Shown: piece by piece, positions 1 through 64,000 of the stretch
How the letters are laid out: each line of letters starts with the position of its first letter
How positions within the stretch are numbered: the stretch's first letter is position 1
Assembly: GCF_024498195.1 (NCBI RefSeq)
Contig: NZ_CP101824.1
Location: 2,542,001 to 2,606,000, forward strand
From: Halovivax cerinus
Lineage (GTDB): Archaea; Halobacteriota; Halobacteria; Halobacteriales; Natrialbaceae
DNA: 64,000 nt
Reading direction: 5' to 3'
Position numbers and translations under genes: made by a program
Notes under the pieces: model-generated
Told to the model about the DNA's origin: nothing
What the model saw: the letters and a program-made list of their open reading frames with translations, nothing else
Database searches by the model: none

Positions 1-202
1 CGCGATCGGCGTCGATCGACTCGTGAGCGGCCTCGACCGCGTCGAGCAACTCACCAATCGAGTCGGCCTCGATCGTCGTTCCCATCGGTCCCGTCTCGTA
101 GGTCAGCCCGGTGTCGTCGATCGCCTCGATCGCTCCCGCCACGTCCTCGGCCATGCTCTCGTCGGTCGCGGGCGCGGTACTGAGAAATCCGATGACGGTC
201 AT
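1..202 (-). CDS. MTH1187-type thiamine-binding protein (3'-truncated by window edge)
   Basis: Only the first 67 codons lie in the window; the gene runs off the left edge. The N-terminus (MTVIGFLSTAPATDESMAED) and the later stretch LTYETGPMGTTIEADSIGEL match the small MTH1187/YqgV (DUF77) fold, roughly 100 residues, ferredoxin-like, whose members bind thiamine or related ligands and often serve as soluble thiamine carriers. The start ATG sits at 202-200. The next gene downstream in the window is on the same strand. The family call rests on the conserved T-G-P-M-G-T and E-A-D pattern; the ligand is inferred from the family. Confidence 0.75.
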   Translation of the reverse strand, partial: MTVIGFLSTAPATDESMAEDVAGAIEAIDDTGLTYETGPMGTTIEADSIGELLDAVEAAHESIDADR

Positions 203-314
203 ACGCGACGGTACGAACGCTCGGGCCTAAAAACAGCAGGTTCAGGTGAAACTCGGGGCCGTGTCGGCCTCACTGTCGAGACTCGGTGGCAGCCTCGCGT
301 TCCCCACGCCCGTG

Positions 315-686
315 TCAGTTCGGCCGTTCGACCTGCGGCGGCGGGTAGATGTAGATCTCGCCGTTCGCGTAGACGTAGACCTCGCACTCGAGGGCGGTAA
401 AGGCCACGTGCCCGCCTGTGCGTTCCTCGCCGTCGGCCTTCGGGCTGAAGATGCGTTCGAGGGCGTCGGGGTCGACGCTGTCGTAGAGGGAGAACTCGCC
501 CTGCGAGACGTCGACGTCGACGACCGCCGTCAGTCCGTGGACGATCGTGGTGAGAAGCGTCGCGCTCCCCTCGGGATCGTACTCGACCTCGAAGCGGTCG
601 TTCGCCTCGTCGTACGTGAGCTCGCTCGTATCGGAGTTACGGGTAATTTCGGTTTGCATTGGCGCTACGGGTCTGCGATCGCTCAT
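315..686 (-). CDS. HalOD1 output-domain protein
   Basis: A 123-residue protein made almost entirely of a halobacterial output domain 1 (HalOD1). Recognisable elements are FEVEYDPEGSATLLTTIVHG, the central LYDSVDPDALERIF and the closing strand pattern EVYVYANGEIYIYP. HalOD1 is a haloarchaeal domain thought to act at the output end of two-component-like signalling; no receiver or kinase domain is present here, so the protein is a free-standing output module. A TATA-like stretch at about 705-715 on the minus strand supports the ATG at 686; an internal ATG at 659 is an alternative nearer to the conserved part. What it regulates cannot be told. Confidence 0.75.
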   Translation of the reverse strand: MSDRRPVAPMQTEITRNSDTSELTYDEANDRFEVEYDPEGSATLLTTIVHGLTAVVDVDVSQGEFSLYDSVDPDALERIFSPKADGEERTGGHVAFTALECEVYVYANGEIYIYPPPQVERPN

Positions 687-1241
687 CGTCCCTTACCCCA
701 TCCGGGTACAAAAGGTAATCGGCTGTGACACGAGTCGGCTTGTGTGACGGTTCCGGCATCGGATCGGTCCGCGTTCGCTCGCTCGTTCCGCCCCAGGTTG
801 CCGAAATCTATCGGTAGGGCCGGGAAATGACGGCATAACTCCCGATCGTCGCCTTCGAGAGGCGGCCGGACCAGGGGCGTCATCTCTCAGCGATCGTGGG
901 TGCGTTGCGGCCAGTTCCGGGCTGGAACCGCTCCGATGTCGGGTGCGGGCGGCGGATCGGTCCCGAGTTCCGACGAAGCCTATTTTGCGGACGCGTTCGA
1001 TGACGACCCCGTTCTGAGTCCGTGGTGCCAGACGACGTCGTTCGGATGGAACCCGGGAATCGGCCCAGCGCCGCGGCGAACCGTTCGTGGTCTGGGAATG
1101 TCCTTCGTACTCCGTCGCGTTAGCATCCTTGCCACGAGACCGGAACCGGTCGAGGCGAGACGAACGTATCCGTTCGGTAGCGGAGGCGGCGGCTCGCGGC
1201 TCGCACACAAAGCATTTAAATGAATTACAATAACCGGATGT
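687..1241. other. Intergenic region with two divergent promoters
   Basis: No convincing gene; the open frames here have no recognisable domain and oppose each other. It carries the minus-strand promoter of the HalOD1 gene (TATA-like bases near 705-715) and, at the far end, the plus-strand promoter of the lipoprotein gene (AGCATTTAAATGA, 1211-1222), which implies a leaderless or nearly leaderless transcript starting at about 1240. Confidence 0.55.
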
Positions 1242-2204
1242 ATGAATCGGCGAGCCGTCCTGGCCGGCCTTGCCGTCGGGCCCCTCGGCGCACTCGCCGG
1301 CTGCATGGCCGGTGGGTGTACAGCATCGACCTCCGTCTCGTTCGAGCCGGTCGACGCGGAAGCGATCGCGGCCGACGGGGCCGACGACGTCGACGACGCG
1401 CCAGCGATGATGGCTCGGCTCGCAGATCGGGTCCTCGCGGGCGAGGAGCCGACGGTCGAGACGCTGTACCGCGACCCGCTGGGCTGGCTAACGTACGTCG
1501 AACACGACGGGAGCTTTTTCGAGATCGCTGCGGAGACGATCGCGGAAGGACGCGTCTCCGGCCCCGAGTACGAACTCTCCCGCGACCGCGAGATGGACGC
1601 CGACGCGCTGGCGGACGACGCGATCGCGTTCACCGACTTGCCCCGCCACGATCGATGGCGCGTCAGCGAAACGGTGGACTACGCTATCTCCCCGGAAAAT
1701 ATACGCGGGCGTTACTCGGTCTCGTCCGTCGCCGGGTATCTCGACGAGTCCGATCAAGCGGACTCGGTGCTCGCCTCGGGCATCGAGGCGTCGGCGATCG
1801 AGGCGGGTGGCCACGTAGCCAGAATCGAACGTCTTGGCGAGGGATCGATCGATGCGCGGCGGTACCGATACGCGGCGAACCCGGTCACTGACGACGTCGA
1901 AGCGTTCGCCGACCACGTGCTCGAGCGTCGCGGGTCGACGGCGTTCGATCCGAGCGATGAGGTGCGCCAACTCCTCTCAGAGACGCAAGACGCGGGTGGA
2001 TCGATGACTATCTGCGATCACGAACTGGACGACGTGGACGAGGAGACCGCCGAGCGACGGCGGGCCGCGGCCGACGAACTCGAACGGGAGGTCCAGTCCC
2101 TCGCACCTCCCGTCGTGCCCGACGACGAAGAACACCCGCAGGTGCGGTACGTGCGGTACGAGGGCGACTGGTATCGAATCGACATCTCCCATGGCGTCGT
2201 GTGA
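1242..2204 (+). CDS. Haloarchaeal lipoprotein of unknown function
   Basis: A 320-residue protein with a short signal sequence: RR at residues 3-4, a hydrophobic stretch, and a lipobox LAGC with the Cys at about residue 21, so it is probably exported (the RR pair would suit the Tat route common in haloarchaea) and lipid-anchored on the outer face. A second Cys (GGC) follows a few residues later. The mature part is acidic with no domain I recognise; the segment PQVRYVRYEGDWYRIDISHG at the C-terminus looks like a beta hairpin. The TATA box at 1211-1222 supports the ATG at 1242. Function unknown. Confidence 0.75.
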   Translation: MNRRAVLAGLAVGPLGALAGCMAGGCTASTSVSFEPVDAEAIAADGADDVDDAPAMMARLADRVLAGEEPTVETLYRDPLGWLTYVEHDGSFFEIAAETIAEGRVSGPEYELSRDREMDADALADDAIAFTDLPRHDRWRVSETVDYAISPENIRGRYSVSSVAGYLDESDQADSVLASGIEASAIEAGGHVARIERLGEGSIDARRYRYAANPVTDDVEAFADHVLERRGSTAFDPSDEVRQLLSETQDAGGSMTICDHELDDVDEETAERRRAAADELEREVQSLAPPVVPDDEEHPQVRYVRYEGDWYRIDISHGVV

Positions 2205-2482
2205 GGCCGTCACCCGAGTCTCCCTGAGAAGATTGCATCGCCTTCGAACGGGATCGACCCGGGCGTTCGGACGTACACCGGTGCTTCCATCCGGGTGTTT
2301 CCGCGCGTTACGCGGCCGATCGATAGCGAGTAGAGACGGTTGCGCTCGAAAGTGGGGACGTGACCGACTGTGCCGTGCCAGCGGGCAGTGGTGAAATCCT
2401 GGTACCGGCGCCGCAGCGTCCGTCAGTTTAGAAGCGGAGGCGTGTCCGTTCCGTCGAGCGACCGGGCTACGAGTGGCCTCCG
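2205..2482. other. Gene-free stretch before the tRNA-derived repeats
   Basis: I see no gene or RNA signature here. The frames are short and lack any recognisable protein, and the stretch leads directly into the repeat patch beside tRNA-Gly. Confidence 0.4.
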
Positions 2483-2586
2483 TCAAATCCAGAACCCAGT
2501 CCTGAATTCACCGCGAACTCGCGACAGGCCACCGCGGTCGCACGTGAGACGAAATTCAGAGAAATGCGCTGGCTGGGATTTGAACC
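2483..2586. repeat. 104-bp repeat copy A ending in a tRNA-Gly 3' fragment
   Basis: This 104-bp segment matches 2798-2901 over its full length with no gap; by eye 93 of 104 bases agree. Its right end (2566-2586) is identical to the last 21 bases of the tRNA-Gly gene (acceptor strand plus T-arm, read on the minus strand), and just before it lies a short inverted pair, CTGAATTCA and GAAATTCAG. The copy lacks the rest of the tRNA, so it is a remnant or an attachment-site-like duplicate, not a tRNA gene. Confidence 0.85.
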
Positions 2587-2652
2587 ACGCCCAGACGTTC
2601 CGGGTCGCTCAGTTCCTTCGCTTCCCGGGCTGCGACTGGTCTCTTTCAATCC
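2576..2652. repeat. Degenerate inverted-repeat element with T-arm-like ends
   Basis: The segment opens with GGATTTGAA (T-arm of tRNA-Gly) and closes with TTCAATCC, an imperfect inverted copy. The inside holds further weak inverted matches around CCGGG/CCCGGG. It looks like a decayed version of the better preserved element at 2736-2805. Confidence 0.5.
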
Positions 2653-2735
2653 AGAGCGATTTCACGGCTCACGGGTTCCGAGCACACGCTTCGCGGTGCT
2701 CGGAAAGGTTGTTCGCCGTAGAAATGCGCTGGCTG

Positions 2736-2805
2736 GGATTTGAACCACCTGAAGACGATCTCACTCGCTTCGCTCGTGAGCGTGCGTCTTCCGTAATTCA
2801 AATCC
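2736..2805. repeat. 70-bp palindromic element bounded by inverted tRNA T-arm ends
   Basis: Nested inverted repeats are visible: GGATTTGAA (2736-2744) with TTCAAATCC (2797-2805), GAAGACG (2751-2757) with CGTCTTC (2785-2791), and CTCAC (2760-2764) with GTGAG (2776-2780) around TCGCTTCGCTC. The left arm belongs to another copy of the tRNA-Gly 3' end (2726-2746). The right arm opens the 104-bp repeat copy B. The shape suggests a MITE-like or cruciform element that captured tRNA sequence at its ends. Confidence 0.7.
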
Positions 2806-2901
2806 AGAACGCATTCCTGAATTCATCGCGAACTCGCGACACGCTGGCGCGGTCGCTCGTGGGATGAAATTCAGAGAAGTGCGCTGGCTGGGATTTGAAC
2901 C
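2798..2901. repeat. 104-bp repeat copy B, overlapping the tRNA-Gly 3' end
   Basis: Partner of the repeat at 2483-2586. Its right 21 bases (2881-2901) are the genuine 3' end of the functional tRNA-Gly gene. Copies A and B are therefore a direct duplication, 315 bp apart, of the tRNA 3' terminus plus 83 bp of downstream DNA. Confidence 0.85.
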
Positions 2902-2950
2902 CAGGTTGTGACCATGGCAAGGTCACGTGATACCACTACACTACCAGCGC
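2881..2950 (-). tRNA. tRNA-Gly (GCC)
   Basis: Read on the minus strand the 70 bases fold as a complete tRNA: 7-bp acceptor stem GCGCTGG/CCAGCGC, a D-arm containing AGTGGTA, a 5-bp anticodon stem TGACC/GGTCA around the loop TTGCCAT (anticodon GCC, glycine), and a T-arm CTGGG-TTCAAAT-CCCAG. The 3' CCA is not encoded, which is common in archaea. No intron is present. The TATA box is at 2981-2990. Confidence 0.97.
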
Positions 2951-2980
2951 CCTGTTGCACTCTCATGTACACCCCGATGA

Positions 2981-2990
2981 GGGTATAAGG
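2981..2990 (-). promoter_or_regulatory. TATA box of tRNA-Gly
   Basis: The plus-strand bases GGGTATAAGG read as CCTTATACCC on the minus strand. They lie about 30-40 bp upstream of the mature tRNA 5' end at 2950, the spacing expected for an archaeal box A element. Confidence 0.7.
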
Positions 2991-3183
2991 GTTGCGAAAG
3001 GCGGGCGATTCGCTACGCCGTGACACGGTTCGTGGTCCGGCGCGGGTCTTCCGTCTCTCGGGCGGGTTTCGGTCCGTCTTCGACCGATCACGGCGCCGGT
3101 CAGTCTCTCGCGCCTGACTGTGCCCCCGGCTCCCACGTTATCGGGGGTGACAGGGCGTCACAGCCCCGAATCGTTTCGCCACC

Positions 3184-3242
3184 CTTTTAAGATCCTGTCC
3201 GCAAGGAATCGCTACAGTCTAGTGACGAGGCGCCGAAGCGCC
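3184..3242 (+). promoter_or_regulatory. S10 superoperon promoter and leader hairpin
   Basis: CTTTTAAG at about 3184-3191 is a good archaeal TATA box, placing transcription start near 3215. The short leader ends in a perfect hairpin, GGCGC (3229-3233), loop CGAA, GCGCC (3238-3242), only five bases before the first ATG at 3248. A stem so close to the start codon could limit ribosome entry. This is the only strong promoter I see before the ribosomal genes. Confidence 0.6.
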
Positions 3243-3247
3243 ACGGC

Positions 3248-4123
3248 ATGACCGTCAGCGTACTCGTGCCGTCGTCGATCGCCCGTGAAGCCGAGGACAA
3301 ACGCGAGGCAACTCGCAAACTCGGATACGTCGCCCGCGCGGCGACGATCTTCCGGGCCGACCGCCTGATCGTCTTCCCCGACGGGGACGGCGAGACGGGT
3401 CGATTCGACGGCGGGTTCGCAGAAACCGTGCTGCGGTACGCCGCGACGCCCCCCTACCTCAAAACCGAGGCGTGGGGCAAGCGGGACGAACTGGAGTACG
3501 CGGGCGTCCTGCCGCCGCTCCGCGCCACGACACAGACCGGCTCCGGATCGAACGGTTCGGGGTCGTTAAGACGAGGGATCGTGACCGAGGTCGGACCTGA
3601 AGGCCGCGTCCGGGTCAATTGCGGACTGCAACACCCGATCTCCCTCAACGTCCCACCGAAAATGGTGGTCGACGAGGGGGAACGCGTGACCGTCAGGATC
3701 TCTTCGCGACGACCGGTCCGGGCGAAACTCGAAGACGTGCCCCTCCCGGGGCTGTCGATCGAGCGGACGGACCTCTCCGCAGCACTCGGCCGTGAGGACG
3801 CCGGTGTTCGCATCGCGTCGTCCCGGTACGGTGAGCAGCTCACCACCGGGCGACTCGAGACACTGGCCGGACGCGTCGAGCGCGACGGCATGACCGTCGT
3901 GTTCGGTGCGCCCGAGAGAGGGCTGCCGGACATCCTCGGAATCGAGGAGTCACGTGTCGGCCCGTCGTCCATCGGGGACGACGGGGCGGCAGACGGAGTC
4001 GAACCCAGCGCCGATCCGGGGTTCGACCTCTGGCTGAACACGGTTCCGAACCAGGGCAGCGAGGTGGTGCGAACGGAGGAAGCGATGTTCGCCACCCTCG
4101 CCTGCCTCTCACTGAGAGCGTGA
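3248..4123 (+). CDS. SPOUT-type RNA methyltransferase (DUF171 family)
   Basis: A 291-residue protein of the archaeal DUF171 family, usually annotated as a putative RNA uridine N3 methyltransferase and found upstream of L3 in many archaea. It has the SPOUT layout: an N-terminal half-fold (MTVSVLVPSSIAREAEDKRE), an inserted OB-like strand-rich module at about residues 105-160 (RRGIVTEVGPEGRVRVNCGL), and the C-terminal knot region with LPDILGIEE and the closing NQGSEVVRTEEAMFATLACL, where S-adenosylmethionine would bind. It acts presumably on rRNA; the exact target base is inferred from bacterial and archaeal relatives. It is the first gene of the operon, 4 bp before L3. Confidence 0.85.
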   Translation: MTVSVLVPSSIAREAEDKREATRKLGYVARAATIFRADRLIVFPDGDGETGRFDGGFAETVLRYAATPPYLKTEAWGKRDELEYAGVLPPLRATTQTGSGSNGSGSLRRGIVTEVGPEGRVRVNCGLQHPISLNVPPKMVVDEGERVTVRISSRRPVRAKLEDVPLPGLSIERTDLSAALGREDAGVRIASSRYGEQLTTGRLETLAGRVERDGMTVVFGAPERGLPDILGIEESRVGPSSIGDDGAADGVEPSADPGFDLWLNTVPNQGSEVVRTEEAMFATLACLSLRA

Positions 4124-4127
4124 TAGA

Positions 4128-5150
4128 ATGCCACAAAAACACGCACCACGCAAAGGCTCACTCGGATTCGGCCCACGCAAGCGGGCGACCAGCGAGGTCC
4201 CGCGCTTTCGCTCGTGGCCGGACGACGACGGACAGCCGACGCTACAGGGCTTCGCGGGCTACAAGGCCGGCATGACCCACGTGGTGACGGTCGACGACGC
4301 CGCCAACTCGCCGACCGAAGGGATGGAGACGACCGTCCCGGTCACCATCGTGGAGACGCCGCCGATGCGCGTCGCGGCTCTGCGAGCGTACGAGGAATCG
4401 CCATACGGACAGCAGCCGGTCGCCGAGGTCTGGGCGGACGAGCTCGACGACGAGCTCTCGCGCACGCTCGACCTGCCGGGCGACGATTACGACCGTGACA
4501 CCGCCGCGGACGAGTTCACCGCCGCTCTCGACGAGGGTCGCGTGGACGACGTGCGCGCGATCACGTACACGATGCCGGGAGACATCCCGTCCGTCCCGAA
4601 GACCAAACCCGACGTCATGGAGACGCGAGTCGGCGGCGGTTCGGTCGACGAACGGGTCGAGTTCGGTCTCGACCTGCTCTCGGAGGACGGCGGCGAACAC
4701 GTCATGAACGACGTGTTCCGCGCCGGCGAGTACGTCGACTCGAGCGGCGTCACGAAAGGGAAGGGCACCCAGGGCCCCGTCAAGCGCTGGGGCGTCCAGA
4801 AGCGAAAGGGCAAGCACGCCCGCCAGGGCTGGCGACGCCGCATCGGTAACCTCGGCCCGTGGAACCCGAGCCGCGTTCGCTCGACGGTTCCCCAGCAGGG
4901 CCAGACCGGCTACCACCAGCGCACCGAACTGAACAAGCGCCTGCTCGCCATCGGCGACGGCGCCGACGCGACGGTCGACGGCGGCTTCGTCAACTACGGC
5001 GAGGTCGACGGCCCGCACGCGTTGATCAAGGGCTCGCTTCCCGGGCCATCGCAGCGACTCGTTCGCTTCCGCCCGGCGATCCGACCCGGAGACCAGCCGC
5101 GCCTCGATCCCGAGGTCCGGTTCGTCTCCACCGCATCGAACCAGGGATAA
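4128..5150 (+). CDS. rpl3p: 50S ribosomal protein L3 (uL3)
   Basis: At 340 residues this is about the length of Haloarcula marismortui L3. It opens with the archaeal/eukaryal signature (MPQKHAPRKGSLGFGPRKRA), carries FAGYKAGMTHV, and has the basic loop KGKGTQGPVKRWGVQKRKGK that reaches toward the peptidyl transferase centre. L3 binds 23S rRNA early in assembly. Start ATG follows the methyltransferase stop by 4 bp; L4 begins 3 bp after its end. Confidence 0.97.
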   Translation: MPQKHAPRKGSLGFGPRKRATSEVPRFRSWPDDDGQPTLQGFAGYKAGMTHVVTVDDAANSPTEGMETTVPVTIVETPPMRVAALRAYEESPYGQQPVAEVWADELDDELSRTLDLPGDDYDRDTAADEFTAALDEGRVDDVRAITYTMPGDIPSVPKTKPDVMETRVGGGSVDERVEFGLDLLSEDGGEHVMNDVFRAGEYVDSSGVTKGKGTQGPVKRWGVQKRKGKHARQGWRRRIGNLGPWNPSRVRSTVPQQGQTGYHQRTELNKRLLAIGDGADATVDGGFVNYGEVDGPHALIKGSLPGPSQRLVRFRPAIRPGDQPRLDPEVRFVSTASNQG

Positions 5151-5153
5151 TCC

Positions 5154-5906
5154 ATGGAGGCAACAGTACACGACCTGGACGGCGGCGACGCGGGCTCGGT
5201 CGAGCTCCCGGCGATCTTCGAGACGGAGTATCGCCCGGACCTCATCACCCGTGCCGTCACCGTCGCCCAGGCAAACCGAACCCAGGCCTACGGCGCAGAC
5301 GAGTTCGCCGGCAAGCGAACCTCGGCGGAGAGTCCCGGCAGCGGCCGGGGGATGGCCCACGTCCCACAGCAAGGCGGACGCGCGCGACGCGTTCCCCAGG
5401 CTGTCGGTGGACGCAAGGCCCATCCGCCGAAGGCCGAGGCCGACCACACAGAATCGATCAATACGAACGAACGCAAGCTCGCTACTCGCAGTGCCGTCGC
5501 GGCGACCACCGACGCCGAACTCGTCGCCGACCGCGGCCACGAGTTCGACGACGATCTCGACCTTCCCCTGGTCGTCGACGACGAGTTCGAGAACTTAGAA
5601 AAGACCCGCGATGTCGTCTCCTTCCTGGAGGCCGCCGGCCTCGACGCCGACGTCGAGCGCGCCGACGAGGGTCGCTCCGTCCGAGCCGGTCGCGGGAAGG
5701 CTCGCGGTCGCAAGTACAAGCAGCCGAAGTCGATCCTCTTCGTGACCGCTAGCGAGGCGGGCCCCTCGAAGGCCGCCCGCAACCTCGCCGGCGCCGACGT
5801 GGCGACCGCAGCCGAGGTCAACGCGGAGGACCTCGCACCCGGCGGACACCCGGGCCGACTCACCGTCTGGACTGAAGCCGCAGTCTCCGAGGTGAGCGAG
5901 CGATGA
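5154..5906 (+). CDS. rpl4p: 50S ribosomal protein L4 (uL4)
   Basis: The 250-residue archaeal L4, with the extended tunnel-lining loop GRGMAHVPQQGGRARRVPQA and the downstream AVGGRKAHPPKAEADHT. The C-terminal Rossmann-like part runs through VVDDEFENLEKTRDVVSFL. In the ribosome it lines the exit tunnel with L22 and L39e. The stop overlaps the L23 start by four bases (ATGA), so translation is probably coupled. Confidence 0.97.
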   Translation: MEATVHDLDGGDAGSVELPAIFETEYRPDLITRAVTVAQANRTQAYGADEFAGKRTSAESPGSGRGMAHVPQQGGRARRVPQAVGGRKAHPPKAEADHTESINTNERKLATRSAVAATTDAELVADRGHEFDDDLDLPLVVDDEFENLEKTRDVVSFLEAAGLDADVERADEGRSVRAGRGKARGRKYKQPKSILFVTASEAGPSKAARNLAGADVATAAEVNAEDLAPGGHPGRLTVWTEAAVSEVSER

Positions 5907-6157
5907 GTTCGCTCATCGACTACCCGCTCGTGACCGAGAAGGCGATGAACGACATGGACTTCGAGAACAAGCTCCAGTTCATCGTCGACGTCGACGCGGC
6001 GAAGCCCGAGATCCGCGAGGAGGTAGAGTCCCGTTTCGACGTCACTGTCACCAAGCTCAACACGCAGGTAACGATGGAAGGGACGAAGAAAGCAACCGTC
6101 ACGCTCGACGAGGACGACGACGCGCAGGAAGTCGCCTCGCGAATCGGGGTGTTCTGA
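5903..6157 (+). CDS. rpl23p: 50S ribosomal protein L23 (uL23)
   Basis: 84 residues, the compact archaeal form. The N-terminus SSLIDYPLVTEKAMNDMDFE and the core KPEIREEVESRFDVTVTKLN are typical. L23 sits at the tunnel exit and is the main docking site for SRP54 and Sec partners. Two bases separate it from L2. Confidence 0.97.
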   Translation: MSSLIDYPLVTEKAMNDMDFENKLQFIVDVDAAKPEIREEVESRFDVTVTKLNTQVTMEGTKKATVTLDEDDDAQEVASRIGVF

Positions 6158-6159
6158 CC

Positions 6160-6882
6160 ATGGGACGACGCATTCAGGGCCAGCGACGCGGGCGCGGCGG
6201 ACCGACGTTCCGTGCGCCGTCGCACCGGTACAAGGCCGACCTCCAGCACCGAACGCTCGAGGACGCCGACGTCGTCAGTGGCACGGTCGTCGACATCGAA
6301 CACGACCCGGCCCGCTCGGCACCGGTCGCGGCCGTCGAATTCGACGACGGCGACCAGCGCCTCGTCCTCGCGCCGGAGGGCATCGCCGTCGGCGAGGAGA
6401 TCCAGATCGGCATCTCCGCGGAGATCAAGCCCGGGAACACGCTCCCGCTGGCGGAGATCCCGGAGGGCGTTCCGATCTGTAACGTCGAAGCCAAGCCCGG
6501 CGACGGTGGGAAGTTCGCGCGCGCGTCGGGCGTCAACGCGGACCTGATCACCCACGACCGCAACGCGGCGGTCGTCCAGTTGCCGAGCGGCGATACCAAA
6601 CGCCTCGACCCCAACTGTCGCGCGACGATCGGTGTCGTGGCCGGCGGTGGCCGCACGGAGAAACCGATGGTCAAGGCGGGGAACAAGTACCACAAGATGC
6701 GCGCACGGGGGACGAAGTGGCCCCGCGTTCGTGGTGTCGCCATGAACGCCGTCGACCACCCGTTCGGTGGCGGCGGTCGCCAGCATCCCGGTCGCCCGAA
6801 GTCCGTCTCGCGGGACGCCCCGCCGGGCCGGAAGGTGGGCGACATCTCGTCGCGGCGAACGGGCCGCGGTGGTAACAAATGA
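6160..6882 (+). CDS. rpl2p: 50S ribosomal protein L2 (uL2)
   Basis: 240 residues, matching haloarchaeal L2. Begins [20 protein letters not shown] and contains the invariant C-terminal region with [20 protein letters not shown]; the His in the NAVDHPHGGG-equivalent motif is present as DHPFGG, the usual haloarchaeal form. L2 is required for subunit association and peptidyl transfer. Its stop overlaps the S19 start (ATGA at 6879). Confidence 0.97.
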
Positions 6883-7301
6883 GTCAGGAGTATCGAACCG
6901 GCCGCGAGGGTGAGTTCACCTACCGCGGCTACACGTTAGACGAGCTGCAGGAGATGGAGCTCGACGAGGTCGCGGAACTGCTACCCGCACGCAAGCGGCG
7001 AAGTATCGAGCGCGGGCTCTCGGTCGAGCAGGAGAAGTTGCTCGAGAAAGCCCGGGACCGGACGGAAGAGGAGACGGCGAGTAACCCGATCAGGACGCAC
7101 CTGCGGAACATGCCGGTGCTGCCGGAGTTCGTCGACCTCACTTTCGCCGTCTACGACGGTCAGGAGTTCGGCCGCGTTCGCATCGAACCCGAGATGATCG
7201 GCCACTACCTGGGCGAGTTCCAGCTCACCCGCACGTCCGTCGAGCACGGACAGGCCGGTATCGGTGCAACGCGCTCCTCGAAGTTCGTACCACTGAAGTG
7301 A
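6879..7301 (+). CDS. rps19p: 30S ribosomal protein S19 (uS19)
   Basis: 140 residues with an archaeal N-terminal helix region ([20 protein letters not shown]) and the conserved C-terminal [21 protein letters not shown]19 forms the head of the 30S subunit with S13 and S14. A 7-bp gap precedes L22. Confidence 0.97.
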
Positions 7302-7308
7302 TCCACGC

Positions 7309-7788
7309 ATGGGAATCAGCTACTCGGTCGACGCGGATCCGGACACCACGGCGAAAGCCATGCTCCGGGAGCGTCACATGAGCCACAAGCACAGCAAGGA
7401 GATCGCCCGTGAGATCAAGGGCATGTCCGTCGGCGAGGCCCAGGAGTACCTGGAAGCCGTCGTCGCGGGCGATCGCTCGGTCCCGTTCAAGTCCCACAAC
7501 ACCGGCGCCGGGCATCGCTCGGACGTCGACGGCTGGGACGCGGGCAAGTACCCCGAGAAGGCGGGCGGTGCCTTCCTCGATCTCCTGGAAAACGTCGCCG
7601 CCAACGCGGCCCACCAGGGCTTCGACGGCGAGACGATGGAGATCGCCCACGTCGCCGCCCACAAGGTCGGCGAGTCGATGGGGCGAAAGCCCCGTGCGAT
7701 GGGTCGAGCGACGGCCTGGAACACGCCCCAGGTCGACGTCGAGATCGTCGTGGCGGCGACAGAAGACGCTGTGGAGGGTGATGCCTGA
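7309..7788 (+). CDS. rpl22p: 50S ribosomal protein L22 (uL22)
   Basis: 159 residues. Features include MGISYSVDADPDTTAKAMLR, the HKHSKEIAREIKGMSVGEAQ segment, and the extended tunnel hairpin with GRKPRAMGRATAWNTPQVDV. L22 contacts all 23S domains and narrows the exit tunnel. Its stop overlaps the S3 start by one base (TGATG). Confidence 0.97.
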   Translation: MGISYSVDADPDTTAKAMLRERHMSHKHSKEIAREIKGMSVGEAQEYLEAVVAGDRSVPFKSHNTGAGHRSDVDGWDAGKYPEKAGGAFLDLLENVAANAAHQGFDGETMEIAHVAAHKVGESMGRKPRAMGRATAWNTPQVDVEIVVAATEDAVEGDA

Positions 7789-8735
7789 TGGCGGACGAAC
7801 ACGAGTTCATCCGGAACGGGCTTCGCCGCTCACAGATCGACGAGTTCTTCGCCGACGAACTCGGTCGCGCCGGCTACGGCGGCATGGAGGTCGCCCAGAC
7901 GCCGATGGGGACACAGATCGTCCTCAAGGCCGAAAAGCCCGGTATGGTGATCGGAAAGGGCGGTGAGAACATTCGGAAGGTCACGACGGAACTCGAAGAC
8001 CGCTTCGACCTCGACGACCCGCAGATCGACGTCCAGGAGGTCGACGAACCCGACCTCAACGCTCGCATCGTCGCGGATCGACTGGCCAACGCCTTAGAGC
8101 GCGGCTGGTACTTCCGCAAAGCGGGTCACACCACGATCGACCGGATCATGGACGCTGGCGCACTCGGCGCCGAGATCGTCCTCTCCGGGAAGGTCACCGG
8201 CGCGCGCTCGCGCGTCGAGAAGTTCAACCGCGGCTACATCAAGCACAACGGCGAGCCCGCCGACGAGGTCGTCGACCACGGCCAGGGCGTCGCCGTCATG
8301 AAGCTCGGCACGATCGGCGTCGACGTGAAGATCATCCCGCCGGGCGCAGAACTGCCCGACGACTTCCAGGTTCACGACGACCTCGATCCCGAAGAGGTCG
8401 TCCCGGACGCCGTCGAGGCGAACGAGGGCGTCGAGGAACTGCTCGAAGGTACGCCCGAGGAGGGTGAGGCCGGTGAGTCGGCCGAGGGTGACGAGGCCGC
8501 CGAACCAACCGAGGAGCCCGAACTCGACGAAGAGGTCGTCGAGGAGGCCATCGAGGAAGAGATCGTCGAGGAGACGGTCGAAGACGAGACCGACGCGGAC
8601 GAAGCGGCGGCCGAATCCGCCGCCGAGGAGGTCACCGAAGACCTGGACGAGGAGGTCGAGGCGGAGGCCGAAGCGCTCGTCGAGGAGATGGAAGCCGACG
8701 CGGATGCCGACGAAGACGAGGGAGGTGACGCCTGA
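7788..8735 (+). CDS. rps3p: 30S ribosomal protein S3 (uS3) with acidic tail
   Basis: 315 residues. The N-terminal KH domain has the [11 protein letters not shown] loop near residue 50, followed by the S3 C-terminal domain ([20 protein letters not shown]). From about residue 205 the protein becomes an almost purely acidic Glu/Asp/Ala tail of some 110 residues, a known haloarchaeal trait, here repetitive at the DNA level. S3 sits at the mRNA entry site. Ends on the L29 start codon (TGATG). Confidence 0.97.
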
Positions 8736-8941
8736 TGGCGATCCTCCACGTCGAGGAGATTCGCGACATGACGCCCGCCGAGCGCGAGTCCGAACTCGAA
8801 GAACTCGAGACGGAGTTGCTGAACCAGAAGTCGATCCTCGCCGCCGGTGGTGCTCCGGAGAACCCGGGTCGCATCAACGAGCTCGGTAAGACGGTCGCCC
8901 GGATCAAGACGATCCAGCGAGAAGAGGGCGATCTCGAATGA
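8735..8941 (+). CDS. rpl29p: 50S ribosomal protein L29 (uL29)
   Basis: 68 residues, a two-helix hairpin protein: [20 protein letters not shown] then [20 protein letters not shown], close to Haloarcula L29. It sits near the tunnel exit beside L23. The last codons (EEGDLE) are coded by an 18-bp stretch that recurs 53 bp downstream inside the following small reading frame. The stop TGA overlaps that frame's ATG. Confidence 0.96.
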
Positions 8942-9057
8942 GATCGTGTATCCGAACGGACCGGGCCCGTGAGGAAGAGGGCGATCTCGAAGCTAGCGAG
9001 TCGTCGGAGACGGCTCGAATCGGAGGCGGCCACGCCGCCGACAGAGACGACGAATAA
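8938..9057 (+). CDS. Small 39-codon reading frame between L29 and Rpp29
   Basis: An ATG-initiated frame overlaps the L29 stop by four bases (ATGA) and ends with TAA three bases before the Rpp29 ATG, exactly the spacing of real genes in this operon. The peptide is charged and Ser/Glu-rich (starts [20 protein letters not shown], ends ADRDDE). It contains an in-frame copy of the 18 bp that ends L29 (8921-8938 and 8974-8991). It may be a real small protein, or a former L29 tail cut off by a duplication or slippage. I recognise no family. Confidence 0.45.
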
Positions 9058-9059
9058 TC

Positions 9060-9509
9060 ATGCCACTGACACCCGAGACGCTGCCGCGACACGAACTCAC
9101 TGGCCTACCGGTCAGGGTCGTCGAGAGTGACGACCTCGGCCGCGTTGGCATCGAGGGGCGTGTCGTCTTCGAGACGACCAATACCCTCCATATCGAGTGC
9201 GTTCCGCTGGAAGCGGAACTGGGTGGCGATGAAGCCGCCGACAGTCGCGACGGCGAGACTCGGGTGGTCACGGTACCGAAGGTGGGAACGACGTTCGAAT
9301 TCGCGATCACAGATGACGCCGCCGGGGACCGAAAGGCCCCGGGGACCGGGTCCAAACTGGCCGACACTCAACCTGCGGGGGAGTCCGAGACGGATTCCGC
9401 CTCAGACGGCGCTGGCGAGGGCGTGGCCTACGTTACGGTCGATGGATCGCGCTTGCAGGAACGACCGGCCCGCCGTACCGAAACGGCAGGAGATTCACCA
9501 TGGCAATAG
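9060..9509 (+). CDS. rnp1: RNase P protein component 1 (Rpp29/Pop4)
   Basis: 149 residues. The Sm-like barrel of archaeal Rpp29 is visible: [20 protein letters not shown], then [14 protein letters not shown] and [14 protein letters not shown]. In the holoenzyme it pairs with Rpp21 and binds the specificity domain of RNase P RNA for tRNA 5' processing. A Gly/Asp/Ser-rich insertion (about residues 95-125) splits the barrel from the last strand ([13 protein letters not shown]), making it longer than non-halophilic homologues. It overlaps the start of S17 by 10 bp. Confidence 0.9.
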
Positions 9510-9949
9510 GACTAGATGTAGATACCCCTCCGGAACCAGAGAACCCGGAGGAATACGACTACGAGACGTGTCCGTTCTACGGCGAGCTTCCCGTTCGAGG
9601 GCAAGTCCTCGAAGGGAAGGTCGTCTCGACGGACATGGATCGGACCGTCGTCGTCGAGCGAGAGTACGACGTGGCCGTACCGAAGTACGATCGGTACATG
9701 AAACGTCGTTCGCGCATCCCGGCACACGTGCCGGGCGTGCTCGAACCACTCTCGGTCGGTGACACGGTCACGATCGCAGAGACCCGACCACTGTCGAAGA
9801 CGAAATCGCACGTGGTCGTCGAAGTAACACAGGAGGCGACCGCCGCCGACGTCGCGGAACTCACTCGCGAGCCCGAACCGGATCCAGCGCTCTCGACCGA
9901 CGACGTCACGATGGGCGCCGACGCCGAGGCCAACGAGGGTGAGCAGTGA
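9500..9949 (+). CDS. rps17p: 30S ribosomal protein S17 (uS17)
   Basis: 149 residues. The archaeal N-terminal extension with [20 protein letters not shown] is followed by the OB fold ([37 protein letters not shown]). The last 40 residues are an acidic haloarchaeal tail. S17 is a primary 16S rRNA binder. The start lies within the end of the Rpp29 gene; the stop overlaps the L14 ATG. Confidence 0.96.
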
Positions 9950-10347
9950 TGGAGGCGATCAAGGCCGACGTCACGCAGGGACTCAAGAAGGGGTCGCTCG
10001 TCACCTGTGCCGACAACACCGGTGCCCGAGAGCTGAAGGTTATCAGCGTCGCGGGCTACCACGGCACGAAGAACCGCCAGCCCAAGGCTGGCCTCGGTGA
10101 CAAGGTGACCGTCTCCGTCACGAAGGGGACGCCCGAGATGCGCCGCCAGGTGCTCGAAGCCGTCGTCGTCCGCCAGCGCCAGACCGTTCGGCGCCCGGAC
10201 GGGACGCGCATGAAGTTCGAGGACAACGCGGCGGTCATCGTCGACGAGAACGAAGAACCCCGCGGAACGGAGATCAAAGGACCGATCGCCCGCGAGGTCG
10301 CCGAACGCTTCGGCGCCATCGCGAGCACCGCTACGATGATCGTATAG
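9949..10347 (+). CDS. rpl14p: 50S ribosomal protein L14 (uL14)
   Basis: 132 residues from the ATG at 9949 (an in-frame GTG lies one codon upstream, inside the S17 stop). Contains [20 protein letters not shown] and [20 protein letters not shown] and ends [20 protein letters not shown], the full L14 barrel. It forms an inter-subunit bridge. Confidence 0.97.
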
Positions 10348-10351
10348 AACC

Positions 10352-10708
10352 ATGAGCAAGCAACCACGCACACAGCGAAATCAGACCGAGCGGGCGGCGC
10401 TGCACCAGCGCAGTTCACAACTGCACGCCACCCTCTCGGGCGAGCTTCGCGAGGAGTACGGCACGCGACGCACGCGGGTCAACGCCGGCGACACGGTCGA
10501 AGTGATGCGGGGCGACCACGCCGGGACCGAGGGTGAGGTACTCTCCGTCTCGCTTCGTGATGGCGTCGTCCACGTCGAAGACGTGACGGTGGAGACGGCC
10601 GATGGCGAGTCGGTCGCCCGGCCGCTCGACGCGTCGAACCTCCGCATCACGGAGATCGACCTGAGTGACGACCGTCGTGAGGCCCGACTCGAAGGTGATA
10701 GTGAATGA
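10352..10708 (+). CDS. rpl24p: 50S ribosomal protein L24 (uL24)
   Basis: 118 residues. The KOW motif is clear ([20 protein letters not shown]) with the basic archaeal N-terminus. L24 starts 50S assembly. The stop overlaps the S4e start by four bases. Confidence 0.96.
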
Positions 10709-11625
10709 GCAACCATCAGAAACGACTCTCGGTTCCGAAGTCCTGGCCGGTCGAGCGAAAGACCGACACCTTCACGGTGAAAGCAGGTGCGGGACCGCAC
10801 GGCGAAGACGGCGTTCCGCTGTTGATCCTGTTGCGGGACGTCCTCGAGTACGTCGACAACCGCAAGGAGGCGCGCTACGCTCTCTCGAACGACGCGGTGC
10901 TCGTCAACGGCGACGAGATCAACGACGAAGAGCGTCCCATCGGGATGTTCGACATCGTGGCGTTCCCCGATCGCGAGGAGTACTACCGCGTCTTCCCCGA
11001 CGAAGGCGGTCGCCTCGCGCTGACGTCGATCGACGCAGACGCGGCCGAGAGCCGCCTCGGGAAGGTCGAGAGCAAACGGCAGGTCACCGGTGGCGTCACG
11101 CAGCTTACGCTGCACGACGGGACCAACGTGACCGTCGACGATGTGTCGACCTACAACGGGAACGACTCGATCGTCGTCGACAACGAGGACAAGACTGTCG
11201 TCGCGCACTTCCCGTACGAGGACGGAGCGCTCGTGACCGCCGTCCGTGGGAACCACGCGGGCAAGGTCGGACAGATCGTCGAGATCGACGTCACACCCGG
11301 CAGCGGCTCGAACATCGTCCGTGTCGAAGCGGCCGACGCGGCCGCGACGAACGAGGCGTTCGAGACCGTCGAGGAGTACGTCGTCGTTATCGACGAGAAC
11401 TTTACGGGCAGCGAGGCGGGGAGCGCCTCGGACGAGACGAGCGGTGACACCGCGAGCAGCGAGGCGGGGAGCGCCTCGGACGAGACGAGCGGTGACACCG
11501 CGAGCAGCGAGGCGGGGAGCGCCTCGGACGAGACGAGCGGTGACACCGCGAGCAGCGAGGCGGGGAGCGCCTCGGACGACGAGGAGCCCAACGCTACCGA
11601 AGACGAGGGAGGTGACGACGAATGA
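10705..11625 (+). CDS. rps4e: 30S ribosomal protein S4e (eS4) with repeat tail
   Basis: 306 residues, about 70 longer than the usual archaeal eS4. The core is complete: the N-terminal S4-like segment ([20 protein letters not shown]), the central RNA-binding region ([20 protein letters not shown]) and the KOW-containing end ([20 protein letters not shown]). From residue 236 the protein continues as three exact 16-residue repeats ([16 protein letters not shown]) plus a half copy, then an acidic end. The repeats are also perfect or nearly so in DNA, so the extension is young. Confidence 0.95.
11410..11577 (+). repeat. 48-bp tandem repeat inside the S4e gene
   Basis: Three consecutive 48-bp units start at 11410, 11458 and 11506, followed by a half unit to about 11577. 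Each encodes [17 protein letters not shown] see no base differences between full units, implying recent expansion by slippage or recombination. The unit length keeps frame, so copy-number change would only alter tail length. Confidence 0.9.
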
Positions 11626-12155
11626 GCGACGCTGAGACGTCCGGTGACTTCCACGCGATGCGCCGGCCGCGCGTCGAGAAGGTCGTCGTCCACATGGGCG
11701 TCGGCCAGGGCGGCCGCGAGCTCGCGGACGCCGAGGACATCATCGAGGACGTAACCAGCCAGGAGAGCGTACGCACGCTCGCCTCGAAGACCGAGCCCGA
11801 ATTCGGCATCCGTCAGGGAGAGCCGATCGGGACGAAGGTCACCCTTCGTGGCGACGACGCCACCGACTTCCTCGAGACGGCGTTGGCGATCGCCGATCTG
11901 TCGTCGAACCAGTTCGACGAGACGGGGAACTTCAGCTTCGGCATCGCCGAGCACACGGACTTCCCCGAACAGGAGTACGACCCGAACATCGGGATCTACG
12001 GGCTGGACGTGACCGTCAACCTGGTTCGTCCGGGGTATCGCGTTTCAAAGCGCGACCAGGCGACCCGATCGATCCCGTCGAACCACCGACTGACACCCGA
12101 GGACGCGGTTCGCTTCCTCGAGGCGACGTTCGACGTGGAGGTAGACGATGAGTGA
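11622..12155 (+). CDS. rpl5p: 50S ribosomal protein L5 (uL5)
   Basis: 177 residues, with [40 protein letters not shown] and the late [21 protein letters not shown]5 binds 5S rRNA and forms the central protuberance. The stop overlaps the S14 gene by eight bases. Confidence 0.97.
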
Positions 12156-12324
12156 AAGTGAGAACGAACGGACGGGCGAGCACGCCGAAAAGCGGACGGG
12201 CCAGCTAGCGGCCTGCCAGCGTTGCGGCCGCAATCAGGGCCTCGTCGGCAAGTACGACATCAACCTGTGCCGGCAGTGCTTCCGGGAGATCGCCCGCGAC
12301 ATGGGATTCAAGAAGTACCGATGA
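12148..12324 (+). CDS. rps14p: 30S ribosomal protein S14, zinc-type (uS14)
   Basis: 58 residues. Four cysteines form a zinc knuckle: CQRCGRN at residues 23-29 and [11 protein letters not shown] further on, ending MGFKKYR like every archaeal S14. The N-terminus is a short charged haloarchaeal extension. It overlaps L5 by eight bases and S8 by four. Confidence 0.95.
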
Positions 12325-12713
12325 CAGGAAACGATCCACTCAGCAACGCGCTCTCGGGCATCGACAACGCCGAGAGCGTGGGTCATCTGAGCCACGACGT
12401 ACGGCCCGCCTCGAACGTGATCGGCCAGGTGCTCGAGGTCTTCTACGACCGCGGGTACATCGACGGCTTCGCGCACGTCGACGACGGCAAGGGCGGACAG
12501 TTCGAGGTCGAATTGAACGGAGCGATCAACGAGTGCGGCCCCGTCAAGCCACGCTACAGTGCCGGCGCCGACGAGTTCGAGAAGTGGGAGAAGCGATTCC
12601 TCCCCGCTCGAGACTTCGGTGCGCTCGTCGTTACGACGAGCGAGGGCATCATGAGCCACTACGAGGCTCGCGAGCGCGGCATCGGGGGACAGGTGATCGC
12701 CTACGTCTACTAG
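12321..12713 (+). CDS. rps8p: 30S ribosomal protein S8 (uS8)
   Basis: 130 residues from the ATG at 12321, which overlaps the S14 stop. Typical parts are [38 protein letters not shown] and the C-terminal [21 protein letters not shown]8 organises the central domain of 16S rRNA. The open frame extends upstream through S14 but without family similarity. Confidence 0.97.
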
Positions 12714-12717
12714 AACA

Positions 12718-13254
12718 ATGGCACACACAACACTCACCATACCCGACGACGTAACCGTCGAGGTCGACCACCTCGACGTGACGGTCGACGGTCCGGAGGG
12801 GACGGTTTCCCGTCGCCTCTGGTACCCCGACGTCACCGTCGAGACGGATGGCGACCAGGTGGTCATCGAGAGCGACGCCGACGACGCGAAGACGAACGCG
12901 ACGGTCGGCACGTTCGAGAGCCACGTCCGAAACGCCTTCCACGGCGTGACCGAGGGCTGGGAGTACGAGATGGAAGTCTTCTACTCGCACTTTCCCATGC
13001 AGGTCACCGTCGAGGGCGACGATGTCGTCATCGAGAACTTCCTCGGCGAGAAGGCACCGCGACGCACGACGATCCACGGTGAGACCCAGGTGAGCGTGGA
13101 TGGCGAGGCCATCACGCTCTCCGGTCCCAACAAGGAACACGTCGGCCAGACGGCCGCGGACATCGAGCAGCTGACCCAGGTCAGCGGCAAGGACACCCGC
13201 GTCTTCCAGGACGGCGTCTACATCACCGTCAAACCACAGAAAGGAGGTGCCTGA
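12718..13254 (+). CDS. rpl6p: 50S ribosomal protein L6 (uL6)
   Basis: 178 residues with the two repeated L6 beta domains: [20 protein letters not shown] and later [20 protein letters not shown]. The terminal [15 protein letters not shown] closes the second domain. L6 lies near the sarcin-ricin loop. Confidence 0.97.
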
Positions 13255-13256
13255 AC

Positions 13257-14012
13257 ATGGCAGACGACGAACCAGAAGACGTCGAGGAAACGGTCGACGA
13301 CGACCCGTCGGCGGACGCTGACGGCCCGTCGAGTCTCGGCGAGATCAGCGGTGTCGGCGAGAGCAAGGCCGACGCGCTGCGCGAGGCCGGCTACGAATCC
13401 GTCGACGACGTCCGCGAGGCGTCCCAGGACGATCTGGCTGCGGTCGACGGCGTCGGCATGGCACTGGCCGCACGTATCAAGGCCGACGTCGGCGATCTCG
13501 AAGTCGACGCGGAGACCGAGGCCGAGATCGAAGACGAGGCCGAACCAGAAGCCGAGACCGAAGACGTCGAAACCGAACTGCAGCCCCGGGGTCTGACCGA
13601 GAAGGAACCCGACCTCACCGACGAGGAGGGTCGCCTGCTGACCGAGCGGCGCCACGAAGGCAACCCGCAGTTCAACCGACAGGACTACCACAAGAAAAAG
13701 CGGACACCTGAATCCTGGCGTCGACCGCGTGGCGGCCTCTCGAAGCAGCGCCGCGGCGTGAAGGGCAAGGGTCCGAAGGTCGAGGCCGGCTACCGAACGC
13801 CCAAAGCGGTGCGCGGCACGCACCCGAGCGGCTTCGAGGAGGTCCGCGTCGAGAACGTGGACGATCTCGAGGGTGTCGACGGCGACACGGAGGCCGTTCG
13901 AATCGCCTCCTCGGTCGGCGCGCGAAAGCGCGAACGCATCGAGGAGCGAGCCGAGGACGCGGGCGTTCGCGTCCTCAACCCGACGTACGTCGAAGTGGAG
14001 GTAGACGAATGA
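13257..14012 (+). CDS. rpl32e: 50S ribosomal protein L32e (eL32) with helix-hairpin-helix N-terminus
   Basis: 251 residues. The C-terminal half (about 120-251) is canonical eL32 ([40 protein letters not shown]). The N-terminal half carries a helix-hairpin-helix pair ([33 protein letters not shown]) and an acidic linker, a haloarchaeal extension also known in Haloarcula. Its stop overlaps L19e by four bases. Confidence 0.95.
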
Positions 14013-14458
14013 CGGATCTGAGTGCACAGAAACGACTCGCAGCGGACGTCATGGACGTCGGCGAGAACCGCATCTGGCTCGACCCGGATGCCCAGGGAGA
14101 GATCTCCCAGGCCATCACGCGCGAGGAGATCCGCGAACTCGTCGACGAGGGAACCATCCGCGCCGAGGACGCCCGTGGTAACTCCCGCGGGCGAGCCCGC
14201 GAACGGAACGCGAAGCGAGCGTACGGCCACCAGAAGGGGCCGGGAAAGCGACGCGGCAAGGCGGGTGCCCGGCAGAACGAGAAAGAACAGTGGCGAAACC
14301 AGATTCGGGCTCAGCGACGGAAGCTGCGCGAGCTACGTGATGCGGACGAGCTCACGCCGACCGAGTACCGCGAACTCTACCGCAAGGCCGGTGGAGGCGA
14401 GTTCCGCAGCGTCCGGTACATGCTGACCTACATCGAGAACGAATACGGTGACGAATAA
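14009..14458 (+). CDS. rpl19e: 50S ribosomal protein L19e (eL19)
   Basis: 149 residues, mainly helical and basic. [20 protein letters not shown] at the start and [20 protein letters not shown] in the middle identify eL19; the tail [20 protein letters not shown] is also typical. It bridges the two subunits. Its stop overlaps the L18 ATG (TAATG). Confidence 0.97.
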
Positions 14459-15009
14459 TGGCAACAGGACCACGCTATAAGGTACCGATGCGACGTCGCC
14501 GGGAGGTCCGGACGGACTACCATCAGCGGTTGCGCCTGCTGAAATCCGGTAAGCCGCGCCTCGTCGCGCGGACGTCCAACGCACACGTCAGGGCGCAGCT
14601 GATCACTCCCGGCCCTCAGGGCGACGAGACACACGCAAGCGCACACTCGGGCGATCTCGCCGAGTACGGCTGGGAGGCACCGACTGGAAACCTCCCGGCG
14701 GCGTATCTGACCGGACTGCTGGCCGGGACATGCGCCGTCGAGGCTGGAATCGAGGAGGCGGTCCTCGATCTCGGTCTCAACACGGCGACACCCGGGAACA
14801 AGGTGTTCGCGGTCCAGGAGGGCGCGATCGACGCTGGGCTGGAGATTCCCCACAACGACAGCGTCCTCGCCGACTGGTCGCGAACGCGTGGCGAGCACAT
14901 CGCCGAGTACGCCGAGTCGCTCGACGAGCCGCTCTACGGCGGTGACTTCGACGCGACGGACCTGCCGGAACACTTCGACGAGGTACGGGAGGCGATCAGC
15001 AATGAGTAA
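14458..15009 (+). CDS. rpl18p: 50S ribosomal protein L18 (uL18)
   Basis: 183 residues, the archaeal L18 that binds 5S rRNA with L5. It begins with [20 protein letters not shown], followed by [20 protein letters not shown], and ends in the archaeal C-terminal helix region with [18 protein letters not shown]. It overlaps S5 by eight bases. Confidence 0.97.
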
Positions 15010-15655
15010 CGGCTATGACGACGGGTGGGAGCCCGTCACGCGACTCGGACGGATGGTACAGGACGGCGAAATCGATACGATGTCGGCCGCGCTCAACTCC
15101 GGACTCCCGCTGAAGGAACCGGAGCTCGTCGACCAGCTCCTGCCAGGGCTCGACGACGAGGTGCTCGACATCAACATGGTCCAGCGGATGACCGACTCCG
15201 GTCGCCGGGTGAAGTTCCGCTGCGTCGTCACCGTCGGCGACCGCAACGGCTTCGTCGGCTACGCCGAGGGGCGAGACGACCAGGTCGGCTCGGCCATCCA
15301 GAAGGCCATCGAGATAGCGAAGCTGAACATCATCGAGGTGCCCCGCGGCTCCGGTTCGTGGGAGGACCGGTCGGACCGACCGCACTCGTTGACCCACCGA
15401 ACTAGCGGGAAGGCGGGCTCCGTCGAGGTCGATCTCATTCCGGCCCCCGAGGGTCTCGGATTGGCGGCGAGCGATACCGTTCGCGCCGTCCTCGAACTCG
15501 CAGGGATCGAGAACGCCTGGACACAGAGCCACGGCAATACGCGGACGACTGTCAACCTCGCGAAGGCGACGTTCAACGCACTCGAGAACGCCTCGCAGTC
15601 CCGACGGCCGGCGGCTCGTTCGGACACCGACACGGGTGAGGTGGTCGAACGATGA
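15002..15655 (+). CDS. rps5p: 30S ribosomal protein S5 (uS5)
   Basis: 217 residues from the ATG at 15002, inside the last codons of L18; the frame is open farther upstream but only as an antisense-free shadow of L18. The dsRBD-like N-domain ([20 protein letters not shown]) and the [20 protein letters not shown] motif are clear. S5 affects decoding fidelity. Overlaps L30 by four bases. Confidence 0.96.
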
Positions 15656-16119
15656 ACGCGATCGTTCAACTTCGCGGCGAAGTCGACCGCGCCGACGCCG
15701 TCGACGACACGCTGATGATGCTTAACGTCCCGGAGGTCAACCACGCGACGCTCGTCCCCGAGACGGACGCCTACCGTGGGATGCTCACGAAGGTCCACGA
15801 CTACGTCGCGTACGGCGAACCGGACGTGGACGTGCTGGCTGCGGTTCTCGCGAAACGTGCGGAACCGCTCGAGGGTCGACAGGCAGACGTCGACGAGTCG
15901 TGGCTCGCCGACAACACGGACTTCGACGACTTCGAGGATCTGGCCGAGGCGCTACTCGCAGAGGAAACGACGCTTCGCGAGGAGGGACTTTCACCGACGC
16001 TTCGCCTGCACCCGCCGCGGGGCGGGCACGCGGGTATCAAGAAACCGACCGGTGAGGGTGGCCAACTCGGAAAGCATACAACGGAGCAGATTAACGACCT
16101 GCTAGAATCGATGCGCTAA
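15652..16119 (+). CDS. rpl30p: 50S ribosomal protein L30 (uL30)
   Basis: 155 residues, the long archaeal form. The ferredoxin-like L30 core ([40 protein letters not shown]) is followed by the archaeal insertion and the closing [20 protein letters not shown]. It contacts 5S and 23S rRNA. Confidence 0.96.
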
Positions 16120-16121
16120 CC

Positions 16122-16607
16122 ATGACGAGTAAAAAACGACGCCAGCGCGGTTCGCGGACGCACGGCGGCGGTACCCACAAGAATCGACGTGGGGCCGGTC
16201 ACCGCGGCGGACGCGGCCGCGCGGGGCGATCCAAACACGAGTTCCACAACTACGAACCGAAGCACAAACACGGCTTCAAGCGCCCGCAGGACGCCCGGCC
16301 GACCGTGGCCGAGATCGACGTCCGAACGTTAGACGAGGACGTCCCGCTCCTCGTCGCCGACGGCCTGGCCGAAGAGACCGACGACGGCTACGCGATCGAC
16401 GCGCGCGACGTGGTCGAAGACGGCCACGAGGTCGACGTCGTGAAGGTCCTCGGTTCCGGACGGGTCCACGACACAATCTCGGTGACTGCCGACGCGTTCA
16501 CCGAGAGTGCCCGGGAGAAACTCGAAGACGCTGGTGGCGCGGCCGTACTGTCGGAGCGAGGCGAGGAGCGAGCCGCCGAAACTGACGACGAGAACACAGA
16601 GGACTAA
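16122..16607 (+). CDS. rpl15p: 50S ribosomal protein L15 (uL15)
   Basis: 161 residues. The Gly/Arg-rich N-terminus TSKKRRQRGSRTHGGGTHKN threads into rRNA, and the C-terminal fold runs through VVKVLGSGRVHDTISVTADA. It precedes secY by three bases, the classic spc-operon arrangement. Confidence 0.97.
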   Translation: MTSKKRRQRGSRTHGGGTHKNRRGAGHRGGRGRAGRSKHEFHNYEPKHKHGFKRPQDARPTVAEIDVRTLDEDVPLLVADGLAEETDDGYAIDARDVVEDGHEVDVVKVLGSGRVHDTISVTADAFTESAREKLEDAGGAAVLSERGEERAAETDDENTED

Positions 16608-16610
16608 TCT

Positions 16611-18074
16611 ATGGGCTGGAAGGAAGCCGCCGAACCGGTGCTGACGCGGATGCCCGCGGTCCGCAGACCGGAGGGACACGTTCCCTTCAAGCGCAAGCTC
16701 ATGTGGACCGGGGCGATCCTGGTACTGTACTTCTTCCTCACGAATATCGCCATCCTGGGGACGACAGGGGGAGGCGAGGACCTCTTCGGCGAGTTCCGGG
16801 CGATCCTGGCCGGACAGCAGGGGTCGATCCTGCAGGTCGGGATCGGACCGATCGTCACGGCGAGCATCGTCTTGCAACTGCTCGGCGGGGCGAACCTGCT
16901 CGGGCTCGATACCGACGATCCGCGCGATCAGGTCCTCTACCAGGGGTTGCAGAAGCTACTCGTCGTTGTGATGACGGCGTTGACCGCCGCACCGCTGGTA
17001 GTCGCCGGAAGCGGCTTCCTGGTACCGGCCCAGCAGCTCACGCTCGGGAGTCTCACGTTCGGTGCGACGGGCGTGAAGCTGCTCATGTTCGCCCAGATCT
17101 TCGTCGGCGGCATCCTCATCCTCTACATGGACGAGGTAGTCAGCAAGTGGGGCGTCGGCAGCGGTGTCGGCCTCTTCATCATCGCTGGCGTGAGCCAGAT
17201 GCTCGTCGCCGGCTTCTTCGCCTTCGAACGGGGCGCTGGCTTCTTCTACACCTGGTACCTGATCCTGACCGGCGACGTCCAGATCGAGTCCGTCCTCGGT
17301 GGTAACGGGCTCTACCAGCTGCTCGTCTCCGAGGGCCAGATCGTGGCCCTGTTGACGACGGTGTTGATCTTCCTGATCGTCGTATACACGGAGTCCGTCC
17401 GCGTCGAGATTCCCCTCAGCCACTCGCGTGTGAAAGGGGCTCGCGGACGATTCCCGGTGAAACTCATCTACGCGAGCGTCCTGCCGATGATCCTCGTTCG
17501 TGCCGTCCAGGCGAACGTCCAGTTCCTCGGCCGGATTCTGAACCAGCAGTGGGCGAACATGCCGAAATTCCTCGGACAGTACAACGCGAGCGGTGAACCC
17601 GTGAGCGGATTCTTCTACTATACGGCGCCGATCTACAGACCACAGGACTGGATGTGGTGGACCGGTCTCACGCAGGACACCTGGATGGTTCTCCTGCGGA
17701 TCGGGGTCGACCTCACGTTCATGGTGATCGGTGGTGCCATCTTCGCTATCTTCTGGGTCGAGACGACCGACATGGGGCCCGAATCGACGGCCAAACAGAT
17801 CCAGAACTCCGGGATGCAGATCCCCGGCTTCCGCCAGAACGTCGGCGTCGTCGAGAAGGTCATGGAACGGTACATCCCGCAAGTGACCGTCATCGGCGGT
17901 GCGCTCGTCGGCTTGCTCGCCGTCTGGGCCAACATGCTCGGCACTATCGGCGGCGTCACCGGGACCGGCCTGCTGCTGGCCGTCTCCATCACCTACAAGC
18001 TCTACGAGGAGATCGCCGAAGAGCAGATGATGGAGATGCACCCGATGATGCGCCAGATGTTCGGCAGCGAGTAG
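16611..18074 (+). CDS. secY: Preprotein translocase subunit SecY
   Basis: 487 residues with about ten hydrophobic segments. SecY/Sec61-alpha is the channel through which Sec substrates cross or enter the membrane, with SecE and SecG/Sec61-beta. Visible landmarks are the N-terminal PVLTRMPAVRRPEGHVPFKR, the plug region after TM1 (GGGEDLFGEFRAI), the cytosolic loop VRVEIPLSHSRVKGARGRFP before TM7, and the terminal EEIAEEQMMEMHPMMRQMFG. Last gene of the ribosomal operon. In many haloarchaea adk follows at once; here the next 7 kb are unrelated genes. Confidence 0.96.
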   Translation: MGWKEAAEPVLTRMPAVRRPEGHVPFKRKLMWTGAILVLYFFLTNIAILGTTGGGEDLFGEFRAILAGQQGSILQVGIGPIVTASIVLQLLGGANLLGLDTDDPRDQVLYQGLQKLLVVVMTALTAAPLVVAGSGFLVPAQQLTLGSLTFGATGVKLLMFAQIFVGGILILYMDEVVSKWGVGSGVGLFIIAGVSQMLVAGFFAFERGAGFFYTWYLILTGDVQIESVLGGNGLYQLLVSEGQIVALLTTVLIFLIVVYTESVRVEIPLSHSRVKGARGRFPVKLIYASVLPMILVRAVQANVQFLGRILNQQWANMPKFLGQYNASGEPVSGFFYYTAPIYRPQDWMWWTGLTQDTWMVLLRIGVDLTFMVIGGAIFAIFWVETTDMGPESTAKQIQNSGMQIPGFRQNVGVVEKVMERYIPQVTVIGGALVGLLAVWANMLGTIGGVTGTGLLLAVSITYKLYEEIAEEQMMEMHPMMRQMFGSE

Positions 18075-18356
18075 CGACTAGTTGGCCCCGCTGGCGTTCG
18101 TCGTTTGGGAACTCGGTCGATCACATCACTCGTCCTCAACGGGCCGTTCTCTCGACTGCGAACGGGTGTGGTCGACGAGACGGTGTCGGCGGACGGTCGT
18201 CCGATACTCGTCACTGTACTGGCTGGTACCCGTTGGTTCCCACGACCGACTGAATCGAATTCCGTACGTCTCTGAGTACCAGCCGTCCCTCGCCGGTCGC
18301 ACGCTCGCGGCAAGCCACGTCGTGGGTATTTTCCCCGTCGAACCGGTGGCCACCGC
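18075..18356. other. Intergenic region after secY
   Basis: No gene seen. It should contain the end of the ribosomal transcript; a TATA-like GGTATTTTCC at about 18325-18334 lies at the right distance to serve the following cupin gene. Confidence 0.4.
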
Positions 18357-18866
18357 ATGGAGAAAGTCCGAATCGACGACGTCGAGAACGACGTCCAGCC
18401 CGCAGCGGTGATGCGCCACGTGACGGGACCGCTCGGGGCCTCGGATCTGGCGATCAATTACTACGAACTAGAACCCGGTGACAGCTTCGCGTACGCGTAC
18501 CACCGTCACAGCGTCCAGGAGGAGGTGTTCTACGTGCAATCGGGGGTCGCGACGTTCGAGACAGTGGACGGACCGGTCGAGGTTGCGGCCGGCGAGGTAA
18601 TTCGATTTCCGCCGGGCGAGTTCCAGCGGGGGTGGAACCGCGGCGAGGAACGCGTCGTCTCGCTGGCGCTGGGCGCGCCACTCGAGTACGGGGAACAGGT
18701 GAAGCTCCGGGACTGTCCGGAGTGCGGGGAAGCGACAGACAACGAACTCGACCGTGTGGTCGACGACGATGCACCGGGTGGTGAGGCGACCGTTGCCCGG
18801 TGTTCTCGGTGCGGGATCGAAACCGGTCGCTGGACGAGGGGATCGATGCCCGGCGAGGTTCCCTGA
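18357..18866 (+). CDS. Cupin-domain protein with C-terminal zinc ribbon
   Basis: 169 residues. A single cupin barrel spans about residues 15-105: YELEPGDSFAYAYHRHSVQE holds the metal-binding H-x-H...E pattern, and AAGEVIRFPPGEFQRGWNRG gives the second motif. After it comes a zinc ribbon, CPECGE and CSRCG, separated by about 30 residues. Small cupins are sugar isomerases, oxygenases or sensors; the metal site is present but the substrate is unknown. The C-terminal ribbon is typical of haloarchaeal cupins. It is convergent with the HiPIP gene, 22 bp away. Confidence 0.75.
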   Translation: MEKVRIDDVENDVQPAAVMRHVTGPLGASDLAINYYELEPGDSFAYAYHRHSVQEEVFYVQSGVATFETVDGPVEVAAGEVIRFPPGEFQRGWNRGEERVVSLALGAPLEYGEQVKLRDCPECGEATDNELDRVVDDDAPGGEATVARCSRCGIETGRWTRGSMPGEVP

Positions 18867-18888
18867 TCACTCGACGAACTCGTGCGGC

Positions 18889-19302
18889 TCACTCCGAATT
18901 GGCGCCGCCGAACCCATCGCGAGGTGCCCAGAGTCCACACCAGTCGACCGATCGAACTTCCCCGGCGACGACGGCACAGGCACCGATCGCGTTCCCGTTC
19001 TTATCGTCGATGTAGAACGTACAGTTTCCACAGAGCATCCCGTCCTGTGGACCACACGCGTAGCCCGCTTCGTCTTTGGGGAGGAGCTCCTCAGCCGGTT
19101 GCCGTTCGACCCCGTCGATACTCAGGGCCGTTGCTTCCGCCTCCGGGACGCTCTCGTCCAGCTGGTCCAGGCAGTAATTGGCGGGCTCCTCGGACACGAC
19201 CTGTCCGCTCGTCGGTGTGTTGATACAACCGGCCGTGAGCGAAATCGATCCGCCTGCGGCGAGCATGAGCAATCGCCGCCGGGTTGGTGTCCCGGAGTCC
19301 AT
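18889..19302 (-). CDS. HiPIP-like high-potential iron-sulfur lipoprotein
   Basis: 137 residues. The N-terminus has a twin-arginine-type signal (TRRRLLMLAAGGSISLTAGC) with a lipobox ending in Cys, so the protein is probably exported folded and lipid-anchored. The mature part shows the HiPIP pattern: CGNC, then a Cys 15 residues later (GAC), then a Cys 13 residues further (WCGLWAP), the four ligands of one high-potential [4Fe-4S] cluster. HiPIPs are soluble electron carriers. A minus-strand TATA (CTATAATC on the plus strand, about 19325-19333) supports the ATG at 19302. The nearby oxidase genes suggest the partner, but that is inference. Confidence 0.75.
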   Translation of the reverse strand: MDSGTPTRRRLLMLAAGGSISLTAGCINTPTSGQVVSEEPANYCLDQLDESVPEAEATALSIDGVERQPAEELLPKDEAGYACGPQDGMLCGNCTFYIDDKNGNAIGACAVVAGEVRSVDWCGLWAPRDGFGGANSE

Positions 19303-19539
19303 GCCCTCGCCTACACCGCTCGCCCCTATAATCCCCGCCCGCACCCTCTCCGTACGTGATATGCACCGATCCCTCTCCATCCAGGATTTCGAACCGGTCA
19401 GCGGACGTGAGAACGGGTTATTTGCCCATCGTTGTGGAAGGTGGGCCGTGAATCCTATGATGGTACGTCTTCGTGACCAGCCGACTCCAACGGTCGGTGA
19501 CCGACCGGGACGGTTCGGCCGATCGGAAGGTGAGAGACC

Positions 19540-20871
19540 GTGACCGATCCCGACGAACCGTTCCATCCGCTGGGCCAGGAGTGGGAGGACGAACTGGAAG
19601 ACCTGCTAGACGACACGGAGTACGACACCGACCTCGGACTCGCGATGGCCGAGGATGCGATGCGCGTGACGTCGGGTGACCTCTCCGAGGAGGCGTTTCA
19701 CGAACGGTATCACGAGGCGGTGATGGAGGAGTTCGGCCGGGACGATAGACCGTCGGCCGACGCAGCCGCGGCCAGCGACGAGTCTCGACTCGATTCGTTC
19801 CTGGATTCGGACTCTGGCGGCATCGATAGACGCGGCGTGCTCGCCGCCGTCGGTGCCGTTGGCGCCATATTCGGCTTCGACGGTGTGATGGGCGACGACG
19901 AAACTCGATCCGCCGCCGTCGGAGAAGAGGACGGCGGTACTGACACGGGCGTCCAGTGGGGCATGTCGATCGACCTCGAGGTCTGCGACGGTTGTCTCGC
20001 CTGTATGCAAGCGTGTCAGGAGGAACACCGGTGGAACCCCGGGATGAACTGGATGTACGTCATGGACTGGGAGTCGCCGGAGGAGGAACTCAATTCGGGT
20101 CGTGGCCGTCTCGTCCGTCCCTGCCAGCACTGCACGGACGCGCCCTGCGAGAAGGTCTGTCCGACGACGGCTCGCCACACCAGGGGATCCGACGGTCTCG
20201 TCCTGACGGACTACGACGTCTGTATCGGCTGTCGATACTGTCAGGTCGCCTGTCCGTACGGCGTCAACTACTTCCAGTGGGACGAACCGAACGTTCCGCT
20301 GAGCGATATCGAAGAGGATCATTACTACGACGCCAGGGGACGACCGGTTTCGAGTCGCGCCCCCCGCGGCGTGATGAGCAAGTGTACGTTCTGTCCGACG
20401 AGACAGGACGGCTCACGCGGCCAGGACGCGATCGGGACGACCGCCTGCGAGGATGCGTGCCCACCCGGTGCGATCCAGTTTGGGGACATGAACGACGAGG
20501 AGAGCGATCCACGTCGGTACCTGGACGACGTTCCGCTGGCTCGGATGCAAGCTGCTGCCCCCGATGACGAGGAGTTGCAGACGGCGATCGCGATACTCTC
20601 CGGTGAGCAGGATCCGGCCGAGAATCAGGACGACGGCATGACGGAAGAGCAGGCTCGCCAACTCGTCGACGCGTCGGCGGGTACGAGCGTCTCGACCTTT
20701 CAACTGCTGGCGGACGTCGGGACCGACCCGAACGTCATCTACGTCGGGAACGAACCCGGGCCGCACGCCGAACAGGTTCCTGGCCCGATCAGTTACGAGG
20801 AAGTCGGAATGCTCGACAACAACATGGATCGGCTTGAGGAGGGGACAGTCAGGTTCGAAGAAGCGGGGTAG
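19540..20871 (+). CDS. Four-cluster ferredoxin-type iron-sulfur subunit (HmcB/NrfC/PsrB-like)
   Basis: 443 residues, GTG start at 19540. Sixteen cysteines fall into four [4Fe-4S] sets: CDGCLACMQAC, CQHCTDAPCEKVC, CIGCRYCQVACPYG, and CTFC paired with CEDACPPGAI, the layout of electron-transfer subunits of molybdopterin oxidoreductases and related complexes. The first 65 residues form a helical N-terminal domain typical of haloarchaeal members (DLGLAMAEDAMRVTSGDLSE), followed by an RR-containing hydrophobic stretch near residue 97 that could be a Tat signal or anchor. No catalytic subunit or NrfD-like partner lies next to it, so its redox partner is unknown. Confidence 0.8.
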   Translation: MTDPDEPFHPLGQEWEDELEDLLDDTEYDTDLGLAMAEDAMRVTSGDLSEEAFHERYHEAVMEEFGRDDRPSADAAAASDESRLDSFLDSDSGGIDRRGVLAAVGAVGAIFGFDGVMGDDETRSAAVGEEDGGTDTGVQWGMSIDLEVCDGCLACMQACQEEHRWNPGMNWMYVMDWESPEEELNSGRGRLVRPCQHCTDAPCEKVCPTTARHTRGSDGLVLTDYDVCIGCRYCQVACPYGVNYFQWDEPNVPLSDIEEDHYYDARGRPVSSRAPRGVMSKCTFCPTRQDGSRGQDAIGTTACEDACPPGAIQFGDMNDEESDPRRYLDDVPLARMQAAAPDDEELQTAIAILSGEQDPAENQDDGMTEEQARQLVDASAGTSVSTFQLLADVGTDPNVIYVGNEPGPHAEQVPGPISYEEVGMLDNNMDRLEEGTVRFEEAG

Positions 20872-20938
20872 CGAAGCGGTGTTCGATCCGGCACACCCAA
20901 TTGAAGCGCACGTTCGGTTTCGTCGAGTATCCACCGAC

Positions 20939-21205
20939 TCAGGTGCCCTGGATGGAGTATCCAGCCGCTGCGACCAGCAGGAGTACCATGAAGAACGCGG
21001 TGGCCATCATGTACGAGATCGATCGCGGTTCGTCGATCAGGTGCTGGAACCAGCCGGCGATGAGCCCGATTTTCATAACGGCGAGCACGCCGATGATGCC
21101 GACGAACATTCCGTATCCGAGGTCCAGTCCGTGGAAGGCGACCTTCGCCGTCGCGAGCACGAGAAGCGCGACGTAAATGACCGTGTATTTTCTGATGTCG
21201 CTCAT
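20939..21205 (-). CDS. Cytochrome c oxidase subunit IV-like small membrane protein
   Basis: 88 residues with three hydrophobic segments: YTVIYVALLVLATAKVAF, MFVGIIGVLAVMKIGLIAGW, and MMATAFFMVLLLVAAAGYS. The middle AVMKIGLIAGWFQHL pattern is that of prokaryotic COX4 subunits, which stabilise the CuB site or assembly of heme-copper oxidases. Start chosen at the ATG 21205 because the longer frame upstream has no family similarity. It lies 240 bp downstream of the oxidase subunits on the same strand. Confidence 0.8.
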   Translation of the reverse strand: MSDIRKYTVIYVALLVLATAKVAFHGLDLGYGMFVGIIGVLAVMKIGLIAGWFQHLIDEPRSISYMMATAFFMVLLLVAAAGYSIQGT

Positions 21206-21445
21206 TGACTGTGACTCTGTGAGGGCGTCACTTATAGCTTCCTCATACGCTCGGATGTCGCCACGTCGGGCGGTTTCCGAGGTACTGATCGGAAGCCACT
21301 GGGTCCCTGGCCGGGTCGACTCGACCACGTAATCGGGGTGCGCCTGTTTCGGTCACCGGACACCGATAGCTGGGGAGGATAACGCGTATCGAACGAACGT
21401 CCGTAAAAACGGCGACCGAGGCCCGATTCGACCGGGTCGACCCGC

Positions 21446-24007
21446 CTACAGCAGGTAGAACAGCGGGAAGAGGATGACCCAGACGATGTCGACGAAGTGC
21501 CAGTACAGGCCGAAGTACTCCAGGTGGCGACCGTCTTTCAGGTAGGCGTCGACGGTGTAGACGCGCCAGAGCATGAAGCCGCCGATCAGGAGGCCCATGA
21601 TCACGTGCAGCGCGTGCAGGCCCGTGGTGACGTAGTACAGCGAGTACTCGAGCCCGCTGAACCAGTAGTCTCCGTCGGCGAACTTGCCGGCCCACTCCCA
21701 GCTCTTGATGCCGAGGAAGCCGATGCCGAGGACGATCGTCGCCCCGAGCGTCGCCATCAGCCCTTTCTTGTTCGAACGCTCGGCCATGACGAGCGCGAGG
21801 ATGACCGTGAAGCTCGAGGTGAGCAACACGTACGTGTTGAGCAGTCCTGGCCAGGTGTGGTTCGGGATCGTGTGGAAGGATCCCCAGCCGGACCACAGTC
21901 GCATGAAGACGTACGCGCCGATCGCGGCACCGAAGACGATGACGTCGGACGCGAGGAACACCCAGACGCCGAACTTCGTGGTGTCGATGCCCTCGAACGG
22001 CCAGCGTTCGGCGACCTCTACCGTCGGTGCTTCGAACGGTTCGGTCCCCATCTTGAACAGGGAGGCCAGCAGGAGTCCGAGCCCGGCGATGAACGCAACT
22101 ACGTAGGCCGGTCGGAACTCGGCGGTGTTAGCGACGAACTCCTCGACGCTGGGTGCAGGGACGACGGCCGGATCGAGGTTGTTGATGTAAGCATCGCTCA
22201 ACAGATCGACGATCACGGTATCTAGCCCGGAGAGCCCGGCGAACATGACGAACGTGCTGAGTCCGATCATGAACGGCCAGATGCTGGCGTGATCGACGTG
22301 TTCGTCGTCGTGGCCCGTTTCGGTGGACCCGTGGTCCGCGTCGATCGTTCCGTCGGCGACGGCTCCGCCGTCCGTCGCGACGGTCGTGTCGTCTGCGCCA
22401 CCGTCGGTGGCCGTCTCCGTCGAATCGTCGACGAACTCGAGCTGACCGGACCGGTAGGTCGGCCGGCCGGGCCAGTTGTCGAGCGGCGGCGGCGACGGAA
22501 TCGCCCACTCGGCCGTTCGGGAGAACTTCCACGGGTTGTCCGGTGCTTTCGGTCCGTAGAGCAGGCTCCAGGCGAAGTTCCCGAACATGATCAGGAACGA
22601 GAACCCGAAGACGTACGCGCCGACCGTGGCCGTCTGCTGCCAGAGCAGGTCGCCAGCCTGGTAGTGGAAGACACGTCGGGGCGTCTCCCAGGCGAGGAAC
22701 ATCGGGAAGTAGAGCAGGTTGAACCCGATGAAGTACGCCGCGAAGTGGAGTTTCCCGGTGAACTCGTGATACATCCGTCCGGTGATCTTCGGCCACCAGT
22801 AGTAGATGCCGCCGACGAGGGCGGTGACGCCGGAGACCATCACGTAGTGGAAGTGAGCGACGACCCAGTACGTGCCGCGGAACTCGTAGTCCAGGACGAC
22901 GGCGCCGAGGAAGACCCCGGTGATACCGCCGAGGATGAACAGGACGAGCGCACCGAGGCTGAAGAGGAACGGCGTCGTAAAGCGGACGCGTCCCTTGACC
23001 ATCGTGTAGATCAGTGCGAAGACCATCAGGTCGAACGGTAACGAGATTCCGATGGTCGTCGCCATGTAGAGGGTCTTGATCTCCAGGTTGATCGTCGTCA
23101 GGAACATGTGGTGCATCCAGACCAGGAAGGACTGGACGGCCACGAGGACCATCGCGATGATGACCCACTTGCGCCCGACGAGTCGTCGACCGGTGAAGGT
23201 CTGGAACGTCTCGAACATGAGTCCGAGTGCTGGGAAGAAGACGATGTACACCTCCGGGTGGCCGAAGAACCAGAAGAGGTGTGCCCAGAGTAGCGAGGCC
23301 CCCTGATCGGTCGCGAAGTACTGCGTCAGGAAGACGCGATCGATCGAGAGCAAGAGCAGCGCCGCGAGCAGCGCTGCGAACGCGAACAGCATCATCCAGA
23401 CGGTGAGCAGCCACGACCAGGTGAACAGTGGCATGTTCCAGAGGCCGAGGCCCTCCGCGCGCATCCGGTGGATGGTCGTCATGAAGTTGACCGTCCCCAT
23501 CGTGATCGACATGACGAACATCATCAGTGCGATGATGGTCATATTCGATCCGGCAGTCGCCTCCATAGCCGTCGTGAACGATGGCACGTTGAGCGGCGCG
23601 TAGATCGTCCACCCGCCGCCGAACGCGCCGCCCTGGAAGAACGCGAGGATGAAGAGGATCCCCGAGAACAGGTAGAACCAGTAGCTGAGCGCGTTCAGCC
23701 GTGGGAACGCGAGGTCGTCGGCCCCGATCTGTAGCGGGACGATGTAGTTCGCAAAGCCGGTCGCGAACGGCGAGAGGAACCAGAATACCATGATGAGTCC
23801 GTGCGAGGTGACGGACTGGTTGAACTCGGCCCCGCTCAGGAGTCCCGTTCCGCCCGACTCCCAGAGGTGCGCCCGGAAGATGAGCGCGAAGAGTCCCCCG
23901 AGGAGGAGGAAGAACATCGCCGTCGCCATGTAGAGGACGCCGACGTCCTTGTGGTTGGTCGTCACGAGCCAGCGCTTGAGAGATCTGCGCGGTGGGAGGT
24001 CACTCAT
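21446..24007 (-). CDS. coxAC: Fused cytochrome oxidase subunits I and III
   Basis: 853 residues. The first ~540 are subunit I: heme ligand H69 (TSHGLIMVFW), CuB/Tyr motif GHPEVY at 249-254 with H250 and Y254, the CuB pair WMHH (H299-H300), and AHFHY with H385 and H387. The E in GHPEV assigns it to type A1 heme-copper oxidases. An acidic linker leads to about 250 residues of subunit III, ending in HFVDIVWVILFPLFYLL. The enzyme reduces O2 to water and pumps protons. The start overlaps the CoxB stop. At the position usually holding the K-channel lysine I read SLPFDLMVF, with Met instead of Lys. Confidence 0.93.
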   Translation of the reverse strand: MSDLPPRRSLKRWLVTTNHKDVGVLYMATAMFFLLLGGLFALIFRAHLWESGGTGLLSGAEFNQSVTSHGLIMVFWFLSPFATGFANYIVPLQIGADDLAFPRLNALSYWFYLFSGILFILAFFQGGAFGGGWTIYAPLNVPSFTTAMEATAGSNMTIIALMMFVMSITMGTVNFMTTIHRMRAEGLGLWNMPLFTWSWLLTVWMMLFAFAALLAALLLLSIDRVFLTQYFATDQGASLLWAHLFWFFGHPEVYIVFFPALGLMFETFQTFTGRRLVGRKWVIIAMVLVAVQSFLVWMHHMFLTTINLEIKTLYMATTIGISLPFDLMVFALIYTMVKGRVRFTTPFLFSLGALVLFILGGITGVFLGAVVLDYEFRGTYWVVAHFHYVMVSGVTALVGGIYYWWPKITGRMYHEFTGKLHFAAYFIGFNLLYFPMFLAWETPRRVFHYQAGDLLWQQTATVGAYVFGFSFLIMFGNFAWSLLYGPKAPDNPWKFSRTAEWAIPSPPPLDNWPGRPTYRSGQLEFVDDSTETATDGGADDTTVATDGGAVADGTIDADHGSTETGHDDEHVDHASIWPFMIGLSTFVMFAGLSGLDTVIVDLLSDAYINNLDPAVVPAPSVEEFVANTAEFRPAYVVAFIAGLGLLLASLFKMGTEPFEAPTVEVAERWPFEGIDTTKFGVWVFLASDVIVFGAAIGAYVFMRLWSGWGSFHTIPNHTWPGLLNTYVLLTSSFTVILALVMAERSNKKGLMATLGATIVLGIGFLGIKSWEWAGKFADGDYWFSGLEYSLYYVTTGLHALHVIMGLLIGGFMLWRVYTVDAYLKDGRHLEYFGLYWHFVDIVWVILFPLFYLL

Positions 24008-24975
24008 CAGTTGTCACCACCTGACTCGTTGTTCCCACCGTCGTCGGTCGTGCTCTCGTTTCCATTCGAGCCGTCAGTGTTTCCGCCATCGCTGGTACTT
24101 TCGTTGTTTCCACCATCGGTACCGTCACCATTTCCACCGTCGTCGCTCTCCTGGGCGGCCATGTACTCCTCGAACTCGGCCGGCGTGGAGTCGACCGACA
24201 GGTCTCCGTTCTGGATGGCGCCGAACAGGTCGCCGGTCGCCTGCGATTCAATCGCAGTGGTGTATAGGTCTTCGGAGACGACGATCAAGTCGTGGTTCAT
24301 GCCGCTGTGGCCCCTCCCACAGAGTTCGTAACACTGGACACCGGTGTCGTAGTAGCCCGGTTCCTCGGCTTCGAACCACGTGTGTGAGTTCTCCCCGGGA
24401 ATCGCGTCGGCTTTCACCCGGAACTCGGAGATGCCGAAGGTGTGCCAGACGTCCCTACTCGTCGCGTTTACGGAGACCGGAACGTCGGCCGGAACGACGA
24501 GTTGGTCGAACTCGTTCTCGACGGTGTTCCCCTGGTACTCGTGATTGTAACTGAAGGAGAACGCGCTCGCGTACACCTGGAGATCGACGTACTCGTCGAC
24601 CTCTTCTTGATTTTGCACTTGTACGTCGCCTCCCTGTCCGATGCCGCCCGGGCCCTGTTCGACGAACAGCAGCATTCCGTACGTCCAGATGATCAGCGAG
24701 AGGACGATGATCGCCGAGAGGCCGAACGAGAGGAAGAGTTTCTTGCCGCCCTTTCCACCGACCGGTAGTTCCCCGACCGTCGGCCGACTGTCGGCCTTCG
24801 GATCTGCGACGCCGTCTTCGTCCTTGTAAGCGTACGCGTTGTACATAATGTACAGGACGACGACGATGCCGACCAGCGTGCCGAGCCCCAGGAAGACCTG
24901 GAAGATCAACTCGAACACATCAGCCTGCGTCATCTCCTGCGTCGGGGTCAGTAGTGCTGGATAGATTGTGTTCAC
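24007..24975 (-). CDS. coxB: Cytochrome oxidase subunit II
   Basis: 322 residues with two N-terminal membrane helices (about 20-45 and 85-110) and an external cupredoxin domain. The CuA site is complete: the His in DVWHTFGI and the cluster CYELCGRGHSGM. It accepts electrons from the soluble donor and passes them to subunit I. The C-terminus is a low-complexity Gly/Asn/Asp/Ser tail of about 55 residues. The start is GTG at 24975; an ATG 14 codons later (MTQADVF) is an alternative. Cotranscribed with coxAC. Confidence 0.92.
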   Translation of the reverse strand: MNTIYPALLTPTQEMTQADVFELIFQVFLGLGTLVGIVVVLYIMYNAYAYKDEDGVADPKADSRPTVGELPVGGKGGKKLFLSFGLSAIIVLSLIIWTYGMLLFVEQGPGGIGQGGDVQVQNQEEVDEYVDLQVYASAFSFSYNHEYQGNTVENEFDQLVVPADVPVSVNATSRDVWHTFGISEFRVKADAIPGENSHTWFEAEEPGYYDTGVQCYELCGRGHSGMNHDLIVVSEDLYTTAIESQATGDLFGAIQNGDLSVDSTPAEFEEYMAAQESDDGGNGDGTDGGNNESTSDGGNTDGSNGNESTTDDGGNNESGGDN

Positions 24976-25247
24976 CTCGATTGGATCGTTATCGGACGAT
25001 GTCGTCCGTGTCTACTTATCTATTGGGACTTCACGCGGGCGGTCTTCCGACCGGCGCGCTCGGATACACGGATCGCCCGCTCTGTGAACGTCTGTTGGAG
25101 GGCCCGCTCTTTGTTCTGTCGTTCTCGGTCCGAGGGCCTGGCCCCGGTTTCGATGGTAATCTACCATTTCACGGTCGGACGTACGGCCCGGCGATGGGAT
25201 CGCCGATCTTTCTTTAAGCATTTATGCGGGGCCGGTGAACCGCCTCT
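24976..25247. promoter_or_regulatory. Divergent coxB/adk promoter region
   Basis: The adk side has a strong TATA-like TCTTTAAGCATTTATGC at 25211-25227, about 25 bp before ATG 25248. On the minus strand, bases around 25010-25025 (ACTTATCTATT on the plus strand) could serve coxB. No gene is seen between. Confidence 0.55.
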
Positions 25248-25895
25248 ATGGACCACCCACGGATTCTCATCATGGGCGCACCGGGTGCCGGCAAAGGGAC
25301 ACAGAGTGCGAACATCACCGACGCGTTCGACGTCGAGCACGTTACGACAGGTGACGCGCTGCGTTCGAACGACGACATGGACATCTCGGACCTCGGTCTC
25401 GAGTACGACACGCCACGCGCGTACATGGATCGCGGCGAACTGGTTCCGGACGAGGTCGTCAACGCCATCGTGGAGAAAGCGCTTGCGGACGCTGCTGGCT
25501 TCGTTCTCGACGGCTATCCGCGAAATATGGACCAGGCGAGCGAACTCGAGGACATGACCGAACTCGATGTCGTCCTCTCGCTCGAGGTGAGCGAGGACGA
25601 GTTGATCGACCGACTCACCGGCCGGCGGGTCTGTGCGGATTGTGGTGCGAATTACCACGTCGACTTCGATCCGCCGGAAACCGACGGCGTCTGTGACGAG
25701 TGCGGCGGCGACCTGATCCAGCGCGACGACGACACCGAGGAGACGGTCACGGATCGATTGCGCGTGTACCACGAGAATACCGAACCGGTGATCGAGTATT
25801 ACGCCGAACAGGGACGTCTAGAGCGCATCGACGGCGAGCAGACAGCGGACGCGGTGTGGGACGACATCAGGGAGACGATCGAACGGGCCGCGTGA
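25248..25895 (+). CDS. adk: Adenylate kinase
   Basis: 215 residues of the long, zinc-containing Adk class. The P-loop [10 protein letters not shown] is at residues 9-18, [16 protein letters not shown] is the NMP-binding core, and the lid holds a zinc knuckle (CADCGANYH, then CDECGG). It catalyses ATP + AMP = 2 ADP. In many haloarchaea adk sits between secY and a DUF106-cmk-truB block; here neither neighbour is present. It has its own TATA box. Confidence 0.95.
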
Positions 25896-25984
25896 ACGCG
25901 GCCACCACGGGCTCTTGCAGTGTCGGGTCGTTCTGCGGCGTGTCGATCGAAGGGGGACAGTGGATACGGGGTAGCCTCAGAACC

Positions 25985-28579
25985 TCAGTCGTCGATGGTC
26001 ACCGTCGTCGTCCGGACCTCGATCGCGAACTCGTTCGACCAGTCGGCCGTGGATTCGAAGGAGTTGACCGATAATGCGGTCATATTCCGCTCCTGGACGT
26101 CCTCTCCGATATTTCTGAAGAGTTCGTTGAGTTCACTCGCGTTGGAGACGTGGGTGTAGTTCCCACCGGTGATGTCGGCGATGTCCATCAGGAGCTCTTC
26201 GTCGATGTCTCGCTCGTCGCCGAGTCCAACAGTGTATATCGTCACGTTGTCCGTGGCGGCGTCGCCCGCGAGTTCCCGGGTTTCGCTTCCGTCCTCGTCG
26301 CGGCCGTCGTTTCGTCCGTCGGTCAAGACGATCATGATCTTCTCAGAGTCGTCCGTCGGATCGTAGTACTCGAGTGCTTCGTCGATTCCCGCGCCGATGT
26401 ACGTGCCACCGTTCGCGTTCGCCTCCAGGGACTCGTTGAAGTCGTCGAAGTTCGAGTGGGTATAGAGCCGATCGGTCAATGGGGACGCGTATCGGTTGAA
26501 CTCGACTGCTCCGGCTTTATCACCCGGTTTCATCTGCCCGACGAACGCTCTCGTGGCGTCGATTCGTTGTCCGGACGGGTCGTTCTGCGTAGAGATGTAC
26601 ACGAACTGTCTATCACAGCTATGACAACCCACCCTCGTCTCGTCTCCGGGTTCGATCACGCCGGACTCACCGGGTTCGACCGTCCTCACTCCACCCGACC
26701 CTCTCACGTCTACCGAGAATCGCTCGCTCGGATGGACCCTGAAACGTCCGGTAAACGAGGGTTCGATCCAATTCCGACCGACGTATTCGTACTGGTACAG
26801 TTCCATCGACCCCGACCGATCTAGCGCGAACATGACGTCGACCGGTTTCCGTTCGCCGGGGTGTGGGATCTCGAGGCCGCGATTCGCCTGCGGAATCGGC
26901 ACGTCGGTCCGGAGCGTCCTGTCGAAGTGGACGGTGGCGTCACCCCCGATATCGGTCTCGCCGCCGACGACGGCACCGTAGATCTCCGCGTCTTCTTCGA
27001 TCGTCACCTCGCTTCCGGGCGCGTAGAGGACGCCGTGGAACTTACCCTCGATTTTGATCGTTGCGTCTTCCGTCCCGTACACCCAGAGGCTGCGCGCGCG
27101 TTCGTCGTCGATGGTGACGTCCGTCAGGGTAATCGGTCCGTCGACGTAGACGTGCGCCTGTCCGTCCCCCGTGACGGTGACGCCGTCGAAATTGGCACCG
27201 TTCGAAGCGCCGATGTGAATCGTCCCGCCACTCGTGTCTATCGTATCGATCTGCCCGGCACCGATCCGTCCGTTCCCGTTCGGGCGGTACAGCGCGGTCG
27301 ACTCTCCCGACGGTACCGAGAGCGGATCGTCGATCCGGGTGGGGTTTTGCTGGTCGATGGTTGTGATCGCTCTGGAGATGTTGGCGTCGATGGACGGGAT
27401 CGGCGCGAACGTAGTGTCCAGCTTCGCTCCGTACACGTCGGCAGGATACGTCCCGGTGACGTTGTAGAGGGGCGTCCCCGTCTGGGTGTCGTCGCCGAAC
27501 GAGGAGACGTCGAACGCCGTGGCGTACCCGACCGTGGTGACGTCCGCGCCGGGCACACCGGTGAGTTGTCCATTGGCGACCGGCACACCATCGACCGTCC
27601 CAGTCCCTTCGAGTGCGAGGCTCTCGTTGGTGATGAAGAGGTCTTCCGTGATGTTGTCCGGATCCGTCCCATCCCAGCCGACGCTGCCGTCGTATCGATC
27701 GACCGTGAGTCGATCACCGATCGGTCCGGTCTCTTCTGCGTAGAGTCCACCGTAGATGGTCGGGTCCAGATCGATGAAGCTCTCGAACGGTTGCGCCGCT
27801 CCGAGCGAGGCCGTGGCGGTAACTTTCTGCTGGCTCCCGTCGTAGGTTACGTGTGTGTCGCCGAACGTCGAATTGAAGAACTGGGCCCAGCCCTGATGGT
27901 ACGGTGACCCGTCGACCGTCAGTTCGATCTCGGTGGCCTCGTTCACCTCGTCGGTACAGGCATCCGAACTCGCCCGCTCGTAGGATGCCCTGTGAGTGCC
28001 ACTCCCGGCGGTACCCTGCAGATCCGTGAGTGACAGCTGGACACCGTTTACCTCTTCTCCGCCAGCTTCCGTCGTGTAGTACCGGATATCGGGGCCAGAG
28101 AGGACGCGCGACCCGCTATCGGTTTTCTGGAAGAGTCCACCCGCCTGGTGAGCGATCGTCGATCCATCTGATCGCTGTGAGCGCAACGTCCCCATCGATT
28201 CGTTCAGGAGGGTACACCGGGTTCCGGACCACGTCGTTACAGAGACGTTGATTCGTCCCTCGTCTGTGATGTTGTATCCGCCATCGTTCAGTAATTCGAT
28301 CGCCCCTTTCTCGCTGGCGATGTCGTGGTCGACCTGCCGAAGCACCTGTTCGCCCTGTTCGTCCGACGTGGACGTCTGCAGGTCGTCTACGAGTGCCATC
28401 CCCGCCAGTGCCACGACGCTGGCACCGATCAGGACCATCCCGAACAGCAATATGATGCCGACGGTTGGGGACACGCCTCGTTCCTGCCCGCTGGCCGGTT
28501 GGTTCCCACCCTCGTCTCCGGCCCCCAATCGTTCTCCCCCCGAGTTCATACTACTATCAGTATTCAGGGTATCAATCAT
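25985..28579 (-). CDS. Pilin-like surface protein with VWA domain (I)
   Basis: 864 residues from ATG 28579 (a second ATG at 28549 is possible). Residues 33-60 read ERGVSPTVGIILLFGMVLIG, the haloarchaeal type IV pilin-like N-terminus, so it should be anchored or assembled at the cell surface by a prepilin peptidase. A long extracellular beta-rich part follows. Around 480-560 comes a bactofilin/PilX-like segment (FHGVLYAPGSEVTIEEDAEI, AEIYGAVVGGETDIG). The C-terminal 280 residues are a VWA domain with a MIDAS site (DRSGS near 587, Thr in GGTYIG, TDG). An insertion of about 70 residues with a CHSC pair directly follows the MIDAS. Likely a metal-dependent adhesin. Confidence 0.75.
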   Translation of the reverse strand: MIDTLNTDSSMNSGGERLGAGDEGGNQPASGQERGVSPTVGIILLFGMVLIGASVVALAGMALVDDLQTSTSDEQGEQVLRQVDHDIASEKGAIELLNDGGYNITDEGRINVSVTTWSGTRCTLLNESMGTLRSQRSDGSTIAHQAGGLFQKTDSGSRVLSGPDIRYYTTEAGGEEVNGVQLSLTDLQGTAGSGTHRASYERASSDACTDEVNEATEIELTVDGSPYHQGWAQFFNSTFGDTHVTYDGSQQKVTATASLGAAQPFESFIDLDPTIYGGLYAEETGPIGDRLTVDRYDGSVGWDGTDPDNITEDLFITNESLALEGTGTVDGVPVANGQLTGVPGADVTTVGYATAFDVSSFGDDTQTGTPLYNVTGTYPADVYGAKLDTTFAPIPSIDANISRAITTIDQQNPTRIDDPLSVPSGESTALYRPNGNGRIGAGQIDTIDTSGGTIHIGASNGANFDGVTVTGDGQAHVYVDGPITLTDVTIDDERARSLWVYGTEDATIKIEGKFHGVLYAPGSEVTIEEDAEIYGAVVGGETDIGGDATVHFDRTLRTDVPIPQANRGLEIPHPGERKPVDVMFALDRSGSMELYQYEYVGRNWIEPSFTGRFRVHPSERFSVDVRGSGGVRTVEPGESGVIEPGDETRVGCHSCDRQFVYISTQNDPSGQRIDATRAFVGQMKPGDKAGAVEFNRYASPLTDRLYTHSNFDDFNESLEANANGGTYIGAGIDEALEYYDPTDDSEKIMIVLTDGRNDGRDEDGSETRELAGDAATDNVTIYTVGLGDERDIDEELLMDIADITGGNYTHVSNASELNELFRNIGEDVQERNMTALSVNSFESTADWSNEFAIEVRTTTVTIDD

Positions 28580-28611
28580 AATCTTATGGGAATGTACTGG
28601 GTAGGGGTATG

Positions 28612-28630
28612 TATAAAATAAATATATATG
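28612..28630 (-). promoter_or_regulatory. AT-rich promoter of VWA pilin-like gene I
   Basis: The stretch containing TATAAAATAAATATATATG (plus strand) is a long run of possible TATA boxes in an otherwise GC-rich genome, 33-50 bp upstream of ATG 28579 and 63-80 bp upstream of ATG 28549. It lies in the 180-bp gap after the next pilin-like gene. Confidence 0.6.
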
Positions 28631-28758
28631 GGGATCGCACCATGGTGACGGAACGTGAATAAAACCCGTCGAGATCGAGATTCGATCCCACATCGAGTCG
28701 GAACCGTGGTTCCAGAAGCACCGTACGGCCCCGACCGGTGTGTCGATTTCGGAACCGG

Positions 28759-31140
28759 CTAGCTGTCGAGTGTGAACTGGAACGTCTGGACGTCGAACGC
28801 GTGGTGGTTCGGACGGGGTTTGGCCTCGAAATCGAGATTGACAGCGAGTTCGAGGCTCTCTTCTTCCTCGATGACCTCGTTCAGGATCTGTTCCATGACC
28901 GCCTCGATCTCGTCTGCACCGTGAATTTCGTAGTACTCGCCGCCGGTAGTGTTGGATATGTTTTGCATCATCCCGGCGTCGGCAGCGTCGAACGCGATAG
29001 TCCAGATCGTCACGTCGTCCGCTGCGGCTCGACTCGCCTGGGCGATCGTCGTCTCGTTCGCGTGTTCGTTCGCCTCCTCACAGTTCCAATAACACGGGAC
29101 GTCGTTTGCGCCGTCAGTCAGGAGGATCATGTGTTTCTCGCCTCCGTCGTCGACTGCGGCGTGATTGTCGAGCGCGACCTTCATCCCCGTGCTGATGTTG
29201 GTTCCGCCCTCTTCCTCGGCGCGAACGGTCTCCTTTACCGAGTCGAGATCGTGGCTGATCTCGTGTCGCGTCCGTCCCTCGGTGTTGAACTCGAAGACGC
29301 CGGCTCGATGGTACCCGGGGCTGAGCATATCGATCGCGTTCTTCGTCGCCGGTTCGATCTGGTCGTACTCGTCGTTCCATTCCATCGACCCGGTCGCGTC
29401 GAGGACGAAGCTCACGTCCAGATCGTTGGGCTCGCTGGCAGACCACGACTGGTTGAGATCGTCGTCGGCCAGTGCCTCGGCGGATCTGAGCGCGCGATCG
29501 AAGTGGACGTCGACGTCGTCGCCGATGTCCGGTTCCCCGGCGACGACGCTGCCGTAGATTTCGGTCCCGTCGTCGAGTTCGAGCGACGTGCTTCCCGGCG
29601 CGTAGACGACGCCCTGGAACGTTTCATCGATCTCGATGTCGGCGTTCGACGTCCCGTAGATCCAGAGGCTACTTGCCGTCTGGTTGGGTATCGTGACGTT
29701 GGAAAGTTCGACGTCTCCGGTGACGTAAATGTGGGTCTGTCCGGACCCGGTCACGGCGACATCTTCCATCGTCAGGTCACCTGTTACGCCGATGTGTACA
29801 GCGGAGCCGGACCCCGTTTCGATGGGGTCATTCGACAGATCGACATTGCTGCTCGACACGTATAGCCCCTCGTCGATGGGCCCGTTGATGGGGAGTGGAT
29901 CGGCGGTGCCGTCGAGGAGCCCGATCGCGTTGGCCACTTCGGTGTCGATCGAATCGATCGAATCGAAGCCGTTCCTGGTGAGCTTCGCAGTGAGGACGTC
30001 CGGGTTGTGCTGGGCGGACTCGTTCGCGTTCCCGTAGAACGCGAAGGGGGTGACGCTCGGTCCCTGACCGAATCTGATGCTTCCGTTCGACACCGGTAAC
30101 CCGTCGATGTCGGCGCTCGGACGGAGATTCACGCGCTTGTCGTGGGGGACGTCGATGGTGAAGAGGTCCGGAGAGGCGTTCGAGGCGTCGTACGTTCCGT
30201 TTCGACTGTCGTAGTTGTCGACGGAGAGCGTGTTCGACTCGAGAGCCACGTTGCGCGTCGACTCGACGTGAAGGCCGCCGTAGATGTCCGGATAGACTTC
30301 GATGTACTGTGAGAACGGCCGGTCGTGATCGATGTCGGCGTCGACGACGACGGTCTGGTTCCCCGTGAAGTGGCTGACCGCGGAGGAGCCGAACTCTTCC
30401 GAAAGGAAGCTCGCCCAGGCGTGGTGATACGTCGAGTTTTCGATGCGGATCTCCACGCCGGTGACGTACGTGATGTTCTGGAGCGTTTCGCGGGATCGGT
30501 TCCGAGCCTGTTGTTCGACGCGATTCTCACCCTGACTGAGGTTGCCCTGGAGGTCGACGACGGAGAACGACAGCCGCTTCGATTCGACGCCGGAGGCGTT
30601 CTCCGACCCGTACCGAAGTGAGGGGTCTTTGTGGACGTAACTGCTCTCGTCGTCACCGACGAAGATTCCACCACCCTGGTATCCGACAGTGCCCTCACCC
30701 GGTGCGTCGAGCCGAACCGTCTGGAGCGGAAGGTCCGGAACGACCGGTTCTTCCGAGCCGAACTGTCCCTTCGCGGTGATGGTGAGCGTCCCGTCCTGTA
30801 CCATCTCGTACTCGCCGGAGAGTGCAAACGAGCGGACGTCGTCGGGGTCGTACCCTTGCGTCGCCAGCGTGTGGTCCAGTTGGGACAGTTCGTTCAAGCC
30901 TTGCTGGTGAGTCGACTCCGCTTCCAGGGAGTCGACGAGTGCCATTCCGGAGACCGCGAGTACCGCGGCACCGATGGCCACCATGCCGAACAGGAGGACG
31001 ATGCCGGCGACTGCGGAGATACTCCGATCCGTTCGTGCGTCTGTATCGGTGCCGAATCCAGCTTCGGTCGACGACGAGCCTGATTTGCCGGCCGACCACG
31101 AGTCTGTGTTCGACCGAGAGTCCCCAATCCCCAGCGTCAT
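28759..31140 (-). CDS. Pilin-like surface protein with VWA domain (II)
   Basis: 793 residues, paralogue of the gene at 25985-28579. A hydrophilic leader is followed by the pilin-like helix (ISAVAGIVLLFGMVAIGAAV, residues 41-60). The middle is beta-rich with many N-glycosylation sequons. A bactofilin/PilX-like segment (FQGVVYAPGSTSLELDDGTE, GTEIYGSVVAGEPDIG) precedes a C-terminal VWA domain from about residue 575: MIDAS DATGS, Thr in GGTNIS, and LLTDGAND. No large insertion follows the MIDAS, unlike paralogue I. A CYWNC cysteine pair lies just after the TDG motif. Probably a surface adhesin or pilus-tip protein. Confidence 0.75.
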   Translation of the reverse strand: MTLGIGDSRSNTDSWSAGKSGSSSTEAGFGTDTDARTDRSISAVAGIVLLFGMVAIGAAVLAVSGMALVDSLEAESTHQQGLNELSQLDHTLATQGYDPDDVRSFALSGEYEMVQDGTLTITAKGQFGSEEPVVPDLPLQTVRLDAPGEGTVGYQGGGIFVGDDESSYVHKDPSLRYGSENASGVESKRLSFSVVDLQGNLSQGENRVEQQARNRSRETLQNITYVTGVEIRIENSTYHHAWASFLSEEFGSSAVSHFTGNQTVVVDADIDHDRPFSQYIEVYPDIYGGLHVESTRNVALESNTLSVDNYDSRNGTYDASNASPDLFTIDVPHDKRVNLRPSADIDGLPVSNGSIRFGQGPSVTPFAFYGNANESAQHNPDVLTAKLTRNGFDSIDSIDTEVANAIGLLDGTADPLPINGPIDEGLYVSSSNVDLSNDPIETGSGSAVHIGVTGDLTMEDVAVTGSGQTHIYVTGDVELSNVTIPNQTASSLWIYGTSNADIEIDETFQGVVYAPGSTSLELDDGTEIYGSVVAGEPDIGDDVDVHFDRALRSAEALADDDLNQSWSASEPNDLDVSFVLDATGSMEWNDEYDQIEPATKNAIDMLSPGYHRAGVFEFNTEGRTRHEISHDLDSVKETVRAEEEGGTNISTGMKVALDNHAAVDDGGEKHMILLTDGANDVPCYWNCEEANEHANETTIAQASRAAADDVTIWTIAFDAADAGMMQNISNTTGGEYYEIHGADEIEAVMEQILNEVIEEEESLELAVNLDFEAKPRPNHHAFDVQTFQFTLDS

Positions 31141-31462
31141 TGGTATCCCAGTAGTCGCTCCTTCGTTATAACATTATTTATCAGTATTACAAAATTATAT
31201 CTCACTTCGCGGTGACGTTTCGGGGCCGGTGATAAATTATCGGTTGTATTATGTATAGAAATCGAACCAGTGACCCCCAGTTCGTCAGTATCGACTCTAC
31301 CTGTCTCAATCCGACAACCTCGAATACCCCTTCAGGTACTGGTCCCACCGCAAGTGTTCCTGGGGACTGACAAGTGGATACTGTTCCAGGAGTGTCGACG
31401 TCCGAATCGGCGGGGAGTTCGGAGATGTCGGTGTCCCTCGGGTGACGGGATCGATGTGCAGG
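31141..31462. promoter_or_regulatory. AT-rich spacer and promoter of VWA pilin-like gene II
   Basis: The first 65 bp next to ATG 31140 are strongly AT-rich, with CATTATTTATC at about 31172-31182 at TATA distance on the minus strand and ATTATAT at 31194-31200. The remainder has no gene I can support; a short frame at 31270-31512 shows no family. The three pilin-like genes thus have separate promoters. Confidence 0.5.
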
Positions 31463-32971
31463 TTAGTCGTTGTCGACGTCCATCTCGTGGACGGCGACGT
31501 TCAGATACGTAAGCTGTGGCGGCAGCGAGTAGCCGTCCGGGTAGGGGTCCAGATCACGGTTCGTGAGATTCTGGTCGTAGTCGAAATCGTTTCCGTTCGA
31601 GTGGGCGCAGACGGAGTAGGCGATCATCGATCCGGTGAAGTCGGCCCCGTTTGCTTGCTCGCGGACCTGGTGATGATCGTCGCACCGACCTCCGGCGTTG
31701 TTCCACCACTTCTTCTCTTCATTCGATGCAACGTATAGTATTCCCTCGAACGTTCCACCAGATCCAGGGCCGAGGTCGACACCCATGGTCGACGGGCCGT
31801 AAAACTGGATCGCGGTAGCATCGCCAGCACAGCCCCCGCCGGACTCGATACAGATGTCTCCATCGAGGGCGAACTCGTCCCCGGCCGCGTATATGCGCAA
31901 TACGTTCTTCTCCGCCGCGTCACGGTTGGTGACGTGGATACTTCCGGCGTCGAGTTTCACGTCGCCTCCGATCACGAGGGTAACGTTGCCAGTCGAGAGA
32001 TCGACGTCTTCCTCTACGTTGCCGTCGATTTCGTCGACGTAGTATCTCCCGGCGGTGAGTGTCGAGTGGGTAGCGGGATCTTTCGTCGACGGATCGGTTT
32101 TCGCGTCCTGAACGAGCTCGGTAATCACGGGGTCCATCTCCGGGAGGAGCATCCCCATCCGGTACTCGTTGCCGATATTCCCGTGTTGATCGTGGAGGTA
32201 TTTCGGGTCTTTCCCGCCGATCGTCGCGCCGTTTTGGACCGCTTCGTCGATGTCGAAGTATCCGAACTTGACGACGACAGTTTGGTTCGAGTGATGGACG
32301 GCGTCGACGACGCCGGATCCCGCTTCCTCCTCGAAGTACGTCTCCCAGCCGCGGTAGTACGGACTCTCAATTGTGACGGTGACGGTGTCGTTTCTCACGA
32401 GATTCGCCCGTTGCATCGGGTCGGTCGAGTTGGTTCGGATGGAGATCGGTCCGGACGACAGATCCTTCTGCTCTCGCAGGTTGGTGATCGGGAACCGAAG
32501 CGATTCGCCGTCCGCATCGTACGTGATCGGTGGACGAGACAGGACTTCGGTTTGATTTCCACGTTCGGCGAAGACAGCCCCGGCCTGGTAGGCGATGATA
32601 CCTCCGTCCGTGTGTCTGTACTCGATCGCTCCGACCGACCGCGTGACGTTGACGTCTCCACCCTTGATGGTGATATTGCCCGCGTTGGTTTTCGTAATCG
32701 CCCCGGAGTCCCCCGCATCGAAGGACATCGAACTCGGCGTTTCTCGGTCCGTCGTTTCCGTCGTCATCGTCTGACCCAGCTGGACGAACGATTGCTGGAC
32801 GCGTTCCTGCTCGGCCTGACTTTGCGTGTCGGAGACGGCTCCGCTCGCGACGAGCATCAGCCCAAGGGCGCCGATCGCGACGAGTCCGACGAGGAGAACG
32901 ACGCCGATTACTTCCACCTGCGCCCGCCTCGGCGTTCCGTCTCCCCCCGGCGCAGGATTTCCGACAGTCAT
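31463..32971 (-). CDS. Pilin-like surface protein without VWA domain (III)
   Basis: 502 residues. The N-terminus RRAQVEVIGVVLLVGLVAIG (residues 15-34) is the pilin-like helix, followed by a Gln/Glu-rich amphipathic segment and beta-rich repeats. The C-terminal half carries the same bactofilin/PilX-like pattern as the two VWA proteins (GGTFEGILYVASNEEKKWWN, ADFTGSMIAYSVCAH) and several cysteines that could pair outside the cell (CIESGGGC, RCDDHH). There is no MIDAS. A TATA box at about 32991-33002 implies a leaderless transcript. It may be a minor pilin or scaffold for the VWA partners. Confidence 0.7.
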   Translation of the reverse strand: MTVGNPAPGGDGTPRRAQVEVIGVVLLVGLVAIGALGLMLVASGAVSDTQSQAEQERVQQSFVQLGQTMTTETTDRETPSSMSFDAGDSGAITKTNAGNITIKGGDVNVTRSVGAIEYRHTDGGIIAYQAGAVFAERGNQTEVLSRPPITYDADGESLRFPITNLREQKDLSSGPISIRTNSTDPMQRANLVRNDTVTVTIESPYYRGWETYFEEEAGSGVVDAVHHSNQTVVVKFGYFDIDEAVQNGATIGGKDPKYLHDQHGNIGNEYRMGMLLPEMDPVITELVQDAKTDPSTKDPATHSTLTAGRYYVDEIDGNVEEDVDLSTGNVTLVIGGDVKLDAGSIHVTNRDAAEKNVLRIYAAGDEFALDGDICIESGGGCAGDATAIQFYGPSTMGVDLGPGSGGTFEGILYVASNEEKKWWNNAGGRCDDHHQVREQANGADFTGSMIAYSVCAHSNGNDFDYDQNLTNRDLDPYPDGYSLPPQLTYLNVAVHEMDVDND

Positions 32972-33255
32972 AGGTGAGAGAGTCTTTCCTATTATGATAA
33001 ACGATGTGGCCCCATCATTCCGTTTTCACCGTTTATATCGTTCATGAAGGAGTTCAATCCAAAGCGCCTGGCAGAAATTATTGAAAGGTATAACTTTTCT
33101 CTGTTCGACAGCCGCGGAACGTCCTGGTTTGACGTCTCGATCGCCTGGTTCCGTTGCTGTCCTCTTTTTCAGAAATATCGTCGTCCGGAATAGTTGTCCA
33201 CTGATCAGTACAGTGTATCCAGTACAGTTATGAGTCTACTCGGCACCATCCGAAT
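32972..33255. other. AT-rich intergenic region
   Basis: It contains the minus-strand TATA box (ATTATGATAAAC, 32991-33002) of pilin-like gene III. Base composition drops clearly below the surrounding genes. No RNA gene or long frame is visible. Confidence 0.45.
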
Positions 33256-33462
33256 ATGGGCGTTCTGTGGCACGTCGTGTCCGTCGTAGCTGTACTCCTT
33301 GGTCTTGGCTATAGTATATTTCCGAAGCGGATTCACACGTCTGGATGTGAGTTTCTTCGGCGTTCATCAACTGACCACTACGATGCCTCGAACACCCCCG
33401 TTTGGCTGTATCGCGGACTGGGTGTGCTATTCCTGATCATCGGGATACCGGGCGTCCTCTGA
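33256..33462 (+). CDS. Small two-helix membrane protein
   Basis: 68 residues with two hydrophobic stretches, VLWHVVSVVAVLLGLGYSIF and YRGLGVLFLIIGIPGVL, joined by a short polar loop with RRSSTDHYDASNTPVW. This resembles small haloarchaeal inner-membrane proteins of unknown function. The two good helices argue that the frame is real; nothing indicates a role. It lies alone between the pilin-like genes and the TrkA-like gene. Confidence 0.55.
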   Translation: MGVLWHVVSVVAVLLGLGYSIFPKRIHTSGCEFLRRSSTDHYDASNTPVWLYRGLGVLFLIIGIPGVL

Positions 33463-33656
33463 GGAGTGTGTCACCGGTGTGGCCGGAACCGGATCTAGAC
33501 GTCTCACCGTTTGAGGAGTTCACCAGCGCCGATAGTCTGCCTCGTTGGTTTCGTATGCCGCTGTAGGTTTCGTATGCCGCTTTCCGAGTTTCGCGTGCGG
33601 ACATCCGATGCGAACCGTGGTCAGTTTTATGTATCGTCGTACCCGGAGAGATAGCT

Positions 33657-34313
33657 ATGCACACTGTTATCGTGGGGTATGGGCGGGTCGGTCGTCGGAC
33701 CGCTCGAATTCTGAGAGAAGAAGGCCACGGCGTGACGATCGTCGATTCGGACGCGTCACGGACGGATCGAGCGACGGACGCCGGATTCACGGCGGTGACT
33801 GGGAGTGGCGACGACGAGCACGTTCTGGTCGACGCCGGGATCGAGACCGCTGACGCGGTCGGTGCGTTCACACCCGACCTGAACGTGAACTTCTCGGCCT
33901 GTATGATCGGCGATCATCACGACTGTCGGACGGTGTTGCGAATCGACGAAGACTACCGTGCGGAGTTGTACGAACGCTACGCTGAGAACGTGGACGACGT
34001 GGTCTATCCGGAGCGACTGGGCGCAGCGGGTGCGAAAACGGCGCTCCTCGGCGGTAACTTCAACGTCGTGACCGAGCTCGCGGCCGATCTCCAGCTCCGC
34101 GTCGTCGAGGTGGAGGCGGGATCGCCGGCGATCGGCCGCCGCCTGACCGAACTCGACCTGCCGACGGAGGTCCGCGTGTACGCTCACGGGAGCGACGACG
34201 AGGCGCTAACCATCCCGCTGCCGGGGATCGAACTCGCCGCTGGCGACGAACTCGCCGTCATCACTGACGACGCCTCGGTCGAGTCGTTACGGACGCAGTT
34301 TTCGGCCGCCTGA
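33657..34313 (+). CDS. TrkA-family NAD-binding regulator (RCK_N + RCK_C)
   Basis: 218 residues. The first ~120 form a Rossmann fold with the dinucleotide motif VGYGRVGRRTA (residues 6-16) and the acidic end of strand 2 (TIVDSD). The last ~85 ([20 protein letters not shown] to GIELAAGDELAVITD) are a TrkA-C ligand-binding domain. Such proteins gate Trk/Kef-type potassium channels or transporters in response to nucleotides. No transporter gene lies next to it, so it may work in trans. TATA at about 33624-33634 supports ATG 33657. Confidence 0.85.
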   Translation: MHTVIVGYGRVGRRTARILREEGHGVTIVDSDASRTDRATDAGFTAVTGSGDDEHVLVDAGIETADAVGAFTPDLNVNFSACMIGDHHDCRTVLRIDEDYRAELYERYAENVDDVVYPERLGAAGAKTALLGGNFNVVTELAADLQLRVVEVEAGSPAIGRRLTELDLPTEVRVYAHGSDDEALTIPLPGIELAAGDELAVITDDASVESLRTQFSAA

Positions 34314-34355
34314 AGTCGGCCGATCGGTGCCGGCGTCGGAGTGTGATCGTGCGTC

Positions 34356-35378
34356 TTACTTCGTATCGGCTTCGGTTCGAAAGACGAGCACGTTCTGGTG
34401 GACCATCGAGGGAACGAACGCGTAGGGGTACCCGTAGACGTGGAGGTCCTTCAACGGGTCGTACCAGATCAGATTCGCCTTGAGCGTCAACGGTGTCTCG
34501 GCCTCGAGCGTGCGAGCCAGGTCGGCCGAGAGGAACTCGTAGGACTGCTCGCGGTACATGTCGCCGATGAAGACGACGGCGTACCCGCCGGGTGCGAGTG
34601 CGTCCTCGAACCGGTCGAACCACGACCCCATGTCCGCCAGCCAGTCGTCCTTGTCCGGCCACGCGGCCGGACCATCGGTCGATTCGTCGAACGAATCGAG
34701 CTTGCTCTCTCGCACCTCCGCCCGGTTTCTGGTCTGTTCGAGTTCGTCCATGTGCCAGAACGGGACGTCCGTGAACAGGAGGTCGATCGACCCGTCGTCG
34801 ATCTCGTCGATCAGCTCCGCACAGTGGCCGTGGCGGAGGTCCTGGGCGGCAAGCGGCGCGTCGCCACACTCGCGTCGTTCGTCGTTCTCTCGCTCCAGGA
34901 CGGTCTCGTAGATCTCGATCCAGCGGGCAGTCCGCTCGAAGCCGATCGCCTCACGCAGGCCCGTTCCCTCGTGTTCGCAGAAACTCGCGCCGAGGAGGGT
35001 GCCGCCAACACCGGCGAACGGATCGAGCACCCGATCGCCGGCCTTGCTGAATCGTTCGATCAGGTCAGCGCAGAGACGCGGGGGCTTCTGTCCGCCGTGT
35101 TCGCTCCGGAGATCGTGCTGGACGTCGGGCGGGTATCGCTCGGTGATGACGGACTTCGTCGCGAACTTCCACTCGCGACCGGTGAGATCGTTGAGCCGGT
35201 TTCGCTCGTCGTAGATGCCCCGCCCTTCGAGGTGGGTCTGGTGATCAGCCAGTTCGTCGGCGTCGACGTCTCCACCGTCCGTGACGGGACGCGATCCCTC
35301 GCGTCGGTACGACTCGTCCGCCGAACCGTCGGTGTCGCTCGCGGCGCGTCGCGTCGGATCCCGCTCCCGCTCGTTCAT
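34356..35378 (-). CDS. Putative DNA methyltransferase (N4/N6-type), orphan
   Basis: 340 residues from ATG 35378; the longer frame upstream is antisense to the next gene. The AdoMet-binding segment is clear: ADLIERFSKAGDRVLDPFAG followed by VGGTLLGA. The catalytic motif would be LLFTDVPFWHM, where the usual D/N/S-P-P-Y/F/W reads D-V-P-F. Motif I before motif IV means an alpha- or gamma-like, or permuted, order. No restriction endonuclease or specificity gene lies nearby. An RNA target is not excluded because of the unusual catalytic tetrapeptide. Confidence 0.65.
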   Translation of the reverse strand: MNERERDPTRRAASDTDGSADESYRREGSRPVTDGGDVDADELADHQTHLEGRGIYDERNRLNDLTGREWKFATKSVITERYPPDVQHDLRSEHGGQKPPRLCADLIERFSKAGDRVLDPFAGVGGTLLGASFCEHEGTGLREAIGFERTARWIEIYETVLERENDERRECGDAPLAAQDLRHGHCAELIDEIDDGSIDLLFTDVPFWHMDELEQTRNRAEVRESKLDSFDESTDGPAAWPDKDDWLADMGSWFDRFEDALAPGGYAVVFIGDMYREQSYEFLSADLARTLEAETPLTLKANLIWYDPLKDLHVYGYPYAFVPSMVHQNVLVFRTEADTK

Positions 35379-35508
35379 ACCCCGTGTGGCTGCGCGACCG
35401 TCAAAAACACTCCGTCCCGACGATCGACGGCCCAGACTGAGGCGGCGTTCGGCCGGTAACACCGATGTCCGCTGGGTGCCTAAGTACGCCGAGGCCCAAG
35501 CGCCGTCG

Positions 35509-36501
35509 ATGAACACCCTCGTCGACGGCGAGTGGCGAACCGACGCGTTCGAAACGACGGACGAATCGGGGTCGTTCGACCGCCAGGAGACCCAGTATCG
35601 CGACTGGATACGGGACGATCCAGACGCGCGGTTTCGGCCGGAACCCGACAGGTACCACCTGTACGTCTCGTACGCGTGCCCCTGGGCGCATCGAACGCTG
35701 ATCGCTCGCCGACTCCTCGGTCTCGAGGATGCCATTCCGGTGTCGGTCGTCGACCCGTTCCGCGACGAGGGCGGCTGGCAGTTCACGTCCGAGAAAGACG
35801 GATGTACACGCGACCGCGTCCACGACGTCGAGTACCTCCGCGAACTGTACGTGCGCTCCGATCCCGACGCGACGTGCAGGGTCACCGTCCCAGTCCTCTG
35901 GGACACGGAGACGGACACCATCGTCAACAACGAATCGCGCGAGATCATGCGGATGTTCGATACCGCGTTCGAGGAGTACACGACGACCGAGCGGACGCTC
36001 CTGCCCGACGGCACCAAACCGCGCGTGGACGAGATCCTCGACGAGATCTACGAGCCGATCAACAACGGCGTCTACCGCGCCGGCTTCGCCACCGAGCAGG
36101 AGCCCTACGACGAGGCCATCGACGACCTCTTCGATGCGCTCGATCACTGGGACTCCGTTCTGGCTGACCAGCGGTATCTGGCCGGTGATCACCTCACCGA
36201 AGCGGACGTCGCGATGTTCACGACGCTGATACGCTTCGACAGAGTGTACCACACACACTTCATGTGCAACGTCAGGCGCATCGTCGACTACGACCACCTC
36301 TGGCCGTACCTCCGTGACGTCTACCAGACGCCGAGTGTCGCCGAGACGGTTCGCATGGACCACATCGCAGAACACTACTACACCACCCATCCTGACGTAA
36401 ATCCACACCGCATCGTCGCTCGCGGGCCCGACCTCGACCTCGACGCGGCGCACGACAGGGATCGGCTGGGCGCGGACGAACCACTCGCGTCGTCGGCGTG
36501 A
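35509..36501 (+). CDS. Xi-class glutathione transferase (glutathionyl-hydroquinone reductase-like)
   Basis: 330 residues. The thioredoxin-like N-domain contains SYACPWAHRTLIARRLLGLE with the catalytic Cys at residue 57, the signature of the ECM4/YqjG (Xi) class, which reduces glutathionyl-hydroquinones and related conjugates. The C-terminal helical domain includes YLAGDHLTEADVAMFTTLIR. Haloarchaea use gamma-glutamylcysteine instead of glutathione, so the natural thiol is probably different. The ATG at 35509 was chosen on family start; the gene is divergent from the methyltransferase, 130 bp away. Confidence 0.88.
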   Translation: MNTLVDGEWRTDAFETTDESGSFDRQETQYRDWIRDDPDARFRPEPDRYHLYVSYACPWAHRTLIARRLLGLEDAIPVSVVDPFRDEGGWQFTSEKDGCTRDRVHDVEYLRELYVRSDPDATCRVTVPVLWDTETDTIVNNESREIMRMFDTAFEEYTTTERTLLPDGTKPRVDEILDEIYEPINNGVYRAGFATEQEPYDEAIDDLFDALDHWDSVLADQRYLAGDHLTEADVAMFTTLIRFDRVYHTHFMCNVRRIVDYDHLWPYLRDVYQTPSVAETVRMDHIAEHYYTTHPDVNPHRIVARGPDLDLDAAHDRDRLGADEPLASSA

Positions 36502-36599
36502 GGTACGGCACCGCCGCATCGCGGCCGTTCGAGACCGACGACGATGATCCTGGCGTGAGTTCGGCAAGTATTATCAGGAGTGGTGAACTCGTTGATGGT

Positions 36600-37067
36600 A
36601 TGCCCTATAGCTACGAACCACACTACTTCGAGGACCTCGAGATGGGTCAGACGTTCGAGAGCGCGGCCCGAACGATCACCGAGTCGGACTTCGTCTTCCA
36701 CTCGATGTTTACCGGCGACTGGACGGAACTCCACACCAACGCCGAGTACTCCGAAGATGGCCCATTCGGCGCACGCATCGCCCACGGACCGATGACGTTC
36801 ATCGTCGCGACCGGGCTCTTCCAGCGGACGGGCATCGTCGAACGTACCGTCGTCGCCTTCCTCGGGATGAACTACATGGACATTCCGAACCCGCTGTACA
36901 TCGACGACACGATCAGCGGCGAGTACGAGGTGACGGAACTGCGCGAACTCGACAGCCGCGACGACGCCGGCTACGTCGAGATCGACACCACGATGACCAC
37001 CGACGACGGCCGTTCCGTCTTCGAGGGTGATATGAAGTTCCTGTTCAAGCGCCGAGACGCCGAGTGA
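36600..37067 (+). CDS. MaoC-like hot-dog dehydratase
   Basis: 155 residues. The hot-dog fold of the MaoC/R-hydratase family is visible: YFEDLEMGQTFESAARTITE, then FTGDWTELHTNAEYSED with the catalytic-type D and H spaced as in enoyl-CoA hydratases, and RIAHGPMTFIVATGL. It would hydrate an enoyl-CoA; the chain length is unknown. The start ATG 36600 follows the family start. It ends just before a tandem repeat. Confidence 0.8.
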   Translation: MPYSYEPHYFEDLEMGQTFESAARTITESDFVFHSMFTGDWTELHTNAEYSEDGPFGARIAHGPMTFIVATGLFQRTGIVERTVVAFLGMNYMDIPNPLYIDDTISGEYEVTELRELDSRDDAGYVEIDTTMTTDDGRSVFEGDMKFLFKRRDAE

Positions 37068-37238
37068 TTGGCGGGCCGATCGAGGAACCGATCCACGGGC
37101 CGACCGACGAACCGATCTACTGGTCGACCGAGGAGCTGACCGACTGGTCGACCGACGGACCGATCTACTGGTCGACCGAGGAGCTGACCGACTGGTCGAC
37201 CGACGGACCGATCCACCGGTCGACCGACGCGGCCGGCG
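37068..37238. repeat. 48-bp tandem repeat between convergent genes
   Basis: Two near-perfect 48-bp units (each starting CCGATCTACTGGTCGACCGA) occupy about 37109-37204, flanked by degenerate parts from 37068 to about 37230. Each unit splits into two related 24-bp halves built on CTGGTCGACCGA. Because 24 is a multiple of three, frames stay open on both strands, but the predicted peptides are low-complexity and not credible. It lies between the ends of the MaoC and Bat-type HTH genes. Confidence 0.8.
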
Positions 37239-37874
37239 TCACTCGAGCGCCCGCTCTAGCAGCGTCGCCTCCGCGCGTCGCAGTCGTTCTAGAAACGCCG
37301 ACTTCGAAACCCCTAGCTCGGCCGCGACGGCGGCCGCGTCGTTCGTTCGAGGGACCTCGAAGTATCCCATCCGGTGGGCCGTCTCGAGCGCTTCGGCCTG
37401 ACCGGCCGTCAGGTTCCACCGGGAGACGACGGGTGAGTCGTCCGCGTCGCCGAGGGGCGTGAGTCTGACCAGCTGGACGCCGACCGTCTCGCCGGCGGTC
37501 TCGAGGACGGCCTGCAGCACCGTCTGGCCGACGACCGCGCCGACGTGGCGCTCGCTACCGTCGCGGTACCGGATCGACTCGACCAGGAAGCCGCGATCGA
37601 TCAGCCGGTGTACCACACACCGCTCCGTCGAGACACACCGGAACGTCGATCCGTTCTCGCCGCTCGTTCGGTGGAGGTATCGAATCCGGTCGTCCGCATC
37701 GAGTACGTCGCCGACAGCGCCGTCCGGCGTCGAGAACCGAAGGAGCGTCGTACCGTCGGCGCGTTCGAGCGGCGGCGCGGCGTCGATCGGCGCTTCGACG
37801 GCCGCGGACGCCTCCGCGAGCGGGCAGTCGTCGCCCGTGACGCGAAACTCGACGACGAGACACTCGTCGATCAT
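37239..37874 (-). CDS. Bat-type HTH regulator
   Basis: 211 residues. The C-terminal ~55 residues are the HTH_10 domain found in haloarchaeal bacterio-opsin activator (Bat) proteins: LTAGQAEALETAHRMGYFEV, then GVSKSAFLERLRRAEATLLE. The N-terminal 145 residues form the GAF-like/Bat-associated sensory part with CVVHRLIDRGFLVESIRYRD. It probably binds DNA and regulates a nearby or distant operon; the signal is unknown. Confidence 0.85.
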   Translation of the reverse strand: MIDECLVVEFRVTGDDCPLAEASAAVEAPIDAAPPLERADGTTLLRFSTPDGAVGDVLDADDRIRYLHRTSGENGSTFRCVSTERCVVHRLIDRGFLVESIRYRDGSERHVGAVVGQTVLQAVLETAGETVGVQLVRLTPLGDADDSPVVSRWNLTAGQAEALETAHRMGYFEVPRTNDAAAVAAELGVSKSAFLERLRRAEATLLERALE

Positions 37875-37942
37875 AGTACCCGTGGGTACGCCACCGGCAT
37901 CAATCCAGCGTCGGGCGATCGGGTCACGACCGCCGACCGCGG

Positions 37943-38599
37943 TCAGTCGATCGCGACGAGTTCCGCGAGCCGGTCGAGCGAGGGCAGCTCGTGCGTCGGC
38001 TCCGTCTCGAGTTCGTACCCTGTGCGGTGGTCGCGCCGGACGAAGGCGGCGTCGATGCCAGCAGCGCTGGCGGCGGTGACGTCGCTGTGACTGTCGCCGA
38101 CGTACAGGGGGTTCGTCGCGTCCAGCGCGTCGACTGCCCGTTCGAGATAGTAGGGTCGCGGCTTCTTTCGTCGGATTCCGTCGAGGGTGGGCTCGCGTCC
38201 GATCCAGGGATCGAACCCGTCGAGTTCGAAGTGCTCGACGATGTTGCCGATCGTCTCGTGTTGATTGTTGCTGACGATCGCGCGGGGGACGTCGAGGTCC
38301 GTGACGGCCGCGACGTCGTCGTAGAGGCGCTTTTCGCCCGCGCGAATGGCCTCCAGCTGGGCGTCGATCGCCGCTCGCTCGCGTGCCGTCCAGAGGTCGG
38401 CGGGATCGACGTCGTGGGTTCGAGCGATAGATCGCAGACCCTCCACGGTCGGTCCGATCAACGTCTCCACGTGTTCGGGCGGCGGAGCCGCGACGCCGAC
38501 GGTGGCGAACGCCGTCTCCATCGCCCGTTCGAGGACGGCCCGCTCAGTCGGTGTCGTGAGGACCCCGTCGTTGTCGAACACGAAGGCGTCGTATCCCAT
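37943..38599 (-). CDS. HAD-superfamily hydrolase
   Basis: 218 residues. HAD motif I is FVFDNDGVLTTPT (nucleophile D8, general acid D10), motif II IVSNNQHET, motif III the Lys in RKKPRPYYL, and motif IV LYVGDSHSDVTAA. The cap domain lies between motifs I and II, as in subclass I phosphoglycolate phosphatase-like enzymes. The substrate is undetermined. Confidence 0.88.
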   Translation of the reverse strand: MGYDAFVFDNDGVLTTPTERAVLERAMETAFATVGVAAPPPEHVETLIGPTVEGLRSIARTHDVDPADLWTARERAAIDAQLEAIRAGEKRLYDDVAAVTDLDVPRAIVSNNQHETIGNIVEHFELDGFDPWIGREPTLDGIRRKKPRPYYLERAVDALDATNPLYVGDSHSDVTAASAAGIDAAFVRRDHRTGYELETEPTHELPSLDRLAELVAID

Positions 38600-38707
38600 A
38601 TACGCGTTCCTACGGGCCCGGCCCGTTTCTGCGTTACGTCGATACCGGCCCGAACGGACCGCGCTCGCGATCTCCTGGCTGGCTACGGCCTGATCACCGG
38701 CCGCGAG

Positions 38708-40492
38708 TTATTCGCCGGCCGCGTGTGACTCCTCGCCTGCCCAGCGCGCGTCGGCGAGCGTCCGCTGGACCACCTCCTGTCCGACGGCCTCCGCGAGCGT
38801 CTCGAAGCCGACGCGCTCCGTGCGGTCGTCGGCGTTTGCGACCAGCCGAGAGACGATGAACTCCGGTGTCGACCGGCCGAGCGTGCCGAACCGGGGCTGG
38901 TAGTCGACGCGCAGTTCGAGGTCCGGGTTCAATCCCTCCGCGAAGATACCGTCGACACGCGCCGCGTCGGGGAGTGGATCCAGGTCTTCGGCGAGGTGTG
39001 TGACGAAGACGCCGAGCGCGTCGCTGTCGACGGCCAGGGTCACCAGTCCGAGCAGTAAATCGGCGGCGCGGCCCGGTTCCGTGATCGCTTCGAACTCGTC
39101 GACCAGCATGAGGGTCCGCCCCTCGTCGGAGAGCGGCGGGACGATCGACTTGAGCGTCGATTCGAGGACGCCCGCGTTGAAACTGGCGTGGCGTCGGTGG
39201 AAGACGAGCGAGTCGACGGGCGTCACCTCGGCCCGCGACGCGGGGACGGGAAGCCCCATGCTCGCGAGAACGGTCGCCTGACAGAGCGTCTCCAGAAGCG
39301 TCGTCTTCCCGCCGCTGTTTGCCCCGGTCAGCACGCTGACCCGTTCGTCGCCCGGGGTCCCTGCCGCGGCCGGCCCCTCGTCGACGGTGTGGTCCCCGAG
39401 TGCGTAGGTGATCGGCTGGACCGATTCGTCCGACTCGGCGGCGAGTCGGAGGTTTCGCGCCTCGACGACGGAGATCGCCGGCGAGTCCTCGGCCGCGAAC
39501 GTCGGCCGGGTGCAGTCGTAGGCGTCGGCGAAACGCGCCAGCGAGAGTTCGAGCGCGATGTCGTCGACCGTCTCGACGGCGGCGTCGATCGCTGCCCGGT
39601 GGTCCGCGATGGTGGCTTCGACGTCCTCGATCACCGTCGCTTCGCGCTCGTCGGCCGCCGATTGCACCGAGATGCGCAGTTGTCTGAGCGTCGCGGCGAC
39701 GAAGTCGGCCGCGTCGGTCGCGTCGCGAGCCATCGCCTCGCGCACCCGGTCGACGGTGAGGTCCGTCTCCGACAGCAGTCGATCCTCGAACGCCTCGCGG
39801 AACCGATCGACGTCCGTCACGCCGCCGTCGCGCAGTTCCGAGACGAGCGAGTCGGCGTCCATCCGGTCGAGCGCGTCGAGCGCGGATCGCAACCGATCGA
39901 GGTCGTCGTCGACGTCGTCCTGAATCCGGTCACCCGCGCTCGCCTCCAGTGCCGTCGTCGCCTCGGCCAGCGCGTCCGTCTCGAGCGATGCGACGGGTTC
40001 GAACGGACCCGCCTCGATCCCGAGGTCGGCGAGCGTTCGGGCCGTCTCGACCGCCGCCAGCTCCGTGCCGGCACGTTCGTCGTAGGCGTCGTAGGCGGCG
40101 ATCAGTTCGCGGCGGTCGGCGTCCGACAGCGCGGTCCAGACCTCGCGAGCCCGGTCGACGCCGTCCAGTCGCGATTCCATGGCGCCGCGGTCGGTGAGCG
40201 GCGTGAGGATCCGAATCCGATCCCCCGCGCGCTCCGTGAGTGCGTGATCGACGACCACGTCTAAGACGTCCTTGTACGCCGCCCTGGCGTCGGCGGTGGC
40301 CAGCGTCTCCATTCCGTCGTTACCGGTCGCCCGTCGCAGGATGTGGGTCGCGCGCCCGCGGGTGAGGCCGGCGTCGGCGAGTGCCCGCACGTCGCCCCGT
40401 TCGATGGCCGTTGCCGCCCTCTCGGCGCCGAGTTCCTGGACCAGGCGGTCCCGGGTCTTCGGTCCGACTCCCCAGTACTCCTCCAGTCGCAT
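38708..40492 (-). CDS. MutS-family ATPase with N-terminal helix-hairpin-helix
   Basis: 594 residues. The N-terminus has helix-hairpin-helix elements (YWGVGPKTRDRLVQELGAER, AGLTRGRATHILRR). A long helical clamp region follows (about 150-330), then the MutS ATPase: Walker A TGANSGGKTT at 389-398, FHRRHASFNAGVLESTLKSI, and Walker B LMLVDEF at 461-467. It lacks the mismatch-recognition domain I and the SMR nuclease of bacterial MutS2, so it is of the archaeal MutS2/MutS5-like type, perhaps acting on recombination or structured DNA. Confidence 0.85.
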   Translation of the reverse strand: MRLEEYWGVGPKTRDRLVQELGAERAATAIERGDVRALADAGLTRGRATHILRRATGNDGMETLATADARAAYKDVLDVVVDHALTERAGDRIRILTPLTDRGAMESRLDGVDRAREVWTALSDADRRELIAAYDAYDERAGTELAAVETARTLADLGIEAGPFEPVASLETDALAEATTALEASAGDRIQDDVDDDLDRLRSALDALDRMDADSLVSELRDGGVTDVDRFREAFEDRLLSETDLTVDRVREAMARDATDAADFVAATLRQLRISVQSAADEREATVIEDVEATIADHRAAIDAAVETVDDIALELSLARFADAYDCTRPTFAAEDSPAISVVEARNLRLAAESDESVQPITYALGDHTVDEGPAAAGTPGDERVSVLTGANSGGKTTLLETLCQATVLASMGLPVPASRAEVTPVDSLVFHRRHASFNAGVLESTLKSIVPPLSDEGRTLMLVDEFEAITEPGRAADLLLGLVTLAVDSDALGVFVTHLAEDLDPLPDAARVDGIFAEGLNPDLELRVDYQPRFGTLGRSTPEFIVSRLVANADDRTERVGFETLAEAVGQEVVQRTLADARWAGEESHAAGE

Positions 40493-41074
40493 ACCTGGTC
40501 AATGGGAGGGGACATACAAACGTGGTGGGATCGACGGTGTCGCGGCTGGCGTGGTATCGAGGCCGTCGCCAGGCAGGACACAGTTGGGGAGGGGAACGGG
40601 CGGGCGGTGCCCGCCCTGGCGTGAGAGACATGAGCGCACTCGAAGCGGGGGCGAGTCCACTTGAGCACTGGGCGCGGACCCCTGGCGGGCCGGTGGGCGC
40701 ATGGTGGGCGGAGCCGAGGCCGCACCCGACGCGGGGCGTCCGCCCCGCACTCGACACCTCGCGACCCATCACTTTTGTTATGGAGCCATTGGACGATTCG
40801 CGTGGCGATTGTGCGGCCCCTACCGACGTAGTGCGGACCGTAACCGTGTCGTACCCGGTATCCCGACACGTCACCCGATGGCGGGGGTTCGACCTGTCGA
40901 CGGCGCTGGATCGATCGCACTAGCAGTCTCCAACCAAATGGATCCTCTCGTACGGGTTCCTGTCGAGGGTCACCTCGGTCCGCCTTCGGTATCGCCGAGG
41001 TAATCGCTCGCTGACGGGCCCTGCAGACGAGTACCTGCTGGATAACTACGTCTCTACTCCGCTACCTCGCACCT
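40493..41074. other. Gene-free, GC-rich structured region; possible non-coding RNA
   Basis: No credible protein is coded here. Two perfect hairpins stand out: GGCGGGC-GGT-GCCCGCC near 40598-40617 and GCGGGGC-GTCC-GCCCCGC near 40731-40749, with weaker GC-rich pairings between them. A minus-strand TATA-like stretch (ACTTTTGTTATGG on the plus strand, about 40790) could start an RNA toward 40500; alternatively the T-run could end a plus-strand RNA. I looked for RNase P and SRP RNA landmarks and found none. Confidence 0.3.
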
Positions 41075-41287
41075 ATGATCGAGTGTACGAACTGCGAGAC
41101 GGCCCAGTTCCTCCAGATCGTCCGGAGTCGGGTCTACTTCGAAGACGGGGAGGTGATCAACGAACTATCGGAACGCTACGAGTGTACGCTCTGTAACGCG
41201 ACCGGAACCTACGCGCGGACCGACGACAACGACGTCGAGGTCAGTGGCGACATAACCGTGACCACGGAGCGCCCGAAGTACGCCTGA
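41075..41287 (+). CDS. Small zinc-ribbon protein
   Basis: 70 residues. Two Cys pairs, CTNC at residues 4-7 and CTLC around 37-40, form a zinc ribbon. The remainder is polar and acidic (TDDNDVEVSGDITVTTERPK). Similar short zinc proteins are common in haloarchaea; no function is known for this one. Convergent with the gvp operon. Confidence 0.7.
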   Translation: MIECTNCETAQFLQIVRSRVYFEDGEVINELSERYECTLCNATGTYARTDDNDVEVSGDITVTTERPKYA

Positions 41288-41458
41288 CCCCGGAGGAACC
41301 GTACGCTCGTCGTCACCTTTCGGGTCGACCGCCTCGAAGGTACTCGATTGGTCTGTGTGGTACTGCCGTGTGGAGACCGTGACGGGCCGCCGAGGTTCTG
41401 CTGTTCGGTTTCGTCACTGATCCAGTGGTGTGCGGTCTCGTCGATGGCCGACGCCGAT

Positions 41459-41785
41459 TCAATTCGACCCGTCCGTTTCGTCGGCCCCAGTTGGCGAATC
41501 GGGGGACGGGTTCGCCGGCGGGACACGCTGTGGCATCGTCCGGTGTCGCGGGCGACCCTCGTCCGTGTACTGTCGGCGGGCGACCGCGTTGGCCCGTTTG
41601 GCACCGTCCCACTCTTCGAGCATCCCGTAGGCGTTCATCGTCTCCATTCCGGCGATCGCCGCCGAGAGGCTGATTCCGACGAGCGGCACGTCGGCGACGC
41701 TCACGACGACGTCTGCCCTGAGAACGGCGCCGTCGCGGAGCAGGACGTCGACCAGGTCGACCAGCCCTTCGTCCGTCGGTTCCAC
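41459..41785 (-). CDS. gvpM: Gas vesicle protein GvpM
   Basis: 108 residues of the GvpA/J/M family. The conserved core is LVDLVDVLLRDGAVLRADVV followed by VSVADVPLVGISLSAAIAGM, with a family-variable polar tail. Its place after gvpL at the end of the leftward operon identifies it as GvpM and not GvpJ. GvpM is a minor, hydrophobic component needed early in vesicle nucleation. Two bases separate it from gvpL. Confidence 0.85.
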   Translation of the reverse strand: MEPTDEGLVDLVDVLLRDGAVLRADVVVSVADVPLVGISLSAAIAGMETMNAYGMLEEWDGAKRANAVARRQYTDEGRPRHRTMPQRVPPANPSPDSPTGADETDGSN

Positions 41786-41787
41786 GA

Positions 41788-42723
41788 TCAGGGCCCCTCC
41801 GTCTCGTCGTCAGCGCCGTCGAACGAGGGGACGAACGAGTACGGTGGCCAGGGACCGGTGAACCGGACGGTGATCCCCTCCCGGTCGGCGACCGTATCGA
41901 GGATGGATCCGACGTCGTCGACGGCGTCGTCGGTCGCGAGCAGGGCGAACCGGCAGACGGGTTCGCCGGTTTCACCGTCTTCGTCAGCTGCGGTGCCTTC
42001 GCCGGGTGACTGGCCGCTCTCCGCGTCGGAACCGTTCCTCGCGTCTCCGAGCGTGACCGACGGCCGTCTGTCGAGCACTTCCAGTCGCGAGACGAGGCCG
42101 TCGATCCGCTCGCGAACGCTGCTCGCCAGCCGACGATCACGCTCGCGGCGCCGTTCCGACAGTTTCCCCTCGTACTGCTTTTCCAGGAGGTGGGCGGTCC
42201 CCTCGGTGGCGTCGTCGATCCGGTTCCGGAGGTCGGCCAGTTCGCCGTCGGTCGCCTCGAACTCGTCAGCGGGTATCGGCTCCGTTCGGCGAACCTCGAT
42301 GCGGTACTCGTTCGCACCAGCGACGTCGTCCAGAACGGTTCGGAGCGCGTCCCGTTCGGCCGCGAGCCACTCGGCGACGGCATCGTCGCCCCCACGGACG
42401 ATGGTGTCGAACTGGAACGGGATCGGCGTCCCGAACGTCTCGGTGGCCTCGTCCACGACTCGCTGGTGCTGGACGAGCCACTGCCGGACGATTCTGGGGT
42501 CGGCCGCGTCGTAGAGCGCGTCGCACCGGTGAACGATCGCCCCGAGCGTGGAACCACCGTCGGCATCGGCGACCACGGTGACGGGTTCGTCGTCGACGCC
42601 CGTCACCTGCAACTCGTCGTCCGTGTCACCGAGCGAGACCACGCTGTAGAGGTACCGGCCATCGGTGAGGTCGGGGCGACCGTCTTCGGCCGCAGCAAAA
42701 CCGGCGGGTGCGTCGTCGGTCAC
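41788..42723 (-). CDS. gvpL: Gas vesicle protein GvpL
   Basis: 311 residues of the GvpL/F family. GRYLYSVVSLGDTDDELQVT at the start and VRFTGPWPPYSFVPSF at the end are diagnostic; FGTPIPFQFDTIVRGGDDAV lies in the middle. The central helical segment (HLLEKQYEGKLSERRRERDR) is typical. GvpL contacts most other accessory Gvp proteins in Halobacterium. Confidence 0.92.
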   Translation of the reverse strand: MTDDAPAGFAAAEDGRPDLTDGRYLYSVVSLGDTDDELQVTGVDDEPVTVVADADGGSTLGAIVHRCDALYDAADPRIVRQWLVQHQRVVDEATETFGTPIPFQFDTIVRGGDDAVAEWLAAERDALRTVLDDVAGANEYRIEVRRTEPIPADEFEATDGELADLRNRIDDATEGTAHLLEKQYEGKLSERRRERDRRLASSVRERIDGLVSRLEVLDRRPSVTLGDARNGSDAESGQSPGEGTAADEDGETGEPVCRFALLATDDAVDDVGSILDTVADREGITVRFTGPWPPYSFVPSFDGADDETEGP

Positions 42724-42736
42724 GGCTGTTCACCTC

Positions 42737-43078
42737 TCACGGCCGCTCACCTCCCGGGAACTGCCCCGGAGTATCCCCGTCTCCGAACTCGACGTCGCCG
42801 AGGCGCTGGATCGCGTCTCCGACGAGACCGTCGAGTTCGCCCCGAACGCGATCGACGTCGTCGGTGATCTCCTGATCTGCCTCGATCTCCGCGATCTGGT
42901 CCTCGATGGCCGCGAGCTGTCGCCCGAGTCGGTCGACCTCCTCGTCGGTGAGTCGTCCGGACTCCATGCGCCTGACGGCCTCCCGCTCCAGCGCTTCGAC
43001 GAGTATCTCGACGACGGCGAGGACGAGCGTGAGGAGGCCGTCAGCCGCCGAGTCGCCGTCGACGTCGATTCGCGTCAT
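42737..43078 (-). CDS. gvpK: Gas vesicle protein GvpK
   Basis: 113 residues. The GvpK pattern is DGLLTLVLAVVEILVEALER followed by EAVRRMESGRLTDEEVDRLG, then a helical C-terminus. GvpK is required for vesicle formation. The C-terminal tail is Gly/Asp/Pro-rich. Confidence 0.92.
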   Translation of the reverse strand: MTRIDVDGDSAADGLLTLVLAVVEILVEALEREAVRRMESGRLTDEEVDRLGRQLAAIEDQIAEIEADQEITDDVDRVRGELDGLVGDAIQRLGDVEFGDGDTPGQFPGGERP

Positions 43079-43114
43079 GCTGAACCCTCTACGGTCATTT
43101 AGATTCCCCCACGG

Positions 43115-43516
43115 TCATTCTGGGTCCTCCTCGGCCGCGTCCGCGTCGGCCGTTTCGAACTCGTCCAGCGTCCGGGAGTCGCCGGTCGGCCGCTCGCCTT
43201 CCGCGGCCTCGTCCTCGGCGGTGACGTTGACGCCGCGGGTCGCGTCGATCGGGACGTTCGGACGGTCTCCCTCGGCCAGTTCCGGCTCGTCGACCGCCTT
43301 CGCGAGACGGTCCATGTCCGTCCCTTCGGGGAACGCGAGGCCGTACTTCGCGGCCGTCTCGAAGGACGCGATGGCCGCCCGCACCTGCACGCCGAGCAGT
43401 TCCGTGTCGCCGATCGAGACGGCGATGTCCGCGTTGATGACGACGCCCTTGTCGAGCAGGAGCTCCAGGACGTCGGCCAGGTCGGCCTGCTGGCGGCTCG
43501 GCTGGAAGTCGGTCAT
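43115..43516 (-). CDS. gvpJ: Gas vesicle protein GvpJ
   Basis: 133 residues. The GvpA-like core is ADLADVLELLLDKGVVINAD followed by IAVSIGDTELLGVQVRAAIA. The acidic C-terminal tail (from about residue 90) is longer than that of GvpA. The start overlaps the stop of the upstream gene (ATGA), implying coupled translation. Confidence 0.9.
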   Translation of the reverse strand: MTDFQPSRQQADLADVLELLLDKGVVINADIAVSIGDTELLGVQVRAAIASFETAAKYGLAFPEGTDMDRLAKAVDEPELAEGDRPNVPIDATRGVNVTAEDEAAEGERPTGDSRTLDEFETADADAAEEDPE

Positions 43517-44433
43517 CAGTCGTACCCCCGCTTCTCGCGTTCGCGGCGGAACCGGTCGCCGTAGATGTGCGTTCTCGTCGGCCCGTCAGAGTGGCGGACC
43601 GTCCGTGGCATGGTCGCGTAGTTCGGTACCGAGGCGACGTCGCTTCGCGTCGTTGGGATGGTCGAGGCGGCCGTCGGATTTCGCGAGTGCGGCGAGCGGT
43701 CCTGCTGGCGCATCTTCTCGCGGTTCGCCTCGACGATCCGCTCGAATGTCCCGTGCGTCTTCAACAGCGCCTCGCGGAACGCGTCGACGCCCTCGATCGC
43801 CTGCTGCTGGATCACCGCCTGGTACTCGGAGGCGTCTCCGTCCGCGATATCGACGTCTCGTTTCAGCTCGTCGGCGGCGGTGTCGGCGACGTCGTCCATA
43901 TCCGTCTCGATCAGGTCGCCCTCGGCCAGGTCGCCGGCGACGTCGTCCAGCACTCCGTCCCCACCGCCGAGCAGTCCCGTATCGTCGTCCCCGCCGCCGA
44001 GGACACCGCCGAGCGCCCCACCGGTATCCTCGTCGTCGAGTTCGTTCGTCGCCGACTCGATCGCGCGTTTCGACTCCCAGACGTCGGTCACGTCCATCGC
44101 GCCAAGCGTCCGACCGAGATCGATCGCCCGGATCACCTGTCTGAGTTGCACGACGGTCGCGTCGTCGCCGCGTAACGCGTCCGGGATCTCTCCCAGCTCG
44201 ATCGCCTCGCGAACGGTGGCACCGTCTATCGCGTCCGGAAGCTCGGAGACGTCGATCGCGTCGAGCAGCTTCTCGGCCTCTCGAAGTATCGTGACGATCG
44301 CCTCGACGTCCGTGCCGATGGCGTCGCTGTCGTTCGCGCCGTCGGCGTCGCCCAGATCGTCGGCGACATCGGTCGCCAGCGATTCGAGCGTCGATTCGAC
44401 GGCAGTCAGTCGGTCGGTGAAATCATCTGTCAT
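43516..44433 (-). CDS. Unknown protein inside the gas vesicle operon (GvpH/GvpI position)
   Basis: 305 residues, between gvpG and gvpJ where Halobacterium has gvpH and gvpI. The first half is acidic and helical (AIVTILREAEKLLDAIDVSE, VVQLRQVIRAIDLGRTLGAM), the middle is a Gly/Asp linker (about residues 135-160), then another helical part (YQAVIQQQAIEGVDAFREAL). The last ~60 residues turn basic and disordered, ending THIYGDRFRREREKRGYD. I see no alpha-crystallin fold of the kind described for GvpH. It could be a fused or diverged H/I replacement or a new accessory gas vesicle protein. Confidence 0.65.
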   Translation of the reverse strand: MTDDFTDRLTAVESTLESLATDVADDLGDADGANDSDAIGTDVEAIVTILREAEKLLDAIDVSELPDAIDGATVREAIELGEIPDALRGDDATVVQLRQVIRAIDLGRTLGAMDVTDVWESKRAIESATNELDDEDTGGALGGVLGGGDDDTGLLGGGDGVLDDVAGDLAEGDLIETDMDDVADTAADELKRDVDIADGDASEYQAVIQQQAIEGVDAFREALLKTHGTFERIVEANREKMRQQDRSPHSRNPTAASTIPTTRSDVASVPNYATMPRTVRHSDGPTRTHIYGDRFRREREKRGYD

Positions 44434-44490
44434 GGGTGGATCACTTCGTCTTCGCCGGTCCCGCTTCGGTCACGTCGGCATCCAGGTACG

Positions 44491-44745
44491 TCACCGCTTC
44501 ACCTCGACACGACCGCTAGAGAGCCAGTCGCGTACCTCCTCGGCCACGTCGAGTTCGGCCTCGAGAGCCGCTCGATTTCGCTCGTACTCCTCGCGCGAGC
44601 GCTCGCCGAGTTCGAAGAGGAGGCGATTCTCCGCGATGTCGTCCTGGATCTCCTCGACGTCGTAGAGTTCGTCGAGCGCGGTCGCGTGGAGGGCGTTCGC
44701 GATACTGACGATCGGCCGAAACAGCAGGTCGTCGACGACGATCAT
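44491..44745 (-). CDS. gvpG: Gas vesicle protein GvpG
   Basis: 84 residues, the size of Halobacterium GvpG. MIVVDDLLFRPIVSIANALH and ELYDVEEIQDDIAENRLLFE followed by a helical charged C-terminus identify it. The ATG at 44745 overlaps the GvpF stop (ATGA). GvpG is an essential accessory protein. Confidence 0.9.
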   Translation of the reverse strand: MIVVDDLLFRPIVSIANALHATALDELYDVEEIQDDIAENRLLFELGERSREEYERNRAALEAELDVAEEVRDWLSSGRVEVKR

Positions 44746-45368
44746 CCCTGTGCCCCGATTGTGACGTCCACGAAGCTGTACGGCGCGAAGGGGCCGGTGT
44801 AGCGGACGATGGCGTCCCCGTGGCGCTCTTCCAGCCGGCCGACGGCCCCGTCGAAGGCGTCGCGGTCGTCGCGGTCGACGAGGTAGGAGCGGTTGACGAC
44901 GAGTCGGTCGCTGAACAGCCGGTTTCGCGCGACGTCGCGGGCGATCGGATCGAGTTCCGCGTCGACCGTTTCGCGGATGGCGTCTTCGTCGATCGAGTCG
45001 TTCGGCGGCGTGACGACGGAGACGCCGAGTTCCTCCGCCCCCTCTATCTGGCGCAAACTTTGGGTCAACGCGGATGTTGCTCCCTCGAGTACGTTCGTCA
45101 CCGTCTCTTCGTTCCGGAAGATCATGCCGTAGCGCATGGGGACGACTGTACGCCCGCCGTCGGCAGTCATCACCTCCCGCAACACCTCGTCGTGGCGGCG
45201 AACGTTCTCGTCGGAGCGCTCGGGATCGGCCGACGTGACGTCCGAGACCAGCGCGGCGATCGAGCCGTTCTCGATCGGGTAGACGCGATCGCCGTCGCCA
45301 ACCCCGTCCACCGCCAATACGATCGCCTCGTCGACGTCGACGACGCCGTAAGCGTACGGGCGACTCAC
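44742..45368 (-). CDS. gvpF: Gas vesicle protein GvpF
   Basis: 208 residues if translation begins at the GTG 45368 (VSRPYAYGVVDVDE), matching the length of Halobacterium GvpF; another in-frame GTG at 45401 would add 11 residues. Core landmarks are TVVPMRYGMIFRNEETV, VNRSYLVDRDDRDAFDGAVG and the C-terminal IVRYTGPFAPYSFVDVTIGA. GvpF binds GvpA and is thought to guide it during assembly. First gene of the leftward operon. Confidence 0.9.
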   Translation of the reverse strand: MSRPYAYGVVDVDEAIVLAVDGVGDGDRVYPIENGSIAALVSDVTSADPERSDENVRRHDEVLREVMTADGGRTVVPMRYGMIFRNEETVTNVLEGATSALTQSLRQIEGAEELGVSVVTPPNDSIDEDAIRETVDAELDPIARDVARNRLFSDRLVVNRSYLVDRDDRDAFDGAVGRLEERHGDAIVRYTGPFAPYSFVDVTIGAQG

Positions 45369-45401
45369 TCGGGTCCACCTCCACGCCCCGGTCGTCGGCA
45401 C

Positions 45402-45784
45402 CCGTCGGTGCGCCAGCGGAACCGTCTGTCAGACCCGGGTGGTCTGCCGAACCGTCGACTGTGTCTGGCGATTCGATCCGATCTTGTGGGTGGTCTCGGT
45501 GTCTTCATGACTCGACTTCGCCTCTCCTCGCGTGGACGCCGCCGACCGATCGGCTGCCCGCTCCGTCGTCCCACGTCACCAGTCGCGTATCGCTCTGGAC
45601 GACCTCCCAGTCCCGGGCGTCGGTACCCGTCAGCGTGCTGGACGTCCCGGTTCCGGTCGTCGATCGAGAGCGCTTCGGTCGGCACCTGTGCGTCACGGGC
45701 GGACTCCAACGTGACGGCCCCTTACCATACTGCTTGCACCGGCCACGTCAACGATGATACGTCGGCCTGCGGGACTACGGATGC
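45402..45784. promoter_or_regulatory. Divergent gvpF/gvpA control region
   Basis: The 380-bp gap separates the two gvp operons, as in Halobacterium, where the gvpD/E regulators act on the gvpA promoter. A weak TATA-like CTTACCATACT lies at about 45721-45731, some 55 bp before gvpA. I see no clear TATA box for gvpF. Small frames on the minus strand here are Arg-rich and not credible. Confidence 0.45.
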
Positions 45785-46075
45785 ATGGCATCACCACAAC
45801 GACGGCCGGACTCCTCGAGTCTCGCGGAGGTTCTCGACCGGATCCTCGACAAAGGTGTCGTCATCGACGTCTGGGCGAGAGTCTCGGTCGTGGGGATCGA
45901 ACTCCTCACTGTCGAGGCCCGCGTCGTCGTGGCGTCCGTCGATACGTTCCTGCACTACGCCCACGAGATGGCCAAGATCGAGCGAGCCACCGCCGACGGT
46001 GAACTGTCGGACCTGGAGGAACTCGACATCGAACGGCGACCCGAATCGTCGCCGGTGTCAGCGGAGACGTCCTGA
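45785..46075 (+). CDS. gvpA: Major gas vesicle structural protein GvpA
   Basis: 96 residues. The signature [20 protein letters not shown] and the following [20 protein letters not shown] and [16 protein letters not shown] match GvpA almost residue for residue, including the amphipathic helix-strand-strand-helix that builds the ribbed wall. The C-terminus is about 20 residues longer than usual and charged ([20 protein letters not shown]). Start ATG 45785. Confidence 0.95.
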
Positions 46076-46097
46076 TCGCTCGAATCGGGTGTGAGCA

Positions 46098-46601
46098 ATG
46101 GCACAGACCGTCGCGTCCGACGATCGATGCATCGCACTCACCGCGGCCGGTGAGCGGTGCTCGCGTTCGGCCGGCGAGAACGAGTTCTGCTACCAGCACG
46201 ACGAGAGTGATCCAACTGTGAGCGAGGCCGAGACGACGGAGGACGAATCGACCGACGACCAGTCAGGCGCATCCGACGCCGACCCCGAGATGGACGAGAT
46301 CGAGGTGACGGCGGACGTCGACGACGAACGAATCGAGGGGATCCTCTCGATCCGACAGACGGTCAAATCGACCGCAGGCGACCTCGTCGGTCACCCCTTC
46401 GACGGCGTTTCCGAGATCTCCGCCGCGGAGGAGGGCTGGAGCGCCGTCGTCGAGGTCGTCGAACGCCGGTCCGTTCCGGACACCCAGGACGTCATCGGCC
46501 GATACCGAATCGAACTCGACGAGGAGGGGACGGTGGAGGGGTACCGTCGCATCGACCGGTATCGTCGCGGTGACACGGCATCCTTCGAACCGACGCAGTA
46601 G
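46098..46601 (+). CDS. gvpO: Gas vesicle protein GvpO with N-terminal zinc-finger-like module
   Basis: 167 residues. The C-terminal ~85 residues are GvpO: GWSAVVEVVERRSVPDTQDV and IGRYRIELDEEGTVEGYRRI. The first 35 residues carry a Cys/His set (CIALTAAGERCSRSAGENEF, then CYQHDE) that resembles a small zinc-binding motif, not part of Halobacterium GvpO as I remember it. GvpO is needed for normal gvp expression and vesicle formation. gvpA precedes it by 22 bp; gvpC and gvpN are absent. Confidence 0.88.
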   Translation: MAQTVASDDRCIALTAAGERCSRSAGENEFCYQHDESDPTVSEAETTEDESTDDQSGASDADPEMDEIEVTADVDDERIEGILSIRQTVKSTAGDLVGHPFDGVSEISAAEEGWSAVVEVVERRSVPDTQDVIGRYRIELDEEGTVEGYRRIDRYRRGDTASFEPTQ

Positions 46602-46761
46602 GATATCGCGTATCGGCGATGCATCCGTGACCGCCACAGCCGAGTCCCGCCACGCCACCGGGCGTGTCGGTGCGTGCTCGACCCGGTCCGAAAGCTGCCG
46701 CGACGTCGCGGACGAGGTCCGATCGGAACACTCACGTCGACGCTTCCACGTCGTTTCCCCT

Positions 46762-47097
46762 GTGACGATCGTTCACGGAACGCCGGTGTCCGGACTCGCG
46801 GTCGACGACGAGACGCGGTGTGCCCACTACCGGACGTCGCGGGACGTCGTCGCGCTTCGATTCGGGTGCTGTGAGTCGTACTACGCGTGTCACGCCTGCC
46901 ACGACGCCGTCGCGGACCACGACGCTCGCGTCTGGCCCCGATCGCGGTTCGACGAACCGGCCGTCCTGTGTGGCTCCTGCGGCGAGACGATGACGCCGGA
47001 AACCTACTTCGACGCCGGCCACGCCTGTCCGGCGTGTGACTCGCCGTTCAACCCCGGCTGTCTGGCTCACCGGGATCGTTACTTCGAGTCCCGGTGA
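46762..47097 (+). CDS. CHY zinc-finger protein
   Basis: 111 residues from a GTG at 46762. The CHY pattern is complete: CAHYRTSRDVVALRFGCCES, YYACHACHDAVADH, and later CGSCGETM, CPACDSPFNPGC and AHRDRYFE. CHY domains bind three zinc ions; in eukaryotes they occur in E3 ligases, while archaeal versions have no known role. The upstream open frame has no family support. It follows gvpO on the same strand but 160 bp away. Confidence 0.85.
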   Translation: MTIVHGTPVSGLAVDDETRCAHYRTSRDVVALRFGCCESYYACHACHDAVADHDARVWPRSRFDEPAVLCGSCGETMTPETYFDAGHACPACDSPFNPGCLAHRDRYFESR

Positions 47098-47148
47098 GTC
47101 ATCGCCACGCGACGTGGTCGATCCGAACGATGGATCCGGGTGAGACGC

Positions 47149-48483
47149 TCAATCGTCACTGTAGACGGCGACCGGTCCGTCGCCCGTCCGCTCGGTCGCC
47201 GATCCGGTATCGGTCCGTTCGTCGAGCGCATCCGCGACGCCCGGTGCCAGCGTGTTGACGACAGCGCGGCCGTCCCGGTGTCGTTCGACCAGGCCGTCGT
47301 CTTCGAGGGCGGACAGGTGGTGAGAGACGGTACTCGGATCGACGTCGAGCGCGTCGGCGATTCGACCGTTGGGCGCTTCGTCCAGCTCCGCGAGGACGGT
47401 TAGCACGCCGGCCTTCGCGGGTTCGTCGAGCGCGGCGGCGAGCTCGACGGCCTCGGAACGCACCGGATAGAATCTCCGTTTGCCGTGTTGCTTTCTGGCC
47501 TCGACGAGGCCCTCGTCTTCGAGGACCGAGAGGTGGTGTCTGATCGTCGAGAGTGAGACCTCGACGCTCGCGTCGAGGGCAGAGAGGTACCGGCCGGGCT
47601 CGGCCTCGATGCGTTCGTAGAGATTGCGGCGGGTGTCGTGTTCGAGCGGGTCCGAACCGTCGTAGCGGCTGTACCGGAGCACGCCGAGCGGGAGCTTGTA
47701 CGCGAGGCCGGAGACGCCGCCGAGGAGTCGCAGAAGGGTGCCGAGAGTCCGACCGACGAGTCTACTCGTCGCCCCCGCCGACCCGCCTGCGGTAGCCCCA
47801 GTGGCGCCCGCCGCAGCGCCGGCCGTCGCTCCACTGCCTGCCGCGCCGGCACCCCCGAGGAGTGTCAGGCCCCCGAGCGCGCCGACGAGCCCCGCATCGA
47901 CGGTGTCACCTGGTCCGTTCCCGGACCCAGCGGACACGGGGCCGCTGCTACCATTGCTGTCGCCGGTTTCAGTCGGCTCTTCCCCGATCGTTGCTGGGTC
48001 GATACCCGCCTGTACCGACGCGTTTGCCGGTCCGGTTTCGACGTCGAGTCGCGCCCGGGACGATCCGTTCACGCGCACGGCGGCGCCACCGCCGGGGCGA
48101 AGCACGCCTCCGATCACCGAGGCGGTGTCGTCGATCTCGCCTTCGATCGGCGAGTCGTCGACGATGCTGTCGACCTCGAGCGGGTCGGTACCGTCGGTAT
48201 CGGTGTCCGGTTCGGACGCAAACTCGTCGTCGACGGGGTCGAGTTCGCCAGCCGCTCCGGTATCTCCCTCGTCGTCCGTGGCGTTTCGGAGGTCCTCGAC
48301 TGGATCGGTCAGGCGTTCGTCCGTTGCAGCCGGTTCGCCGTCCGCCTCGGTGGACCAGTCGACGGTATCTACTGACACCGTCGACGGGCCAGCCCCAGCC
48401 GCGGTCGCACCGCCGGTGGCGAACGCCAGCAAGAGCACTGCTCCCGCCACGAACACGGCTCGAGACGATACGGAGACTGGCAT
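47149..48483 (-). CDS. Membrane-anchored regulator with two winged-helix domains
   Basis: 444 residues. A signal-like hydrophobic N-terminus (AVFVAGAVLLLAFATGGATA) is followed by an acidic, Thr/Asp/Gly-rich external region of about 160 residues, then a Gly/Ala-rich membrane segment near 195-255. The last ~180 residues hold two ArsR-like winged helices: STIRHHLSVLEDEGLVEARK and STVSHHLSALEDDGLVERHR. The plan fits a surface sensor wired directly to DNA binding. TATA at about 48509-48519 supports ATG 48483. Target genes are unknown. Confidence 0.8.
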   Translation of the reverse strand: MPVSVSSRAVFVAGAVLLLAFATGGATAAGAGPSTVSVDTVDWSTEADGEPAATDERLTDPVEDLRNATDDEGDTGAAGELDPVDDEFASEPDTDTDGTDPLEVDSIVDDSPIEGEIDDTASVIGGVLRPGGGAAVRVNGSSRARLDVETGPANASVQAGIDPATIGEEPTETGDSNGSSGPVSAGSGNGPGDTVDAGLVGALGGLTLLGGAGAAGSGATAGAAAGATGATAGGSAGATSRLVGRTLGTLLRLLGGVSGLAYKLPLGVLRYSRYDGSDPLEHDTRRNLYERIEAEPGRYLSALDASVEVSLSTIRHHLSVLEDEGLVEARKQHGKRRFYPVRSEAVELAAALDEPAKAGVLTVLAELDEAPNGRIADALDVDPSTVSHHLSALEDDGLVERHRDGRAVVNTLAPGVADALDERTDTGSATERTGDGPVAVYSDD

Positions 48484-48576
48484 ATCGGTCGGGTCCGACG
48501 CCAGTCTTCGTAATATGCTTTCTCTTTCGGGTTGGCTTGGTCGAGTGCGAACGGTGTCTCATCCGCCATCGTCTGC

Positions 48577-49095
48577 TCAGCTGTCGTCGGTATCACAGTC
48601 GTCGGCTTCGCCGGTGGAGACGGCAAACGGGGCGGGTTCGTCGGTCCAGGGCCAGCCCGGGAGTCGGGTCTGGAACCCGGCGGCCAGCGCGGCGTCCAGG
48701 TCGTCGAGGCCGGCGGCTTCCCCGTCTTCGCCGTGGACAGAGACGTCCGCGTAGTGAAACGTCGCTTCGGCGAGTGTTCGGCGGGGTTGCGTGCCGGCGA
48801 GCATCGCGGCGAGTTCGCGACCGAGGAGTTCGTCGACGACGAACCCGGGATAGTCCGCCTCGACGTCGAGGTCGCGGAGGAGTGAGACGAGGGCCGCGAC
48901 GTTCACGGCCAGGTCGCCGTCGGCGAAGACGTCGTCGACGGCGGATCGATACTGCTCGGGCGTGATCGGTGCGACGTCGGCGTCGAACTCGTCCCCGAGC
49001 GCATCGCGGACGTCGTTGATGAGGGGGACGATGGGGGTCGATCGGTTCAGTATCCAGTCGCGTTCGGCTTCGACGCGGGTCGGTGTGAGCTTCAT
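48577..49095 (-). CDS. Haloarchaeal protein of unknown function
   Basis: 172 residues from ATG 49095. Acidic, mostly helical, with VEADYPGFVVDELLGRELAA as its most ordered-looking stretch and a GWPWTDEPAPF motif near the end. No domain is recognised and no membrane segment is present. The minus-strand promoter is good: CTATAAAAGC at about 49137-49147, 45-50 bp upstream. The longer frame upstream is an artefact of the opposite strand. Confidence 0.65.
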   Translation of the reverse strand: MKLTPTRVEAERDWILNRSTPIVPLINDVRDALGDEFDADVAPITPEQYRSAVDDVFADGDLAVNVAALVSLLRDLDVEADYPGFVVDELLGRELAAMLAGTQPRRTLAEATFHYADVSVHGEDGEAAGLDDLDAALAAGFQTRLPGWPWTDEPAPFAVSTGEADDCDTDDS

Positions 49096-49411
49096 AGTGC
49101 TTCTTTGCGTGTGCGTGGCCCTGACGTTTGCGAAGGCTTTTATAGCGTGGATTGAGTATCTTCGGGTAAGCGGGTTCTCGCTGGAGTCCTCCCGTGCTGT
49201 CCGGACGAACCCGGTGAGCGTCTTCGTCGCCCGATCGACGATCGTGACACGATGAGCAGAACCGACCCGACTGACGTGGCCGACGCCGCGTCGGCGATCC
49301 TGTGTCCCGTTGCACTCGACGGGGGTGCGAGCGGCGACGTACCGGTGCGACGCCATCGACTGCGGCCTGGCGTCGCGTTCCGTCTCTCCGGCGAACCGAC
49401 CACCTGCGATT
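49096..49411. promoter_or_regulatory. Divergent promoter region upstream of aCPSF1
   Basis: Contains the strong minus-strand TATA box (GCTTTTATAGC on the plus strand, about 49137-49147). I see no comparable TATA box for the plus-strand aCPSF1 gene and no small gene in the gap. Confidence 0.5.
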
Positions 49412-51349
49412 ATGAGTACTGTAGAGCAGCAACTCGACGATTTGAAAGCAACGATCACCAGCGAACTGCCGAGCGACATCTCGGTGTCGTCGGTGAAGTA
49501 CGAAGGACCGGAGCTGGTCGTGTACACCCACGATCCCAAGAAGTTCGCCCAGCAGGGCGATCTCGTCCGGAAACTCGCGAGTAAACTCAGAAAGCGAATC
49601 ACCGTCCGGCCGGATCCGAGCGTCCTCTCCCGACCGGAGGAGGCTCGCGAGCAGATCATGGACGTGATCCCGGACGACGCCGGCGTCGAGGACCTGGACT
49701 TCCACGCCGACACCGGCGAAGTCGTCATCGAGGCGGCCAAACCGGGGATGGTGATCGGGCGCCACGGATCGACGCTCCGAGAGATCACCAAGACCGTCGG
49801 CTGGACGCCGGAAGTCGTCCGGACGCCGCCGATCGAGTCCTCGACGGTGTCGAACGTGCGGAACTTCCTCAAGCACGAACGCGACGAGCGCCGCGACGTT
49901 CTCGAACGCGTCGGCCGACAGATCCACCGCGAGGAGATGTCCGACGACGAATACGTCCGCATCTCGACGCTCGGGTGCTGTCGCGAGGTCGGCCGCGCGT
50001 CGTTCATCCTCTCGACACCCGAGACGCGGATTCTCATCGACTGTGGCGACAAACCGGGTGCGGAGGGTGAGGTGCCGTACCTCCACGCGCCGGAGGCGCT
50101 CGGCGCCGGTCCGCAGACGATCGACGCCGTGGTACTCACCCACGCCCACCTCGACCACTCCGCGCTCATCCCGCTCCTCTTCAAGTACGGCTACGACGGG
50201 CCGATCTACTGTACGGAGCCCACGCGCGACCTCATGGGACTGCTCACCCTCGACTACCTCGACGTCGCGGCCAAGGAAGGGCGAACGCCGCCGTACGAGT
50301 CCGAGCAGGTCCGCGAGGCTATCAAACACACCATCCCGCTCGAGTACGGGGACGTAACAGACATCGCGCCCGACGTCAAACTGACCTTCCACAATGCCGG
50401 GCACATCCTCGGCTCGGCCGTCTCGCACTTCCACATCGGCGACGGGCTCTACAACGTCGCGTTCTCCGGCGACATCCACTACACCGACACGCGCCTGTTC
50501 AACGGCGCGGTCAACGACTTCCCGCGCGTCGAGACGCTCGTCCTGGAATCCACCTACGGCGGCCGGAACGACTACCAGACCGACCAGGAGGATTCCGAAC
50601 GCAAACTGACGGAGGTCATCAACGCCGCCTACGATCGCGGCGGTAAAGTCGTCATCCCGGCGTTCGCCGTCGGGCGCTCTCAGGAGATCATGCTCGTCTT
50701 AGAAGAGGCCATGCGGGAGGGCGACATCCCGACGATGCCCGTCCACCTGGACGGGATGATCTGGGAGGCGACGGCGATCCACACGACCTACCCCGAGTAC
50801 CTCCGGGACGACCTGCGCGATCGGATCTTCCACGACGACGAGAACCCCTTCCTCGCCGACCAGTTCAACCACATCGACGGCGGGGAAGAAGAGCGCCAGG
50901 ACGTCGCCGACGGCGAACCGTGTATCGTCCTCTCGACGTCTGGGATGGTCACCGGTGGGCCGATCATGTCCTGGCTGGGACACATCGGACCCGATCCGGA
51001 CTCCTCGCTCGTCTTCGTCGGCTACCAGGCCCAGGGGACTCTCGGCCGGCGTATCCAGAACGGCTGGGACGAGATTCCGGTCTCGGACATCGGACGCCAC
51101 GACCGGGGTAGCAACGGTCGCGGCACGCTCTCGCTCAACATGCACGTCGAGACCGTCGACGGCTTCTCGGGCCACGCCGACCGCGCCGGTCTCGAGAACT
51201 TCGTCAAGACGATGAACCCGCGCCCGGAGAAGGTGCTGTGTGTCCACGGCGACGAGCGCTCCGTCCAGGACCTCTCGTCCGCGCTGTACCACGACTACAA
51301 CATGCGGACCTTCGCGCCGAAGAACTTAGAGACGTTCCGCTTCCTCTAA
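49412..51349 (+). CDS. aCPSF1 (FttA) beta-CASP ribonuclease / transcription termination factor
   Basis: 645 residues. The N-terminus has the archaeal KH pair (VVIEAAKPGMVIGRHGSTLR shows the GxxG loop). The metallo-beta-lactamase core starts near residue 180 with THAHLDHSALIPLLFKYGYD (HxHxDH), followed by the beta-CASP domain (VVIPAFAVGRSQEIMLVLEE) and the C-terminal SGHADRAGLENFV and VLCVHGDE. It cleaves nascent RNA and terminates transcription in archaea. ATG 49412 is chosen because the protein family begins MSTVEQQL-like. Confidence 0.95.
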   Translation: MSTVEQQLDDLKATITSELPSDISVSSVKYEGPELVVYTHDPKKFAQQGDLVRKLASKLRKRITVRPDPSVLSRPEEAREQIMDVIPDDAGVEDLDFHADTGEVVIEAAKPGMVIGRHGSTLREITKTVGWTPEVVRTPPIESSTVSNVRNFLKHERDERRDVLERVGRQIHREEMSDDEYVRISTLGCCREVGRASFILSTPETRILIDCGDKPGAEGEVPYLHAPEALGAGPQTIDAVVLTHAHLDHSALIPLLFKYGYDGPIYCTEPTRDLMGLLTLDYLDVAAKEGRTPPYESEQVREAIKHTIPLEYGDVTDIAPDVKLTFHNAGHILGSAVSHFHIGDGLYNVAFSGDIHYTDTRLFNGAVNDFPRVETLVLESTYGGRNDYQTDQEDSERKLTEVINAAYDRGGKVVIPAFAVGRSQEIMLVLEEAMREGDIPTMPVHLDGMIWEATAIHTTYPEYLRDDLRDRIFHDDENPFLADQFNHIDGGEEERQDVADGEPCIVLSTSGMVTGGPIMSWLGHIGPDPDSSLVFVGYQAQGTLGRRIQNGWDEIPVSDIGRHDRGSNGRGTLSLNMHVETVDGFSGHADRAGLENFVKTMNPRPEKVLCVHGDERSVQDLSSALYHDYNMRTFAPKNLETFRFL

Positions 51350-51535
51350 CGGCGCCAGCGGACTCGTTCGTCCCGTTTCGACTCCGATTTCGCCTCGCCG
51401 TTTGAGTCGCCTCCGAGGCGAGAGGGGTCCAGATATCGGCCACAGGCTGGTGTCCGTAACCGGTGAGTGGTCGTCCGTCTGTACGAGAGCCCATCCCCTC
51501 CGACACTAAGTACTCACGCGTGGGTCGTTCCCACG

Positions 51536-51757
51536 ATGTCCGACACCGACACTCCCTCCGAACCCCACTCGGCGTCCGGGGCGTCGACGGACCGCGACGA
51601 ACTGCGTACGATCGCCTTTCGCATGCGGGAGATTCAGCGCCTGCTCAGCGTCCGGGTCGAACAAGAGAACCGGCGACTCGAGGCTGATGGCATCGATCCA
51701 GTCACCAACACGCGGTTCGTCGGGGAGTCGATCACCGACGACAGGCAGGCCGAGTGA
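51536..51757 (+). CDS. Small conserved-looking haloarchaeal protein, unknown function
   Basis: 73 residues, ATG 51536. A disordered acidic N-terminus precedes one amphipathic helix, LRTIAFRMREIQRLLSVRVE, and a short tail VTNTRFVGESITDD. It resembles small coiled-coil proteins but I recognise no family. It has a normal start context and lies between aCPSF1 and nth. Confidence 0.5.
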   Translation: MSDTDTPSEPHSASGASTDRDELRTIAFRMREIQRLLSVRVEQENRRLEADGIDPVTNTRFVGESITDDRQAE

Positions 51758-51803
51758 GCGGGAATTCGACCGTCGACTGTGGTCGGTGGCTGAGGCTCGC
51801 GGG

Positions 51804-52691
51804 TCAGTCCGCGTCGGCCGGATCGACGACCGTCTCCTCGACGAGGTCCACGCCGATCCGGTCGCACTGGTCCGCGAGTGGACACGCTTCGGGGCCGTCC
51901 AGACACGCCGGTTTGCGAGCGGTGCAGTACTCCCGTCCGAACTGGATCATGGCTGTGTGGCCGAAGCCGCACTTTGCGCCCGGGATCGCCGTCTCCAGGG
52001 CTTCACGAACGCCCTCGTGGTCCGCGTCGGCCGGGGCGATGCCGAGTCGCCGACCGATCCGGTGGACGTGTGTATCGACGGGGAAGACGCCCTCGCGACC
52101 GCCGGCGAACAGCAGGACGCAGTCGGCCGTCTTGGGACCGACTCCGTGGACCGAGAGTAACTCCTCTCTGACCGTGCCCGGATCGGACGCTTTGACGTAC
52201 GCATCGAAGTCTGCGGCCGTGTCGAACTCCGAACGAATCCACTCGGCCGCTTCCTGTATCATCCGAGACTTCTGGTTGTAGAGGCCGGCCGAGCTGATCG
52301 TCTCCGCGATGGCGTCCCGGTCGGCCTCGGCCAGCGCCGTCGCGAGGTCGGCCGCCGCGTTCGAGTCCGTGGACGCTGCGCCACGGCCGGAACTCGCGTC
52401 GTCCGGTCCGTACCGCTCGATCAACGCGTCGTGGGCCGGCTGGCTGGCCACGTCGCTCGTGTTCTGACTCAGGATCGTCCGGACGAGGCAGGTGAAGGCG
52501 TCCTGGCCCCCGTAGGTCTTCTGCCAGTACAGCGCCCCGAGTCGATCGACGATCCGTTCCGCGCGGGTGTCGGCCGCCCCCGGATCGAACGTCGCCTCGG
52601 GCCCGCCGCCGCCCTCGCCGCCGCTTATGTTGACGGCGGGTTCGTCCGCGCCGGACGCGTCGACCGGATCGACGTCGGACTCCTCGCTCAT
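51804..52691 (-). CDS. nth: Endonuclease III (base-excision repair glycosylase)
   Basis: 295 residues from ATG 52691. The helix-hairpin-helix with catalytic Lys reads LLSVHGVGPKTADCVLLF, the catalytic Asp is in FPVDTHVHRIGRRLG, and the C-terminal [4Fe-4S] loop is present (CTARKPACLDGPEACPLADQ, then C). It removes oxidised pyrimidines and cuts the strand. The first ~40 residues are an acidic Gly-rich extension, and a Ser/Ala-rich insertion near residue 95 lengthens it beyond the bacterial size. Confidence 0.92.
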   Translation of the reverse strand: MSEESDVDPVDASGADEPAVNISGGEGGGGPEATFDPGAADTRAERIVDRLGALYWQKTYGGQDAFTCLVRTILSQNTSDVASQPAHDALIERYGPDDASSGRGAASTDSNAAADLATALAEADRDAIAETISSAGLYNQKSRMIQEAAEWIRSEFDTAADFDAYVKASDPGTVREELLSVHGVGPKTADCVLLFAGGREGVFPVDTHVHRIGRRLGIAPADADHEGVREALETAIPGAKCGFGHTAMIQFGREYCTARKPACLDGPEACPLADQCDRIGVDLVEETVVDPADAD

Positions 52692-52784
52692 GTCCGACGA
52701 GAGGACCGGACCGAAGAAATGCCCTGCGGTCGCCGAATCGTCGCCGCGCACCGTCCCTGTTGTTGCGATCGGGCCCGGACCGGA

Positions 52785-53720
52785 TCAGGAGCGACCGAGT
52801 AGCGTGGATTCACCCGCCCACCCGCCGTCGGTCGCGTCCTTCCACTCGCCGATCCCGGACGGGTCGAGGTGGACGTGTGCGTCACCGACCGCGTCCAGCG
52901 CACGTACGCCTTCGACGAGATCAGTCTCGATGTCGTGGGCCTCCCGGAGCGTGAGGTCGCCGTCGACCTCGACGTGGGCTTCGACTTCGAGAACGGTGCC
53001 GTCGTAGAAGACGACGAGATCGTGGACCCCTTCGACCGCCGGGTGGGCGCGGAGGATCTCGAGTATCTCGTCTCGGTGGTCCGCCGGAGCGCCGGCGCCG
53101 GCGAGGTAGCCGACGTTCTCGCGGGCGATCGAGACGCCCTGGTAGACGACCAGCACGCTCACGAGGCCGCCGGCGATCGGATCGAGCGGCGGGTAGCCGA
53201 CCATGAGCCCGACGATGCCGACGAGCGCGGCGATCGTGGTGTAGATGTCGTTCCGGCAGTCGGCCGCGAGTGCGGCGAGCGCCGTGGAGTCGAGGTCGTG
53301 GTTGATCCGAACGGTGTACGCGTAGACGGCGTACATGAGCGCCATCGCGAACGCGAGGGCGCCGACGAGGGCGACGCTGAAGGTGGCGCTCTCCCCGGCG
53401 AGGAGTCCCTGGACGGATTCGTAGAGCAAACTTCCGCCGAGAACGACGATCGTCGCTCCGACGAACAGCGCCGTCAGGGGTTCGATCCGCGCGTGACCGT
53501 GCGGGTGGGAAGCGTCCGGATCCTCGAATCGCGTATCGCCCCAGACGAGGACGACCACGCTGGCGACCAGGTCGCCGACAGAGTGAGCGGCGTCGGCGAG
53601 CAGGGCCACGCTGCCGAACGTGAGGCCGACGATCCCTTCGACGACGATCTTCGCCGCGTTGCCGAGGACGTTCACCCAGGCCGCCCGGGCGAATCGTCGG
53701 CGGTCGTCGGCCGGTGCCAT
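52785..53720 (-). CDS. Cation diffusion facilitator transporter
   Basis: 311 residues. Membrane segments contain the CDF metal site pattern in TM2 (LLADAAHSVGDLVAS, with D..H..D-type ligands) and TM5 (AADCRNDIYTTIAALVG), followed by a C-terminal ferredoxin-like cytosolic domain (LEVEAHVEVDGDLTLREAHD, DAHVHLDPSG). Such proteins export Zn2+, Fe2+, Mn2+ or similar ions by proton antiport. The ion cannot be told here. Confidence 0.9.
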   Translation of the reverse strand: MAPADDRRRFARAAWVNVLGNAAKIVVEGIVGLTFGSVALLADAAHSVGDLVASVVVLVWGDTRFEDPDASHPHGHARIEPLTALFVGATIVVLGGSLLYESVQGLLAGESATFSVALVGALAFAMALMYAVYAYTVRINHDLDSTALAALAADCRNDIYTTIAALVGIVGLMVGYPPLDPIAGGLVSVLVVYQGVSIARENVGYLAGAGAPADHRDEILEILRAHPAVEGVHDLVVFYDGTVLEVEAHVEVDGDLTLREAHDIETDLVEGVRALDAVGDAHVHLDPSGIGEWKDATDGGWAGESTLLGRS

Positions 53721-53738
53721 ACCGACACTTGCCTCACG

Positions 53739-54209
53739 CTAGCCTTCAGTGTTGTCGTCTTCGACAGTTAGGGTCACCTGGACGTCTGCGCCGTCGGCCA
53801 GCGCGTCCACGAGTGCCCGGTCGACGTCGGTCGCGGCGGCGTCGGCCTCGAGCATGACCGTGCGATCGTCGACGTAGTCGCTGGTTCTGCCCACGGCGCT
53901 TCGTTCGCTCTCGAAGGTCAGCCGCGGATCCCCTCGACCGGTGACCGTCCTCTCGTGGTCGCCGACGGTGACGACCATCGTGATCGTCGCGCTCGTGTCC
54001 TGGCACGCGGCGACGAACGCCGGGTCGAAGTCTGCGGGTGCGCGGTCTGCCTCGATCGCGAGAATGCAGTCGCCGGCGGGCGTGAGAAAGTCGTCGGTCG
54101 TCACCTCGAACGTGCTAGCGTGCGTGGCGGAGACGTTCTCGTGACCGCGCGCGTCGATTCGTTCTGTGCGGTGTTCGGCGGCCGAGTCAGGTGATTCACT
54201 CACGTACAC
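53739..54209 (-). CDS. DUF371 family protein
   Basis: 156 residues. HENVSATHASTFEVTTDDFL followed by LTPAGDCILAIEADRAPADF is the DUF371 hallmark; the rest is a regular beta/alpha pattern. DUF371 is an archaeal family of unknown function. It lies 18 bp from the CDF gene on the same strand and may share its transcript. Confidence 0.85.
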   Translation of the reverse strand: MYVSESPDSAAEHRTERIDARGHENVSATHASTFEVTTDDFLTPAGDCILAIEADRAPADFDPAFVAACQDTSATITMVVTVGDHERTVTGRGDPRLTFESERSAVGRTSDYVDDRTVMLEADAAATDVDRALVDALADGADVQVTLTVEDDNTEG

Positions 54210-54346
54210 TGAGGCGACTCGCTCGCTGAAAACGGGTTCGATGCTGGCCGACCGTCGACGAGCCAGTTCGAACCGGCGTCCGGGTCAAACCGTACAGGCG
54301 CCGAGCCAGCCCGAACCGGCGGTGAGAGACGATCGGTCGAGCGGCC

Positions 54347-55690
54347 TCAGACCAGACTCGCGCCGTCGAAGTCGCCACGTCGATAGTCGACGTCCATGAG
54401 GTCTAAGATCGTGGGCGCGATGTCGAAGAGGTCGACGTCGTCGATCTCGACGTCGGGATCGTCGACGTACAGCGACGTGTCGTCGAAGCTGTGCATTCCG
54501 TTACGGGGCCCGGTGTCGAAGACCGGTCCCTCCCCGCTGAAGCCGGACTTCAGGTCGAATCCCTTGGTCGGAATCGCAACCAGGTCTGGTGCGATCTCGT
54601 CGTGGTCGCCTCGGAAGGCGGTCTCCTTCTCGACGACGCGATCCACCACGGGGGTGCCGTCTGGCCCCTCTAGCGACCGAAGCAGCTCGGCGAGTTCGTC
54701 ACGGACCTGTTCGTAGTCGTCGGGTGAAACCGACCCGCGAGGTTCGCGCCCCTCCAGGTTGAGGTAGAATCGGCCCGGGATGAACGAGTACGCGCGCGTC
54801 TCGTCGGCGATGTCGTCGAGTTCTTCGGGGTCGTCCGTCCGATAGGAGAGCCACCCCTCCTCGGCGAGCCACTGGTTGCAGTGAACCTCGTAGTCGAGGG
54901 TCGTAAAGCCGTGATCGGAGGCCACGATGAGGGTGACGTCGTCGGGGAGCATGTCGCGAAGCCGGCCGACGTACTCGTCGACGGCGCGGTAGAACTCGAA
55001 GAACGCGTCGGCGTACTCCCCGTCGCGCTCGTAGTCTTCGAAGAGGAAGTGGTTCACGCGATCGGTCGTCATGAAGACGCCCATGAAGAGGTCCCAGTCG
55101 TCCTCCTGGACGTAGTGGGCGAACGCGTCGAATCGGGCATCGAGCGTCTCGTGGGCGTCCTCGATGAAGTCGGTCTTGTCGTCGTCGTGGCCGAGTTTCG
55201 GATCGACGTCGATGCGATAGCCGGACGACGCGAGCTCGTCCCCGACCGATTCCGGGTGCGAAGCGGACTCCAGGTCTGGTGAGAGAAACCCCGACACCAT
55301 TCGCTGGACGTTTCGCTGTGGGGGGAACGTCACCGGAACGTTGAGCACGGTCGCCTGTCGTCCGGCGTCGGTGACGCGGTCCCAGATGCGGGTTGCCTGG
55401 ACGTCCTGTCCCATCGGCACGTACGTCTCGTACGTTCCGACCTCGCGGTCCTGAAACCCGTAGACGCCCGTCGACCCCGGGTTGACACCCGTCGTCAACG
55501 CGGGCCAGCAGGCGCTCGACTCGGGCGGCACGATACTCGAGATCTCGCCCGCGCTCCCCTCGTCCGCGAGTGCGGCAACGTTGGGGAACGCCTCTGGATT
55601 CTCGGCGAGGAGACTGTACGGCACGCCGTCGACGCCGATGAACGCGACACGGGGGTCGTCCTCCCCCCGCAACCGGTCGAAGAGACCCAT
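54347..55690 (-). CDS. Alkaline phosphatase superfamily hydrolase
   Basis: 447 residues from ATG 55690. The metal-binding fold elements are FIGVDGVPYSLLAENPEAFP (first Asp), SSACWPALTTGVNPGSTGVY (catalytic Ser/Thr region), FMTTDRVNHFLF (Asp/His), and IVASDHGFTTLDYEV. This is the nucleotide pyrophosphatase/phosphodiesterase branch of the superfamily, often acting on sugar-nucleotides, phosphodiesters or lipid-linked substrates in archaea. No signal peptide is present. The substrate is unknown. Confidence 0.85.
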   Translation of the reverse strand: MGLFDRLRGEDDPRVAFIGVDGVPYSLLAENPEAFPNVAALADEGSAGEISSIVPPESSACWPALTTGVNPGSTGVYGFQDREVGTYETYVPMGQDVQATRIWDRVTDAGRQATVLNVPVTFPPQRNVQRMVSGFLSPDLESASHPESVGDELASSGYRIDVDPKLGHDDDKTDFIEDAHETLDARFDAFAHYVQEDDWDLFMGVFMTTDRVNHFLFEDYERDGEYADAFFEFYRAVDEYVGRLRDMLPDDVTLIVASDHGFTTLDYEVHCNQWLAEEGWLSYRTDDPEELDDIADETRAYSFIPGRFYLNLEGREPRGSVSPDDYEQVRDELAELLRSLEGPDGTPVVDRVVEKETAFRGDHDEIAPDLVAIPTKGFDLKSGFSGEGPVFDTGPRNGMHSFDDTSLYVDDPDVEIDDVDLFDIAPTILDLMDVDYRRGDFDGASLV

Positions 55691-55779
55691 GGGTGCCCGT
55701 AGCCTAACCGGATACAAGAAGGTTCGTCTTCGGACACTGTTTTCGAGAATCGCGAGCGGGAACGCCGCGAGAGATATCC

Positions 55780-55867
55780 GCCGCAGTCGCCGACCGTGCC
55801 CGCCGCAGTCGCCGACCGTGCCCGCCGCAGTCGCCGACCGTGCCCGCCGCAGTCGCCGACCGTGCGG
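55780..55867. repeat. Four-copy 22-bp tandem repeat
   Basis: Four consecutive 22-bp units GCCGCAGTCGCCGACCGTGC plus two bases start at 55780, 55802, 55824 and 55846; the first three appear identical and the last differs at its end. GAGATATCCGC on the left and GCGGAGATATC on the right form a nearly inverted flank pair. The array lies between the phosphatase gene and a possible small gene. Confidence 0.85.
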
Positions 55868-55904
55868 AGATATCGGAGCGAGTCGCCTGTGCGCTGGAGC
55901 CCCG

Positions 55905-56039
55905 TTACGAGTCGTCGCCCGATCCGTCGAAATTCGACGGAACGACCGTGACGTGGGCCATTCCGACCCCGTCGACCTCGGTCGCGGTTTCGGTGTCGGC
56001 CGTGTGCGCCGGTCGTGGGGACCGCTCACTGGTTGCCAT
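55905..56039 (-). CDS. Possible 44-residue protein
   Basis: An ATG-to-TAA frame on the minus strand codes for a 44-residue acidic peptide that starts MATSERSPRPAHTADTETAT and continues EVDGVGMAHVTVVPSNFDG, ending in Asp/Ser. The composition is normal for haloarchaeal proteins and a TATA-like GTAATCTTTT (minus strand, about 56072-56081) lies about 35-40 bp upstream. No family is recognised, so this is a supported guess. Confidence 0.45.
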   Translation of the reverse strand: MATSERSPRPAHTADTETATEVDGVGMAHVTVVPSNFDGSGDDS

Positions 56040-56304
56040 ACACGACTGTGTACGCACGCACCACTCAAAAGATTACCCATGCTCATAATGCATGCCGGCC
56101 AACGAGTCCATTACTCCGAAGTATGATCCGCGACCTCGTCGGCCACGGACGTCGATCGATCGGTCCGCCGCGACCGGCCCCGTGTGTACGGGCGCAGTTC
56201 GACCCAAGCGTAGCAGCCACTACGGCCGAGAGTCGAACCAACAGTGCGAGAGCCGAACCGACAGTGGGACATCTCTAAGGGGGACGACTGTGTCACCGCG
56301 AACG
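56040..56304. other. Promoter-containing gap before the DUF420 gene
   Basis: Holds the minus-strand TATA-like GTAATCTTTT (about 56072-56081) of the possible small gene. No other gene is seen. The DUF420 frame is open from 56092 but the upstream part lacks family features. Confidence 0.35.
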
Positions 56305-56871
56305 ATGCCTTCACTTCCCCCGGAACGGGTGCCGATCGTCACTGCGATCCTCTCGACGCTCTCCGTGGCGTTCGTCTTCTCGGCGGCGGGCGGGTACGTT
56401 CCGTCGTCCGTCCTCCCCGGTGCACCGTCGGCCGTTCTCGACGCGATCCCCACCGTCAACGTCCTCGTCAGTGCCGTCGCCATCGCCACGATCGTCACTG
56501 GCTGGCGAGCGATTCGCCGCGGCCACGTCCGGTCCCACCGGCGAGCGATGCTCTCCGCAGTCGGTCTCTTCGTCACCTTCCTCACCCTGTATCTGTACCG
56601 ACTGATCGTCACCGGAGGTGCCGCCGCGTTCGACGGACCCGCGGCGGTCTATCGGTTCGTGTACCTTCCGATCCTTATCGGGCACATCGGACTCGCGATC
56701 GTCTGTATCCCGCTTCTGTACTATACGATCGGCCTCGCGGCGAGCCACGACGTGGCGTCGCTTCGCGAGACGGCGCACGCGAGAGTCGGTCGCGTGGCGG
56801 CCGCGCTCTGGATCACCTCGTTTTCGCTCGGGATCGTCGTCTACCTGCTTGGCCGTGTCGTCTTCGGGTGA
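56305..56871 (+). CDS. DUF420 membrane protein
   Basis: 188 residues with five membrane segments, for example VPIVTAILSTLSVAFVFSAA and AVYRFVYLPILIGHIGLAIV. The TVNVLVSAVAIATIVTGWRA pattern and RSHRRAMLSAVGLFVTFLTL are typical of DUF420 (YozB-like), whose members often sit near heme-copper oxidase assembly genes. Conserved histidines (H in RSHRRAM, ILIGHIG) may bind heme or copper. Here it is 30 kb from the oxidase genes, so the link is from the family only. Confidence 0.85.
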   Translation: MPSLPPERVPIVTAILSTLSVAFVFSAAGGYVPSSVLPGAPSAVLDAIPTVNVLVSAVAIATIVTGWRAIRRGHVRSHRRAMLSAVGLFVTFLTLYLYRLIVTGGAAAFDGPAAVYRFVYLPILIGHIGLAIVCIPLLYYTIGLAASHDVASLRETAHARVGRVAAALWITSFSLGIVVYLLGRVVFG

Positions 56872-56922
56872 GGTCGGCGTCCGCATCCGGCCCGACCGAC
56901 GTCCGCCGACGGCCACCTCTCG

Positions 56923-58434
56923 TCAGTCGTCCGCGTGCGCACGCTGGCCATCGATCACGGGCCGACTCACGTCCCGGTCGGTTGCTTCCCCGTCGATGTC
57001 GTAGGGGTACTCGGCCGTCACGCAGCCCAGACAGAGGTCGTCCCGTTCGGTTTCGAGTGCCGATGCCACGGCGTCGGTCGAGAGGTACGCGAGGCTGTCG
57101 GCGCCGATGGTCTCTGCGATCTCGTCGACCGACTTGTCGCTGGCGATCAACTCCTCGCGGGTCGCCATGTCGATGCCCATGTAACAGGGTGACACGATCG
57201 CCGGTGCGCCGATCCGCATGTGGACCTCGGTCGCACCGGCGTCTCTGAGCAGGTCGACGAGCTGGTTCGAGGTCGTCCCGCGGACGATCGAGTCGTCGAT
57301 CAACGTCACTGACTTGCCCTCGACGGTACTCTTGATCGGATTGAGCTTCAAACGGACCGCACGCTCGCGTTCGTCCTGCGTGGGCATGATGAAGGTCCGA
57401 CCGACGTATCGGTTCTTCATCAGCCCCTCGGCGAACTCGGGACCGTCGTCGCCGTCCTCGCGCGTGCCGCCGTCGGGTGCGGTCTCGCTTGCGGCCTCCG
57501 CGTAGCCGCTGGCGAACGCGCGACCGGAGTCCGGTACGGGCATCACGACGTCGGACTCGACCCCGCTTTCGGCCCAGAGCCTCCGACCGAGTTCGCGGCG
57601 AGCGTCGTAGACCAGCGTGTCGTCGATGGTGGAATCTGGCCGGGCGAAGTAGACGTGTTCGAAGAAGCAGTGAGCCGTCTGCTCGCGCTCGACGAGCTGG
57701 TAGGAGTCGAACCCCGATCCGTCCCGATCCAGCACGACGAGCTCCCCGGGACGGACGTCTCGGACGAGCTCACCGTCGAGCGTGTCGATCACCGCTGATT
57801 CGGAGGCGATGACGTAGCCGTCGTCGAGCGCTCCGATACACAGCGGCCGGTTGCCCTCTGGATCGCGCACACCGAGGACGACGTCGTCGTGGCAGATCGT
57901 CAGCGCGTACGAGCCGTGGATCCGGCTCATCGTGCGCTTGACCGCCCTGATGAGGTCAGATTCCAGGAGGTTTCGCGCGAGGTCGTGAGCGATCACTTCG
58001 GTGTCGCCGTCACTCGTGAACGCGTGGCCGAGACCCGCGAGCTCGTCGCGGATCTCGTCGGCGTTCACCAGGTTGCCGTTGTGCGAGAGCCCGAGTGAGC
58101 CGCTCTTGAACGAGACGGAGAAGGGCTGCGCACAGCCTTTGTCGACGCTCCCGGCCGTGGGATAGCGGACGTGACCGATCCCGGCCTCGCCGGCGAGTCC
58201 GTCTAAGTCCCCCTCGTCGAACGCGTCGCCGACCAGCCCCATCTCGACGTGACTGTGTTGCTGGAACCCGTCGTGGGTGACGATCCCGGCGGATTCCTGC
58301 CCCCGATGCTGGAGCGCGTACAGCGCGTAGTACAGCGGTCGTGCCGCCGATCGGCCGTCGAGAGAGACTCCGACGACGCCACACTTCTCCGTCGGTCCGT
58401 TTCGGAGGGGTGTCTCGCCCCGTCCGCCAGTCAT
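56923..58434 (-). CDS. purF: Amidophosphoribosyltransferase
   Basis: 503 residues. The Ntn nucleophile Cys is at residue 18 after a 17-residue propeptide (EKCGVVGVSL), glutaminase landmarks include ALQHRGQESAGIV and LSHNGNLVNADEIRDELAGL, and the PRPP loop is VTLIDDSIVRGTTSNQLVDL. It makes phosphoribosylamine, the first committed step of purine synthesis. Cysteines in the C-terminal part (CLGCVTAEYPYDI) fit the iron-sulfur type of PurF. TATA-like CTTTTATC (minus strand) at about 58458-58466 supports the start. Confidence 0.94.
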   Translation of the reverse strand: MTGGRGETPLRNGPTEKCGVVGVSLDGRSAARPLYYALYALQHRGQESAGIVTHDGFQQHSHVEMGLVGDAFDEGDLDGLAGEAGIGHVRYPTAGSVDKGCAQPFSVSFKSGSLGLSHNGNLVNADEIRDELAGLGHAFTSDGDTEVIAHDLARNLLESDLIRAVKRTMSRIHGSYALTICHDDVVLGVRDPEGNRPLCIGALDDGYVIASESAVIDTLDGELVRDVRPGELVVLDRDGSGFDSYQLVEREQTAHCFFEHVYFARPDSTIDDTLVYDARRELGRRLWAESGVESDVVMPVPDSGRAFASGYAEAASETAPDGGTREDGDDGPEFAEGLMKNRYVGRTFIMPTQDERERAVRLKLNPIKSTVEGKSVTLIDDSIVRGTTSNQLVDLLRDAGATEVHMRIGAPAIVSPCYMGIDMATREELIASDKSVDEIAETIGADSLAYLSTDAVASALETERDDLCLGCVTAEYPYDIDGEATDRDVSRPVIDGQRAHADD

Positions 58435-58804
58435 GTCCTTCGCTTGGGTTCCCAGCAGATAAAAGACTCCGTATTTTCCTCGCGCGCCTGTCGGGGAGCG
58501 GACCTGGTTCGATCAGCGGGCGGATTCCGCGTGAGGCCAGCCGACATCGCATCGATGCTCGTCGGCGCCGTCGCATCGAACTCGACGTGCTCATCGAGTC
58601 GTGCGCCGTCGGCGTTCGGCGGTACCCCGACCCACTCTGGAGAACGGGCACCGTCTAGCGATGTTGAGAGCCGATCTCTCACTCTCACTCTCACTCTCTC
58701 TCTCGACAGCGTACCGACTATCGGTGTACTCTAAACACGGGTGTCGAGGGGTTCCCGGTCGAACAACTGCGTGCAGAAACGGGTGGCGTCAGGGTCGTCT
58801 GTGG
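58435..58804. other. Intergenic region with a TC-rich microsatellite
   Basis: Contains the purF promoter near 58458-58466 and a pyrimidine run (repeats of CTCACT and CTCT, about 58676-58705) that is unusual for this genome. No gene is seen. Confidence 0.45.
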
Positions 58805-58981
58805 TCAGTTGTCGCCGGCTTTGCCTTCCCAGGCGTACTCGCGCCGTTTCGCCGACTTGCCGAAGCCGCACGCGGAGCACTTTTTCTTCTTCACGTGGTA
58901 GGATGCCTCGCCGCAGCGGCGACACGTCACGTGAACCGTCTTGTTCTTCTTGCCCTGACTCGGGGTTCCTGAACCAGTCAT
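58805..58981 (-). CDS. rpl37e: 50S ribosomal protein L37e (eL37)
   Basis: 58 residues. The zinc ribbon is complete: [20 protein letters not shown], with basic [17 protein letters not shown] after it, as in archaeal and eukaryal eL37. It sits deep in the 50S subunit near 23S rRNA. The ATG at 58981 overlaps the LSm stop by four bases, the conserved archaeal lsm-rpl37e pair. Confidence 0.95.
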
Positions 58982-59223
58982 GGATTGATCGACACGACGT
59001 TATCGCCGCGTATAATCGTTGTGTCTTGTGCCGATCCGCCGTCTCCCTCGGGGTCGTCGCGGGCGCTTCCAGCGGAAGACGCGTCGCGCGCTCCCTGGAG
59101 GACGAGGTTCATGTGTTGATCGTAGCCCGAGAGTTCGCCGACGTACTCCTCACCGGTCTTCAGGTGGACGTGAACCCGGTCGCCGAGCGAGGCTTCGAGG
59201 ACGTCCAGCGGTCGTCCGCTCAT
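58978..59223 (-). CDS. lsm: LSm (Sm-like archaeal) RNA-binding protein
   Basis: 81 residues from ATG 59223 (two further ATGs upstream in frame). Sm1 is [20 protein letters not shown], with [17 protein letters not shown] carrying the D-x-H-M-N motif; Sm2 is [12 protein letters not shown] short Ala/Gly/Asp-rich insertion (residues 50-67) separates them. It forms a heptameric ring binding U-rich RNA. TATA-like bases near 59247-59254. Confidence 0.93.
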
Positions 59224-59436
59224 ACCCATGTCGCCTGTCACCGCGCACTTAACGATACCGATCGGTTCGACACCCGATCAGGGGAACCGAGGCAGTCAGG
59301 ACTCCGCCTGTTGGGTCATCGACGGGTCACTTGCGGTGGTCCCCTGGGACGGAGACGGAACCTGTGAACCCAGGCGTGCGTCGTCGCGGTAGCGCTGCGA
59401 TCGGTCGGCACGCTGCTGGCGACGTCGTCGCGTCCA

Positions 59437-60699
59437 TCAGAGCTGCGTCCCACACTGGGGACAGTACGAACCGTCCCGAGGTACGTCAGTACCGCAACTG
59501 GGACACGAGTCGCCCGATCCGGACCCGGACGATCCCCTGGATTCCGTCGCATAGTCGTCGAAGTCCCCCGTGAAGATTCGCGTTTCGGAGCCGGTCGGTT
59601 CCGGACCATCTTCCGAACCGGTGTCGGCTGCGGCGTCTGTCGACGCGTCGGTCTGGTCGGTCGGGGGGTCCGACGAACTGGAATCGACCTCGGCACCTGC
59701 GCTCGCACCACCGTCGTCGGTCTCCGACGACCGGCGGGCGCGATTCGAAGACGAGCCGGTGTCGACCGACCGATCGGTGTCGCCCGACGTGCCCGACCCG
59801 CCCCCACGAAACGCTGATCGAACCGGCCCATCGGTCCGATCGGTGGCGTGATCCGCCTCACCAGCGTGCGGACTGGAAGGCGGCGGCGCGACCGTCGGCT
59901 CGCTTCGAGTTGACGAACGGCGTGCTAGCGACCGGATGCGTTCGTCTGCGACCCGGACGAGACCGAACAGCGATCGATCTGCCGTGGCCGGGAGCGAGAA
60001 TCGACGCGCGTCCAGGTCGAACCCGTCGGTTCGGATCGAGCCCACGTAGAGGGTGGCGACGACGACGGGGGACAGAGCGAGGAGTACCGGTTCGAGCGGG
60101 ACGCCGACGGTCGACAGTCCGGAGACGACGCGGTGTCCCGCCTCGTTCACTCCAACGTCGAGTATTTCACCGGTTACCAGCGTGACGAGTGCGAGGACGG
60201 CCGGGAGCGAGGCGATCGCCCCCACGCGGACGCCCGTTCGCCTGTCGTGATCGAGCATCGAGTAGACGGCGATCGCCCGAAAGGCGAGAGCGTGTGCGCT
60301 CACGATTCCGATCAGAGCCAGCCACCAGGGCGGTGACAGTGGCTCGAACCGACCGGCCGCGACGACGATGGCGCCGACGAAGGCGACGAAGGGGACCGCA
60401 CAGATGACGAGCGGATCGAGGGAACTGAACGTCCGGTCGAAGTATCGGTGATACCCACGTATCAGCCATCCGCCGAGCGTGCCCAGGGCCACGATCAGCA
60501 CGACAGTCCCGACGATCCCGACCACTGACCCGACCGCCTGCCCGGCACCGAATCCACTGGCCACGAGATCGATTCCCGCCAGCAGGCCGCCGCACATCAG
60601 TAGCGCGAAGAAGATCGCCAGAAACGAAAGCGGGACGAGTGCCACCTCGTAGAAGATGAGGACTGCGTGCGACACGAGTGCCCGTCGTGGAACCTCCAT
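59437..60699 (-). CDS. Multi-pass membrane protein with C-terminal zinc ribbon
   Basis: 420 residues from ATG 60699 (a GTG lies one codon upstream). The first ~235 residues hold about six membrane segments (for example VLIFYEVALVPLSFLAIFFA and VGSVVGIVGTVVLIVALGTL). A long Ser/Asp/Thr-rich cytosolic linker follows, then a zinc ribbon CPSCGTDVPRDGSYCPQCG at the end. No family is known to me. The TATA box at 60724-60732 (GTATATAC) implies a leaderless mRNA. It faces the FHA-VWA-kinase genes across a 391-bp gap. Confidence 0.7.
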   Translation of the reverse strand: MEVPRRALVSHAVLIFYEVALVPLSFLAIFFALLMCGGLLAGIDLVASGFGAGQAVGSVVGIVGTVVLIVALGTLGGWLIRGYHRYFDRTFSSLDPLVICAVPFVAFVGAIVVAAGRFEPLSPPWWLALIGIVSAHALAFRAIAVYSMLDHDRRTGVRVGAIASLPAVLALVTLVTGEILDVGVNEAGHRVVSGLSTVGVPLEPVLLALSPVVVATLYVGSIRTDGFDLDARRFSLPATADRSLFGLVRVADERIRSLARRSSTRSEPTVAPPPSSPHAGEADHATDRTDGPVRSAFRGGGSGTSGDTDRSVDTGSSSNRARRSSETDDGGASAGAEVDSSSSDPPTDQTDASTDAAADTGSEDGPEPTGSETRIFTGDFDDYATESRGSSGSGSGDSCPSCGTDVPRDGSYCPQCGTQL

Positions 60700-61090
60700 C
60701 ACGGATTACATACGACTTCTCACGTATATACTTTCGTGAGTGGTAGTGAGTTGAAGTGTCACTGGCACCCTGACGAAGACAGTGATCTGCGAGCGCACGA
60801 AAACCGAGTGCAAGGGGTTCGGGGAGTTGACCGCAGTGATGCTGTCTGTTCGTGGGCACGGTTCGCTGTGCAGACTGGCGCCCGGCGTGGCGCCGGCTCG
60901 ACCCGACAGCAGCGAGGTGACCGACTGACCCGACACCGCGTTGCGGTTTCGATTCTGCCGCCCGGTCGGGGACGGAGGAGTGTCGGTCTCCGATCGTGTC
61001 GACGACACAGAATGCGAGAACCCCGCCCCACAATATAAAACGAATCGACAATACTTTTTTCTATAGTGACTGTGAACGTCTCGACCTACT
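60700..61090. promoter_or_regulatory. Divergent promoter region
   Basis: Minus-strand TATA GTATATAC at about 60724-60731; on the plus side AATATAAAACG at about 61032-61042 and TTTTTTCTATAG at about 61055-61066 precede ATG 61091. The middle has a small hairpin (GGCGCCCGGCGTGGCGCC-like, near 60879-60897). No gene is seen. Confidence 0.5.
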
Positions 61091-61927
61091 ATGTCAGACC
61101 AATCAGAACTGGTGTGTGTCTCCTGTGACACCTCGTTCGATCCGACACCGAACGGTGGATTCTGCCCGGACTGCGATACACCGCACCCCGACTTCGAGGC
61201 CGAGTCAGACGAGGAGCCGACCGACGAGGGCGCGGACGACTCCGAATCGACGGACGCCGAGACGACCGAAGACGAGATCTCGGAGTGGGCCTCGGACGCC
61301 GTGTCGTACTGTCCGGACTGTGGGGCCGACATCGCGGCGGCAGTGGCCGACGCTGGCGACGAAACCGACGGCGACGTCGATGCGTGCCCGGATTGCGGCC
61401 GTTCGGTGACGGACGAATCGTACTGTCCGGACTGCGGGACCGATCTGGACGCGGTTCGAGACGACGCGTCCGACGACGAGTCCGACACGGACGAGCCAGC
61501 GACCGACGAGGGGTCGGATTCGGAGGCGGGTTCCGACGATTCGACGGACGAACAATCCGATGCGGCTGGGGACGAAGACTCCGATGGGCCGACTGACGAC
61601 GAGGACGACTCCGACGCCGAACCTGCATCCGTGACCCTCACCTTCGAGGGTGAGTCGCACAGTTTCGGCGACGGCGACACGTTCGGCCGACAGGACGAAG
61701 ACTGGCTCGAAGCGCTCGTCGAGGCGAGCGGTGGCTCCGACGACGTCGCGTACATCTCGAGCGACCATCTGACGTTCTCCGTCGACGACGACGGCGTCTA
61801 CGTGGAGGATACCAGTCGCAACGGGACGAAGCTGAACGGAACCGATCTCGACGGCGACGAAGCGGAACTCGATGACGGAGACACGCTCGAACTCGCCGAA
61901 CGTGCGGAGATAACCGTAGAACTGTAG
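61091..61927 (+). CDS. FHA-domain protein with zinc ribbons
   Basis: 278 residues. Zinc-ribbon-like Cys pairs occur at CVSC, CPDC (three times), for example YCPDCGADI and YCPDCGTDL, in the first 120 residues, followed by an acidic linker. The last ~90 residues are an FHA domain: EGESHSFGDGDTFGRQDEDW, then SSDHLTFSV and the key EDTSRNGTKLNGTDL. FHA domains bind phosphothreonine, so it is a likely substrate or adaptor of the kinase two genes downstream. Confidence 0.85.
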   Translation: MSDQSELVCVSCDTSFDPTPNGGFCPDCDTPHPDFEAESDEEPTDEGADDSESTDAETTEDEISEWASDAVSYCPDCGADIAAAVADAGDETDGDVDACPDCGRSVTDESYCPDCGTDLDAVRDDASDDESDTDEPATDEGSDSEAGSDDSTDEQSDAAGDEDSDGPTDDEDDSDAEPASVTLTFEGESHSFGDGDTFGRQDEDWLEALVEASGGSDDVAYISSDHLTFSVDDDGVYVEDTSRNGTKLNGTDLDGDEAELDDGDTLELAERAEITVEL

Positions 61928-62128
61928 GACTCCGAAGCGATCGGGTCCTGGGACGGTCGGGTGCTGAGACGTCAGCGGTCGCTCGTATCGAACGGGCGGA
62001 TCTCGCTGCCCGGTCTCCGTCGCGTCGGTCGAACTACGCCAGCGGATGCTTCACGTATCGCTGGTGTCACACCAACTGAACGCTCCGAAAAAGTTATCCG
62101 ACTATCCTGCCACGATATACCAGTCACA

Positions 62129-63334
62129 ATGACGACGAGTATTTCGACGAAGGTCAACCGACCGTACCTCCCCGAGGACGGCGGTGGCATAACGTGTGAG
62201 TTGCTCATCGAACCGGACGCCCGGGACGAGGCGACACAGCGTCACATCGCACTCTGCGTCGACAGCAGCGGGTCGATGGCCTACAGCAAGATGGACCAGG
62301 TTCAGGACGCGACGAAACTCGTCTTCGGCCTGCTCAACGACGACGACTACCTGAGCATCATCACGTTCGACAACGAGGTCGACGTCGTGATGAACGCCAC
62401 GCGCTGGGGTGATATCGAGCGCGAGGAGGCCGAGGATCTCCTCGAGAACATCGAGACCGGCGGCGGGACCGACATCTACGCCGGGCTCGAGGAGGCGCGG
62501 AAGTCGCTGATCGAACTCGACGAGGGCGAAGACATCTCGAAACGCATCCTGTTGCTTTCGGACGGTCGTGACCTTCGGGCGAAGCCCCCGGATTTCGAAC
62601 CGCTCGCGAAGGCGATCGCCGACGCCGGCATCTCGGTCTACTCCGCCGGGATCGGGACGAACTACGGCAAGGAGGTCATTCGAACGGTCGGCGAACACTC
62701 ACAGGGTCGCTGGGCACACGTCGAGAAACCGACGGACATCAGATCGTTCTTCGGCGACGTGGTCCAGGAGGCCTCGACGGTGCTCGCGAACAACCCGGAG
62801 TTGATCCTCGATCCGATCGACGGTTGCGAGGTCGGGATGGCGTTCCGCCGACTCCCCCAGGTGCAGAAGGTCGACGTCGAGACGGCCGACGACGGGAGCG
62901 TCGTGATCGGTCTTCCGGACCTTCAGGACCGGGAGCGACAGGAGGTCGTCCTCAAGATGGACGTGCCGCCGGGGACCGTCGGCGACGAACGGGTCGTCGC
63001 GTCCGTCGAACTCGACTCGGAGACCGTCGACGCCTCGACGGACCTCGCCGTGACCTACTCGGACGACGCCCAGGAACTCTCCCAGCACGAGACCGAAGTT
63101 ACGCTCGCGTACCACGATACCGACCTTCGCACGCGCATCGCCCACGCGGATTCCTCCGACGATCTCGAGGAAGTCAAAGCCAAGATCGACGAGACGGAGG
63201 TCATCACGGGCGAGACGGAGATCGCCGACGTCCTGCGCGAGAACGTCACTCGCATCGAGCAGGGTGACGAGAGCGAAGCTCGTAAGGTCCAGGAGAACAC
63301 CACCGTCGTCTTCGACGACAGTCAGTACAATTGA
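62129..63334 (+). CDS. Cytosolic VWA-domain protein
   Basis: 401 residues from ATG 62129; the frame upstream is open but has no family likeness. The VWA domain has a complete MIDAS: D45-S47-S49 (DSSGS), T114 (GGGTDIYAG), and D145 (LLLSDGRD). No signal peptide is present. After the VWA comes a beta-rich region (LPQVQKVDVETADDGSVVIG) and a charged helical end (DLEEVKAKIDETEVITGETE). VWA proteins of this kind assemble with kinases, FHA or phosphatase partners. The kinase starts 42 bp downstream. Confidence 0.87.
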   Translation: MTTSISTKVNRPYLPEDGGGITCELLIEPDARDEATQRHIALCVDSSGSMAYSKMDQVQDATKLVFGLLNDDDYLSIITFDNEVDVVMNATRWGDIEREEAEDLLENIETGGGTDIYAGLEEARKSLIELDEGEDISKRILLLSDGRDLRAKPPDFEPLAKAIADAGISVYSAGIGTNYGKEVIRTVGEHSQGRWAHVEKPTDIRSFFGDVVQEASTVLANNPELILDPIDGCEVGMAFRRLPQVQKVDVETADDGSVVIGLPDLQDRERQEVVLKMDVPPGTVGDERVVASVELDSETVDASTDLAVTYSDDAQELSQHETEVTLAYHDTDLRTRIAHADSSDDLEEVKAKIDETEVITGETEIADVLRENVTRIEQGDESEARKVQENTTVVFDDSQYN

Positions 63335-63376
63335 TCCGACTCGCCGGATCACGCGTCCACAAACAATTCCGACATC

Positions 63377-64000
63377 ATGTCTGATCCATCCGCTGGAGAC
63401 GTACTCGCCGGCCGGTACGAACTCGAATCGGAAATCGGCCGCGGCGGCTTCGGAGTCGTCTGGCGCGCCCGCGATACGTCGACCGATTCCCCGGTCGCGC
63501 TCAAGTATCCGAACTACGAGGGAAGCGCCCCTGCGGAGATGGTTGATAAGTACTTCGACCGCGAGCGGGAGGTCCTCTCCGATATCCGGGCGGCCGGCGG
63601 CCACCCCCACATCATGGCGTACCACGGTCTCGAGGACGGATTCGGCACGTCCGTCCTCGTCGTCGAACTGATCGAGGGTGACGAACTCGGAGCGGTCGTC
63701 AGGAACGACGATCCGATCACGGATCCCGACGAGGTTCGCGAGATCGGAATCGGAGTCTGCGACGCCCTCTCGTTCCTGCACGACCACGACATCATCTACC
63801 GCGACCTCAAACCCGACAACATCATGCTCGACGGCTCGTACGAGCCGAAGCTCATCGACTTCACGACGGCGAAGGGGTTCGTCGACGAGGTCGGTGGTGC
63901 CGAGTTCACGAGCGGGACCCACTCCCACCCGGGGGCGAGCTCCGAGGGGGATTCGACGGTTCCCGGGGAGTTCAAACCACCCGAACTGAATCGTGGTTCG
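63377..64000 (+). CDS. Hanks-type serine/threonine protein kinase (partial, cut by window end)
   Basis: 208 codons are visible. Glycine loop GRGGFG at residues 21-26, catalytic lysine K43 (VALKYPN), catalytic loop YRDLKPDN with D143 and N148 (Tyr in place of the usual His), DFT at 161-163 in place of DFG, and PPEL in place of APE near 201. The activation loop is rich in Thr/Ser. The rest, perhaps including more domains, lies beyond 64000. With the FHA and VWA genes it looks like one signalling operon. Confidence 0.88.
   Translation, partial: MSDPSAGDVLAGRYELESEIGRGGFGVVWRARDTSTDSPVALKYPNYEGSAPAEMVDKYFDREREVLSDIRAAGGHPHIMAYHGLEDGFGTSVLVVELIEGDELGAVVRNDDPITDPDEVREIGIGVCDALSFLHDHDIIYRDLKPDNIMLDGSYEPKLIDFTTAKGFVDEVGGAEFTSGTHSHPGASSEGDSTVPGEFKPPELNRGS

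Follow-up and report, generated by a model that had tools for sequence, protein, structure and literature searches.

Large modular pilin-like proteins, two with VWA domains, as probable minor pilins of a type IV pilus in Halovivax cerinus

Halovivax cerinus encodes three consecutive proteins that are, in our assessment, somewhat better explained as large modular minor pilins of a haloarchaeal type IV pilus than in any other way; the pilus is probably driven by a PilB4-type motor and would display MIDAS-bearing adhesin modules. We infer cleavage, assembly, a tip position and adhesion. The three are probably pilus adhesins because their relatives adjoin pilus-assembly genes in other haloarchaea. 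Predicted pilins number in the dozens in haloarchaeal genomes, and to our knowledge the filaments of the PilB4 system are largely uncharacterised. These genes are concrete candidates for the large pilins and adhesive parts of that system, and they suggest a role for two families of unknown function, DUF7289 and DUF7305.

Results and Discussion

Gene trio and domain organization

The window (the whole 64,000-nucleotide stretch of H. cerinus DNA analysed, positions 2,542,001 to 2,606,000 of its contig) carries the three genes on its minus strand, with lengths of 864, 793 and 502 residues as given in a preliminary description of this DNA. The 864 residues of gene 1 start with the ATG at 28579; a frame of 902 aa opens at 28693. 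The genes and their modules, from open reading frames and Pfam matches, are:

25985..28579, minus strand, gene 1 (P0001, 864 aa), DUF7289 + DUF7305 + VWA modular pilin-like protein (ORF and Pfam)
27809..28480, minus strand, gene 1 DUF7289 module, pilin helix and beta domain (Pfam)
26906..27400, minus strand, gene 1 DUF7305 module (Pfam)
26099..26839, minus strand, gene 1 VWA domain, with MIDAS DRSGS at 26807-26821 followed by an insertion of ~80 residues (Pfam)
28759..31140, minus strand, gene 2 (P0002, 793 aa), DUF7289 + DUF7305 + VWA modular pilin-like protein (ORF and Pfam)
30319..31026, minus strand, gene 2 DUF7289 module (Pfam)
29485..29964, minus strand, gene 2 DUF7305 module (Pfam)
28873..29418, minus strand, gene 2 VWA domain, with MIDAS DATGS at 29386-29400 (Pfam and Foldseek)
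31463..32971, minus strand, gene 3 (P0003, 502 aa), DUF7289 + DUF7305 without VWA, the constant short member of the locus (ORF and Pfam)
32264..32926, minus strand, gene 3 DUF7289 module (Pfam)
31559..32179, minus strand, gene 3 DUF7305 module (Pfam)

The N-terminal parts match DUF7289 (E-values of 1e-15, 2e-14 and 5e-22 for genes 1, 2 and 3), and the segment already noticed in all three proteins is Pfam DUF7305 (3e-26, 4e-25 and 7e-29). The names first attached to this segment are not supported. Bactofilin (PF04519) scores 13.5 bits against a cut-off of 27.9 in gene 1 and has no match in genes 2 and 3, and PilX is absent from the Pfam matches. The APGS pattern said to mark the segment is present in gene 1 (GVLYAPGS) and gene 2 (GVVYAPGS), but gene 3 has GILYVASN. 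Exactly three genes in the complete 3.9 Mb genome encode DUF7305, and these are the trio. DUF7289 is found in four, the trio and one encoding a 245-aa protein.

Within the trio, VWA (PF00092) was identified in genes 1 and 2 only (E-values of 1e-14 and 2e-10). As proposed beforehand, both have an intact MIDAS, formed by D587/S589/S591/T726/D754 in gene 1 and D581/T583/S585/T647/D676 in gene 2, and the motif is kept in essentially all VWA-bearing members of the family. In both proteins DUF7305 and a linker of at least 100 residues lie between the pilin module and the VWA domain.

The AT content from -40 to -15 is 0.64, 0.68 and 0.60 upstream of genes 1, 2 and 3, compared with an average of 0.35 for the window; roughly 1% of randomly drawn 25-mers attain 0.60. 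Runs of A/T precede the start codon by ~30 bases in genes 2 and 3 and by somewhat more in gene 1. This pattern bears out the AT-rich upstream regions reported earlier and is consistent with a separate putative TATA-type promoter for each gene.

An LPxTG sorting signal and a C-terminal PGF motif are absent from all three proteins. Given the missing LPxTG and the lack of a profile match, identity with the sortase-attached tip pilins of Gram-positive bacteria was rejected. Also rejected were TadE/TadG, with no Tad minor pilin match to the trio in Pfam or NCBIfam up to an E-value of 1, and PilY1, with no Pfam match to the PilY1/Neisseria PilC family.

Two AlphaFold models, built from 12 and 11 sequences, have mean pLDDT values of 58.7 and 66.2, with values below 50 at the start of the helix. 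At this low confidence they show helices at residues 17-72 and 44-94 followed by beta strands, a part that gave no structural match. The overall layout, also of low confidence, is a long N-terminal helix, a beta-rich region, the DUF7305 beta region and a VWA fold. Foldseek comparison of the gene 3 model with solved structures gave nothing significant (best E-value 0.19). Thus, the pilin fold is only weakly modelled and is not confirmed by structure. Foldseek does confirm the VWA fold, and only that fold, with matches that include the pilus adhesins Mfa5, SpaC and PitA. The DUF7305 region of one relative encoded beside a PilB4 operon also matches a putative ice-binding-like adhesive domain (27.8 bits, cut-off 23.8), and there is a hint that DUF7305 may be a beta-solenoid.

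Pilin character of the N-terminal module

A predicted class III processing site was located in each protein by motif:

28469..28483, minus strand, gene 1 predicted site ERG|VS, with the cut after residue 35
31015..31029, minus strand, gene 2 predicted site DRS|IS, with Ser at -1
32915..32929, minus strand, gene 3 predicted site RRA|QV

In all three, judged by motif, [KR][GAS] stands immediately before the sole N-terminal hydrophobic helix. Serine at -1, as in gene 2, is a less usual residue. All 55 relatives have a single hydrophobic segment, near the N-terminus, and a script found [KR][GAS] at this segment in 54 of them, compared with 27 of 156 controls (other proteins of the same loci with an early hydrophobic segment); the relatives are not independent, so these counts are a description rather than a test statistic. 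The one relative missed by the script (locus L054, 524 aa) has ARGQAS when inspected by eye, and one protein of locus L058 has H-G just before the helix and R-S farther upstream. Proteins that are held in the membrane by one helix and never enter a filament would show much the same picture.

In comparisons of close relatives, the helix ranks first or nearly first in conservation (64-80% identity, compared with 49-52% for the beta domain of gene 1). Pilin_N scores above its cut-off in relatives, including the Halovivax asiaticus relative of gene 1. The pilin-like N-terminus attributed to all three proteins is DUF7289, whose relatives include the DUF7289 pilin of the genome's own pilus operon and this Pilin_N-matching protein of H. 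asiaticus. These are clear pilin relatives of the N-terminal module, rather than the ordinary transmembrane anchors lacking pilin-fold neighbours that might have been found. Judged from sequence, the case for the trio as candidate pilins is well supported. The genome encodes one Peptidase_A24 candidate for a prepilin peptidase.

On each precursor, a predicted class III signal (RG|V, RS|I or RA|Q) precedes a lone hydrophobic helix near the N-terminus. Cleavage by a prepilin peptidase would fall just ahead of this helix, and the DUF7289 module would then be loaded into or onto a filament by a PilB/PilC motor, most likely that of PilB4 type at ~3.23 Mb. The parts facing outward would be the beta-rich DUF7305 domain and, in genes 1 and 2, the VWA domain with its complete MIDAS. 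The MIDAS may coordinate a divalent metal by which the domain would contact a ligand located on a surface, another cell or the matrix. The expression 'VWA-tipped' used for these proteins at the outset would, if taken as a position at the filament tip, be presumptive.

Relation to the pilB-pilC machinery

As noted before, no pilB or pilC assembly genes were recognised near the trio in the window. Four T2SSE ATPases are encoded in the genome, all away from the trio. One pilB-pilC operon encodes T2SSE (1187 aa) and T2SSF (687 aa), then DUF7288, DUF7261, DUF7266 and the 245-aa DUF7289 pilin, and this small pilin closing the operon is the fourth DUF7289 protein of the genome. The operon, at ~3.23 Mb, matches the PilB4 locus as set out in PMC4858521, a match by description (extended ATPase, pilin set) rather than by alignment to H. 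volcanii.

The small DUF7289 pilin was found in 47 of 59 genomes of the order. Directly beside its gene, on the opposite strand, is a large DUF7289 gene in 15 of 20 fetched haloarchaeal operons (L116-L130), although these 15 were picked for a close second match that was already visible and the fraction is not a random rate. Across all matching genomes, a nearby second match occurs in roughly 20 of 46. Ten of the 15 operon-adjacent large proteins were scanned: seven have DUF7305, one has DUF7308 and two are without a named C-terminal module. The adjacent large gene is absent from the three Natrialbaceae pilB4 operons inspected (L076, L131 and L134); in this family the large members are at the adenylate kinase locus or elsewhere. 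Thus, in its own genome the trio is linked to PilB4 by homology only.

The H. volcanii PilB4/PilC4 system has been proposed to assemble a structure whose components are two FlaFind-positive pilins of relatively large size (PMC4371748). The euryarchaeal minor pilin arCOG02911 is 250-550 aa long and prone to duplication (PMC4858521). This pilin of PilB3/PilB4 systems is described there as FlaFind-positive, all-beta and linked to PilB4-type pilin sets, and the description fits gene 3 and the PilB4-adjacent genes. By that description, DUF7289 would correspond to arCOG02911. The passages of PMC4858521 consulted make no mention of VWA or CARDB extensions of arCOG02911; VWA proteins of archaeal pili are treated there only as regulators, and TadG is mentioned.

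These contexts bear on two other readings. Pilin-like proteins of this kind might stay unpolymerised, held in the membrane by the helix and showing DUF7305 and VWA through the S-layer; they would then be adhesins fixed to the cell, or would tie the pilus to the membrane in the manner of TadG. The position of the locus away from pilB/pilC in its own genome and the existence of very large members (1000-1370 aa) fit such anchoring. We nevertheless consider it rather unlikely: relatives directly adjoin pilB-pilC-pilin operons, the helix is kept in sequence and not merely in hydrophobicity, and no TadE/TadG family match was obtained. It is very improbable that these are ordinary transmembrane VWA surface proteins, unrelated to pili, that resemble pilins by chance. 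DUF7289 and DUF7305 have no formally assigned function and the AlphaFold models are weak, as such a coincidence would allow, but a DUF7289 pilin lies inside the genome's own pilB-pilC operon, large members adjoin such operons in other families, and both the Pilin_N scores of relatives and the signal motif statistics speak for pilins.

Comparison with known VWA pilins

Modular pilins with VWA domains are established in Streptococcus sanguinis (PMC8179133) and proposed in Caulobacter (PMC12607857), and the possible new adhesin system suggested at first is thus not supported as wholly new. What stands of that suggestion, a minor-pilin adhesin set with VWA domains, is best supported as pilin-like VWA proteins; the third gene lacks the domain.

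Like the bimodular type IV pilin PilB of S. sanguinis (PMC8179133), the VWA members combine an N-terminal class III pilin helix and module with a C-terminal MIDAS-bearing VWA domain, and in both cases extra loop regions flank the MIDAS. Unlike PilB, the trio has DUF7289 in place of the bacterial pilin module, and DUF7305 and a linker separate this from VWA, whereas in PilB a short loop joins the two. The trio proteins are also larger and are encoded in a tandem array away from pilB/pilC. No sequence relation to PilB is known outside VWA. Caulobacter CpaL, a TadG-like Tad minor pilin (PMC12607857), shares a pilin-like module, a MIDAS-bearing VWA domain and the character of a minor component. 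However, the VWA domain of CpaL is split by a beta-rich insert, whereas DUF7305 precedes VWA in the trio, which has no TadE/TadG profile match and would use an archaeal PilB4-type machine. The tip adhesin PilY1 also places VWA on a type IV pilus, but PilY1 is not a pilin.

Among open-licence papers, we found no literature on DUF7305 or DUF7289 and no description of an archaeal VWA pilin, which is not proof of absence. The trio is probably a variant of a kind known from bacteria, the VWA modular pilins, that is apparently undescribed in archaea, as far as the open-licence literature goes. This points to archaea, like bacteria, having grafted VWA adhesins onto their pilins, probably in separate events.

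Distribution and variation of the locus

The trio lies between two conserved genes:

25248..25895, plus strand, adenylate kinase-like gene (named from sequence, not by Pfam), conserved flank in related genera
33657..34313, plus strand, TrkA-N/TrkA-C protein, flank common to five genomes of the genus (sequence comparison)

The adenylate kinase gene flanks the locus in 18 loci, the window included. Gene 2 has matches somewhere in 217 of 391 genomes of the class, and at least 36 genomes have both pilin-module and VWA matches, nearly all of them in the family of the window (Natrialbaceae). The combination of DUF7289, DUF7305 and VWA recurs in other genera; its absence elsewhere would have counted against the earlier proposal. 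A plasmid search yielded weak, partial relatives only, from seven records.

Across the genus (five genomes), the genes run TrkA, a short pilin, two or three large pilins and adenylate kinase. The large pilins are two VWA proteins in the window and in H. asiaticus (G070), one VWA protein and one DUF7289 protein with a sub-threshold CARDB match in G100, two proteins of an unnamed type in G361 and three of CARDB type in G207. A tree of 91 DUF7289 modules sets the small operon pilins apart (support 100/100) and contains a main clade of operon-adjacent large proteins (98/93), a short clade in which gene 3 joins one other row (100/99) and a large VWA clade that holds genes 1 and 2 (99/86). Both VWA genes of H. 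asiaticus join gene 1 and gene 2 pairs with G100, a pattern by which one fixed ancestral trio was rejected. In-place domain swapping was also rejected for the members without VWA: their pilin modules form a separate clade, and thus whole genes were replaced. A better description of the trio is a short pilin that stays constant and large pilins that can be exchanged.

We tentatively suggest that the locus could be an exchangeable pilus-adhesin cassette, in which a constant short pilin accompanies two or three large pilins whose VWA or CARDB heads close species have swapped at one and the same position. Such swaps would set the partner or surface specificity of the pilus and may extend to kin recognition. 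Alternatively, the VWA domain might serve pilus assembly or mechanosensing instead of adhesion to a ligand, along the lines put forward for CpaL, by priming assembly with the short pilin and reporting tension. CpaL has the same build of pilin and VWA-MIDAS, and when it is deleted piliation falls and surface sensing changes (PMC12607857); a constant short pilin beside VWA pilins would also suit a tip complex. We regard this role as unlikely for the trio, given that within the genus CARDB types replace large members, which fits variation in ligand binding better.

The VWA domain of the first gene in the pilin locus (gene 1, window positions 25985-28579, minus strand) carries an insertion of approximately 80 residues, with CHSC cysteines, after the first MIDAS (metal-binding) motif. 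An insertion occurs at the same position in several relatives, and it is absent from the neighboring gene 2. This cysteine-containing segment may shape ligand specificity.

The large gene adjoining the pilB4 operon in another genome (locus L116, 7765-9111) encodes DUF7308 in place of DUF7305. Long haloarchaeal proteins of 1252-1735 aa at three further loci (L071-L073) have a similar VWA domain; a DUF7289 module was not detected in these proteins. In other genera (L042:7638-8579 and equivalents), the pilin locus is flanked by a gene for an EMC3/TMCO1-like membrane protein (PF01956) and by a cytidylate-kinase-like gene.

Also encoded in the window are gas vesicle genes (41459-46075), comprising three Gas_vesicle (GvpA-type) proteins and one GvpL/GvpF protein. 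Consecutive genes at 61091-64000 encode a protein that combines FHA with a zinc ribbon, a VWA protein of 457 aa, and a Ser/Thr kinase; as a group they resemble an ArnA/ArnB-like phospho-signalling set.
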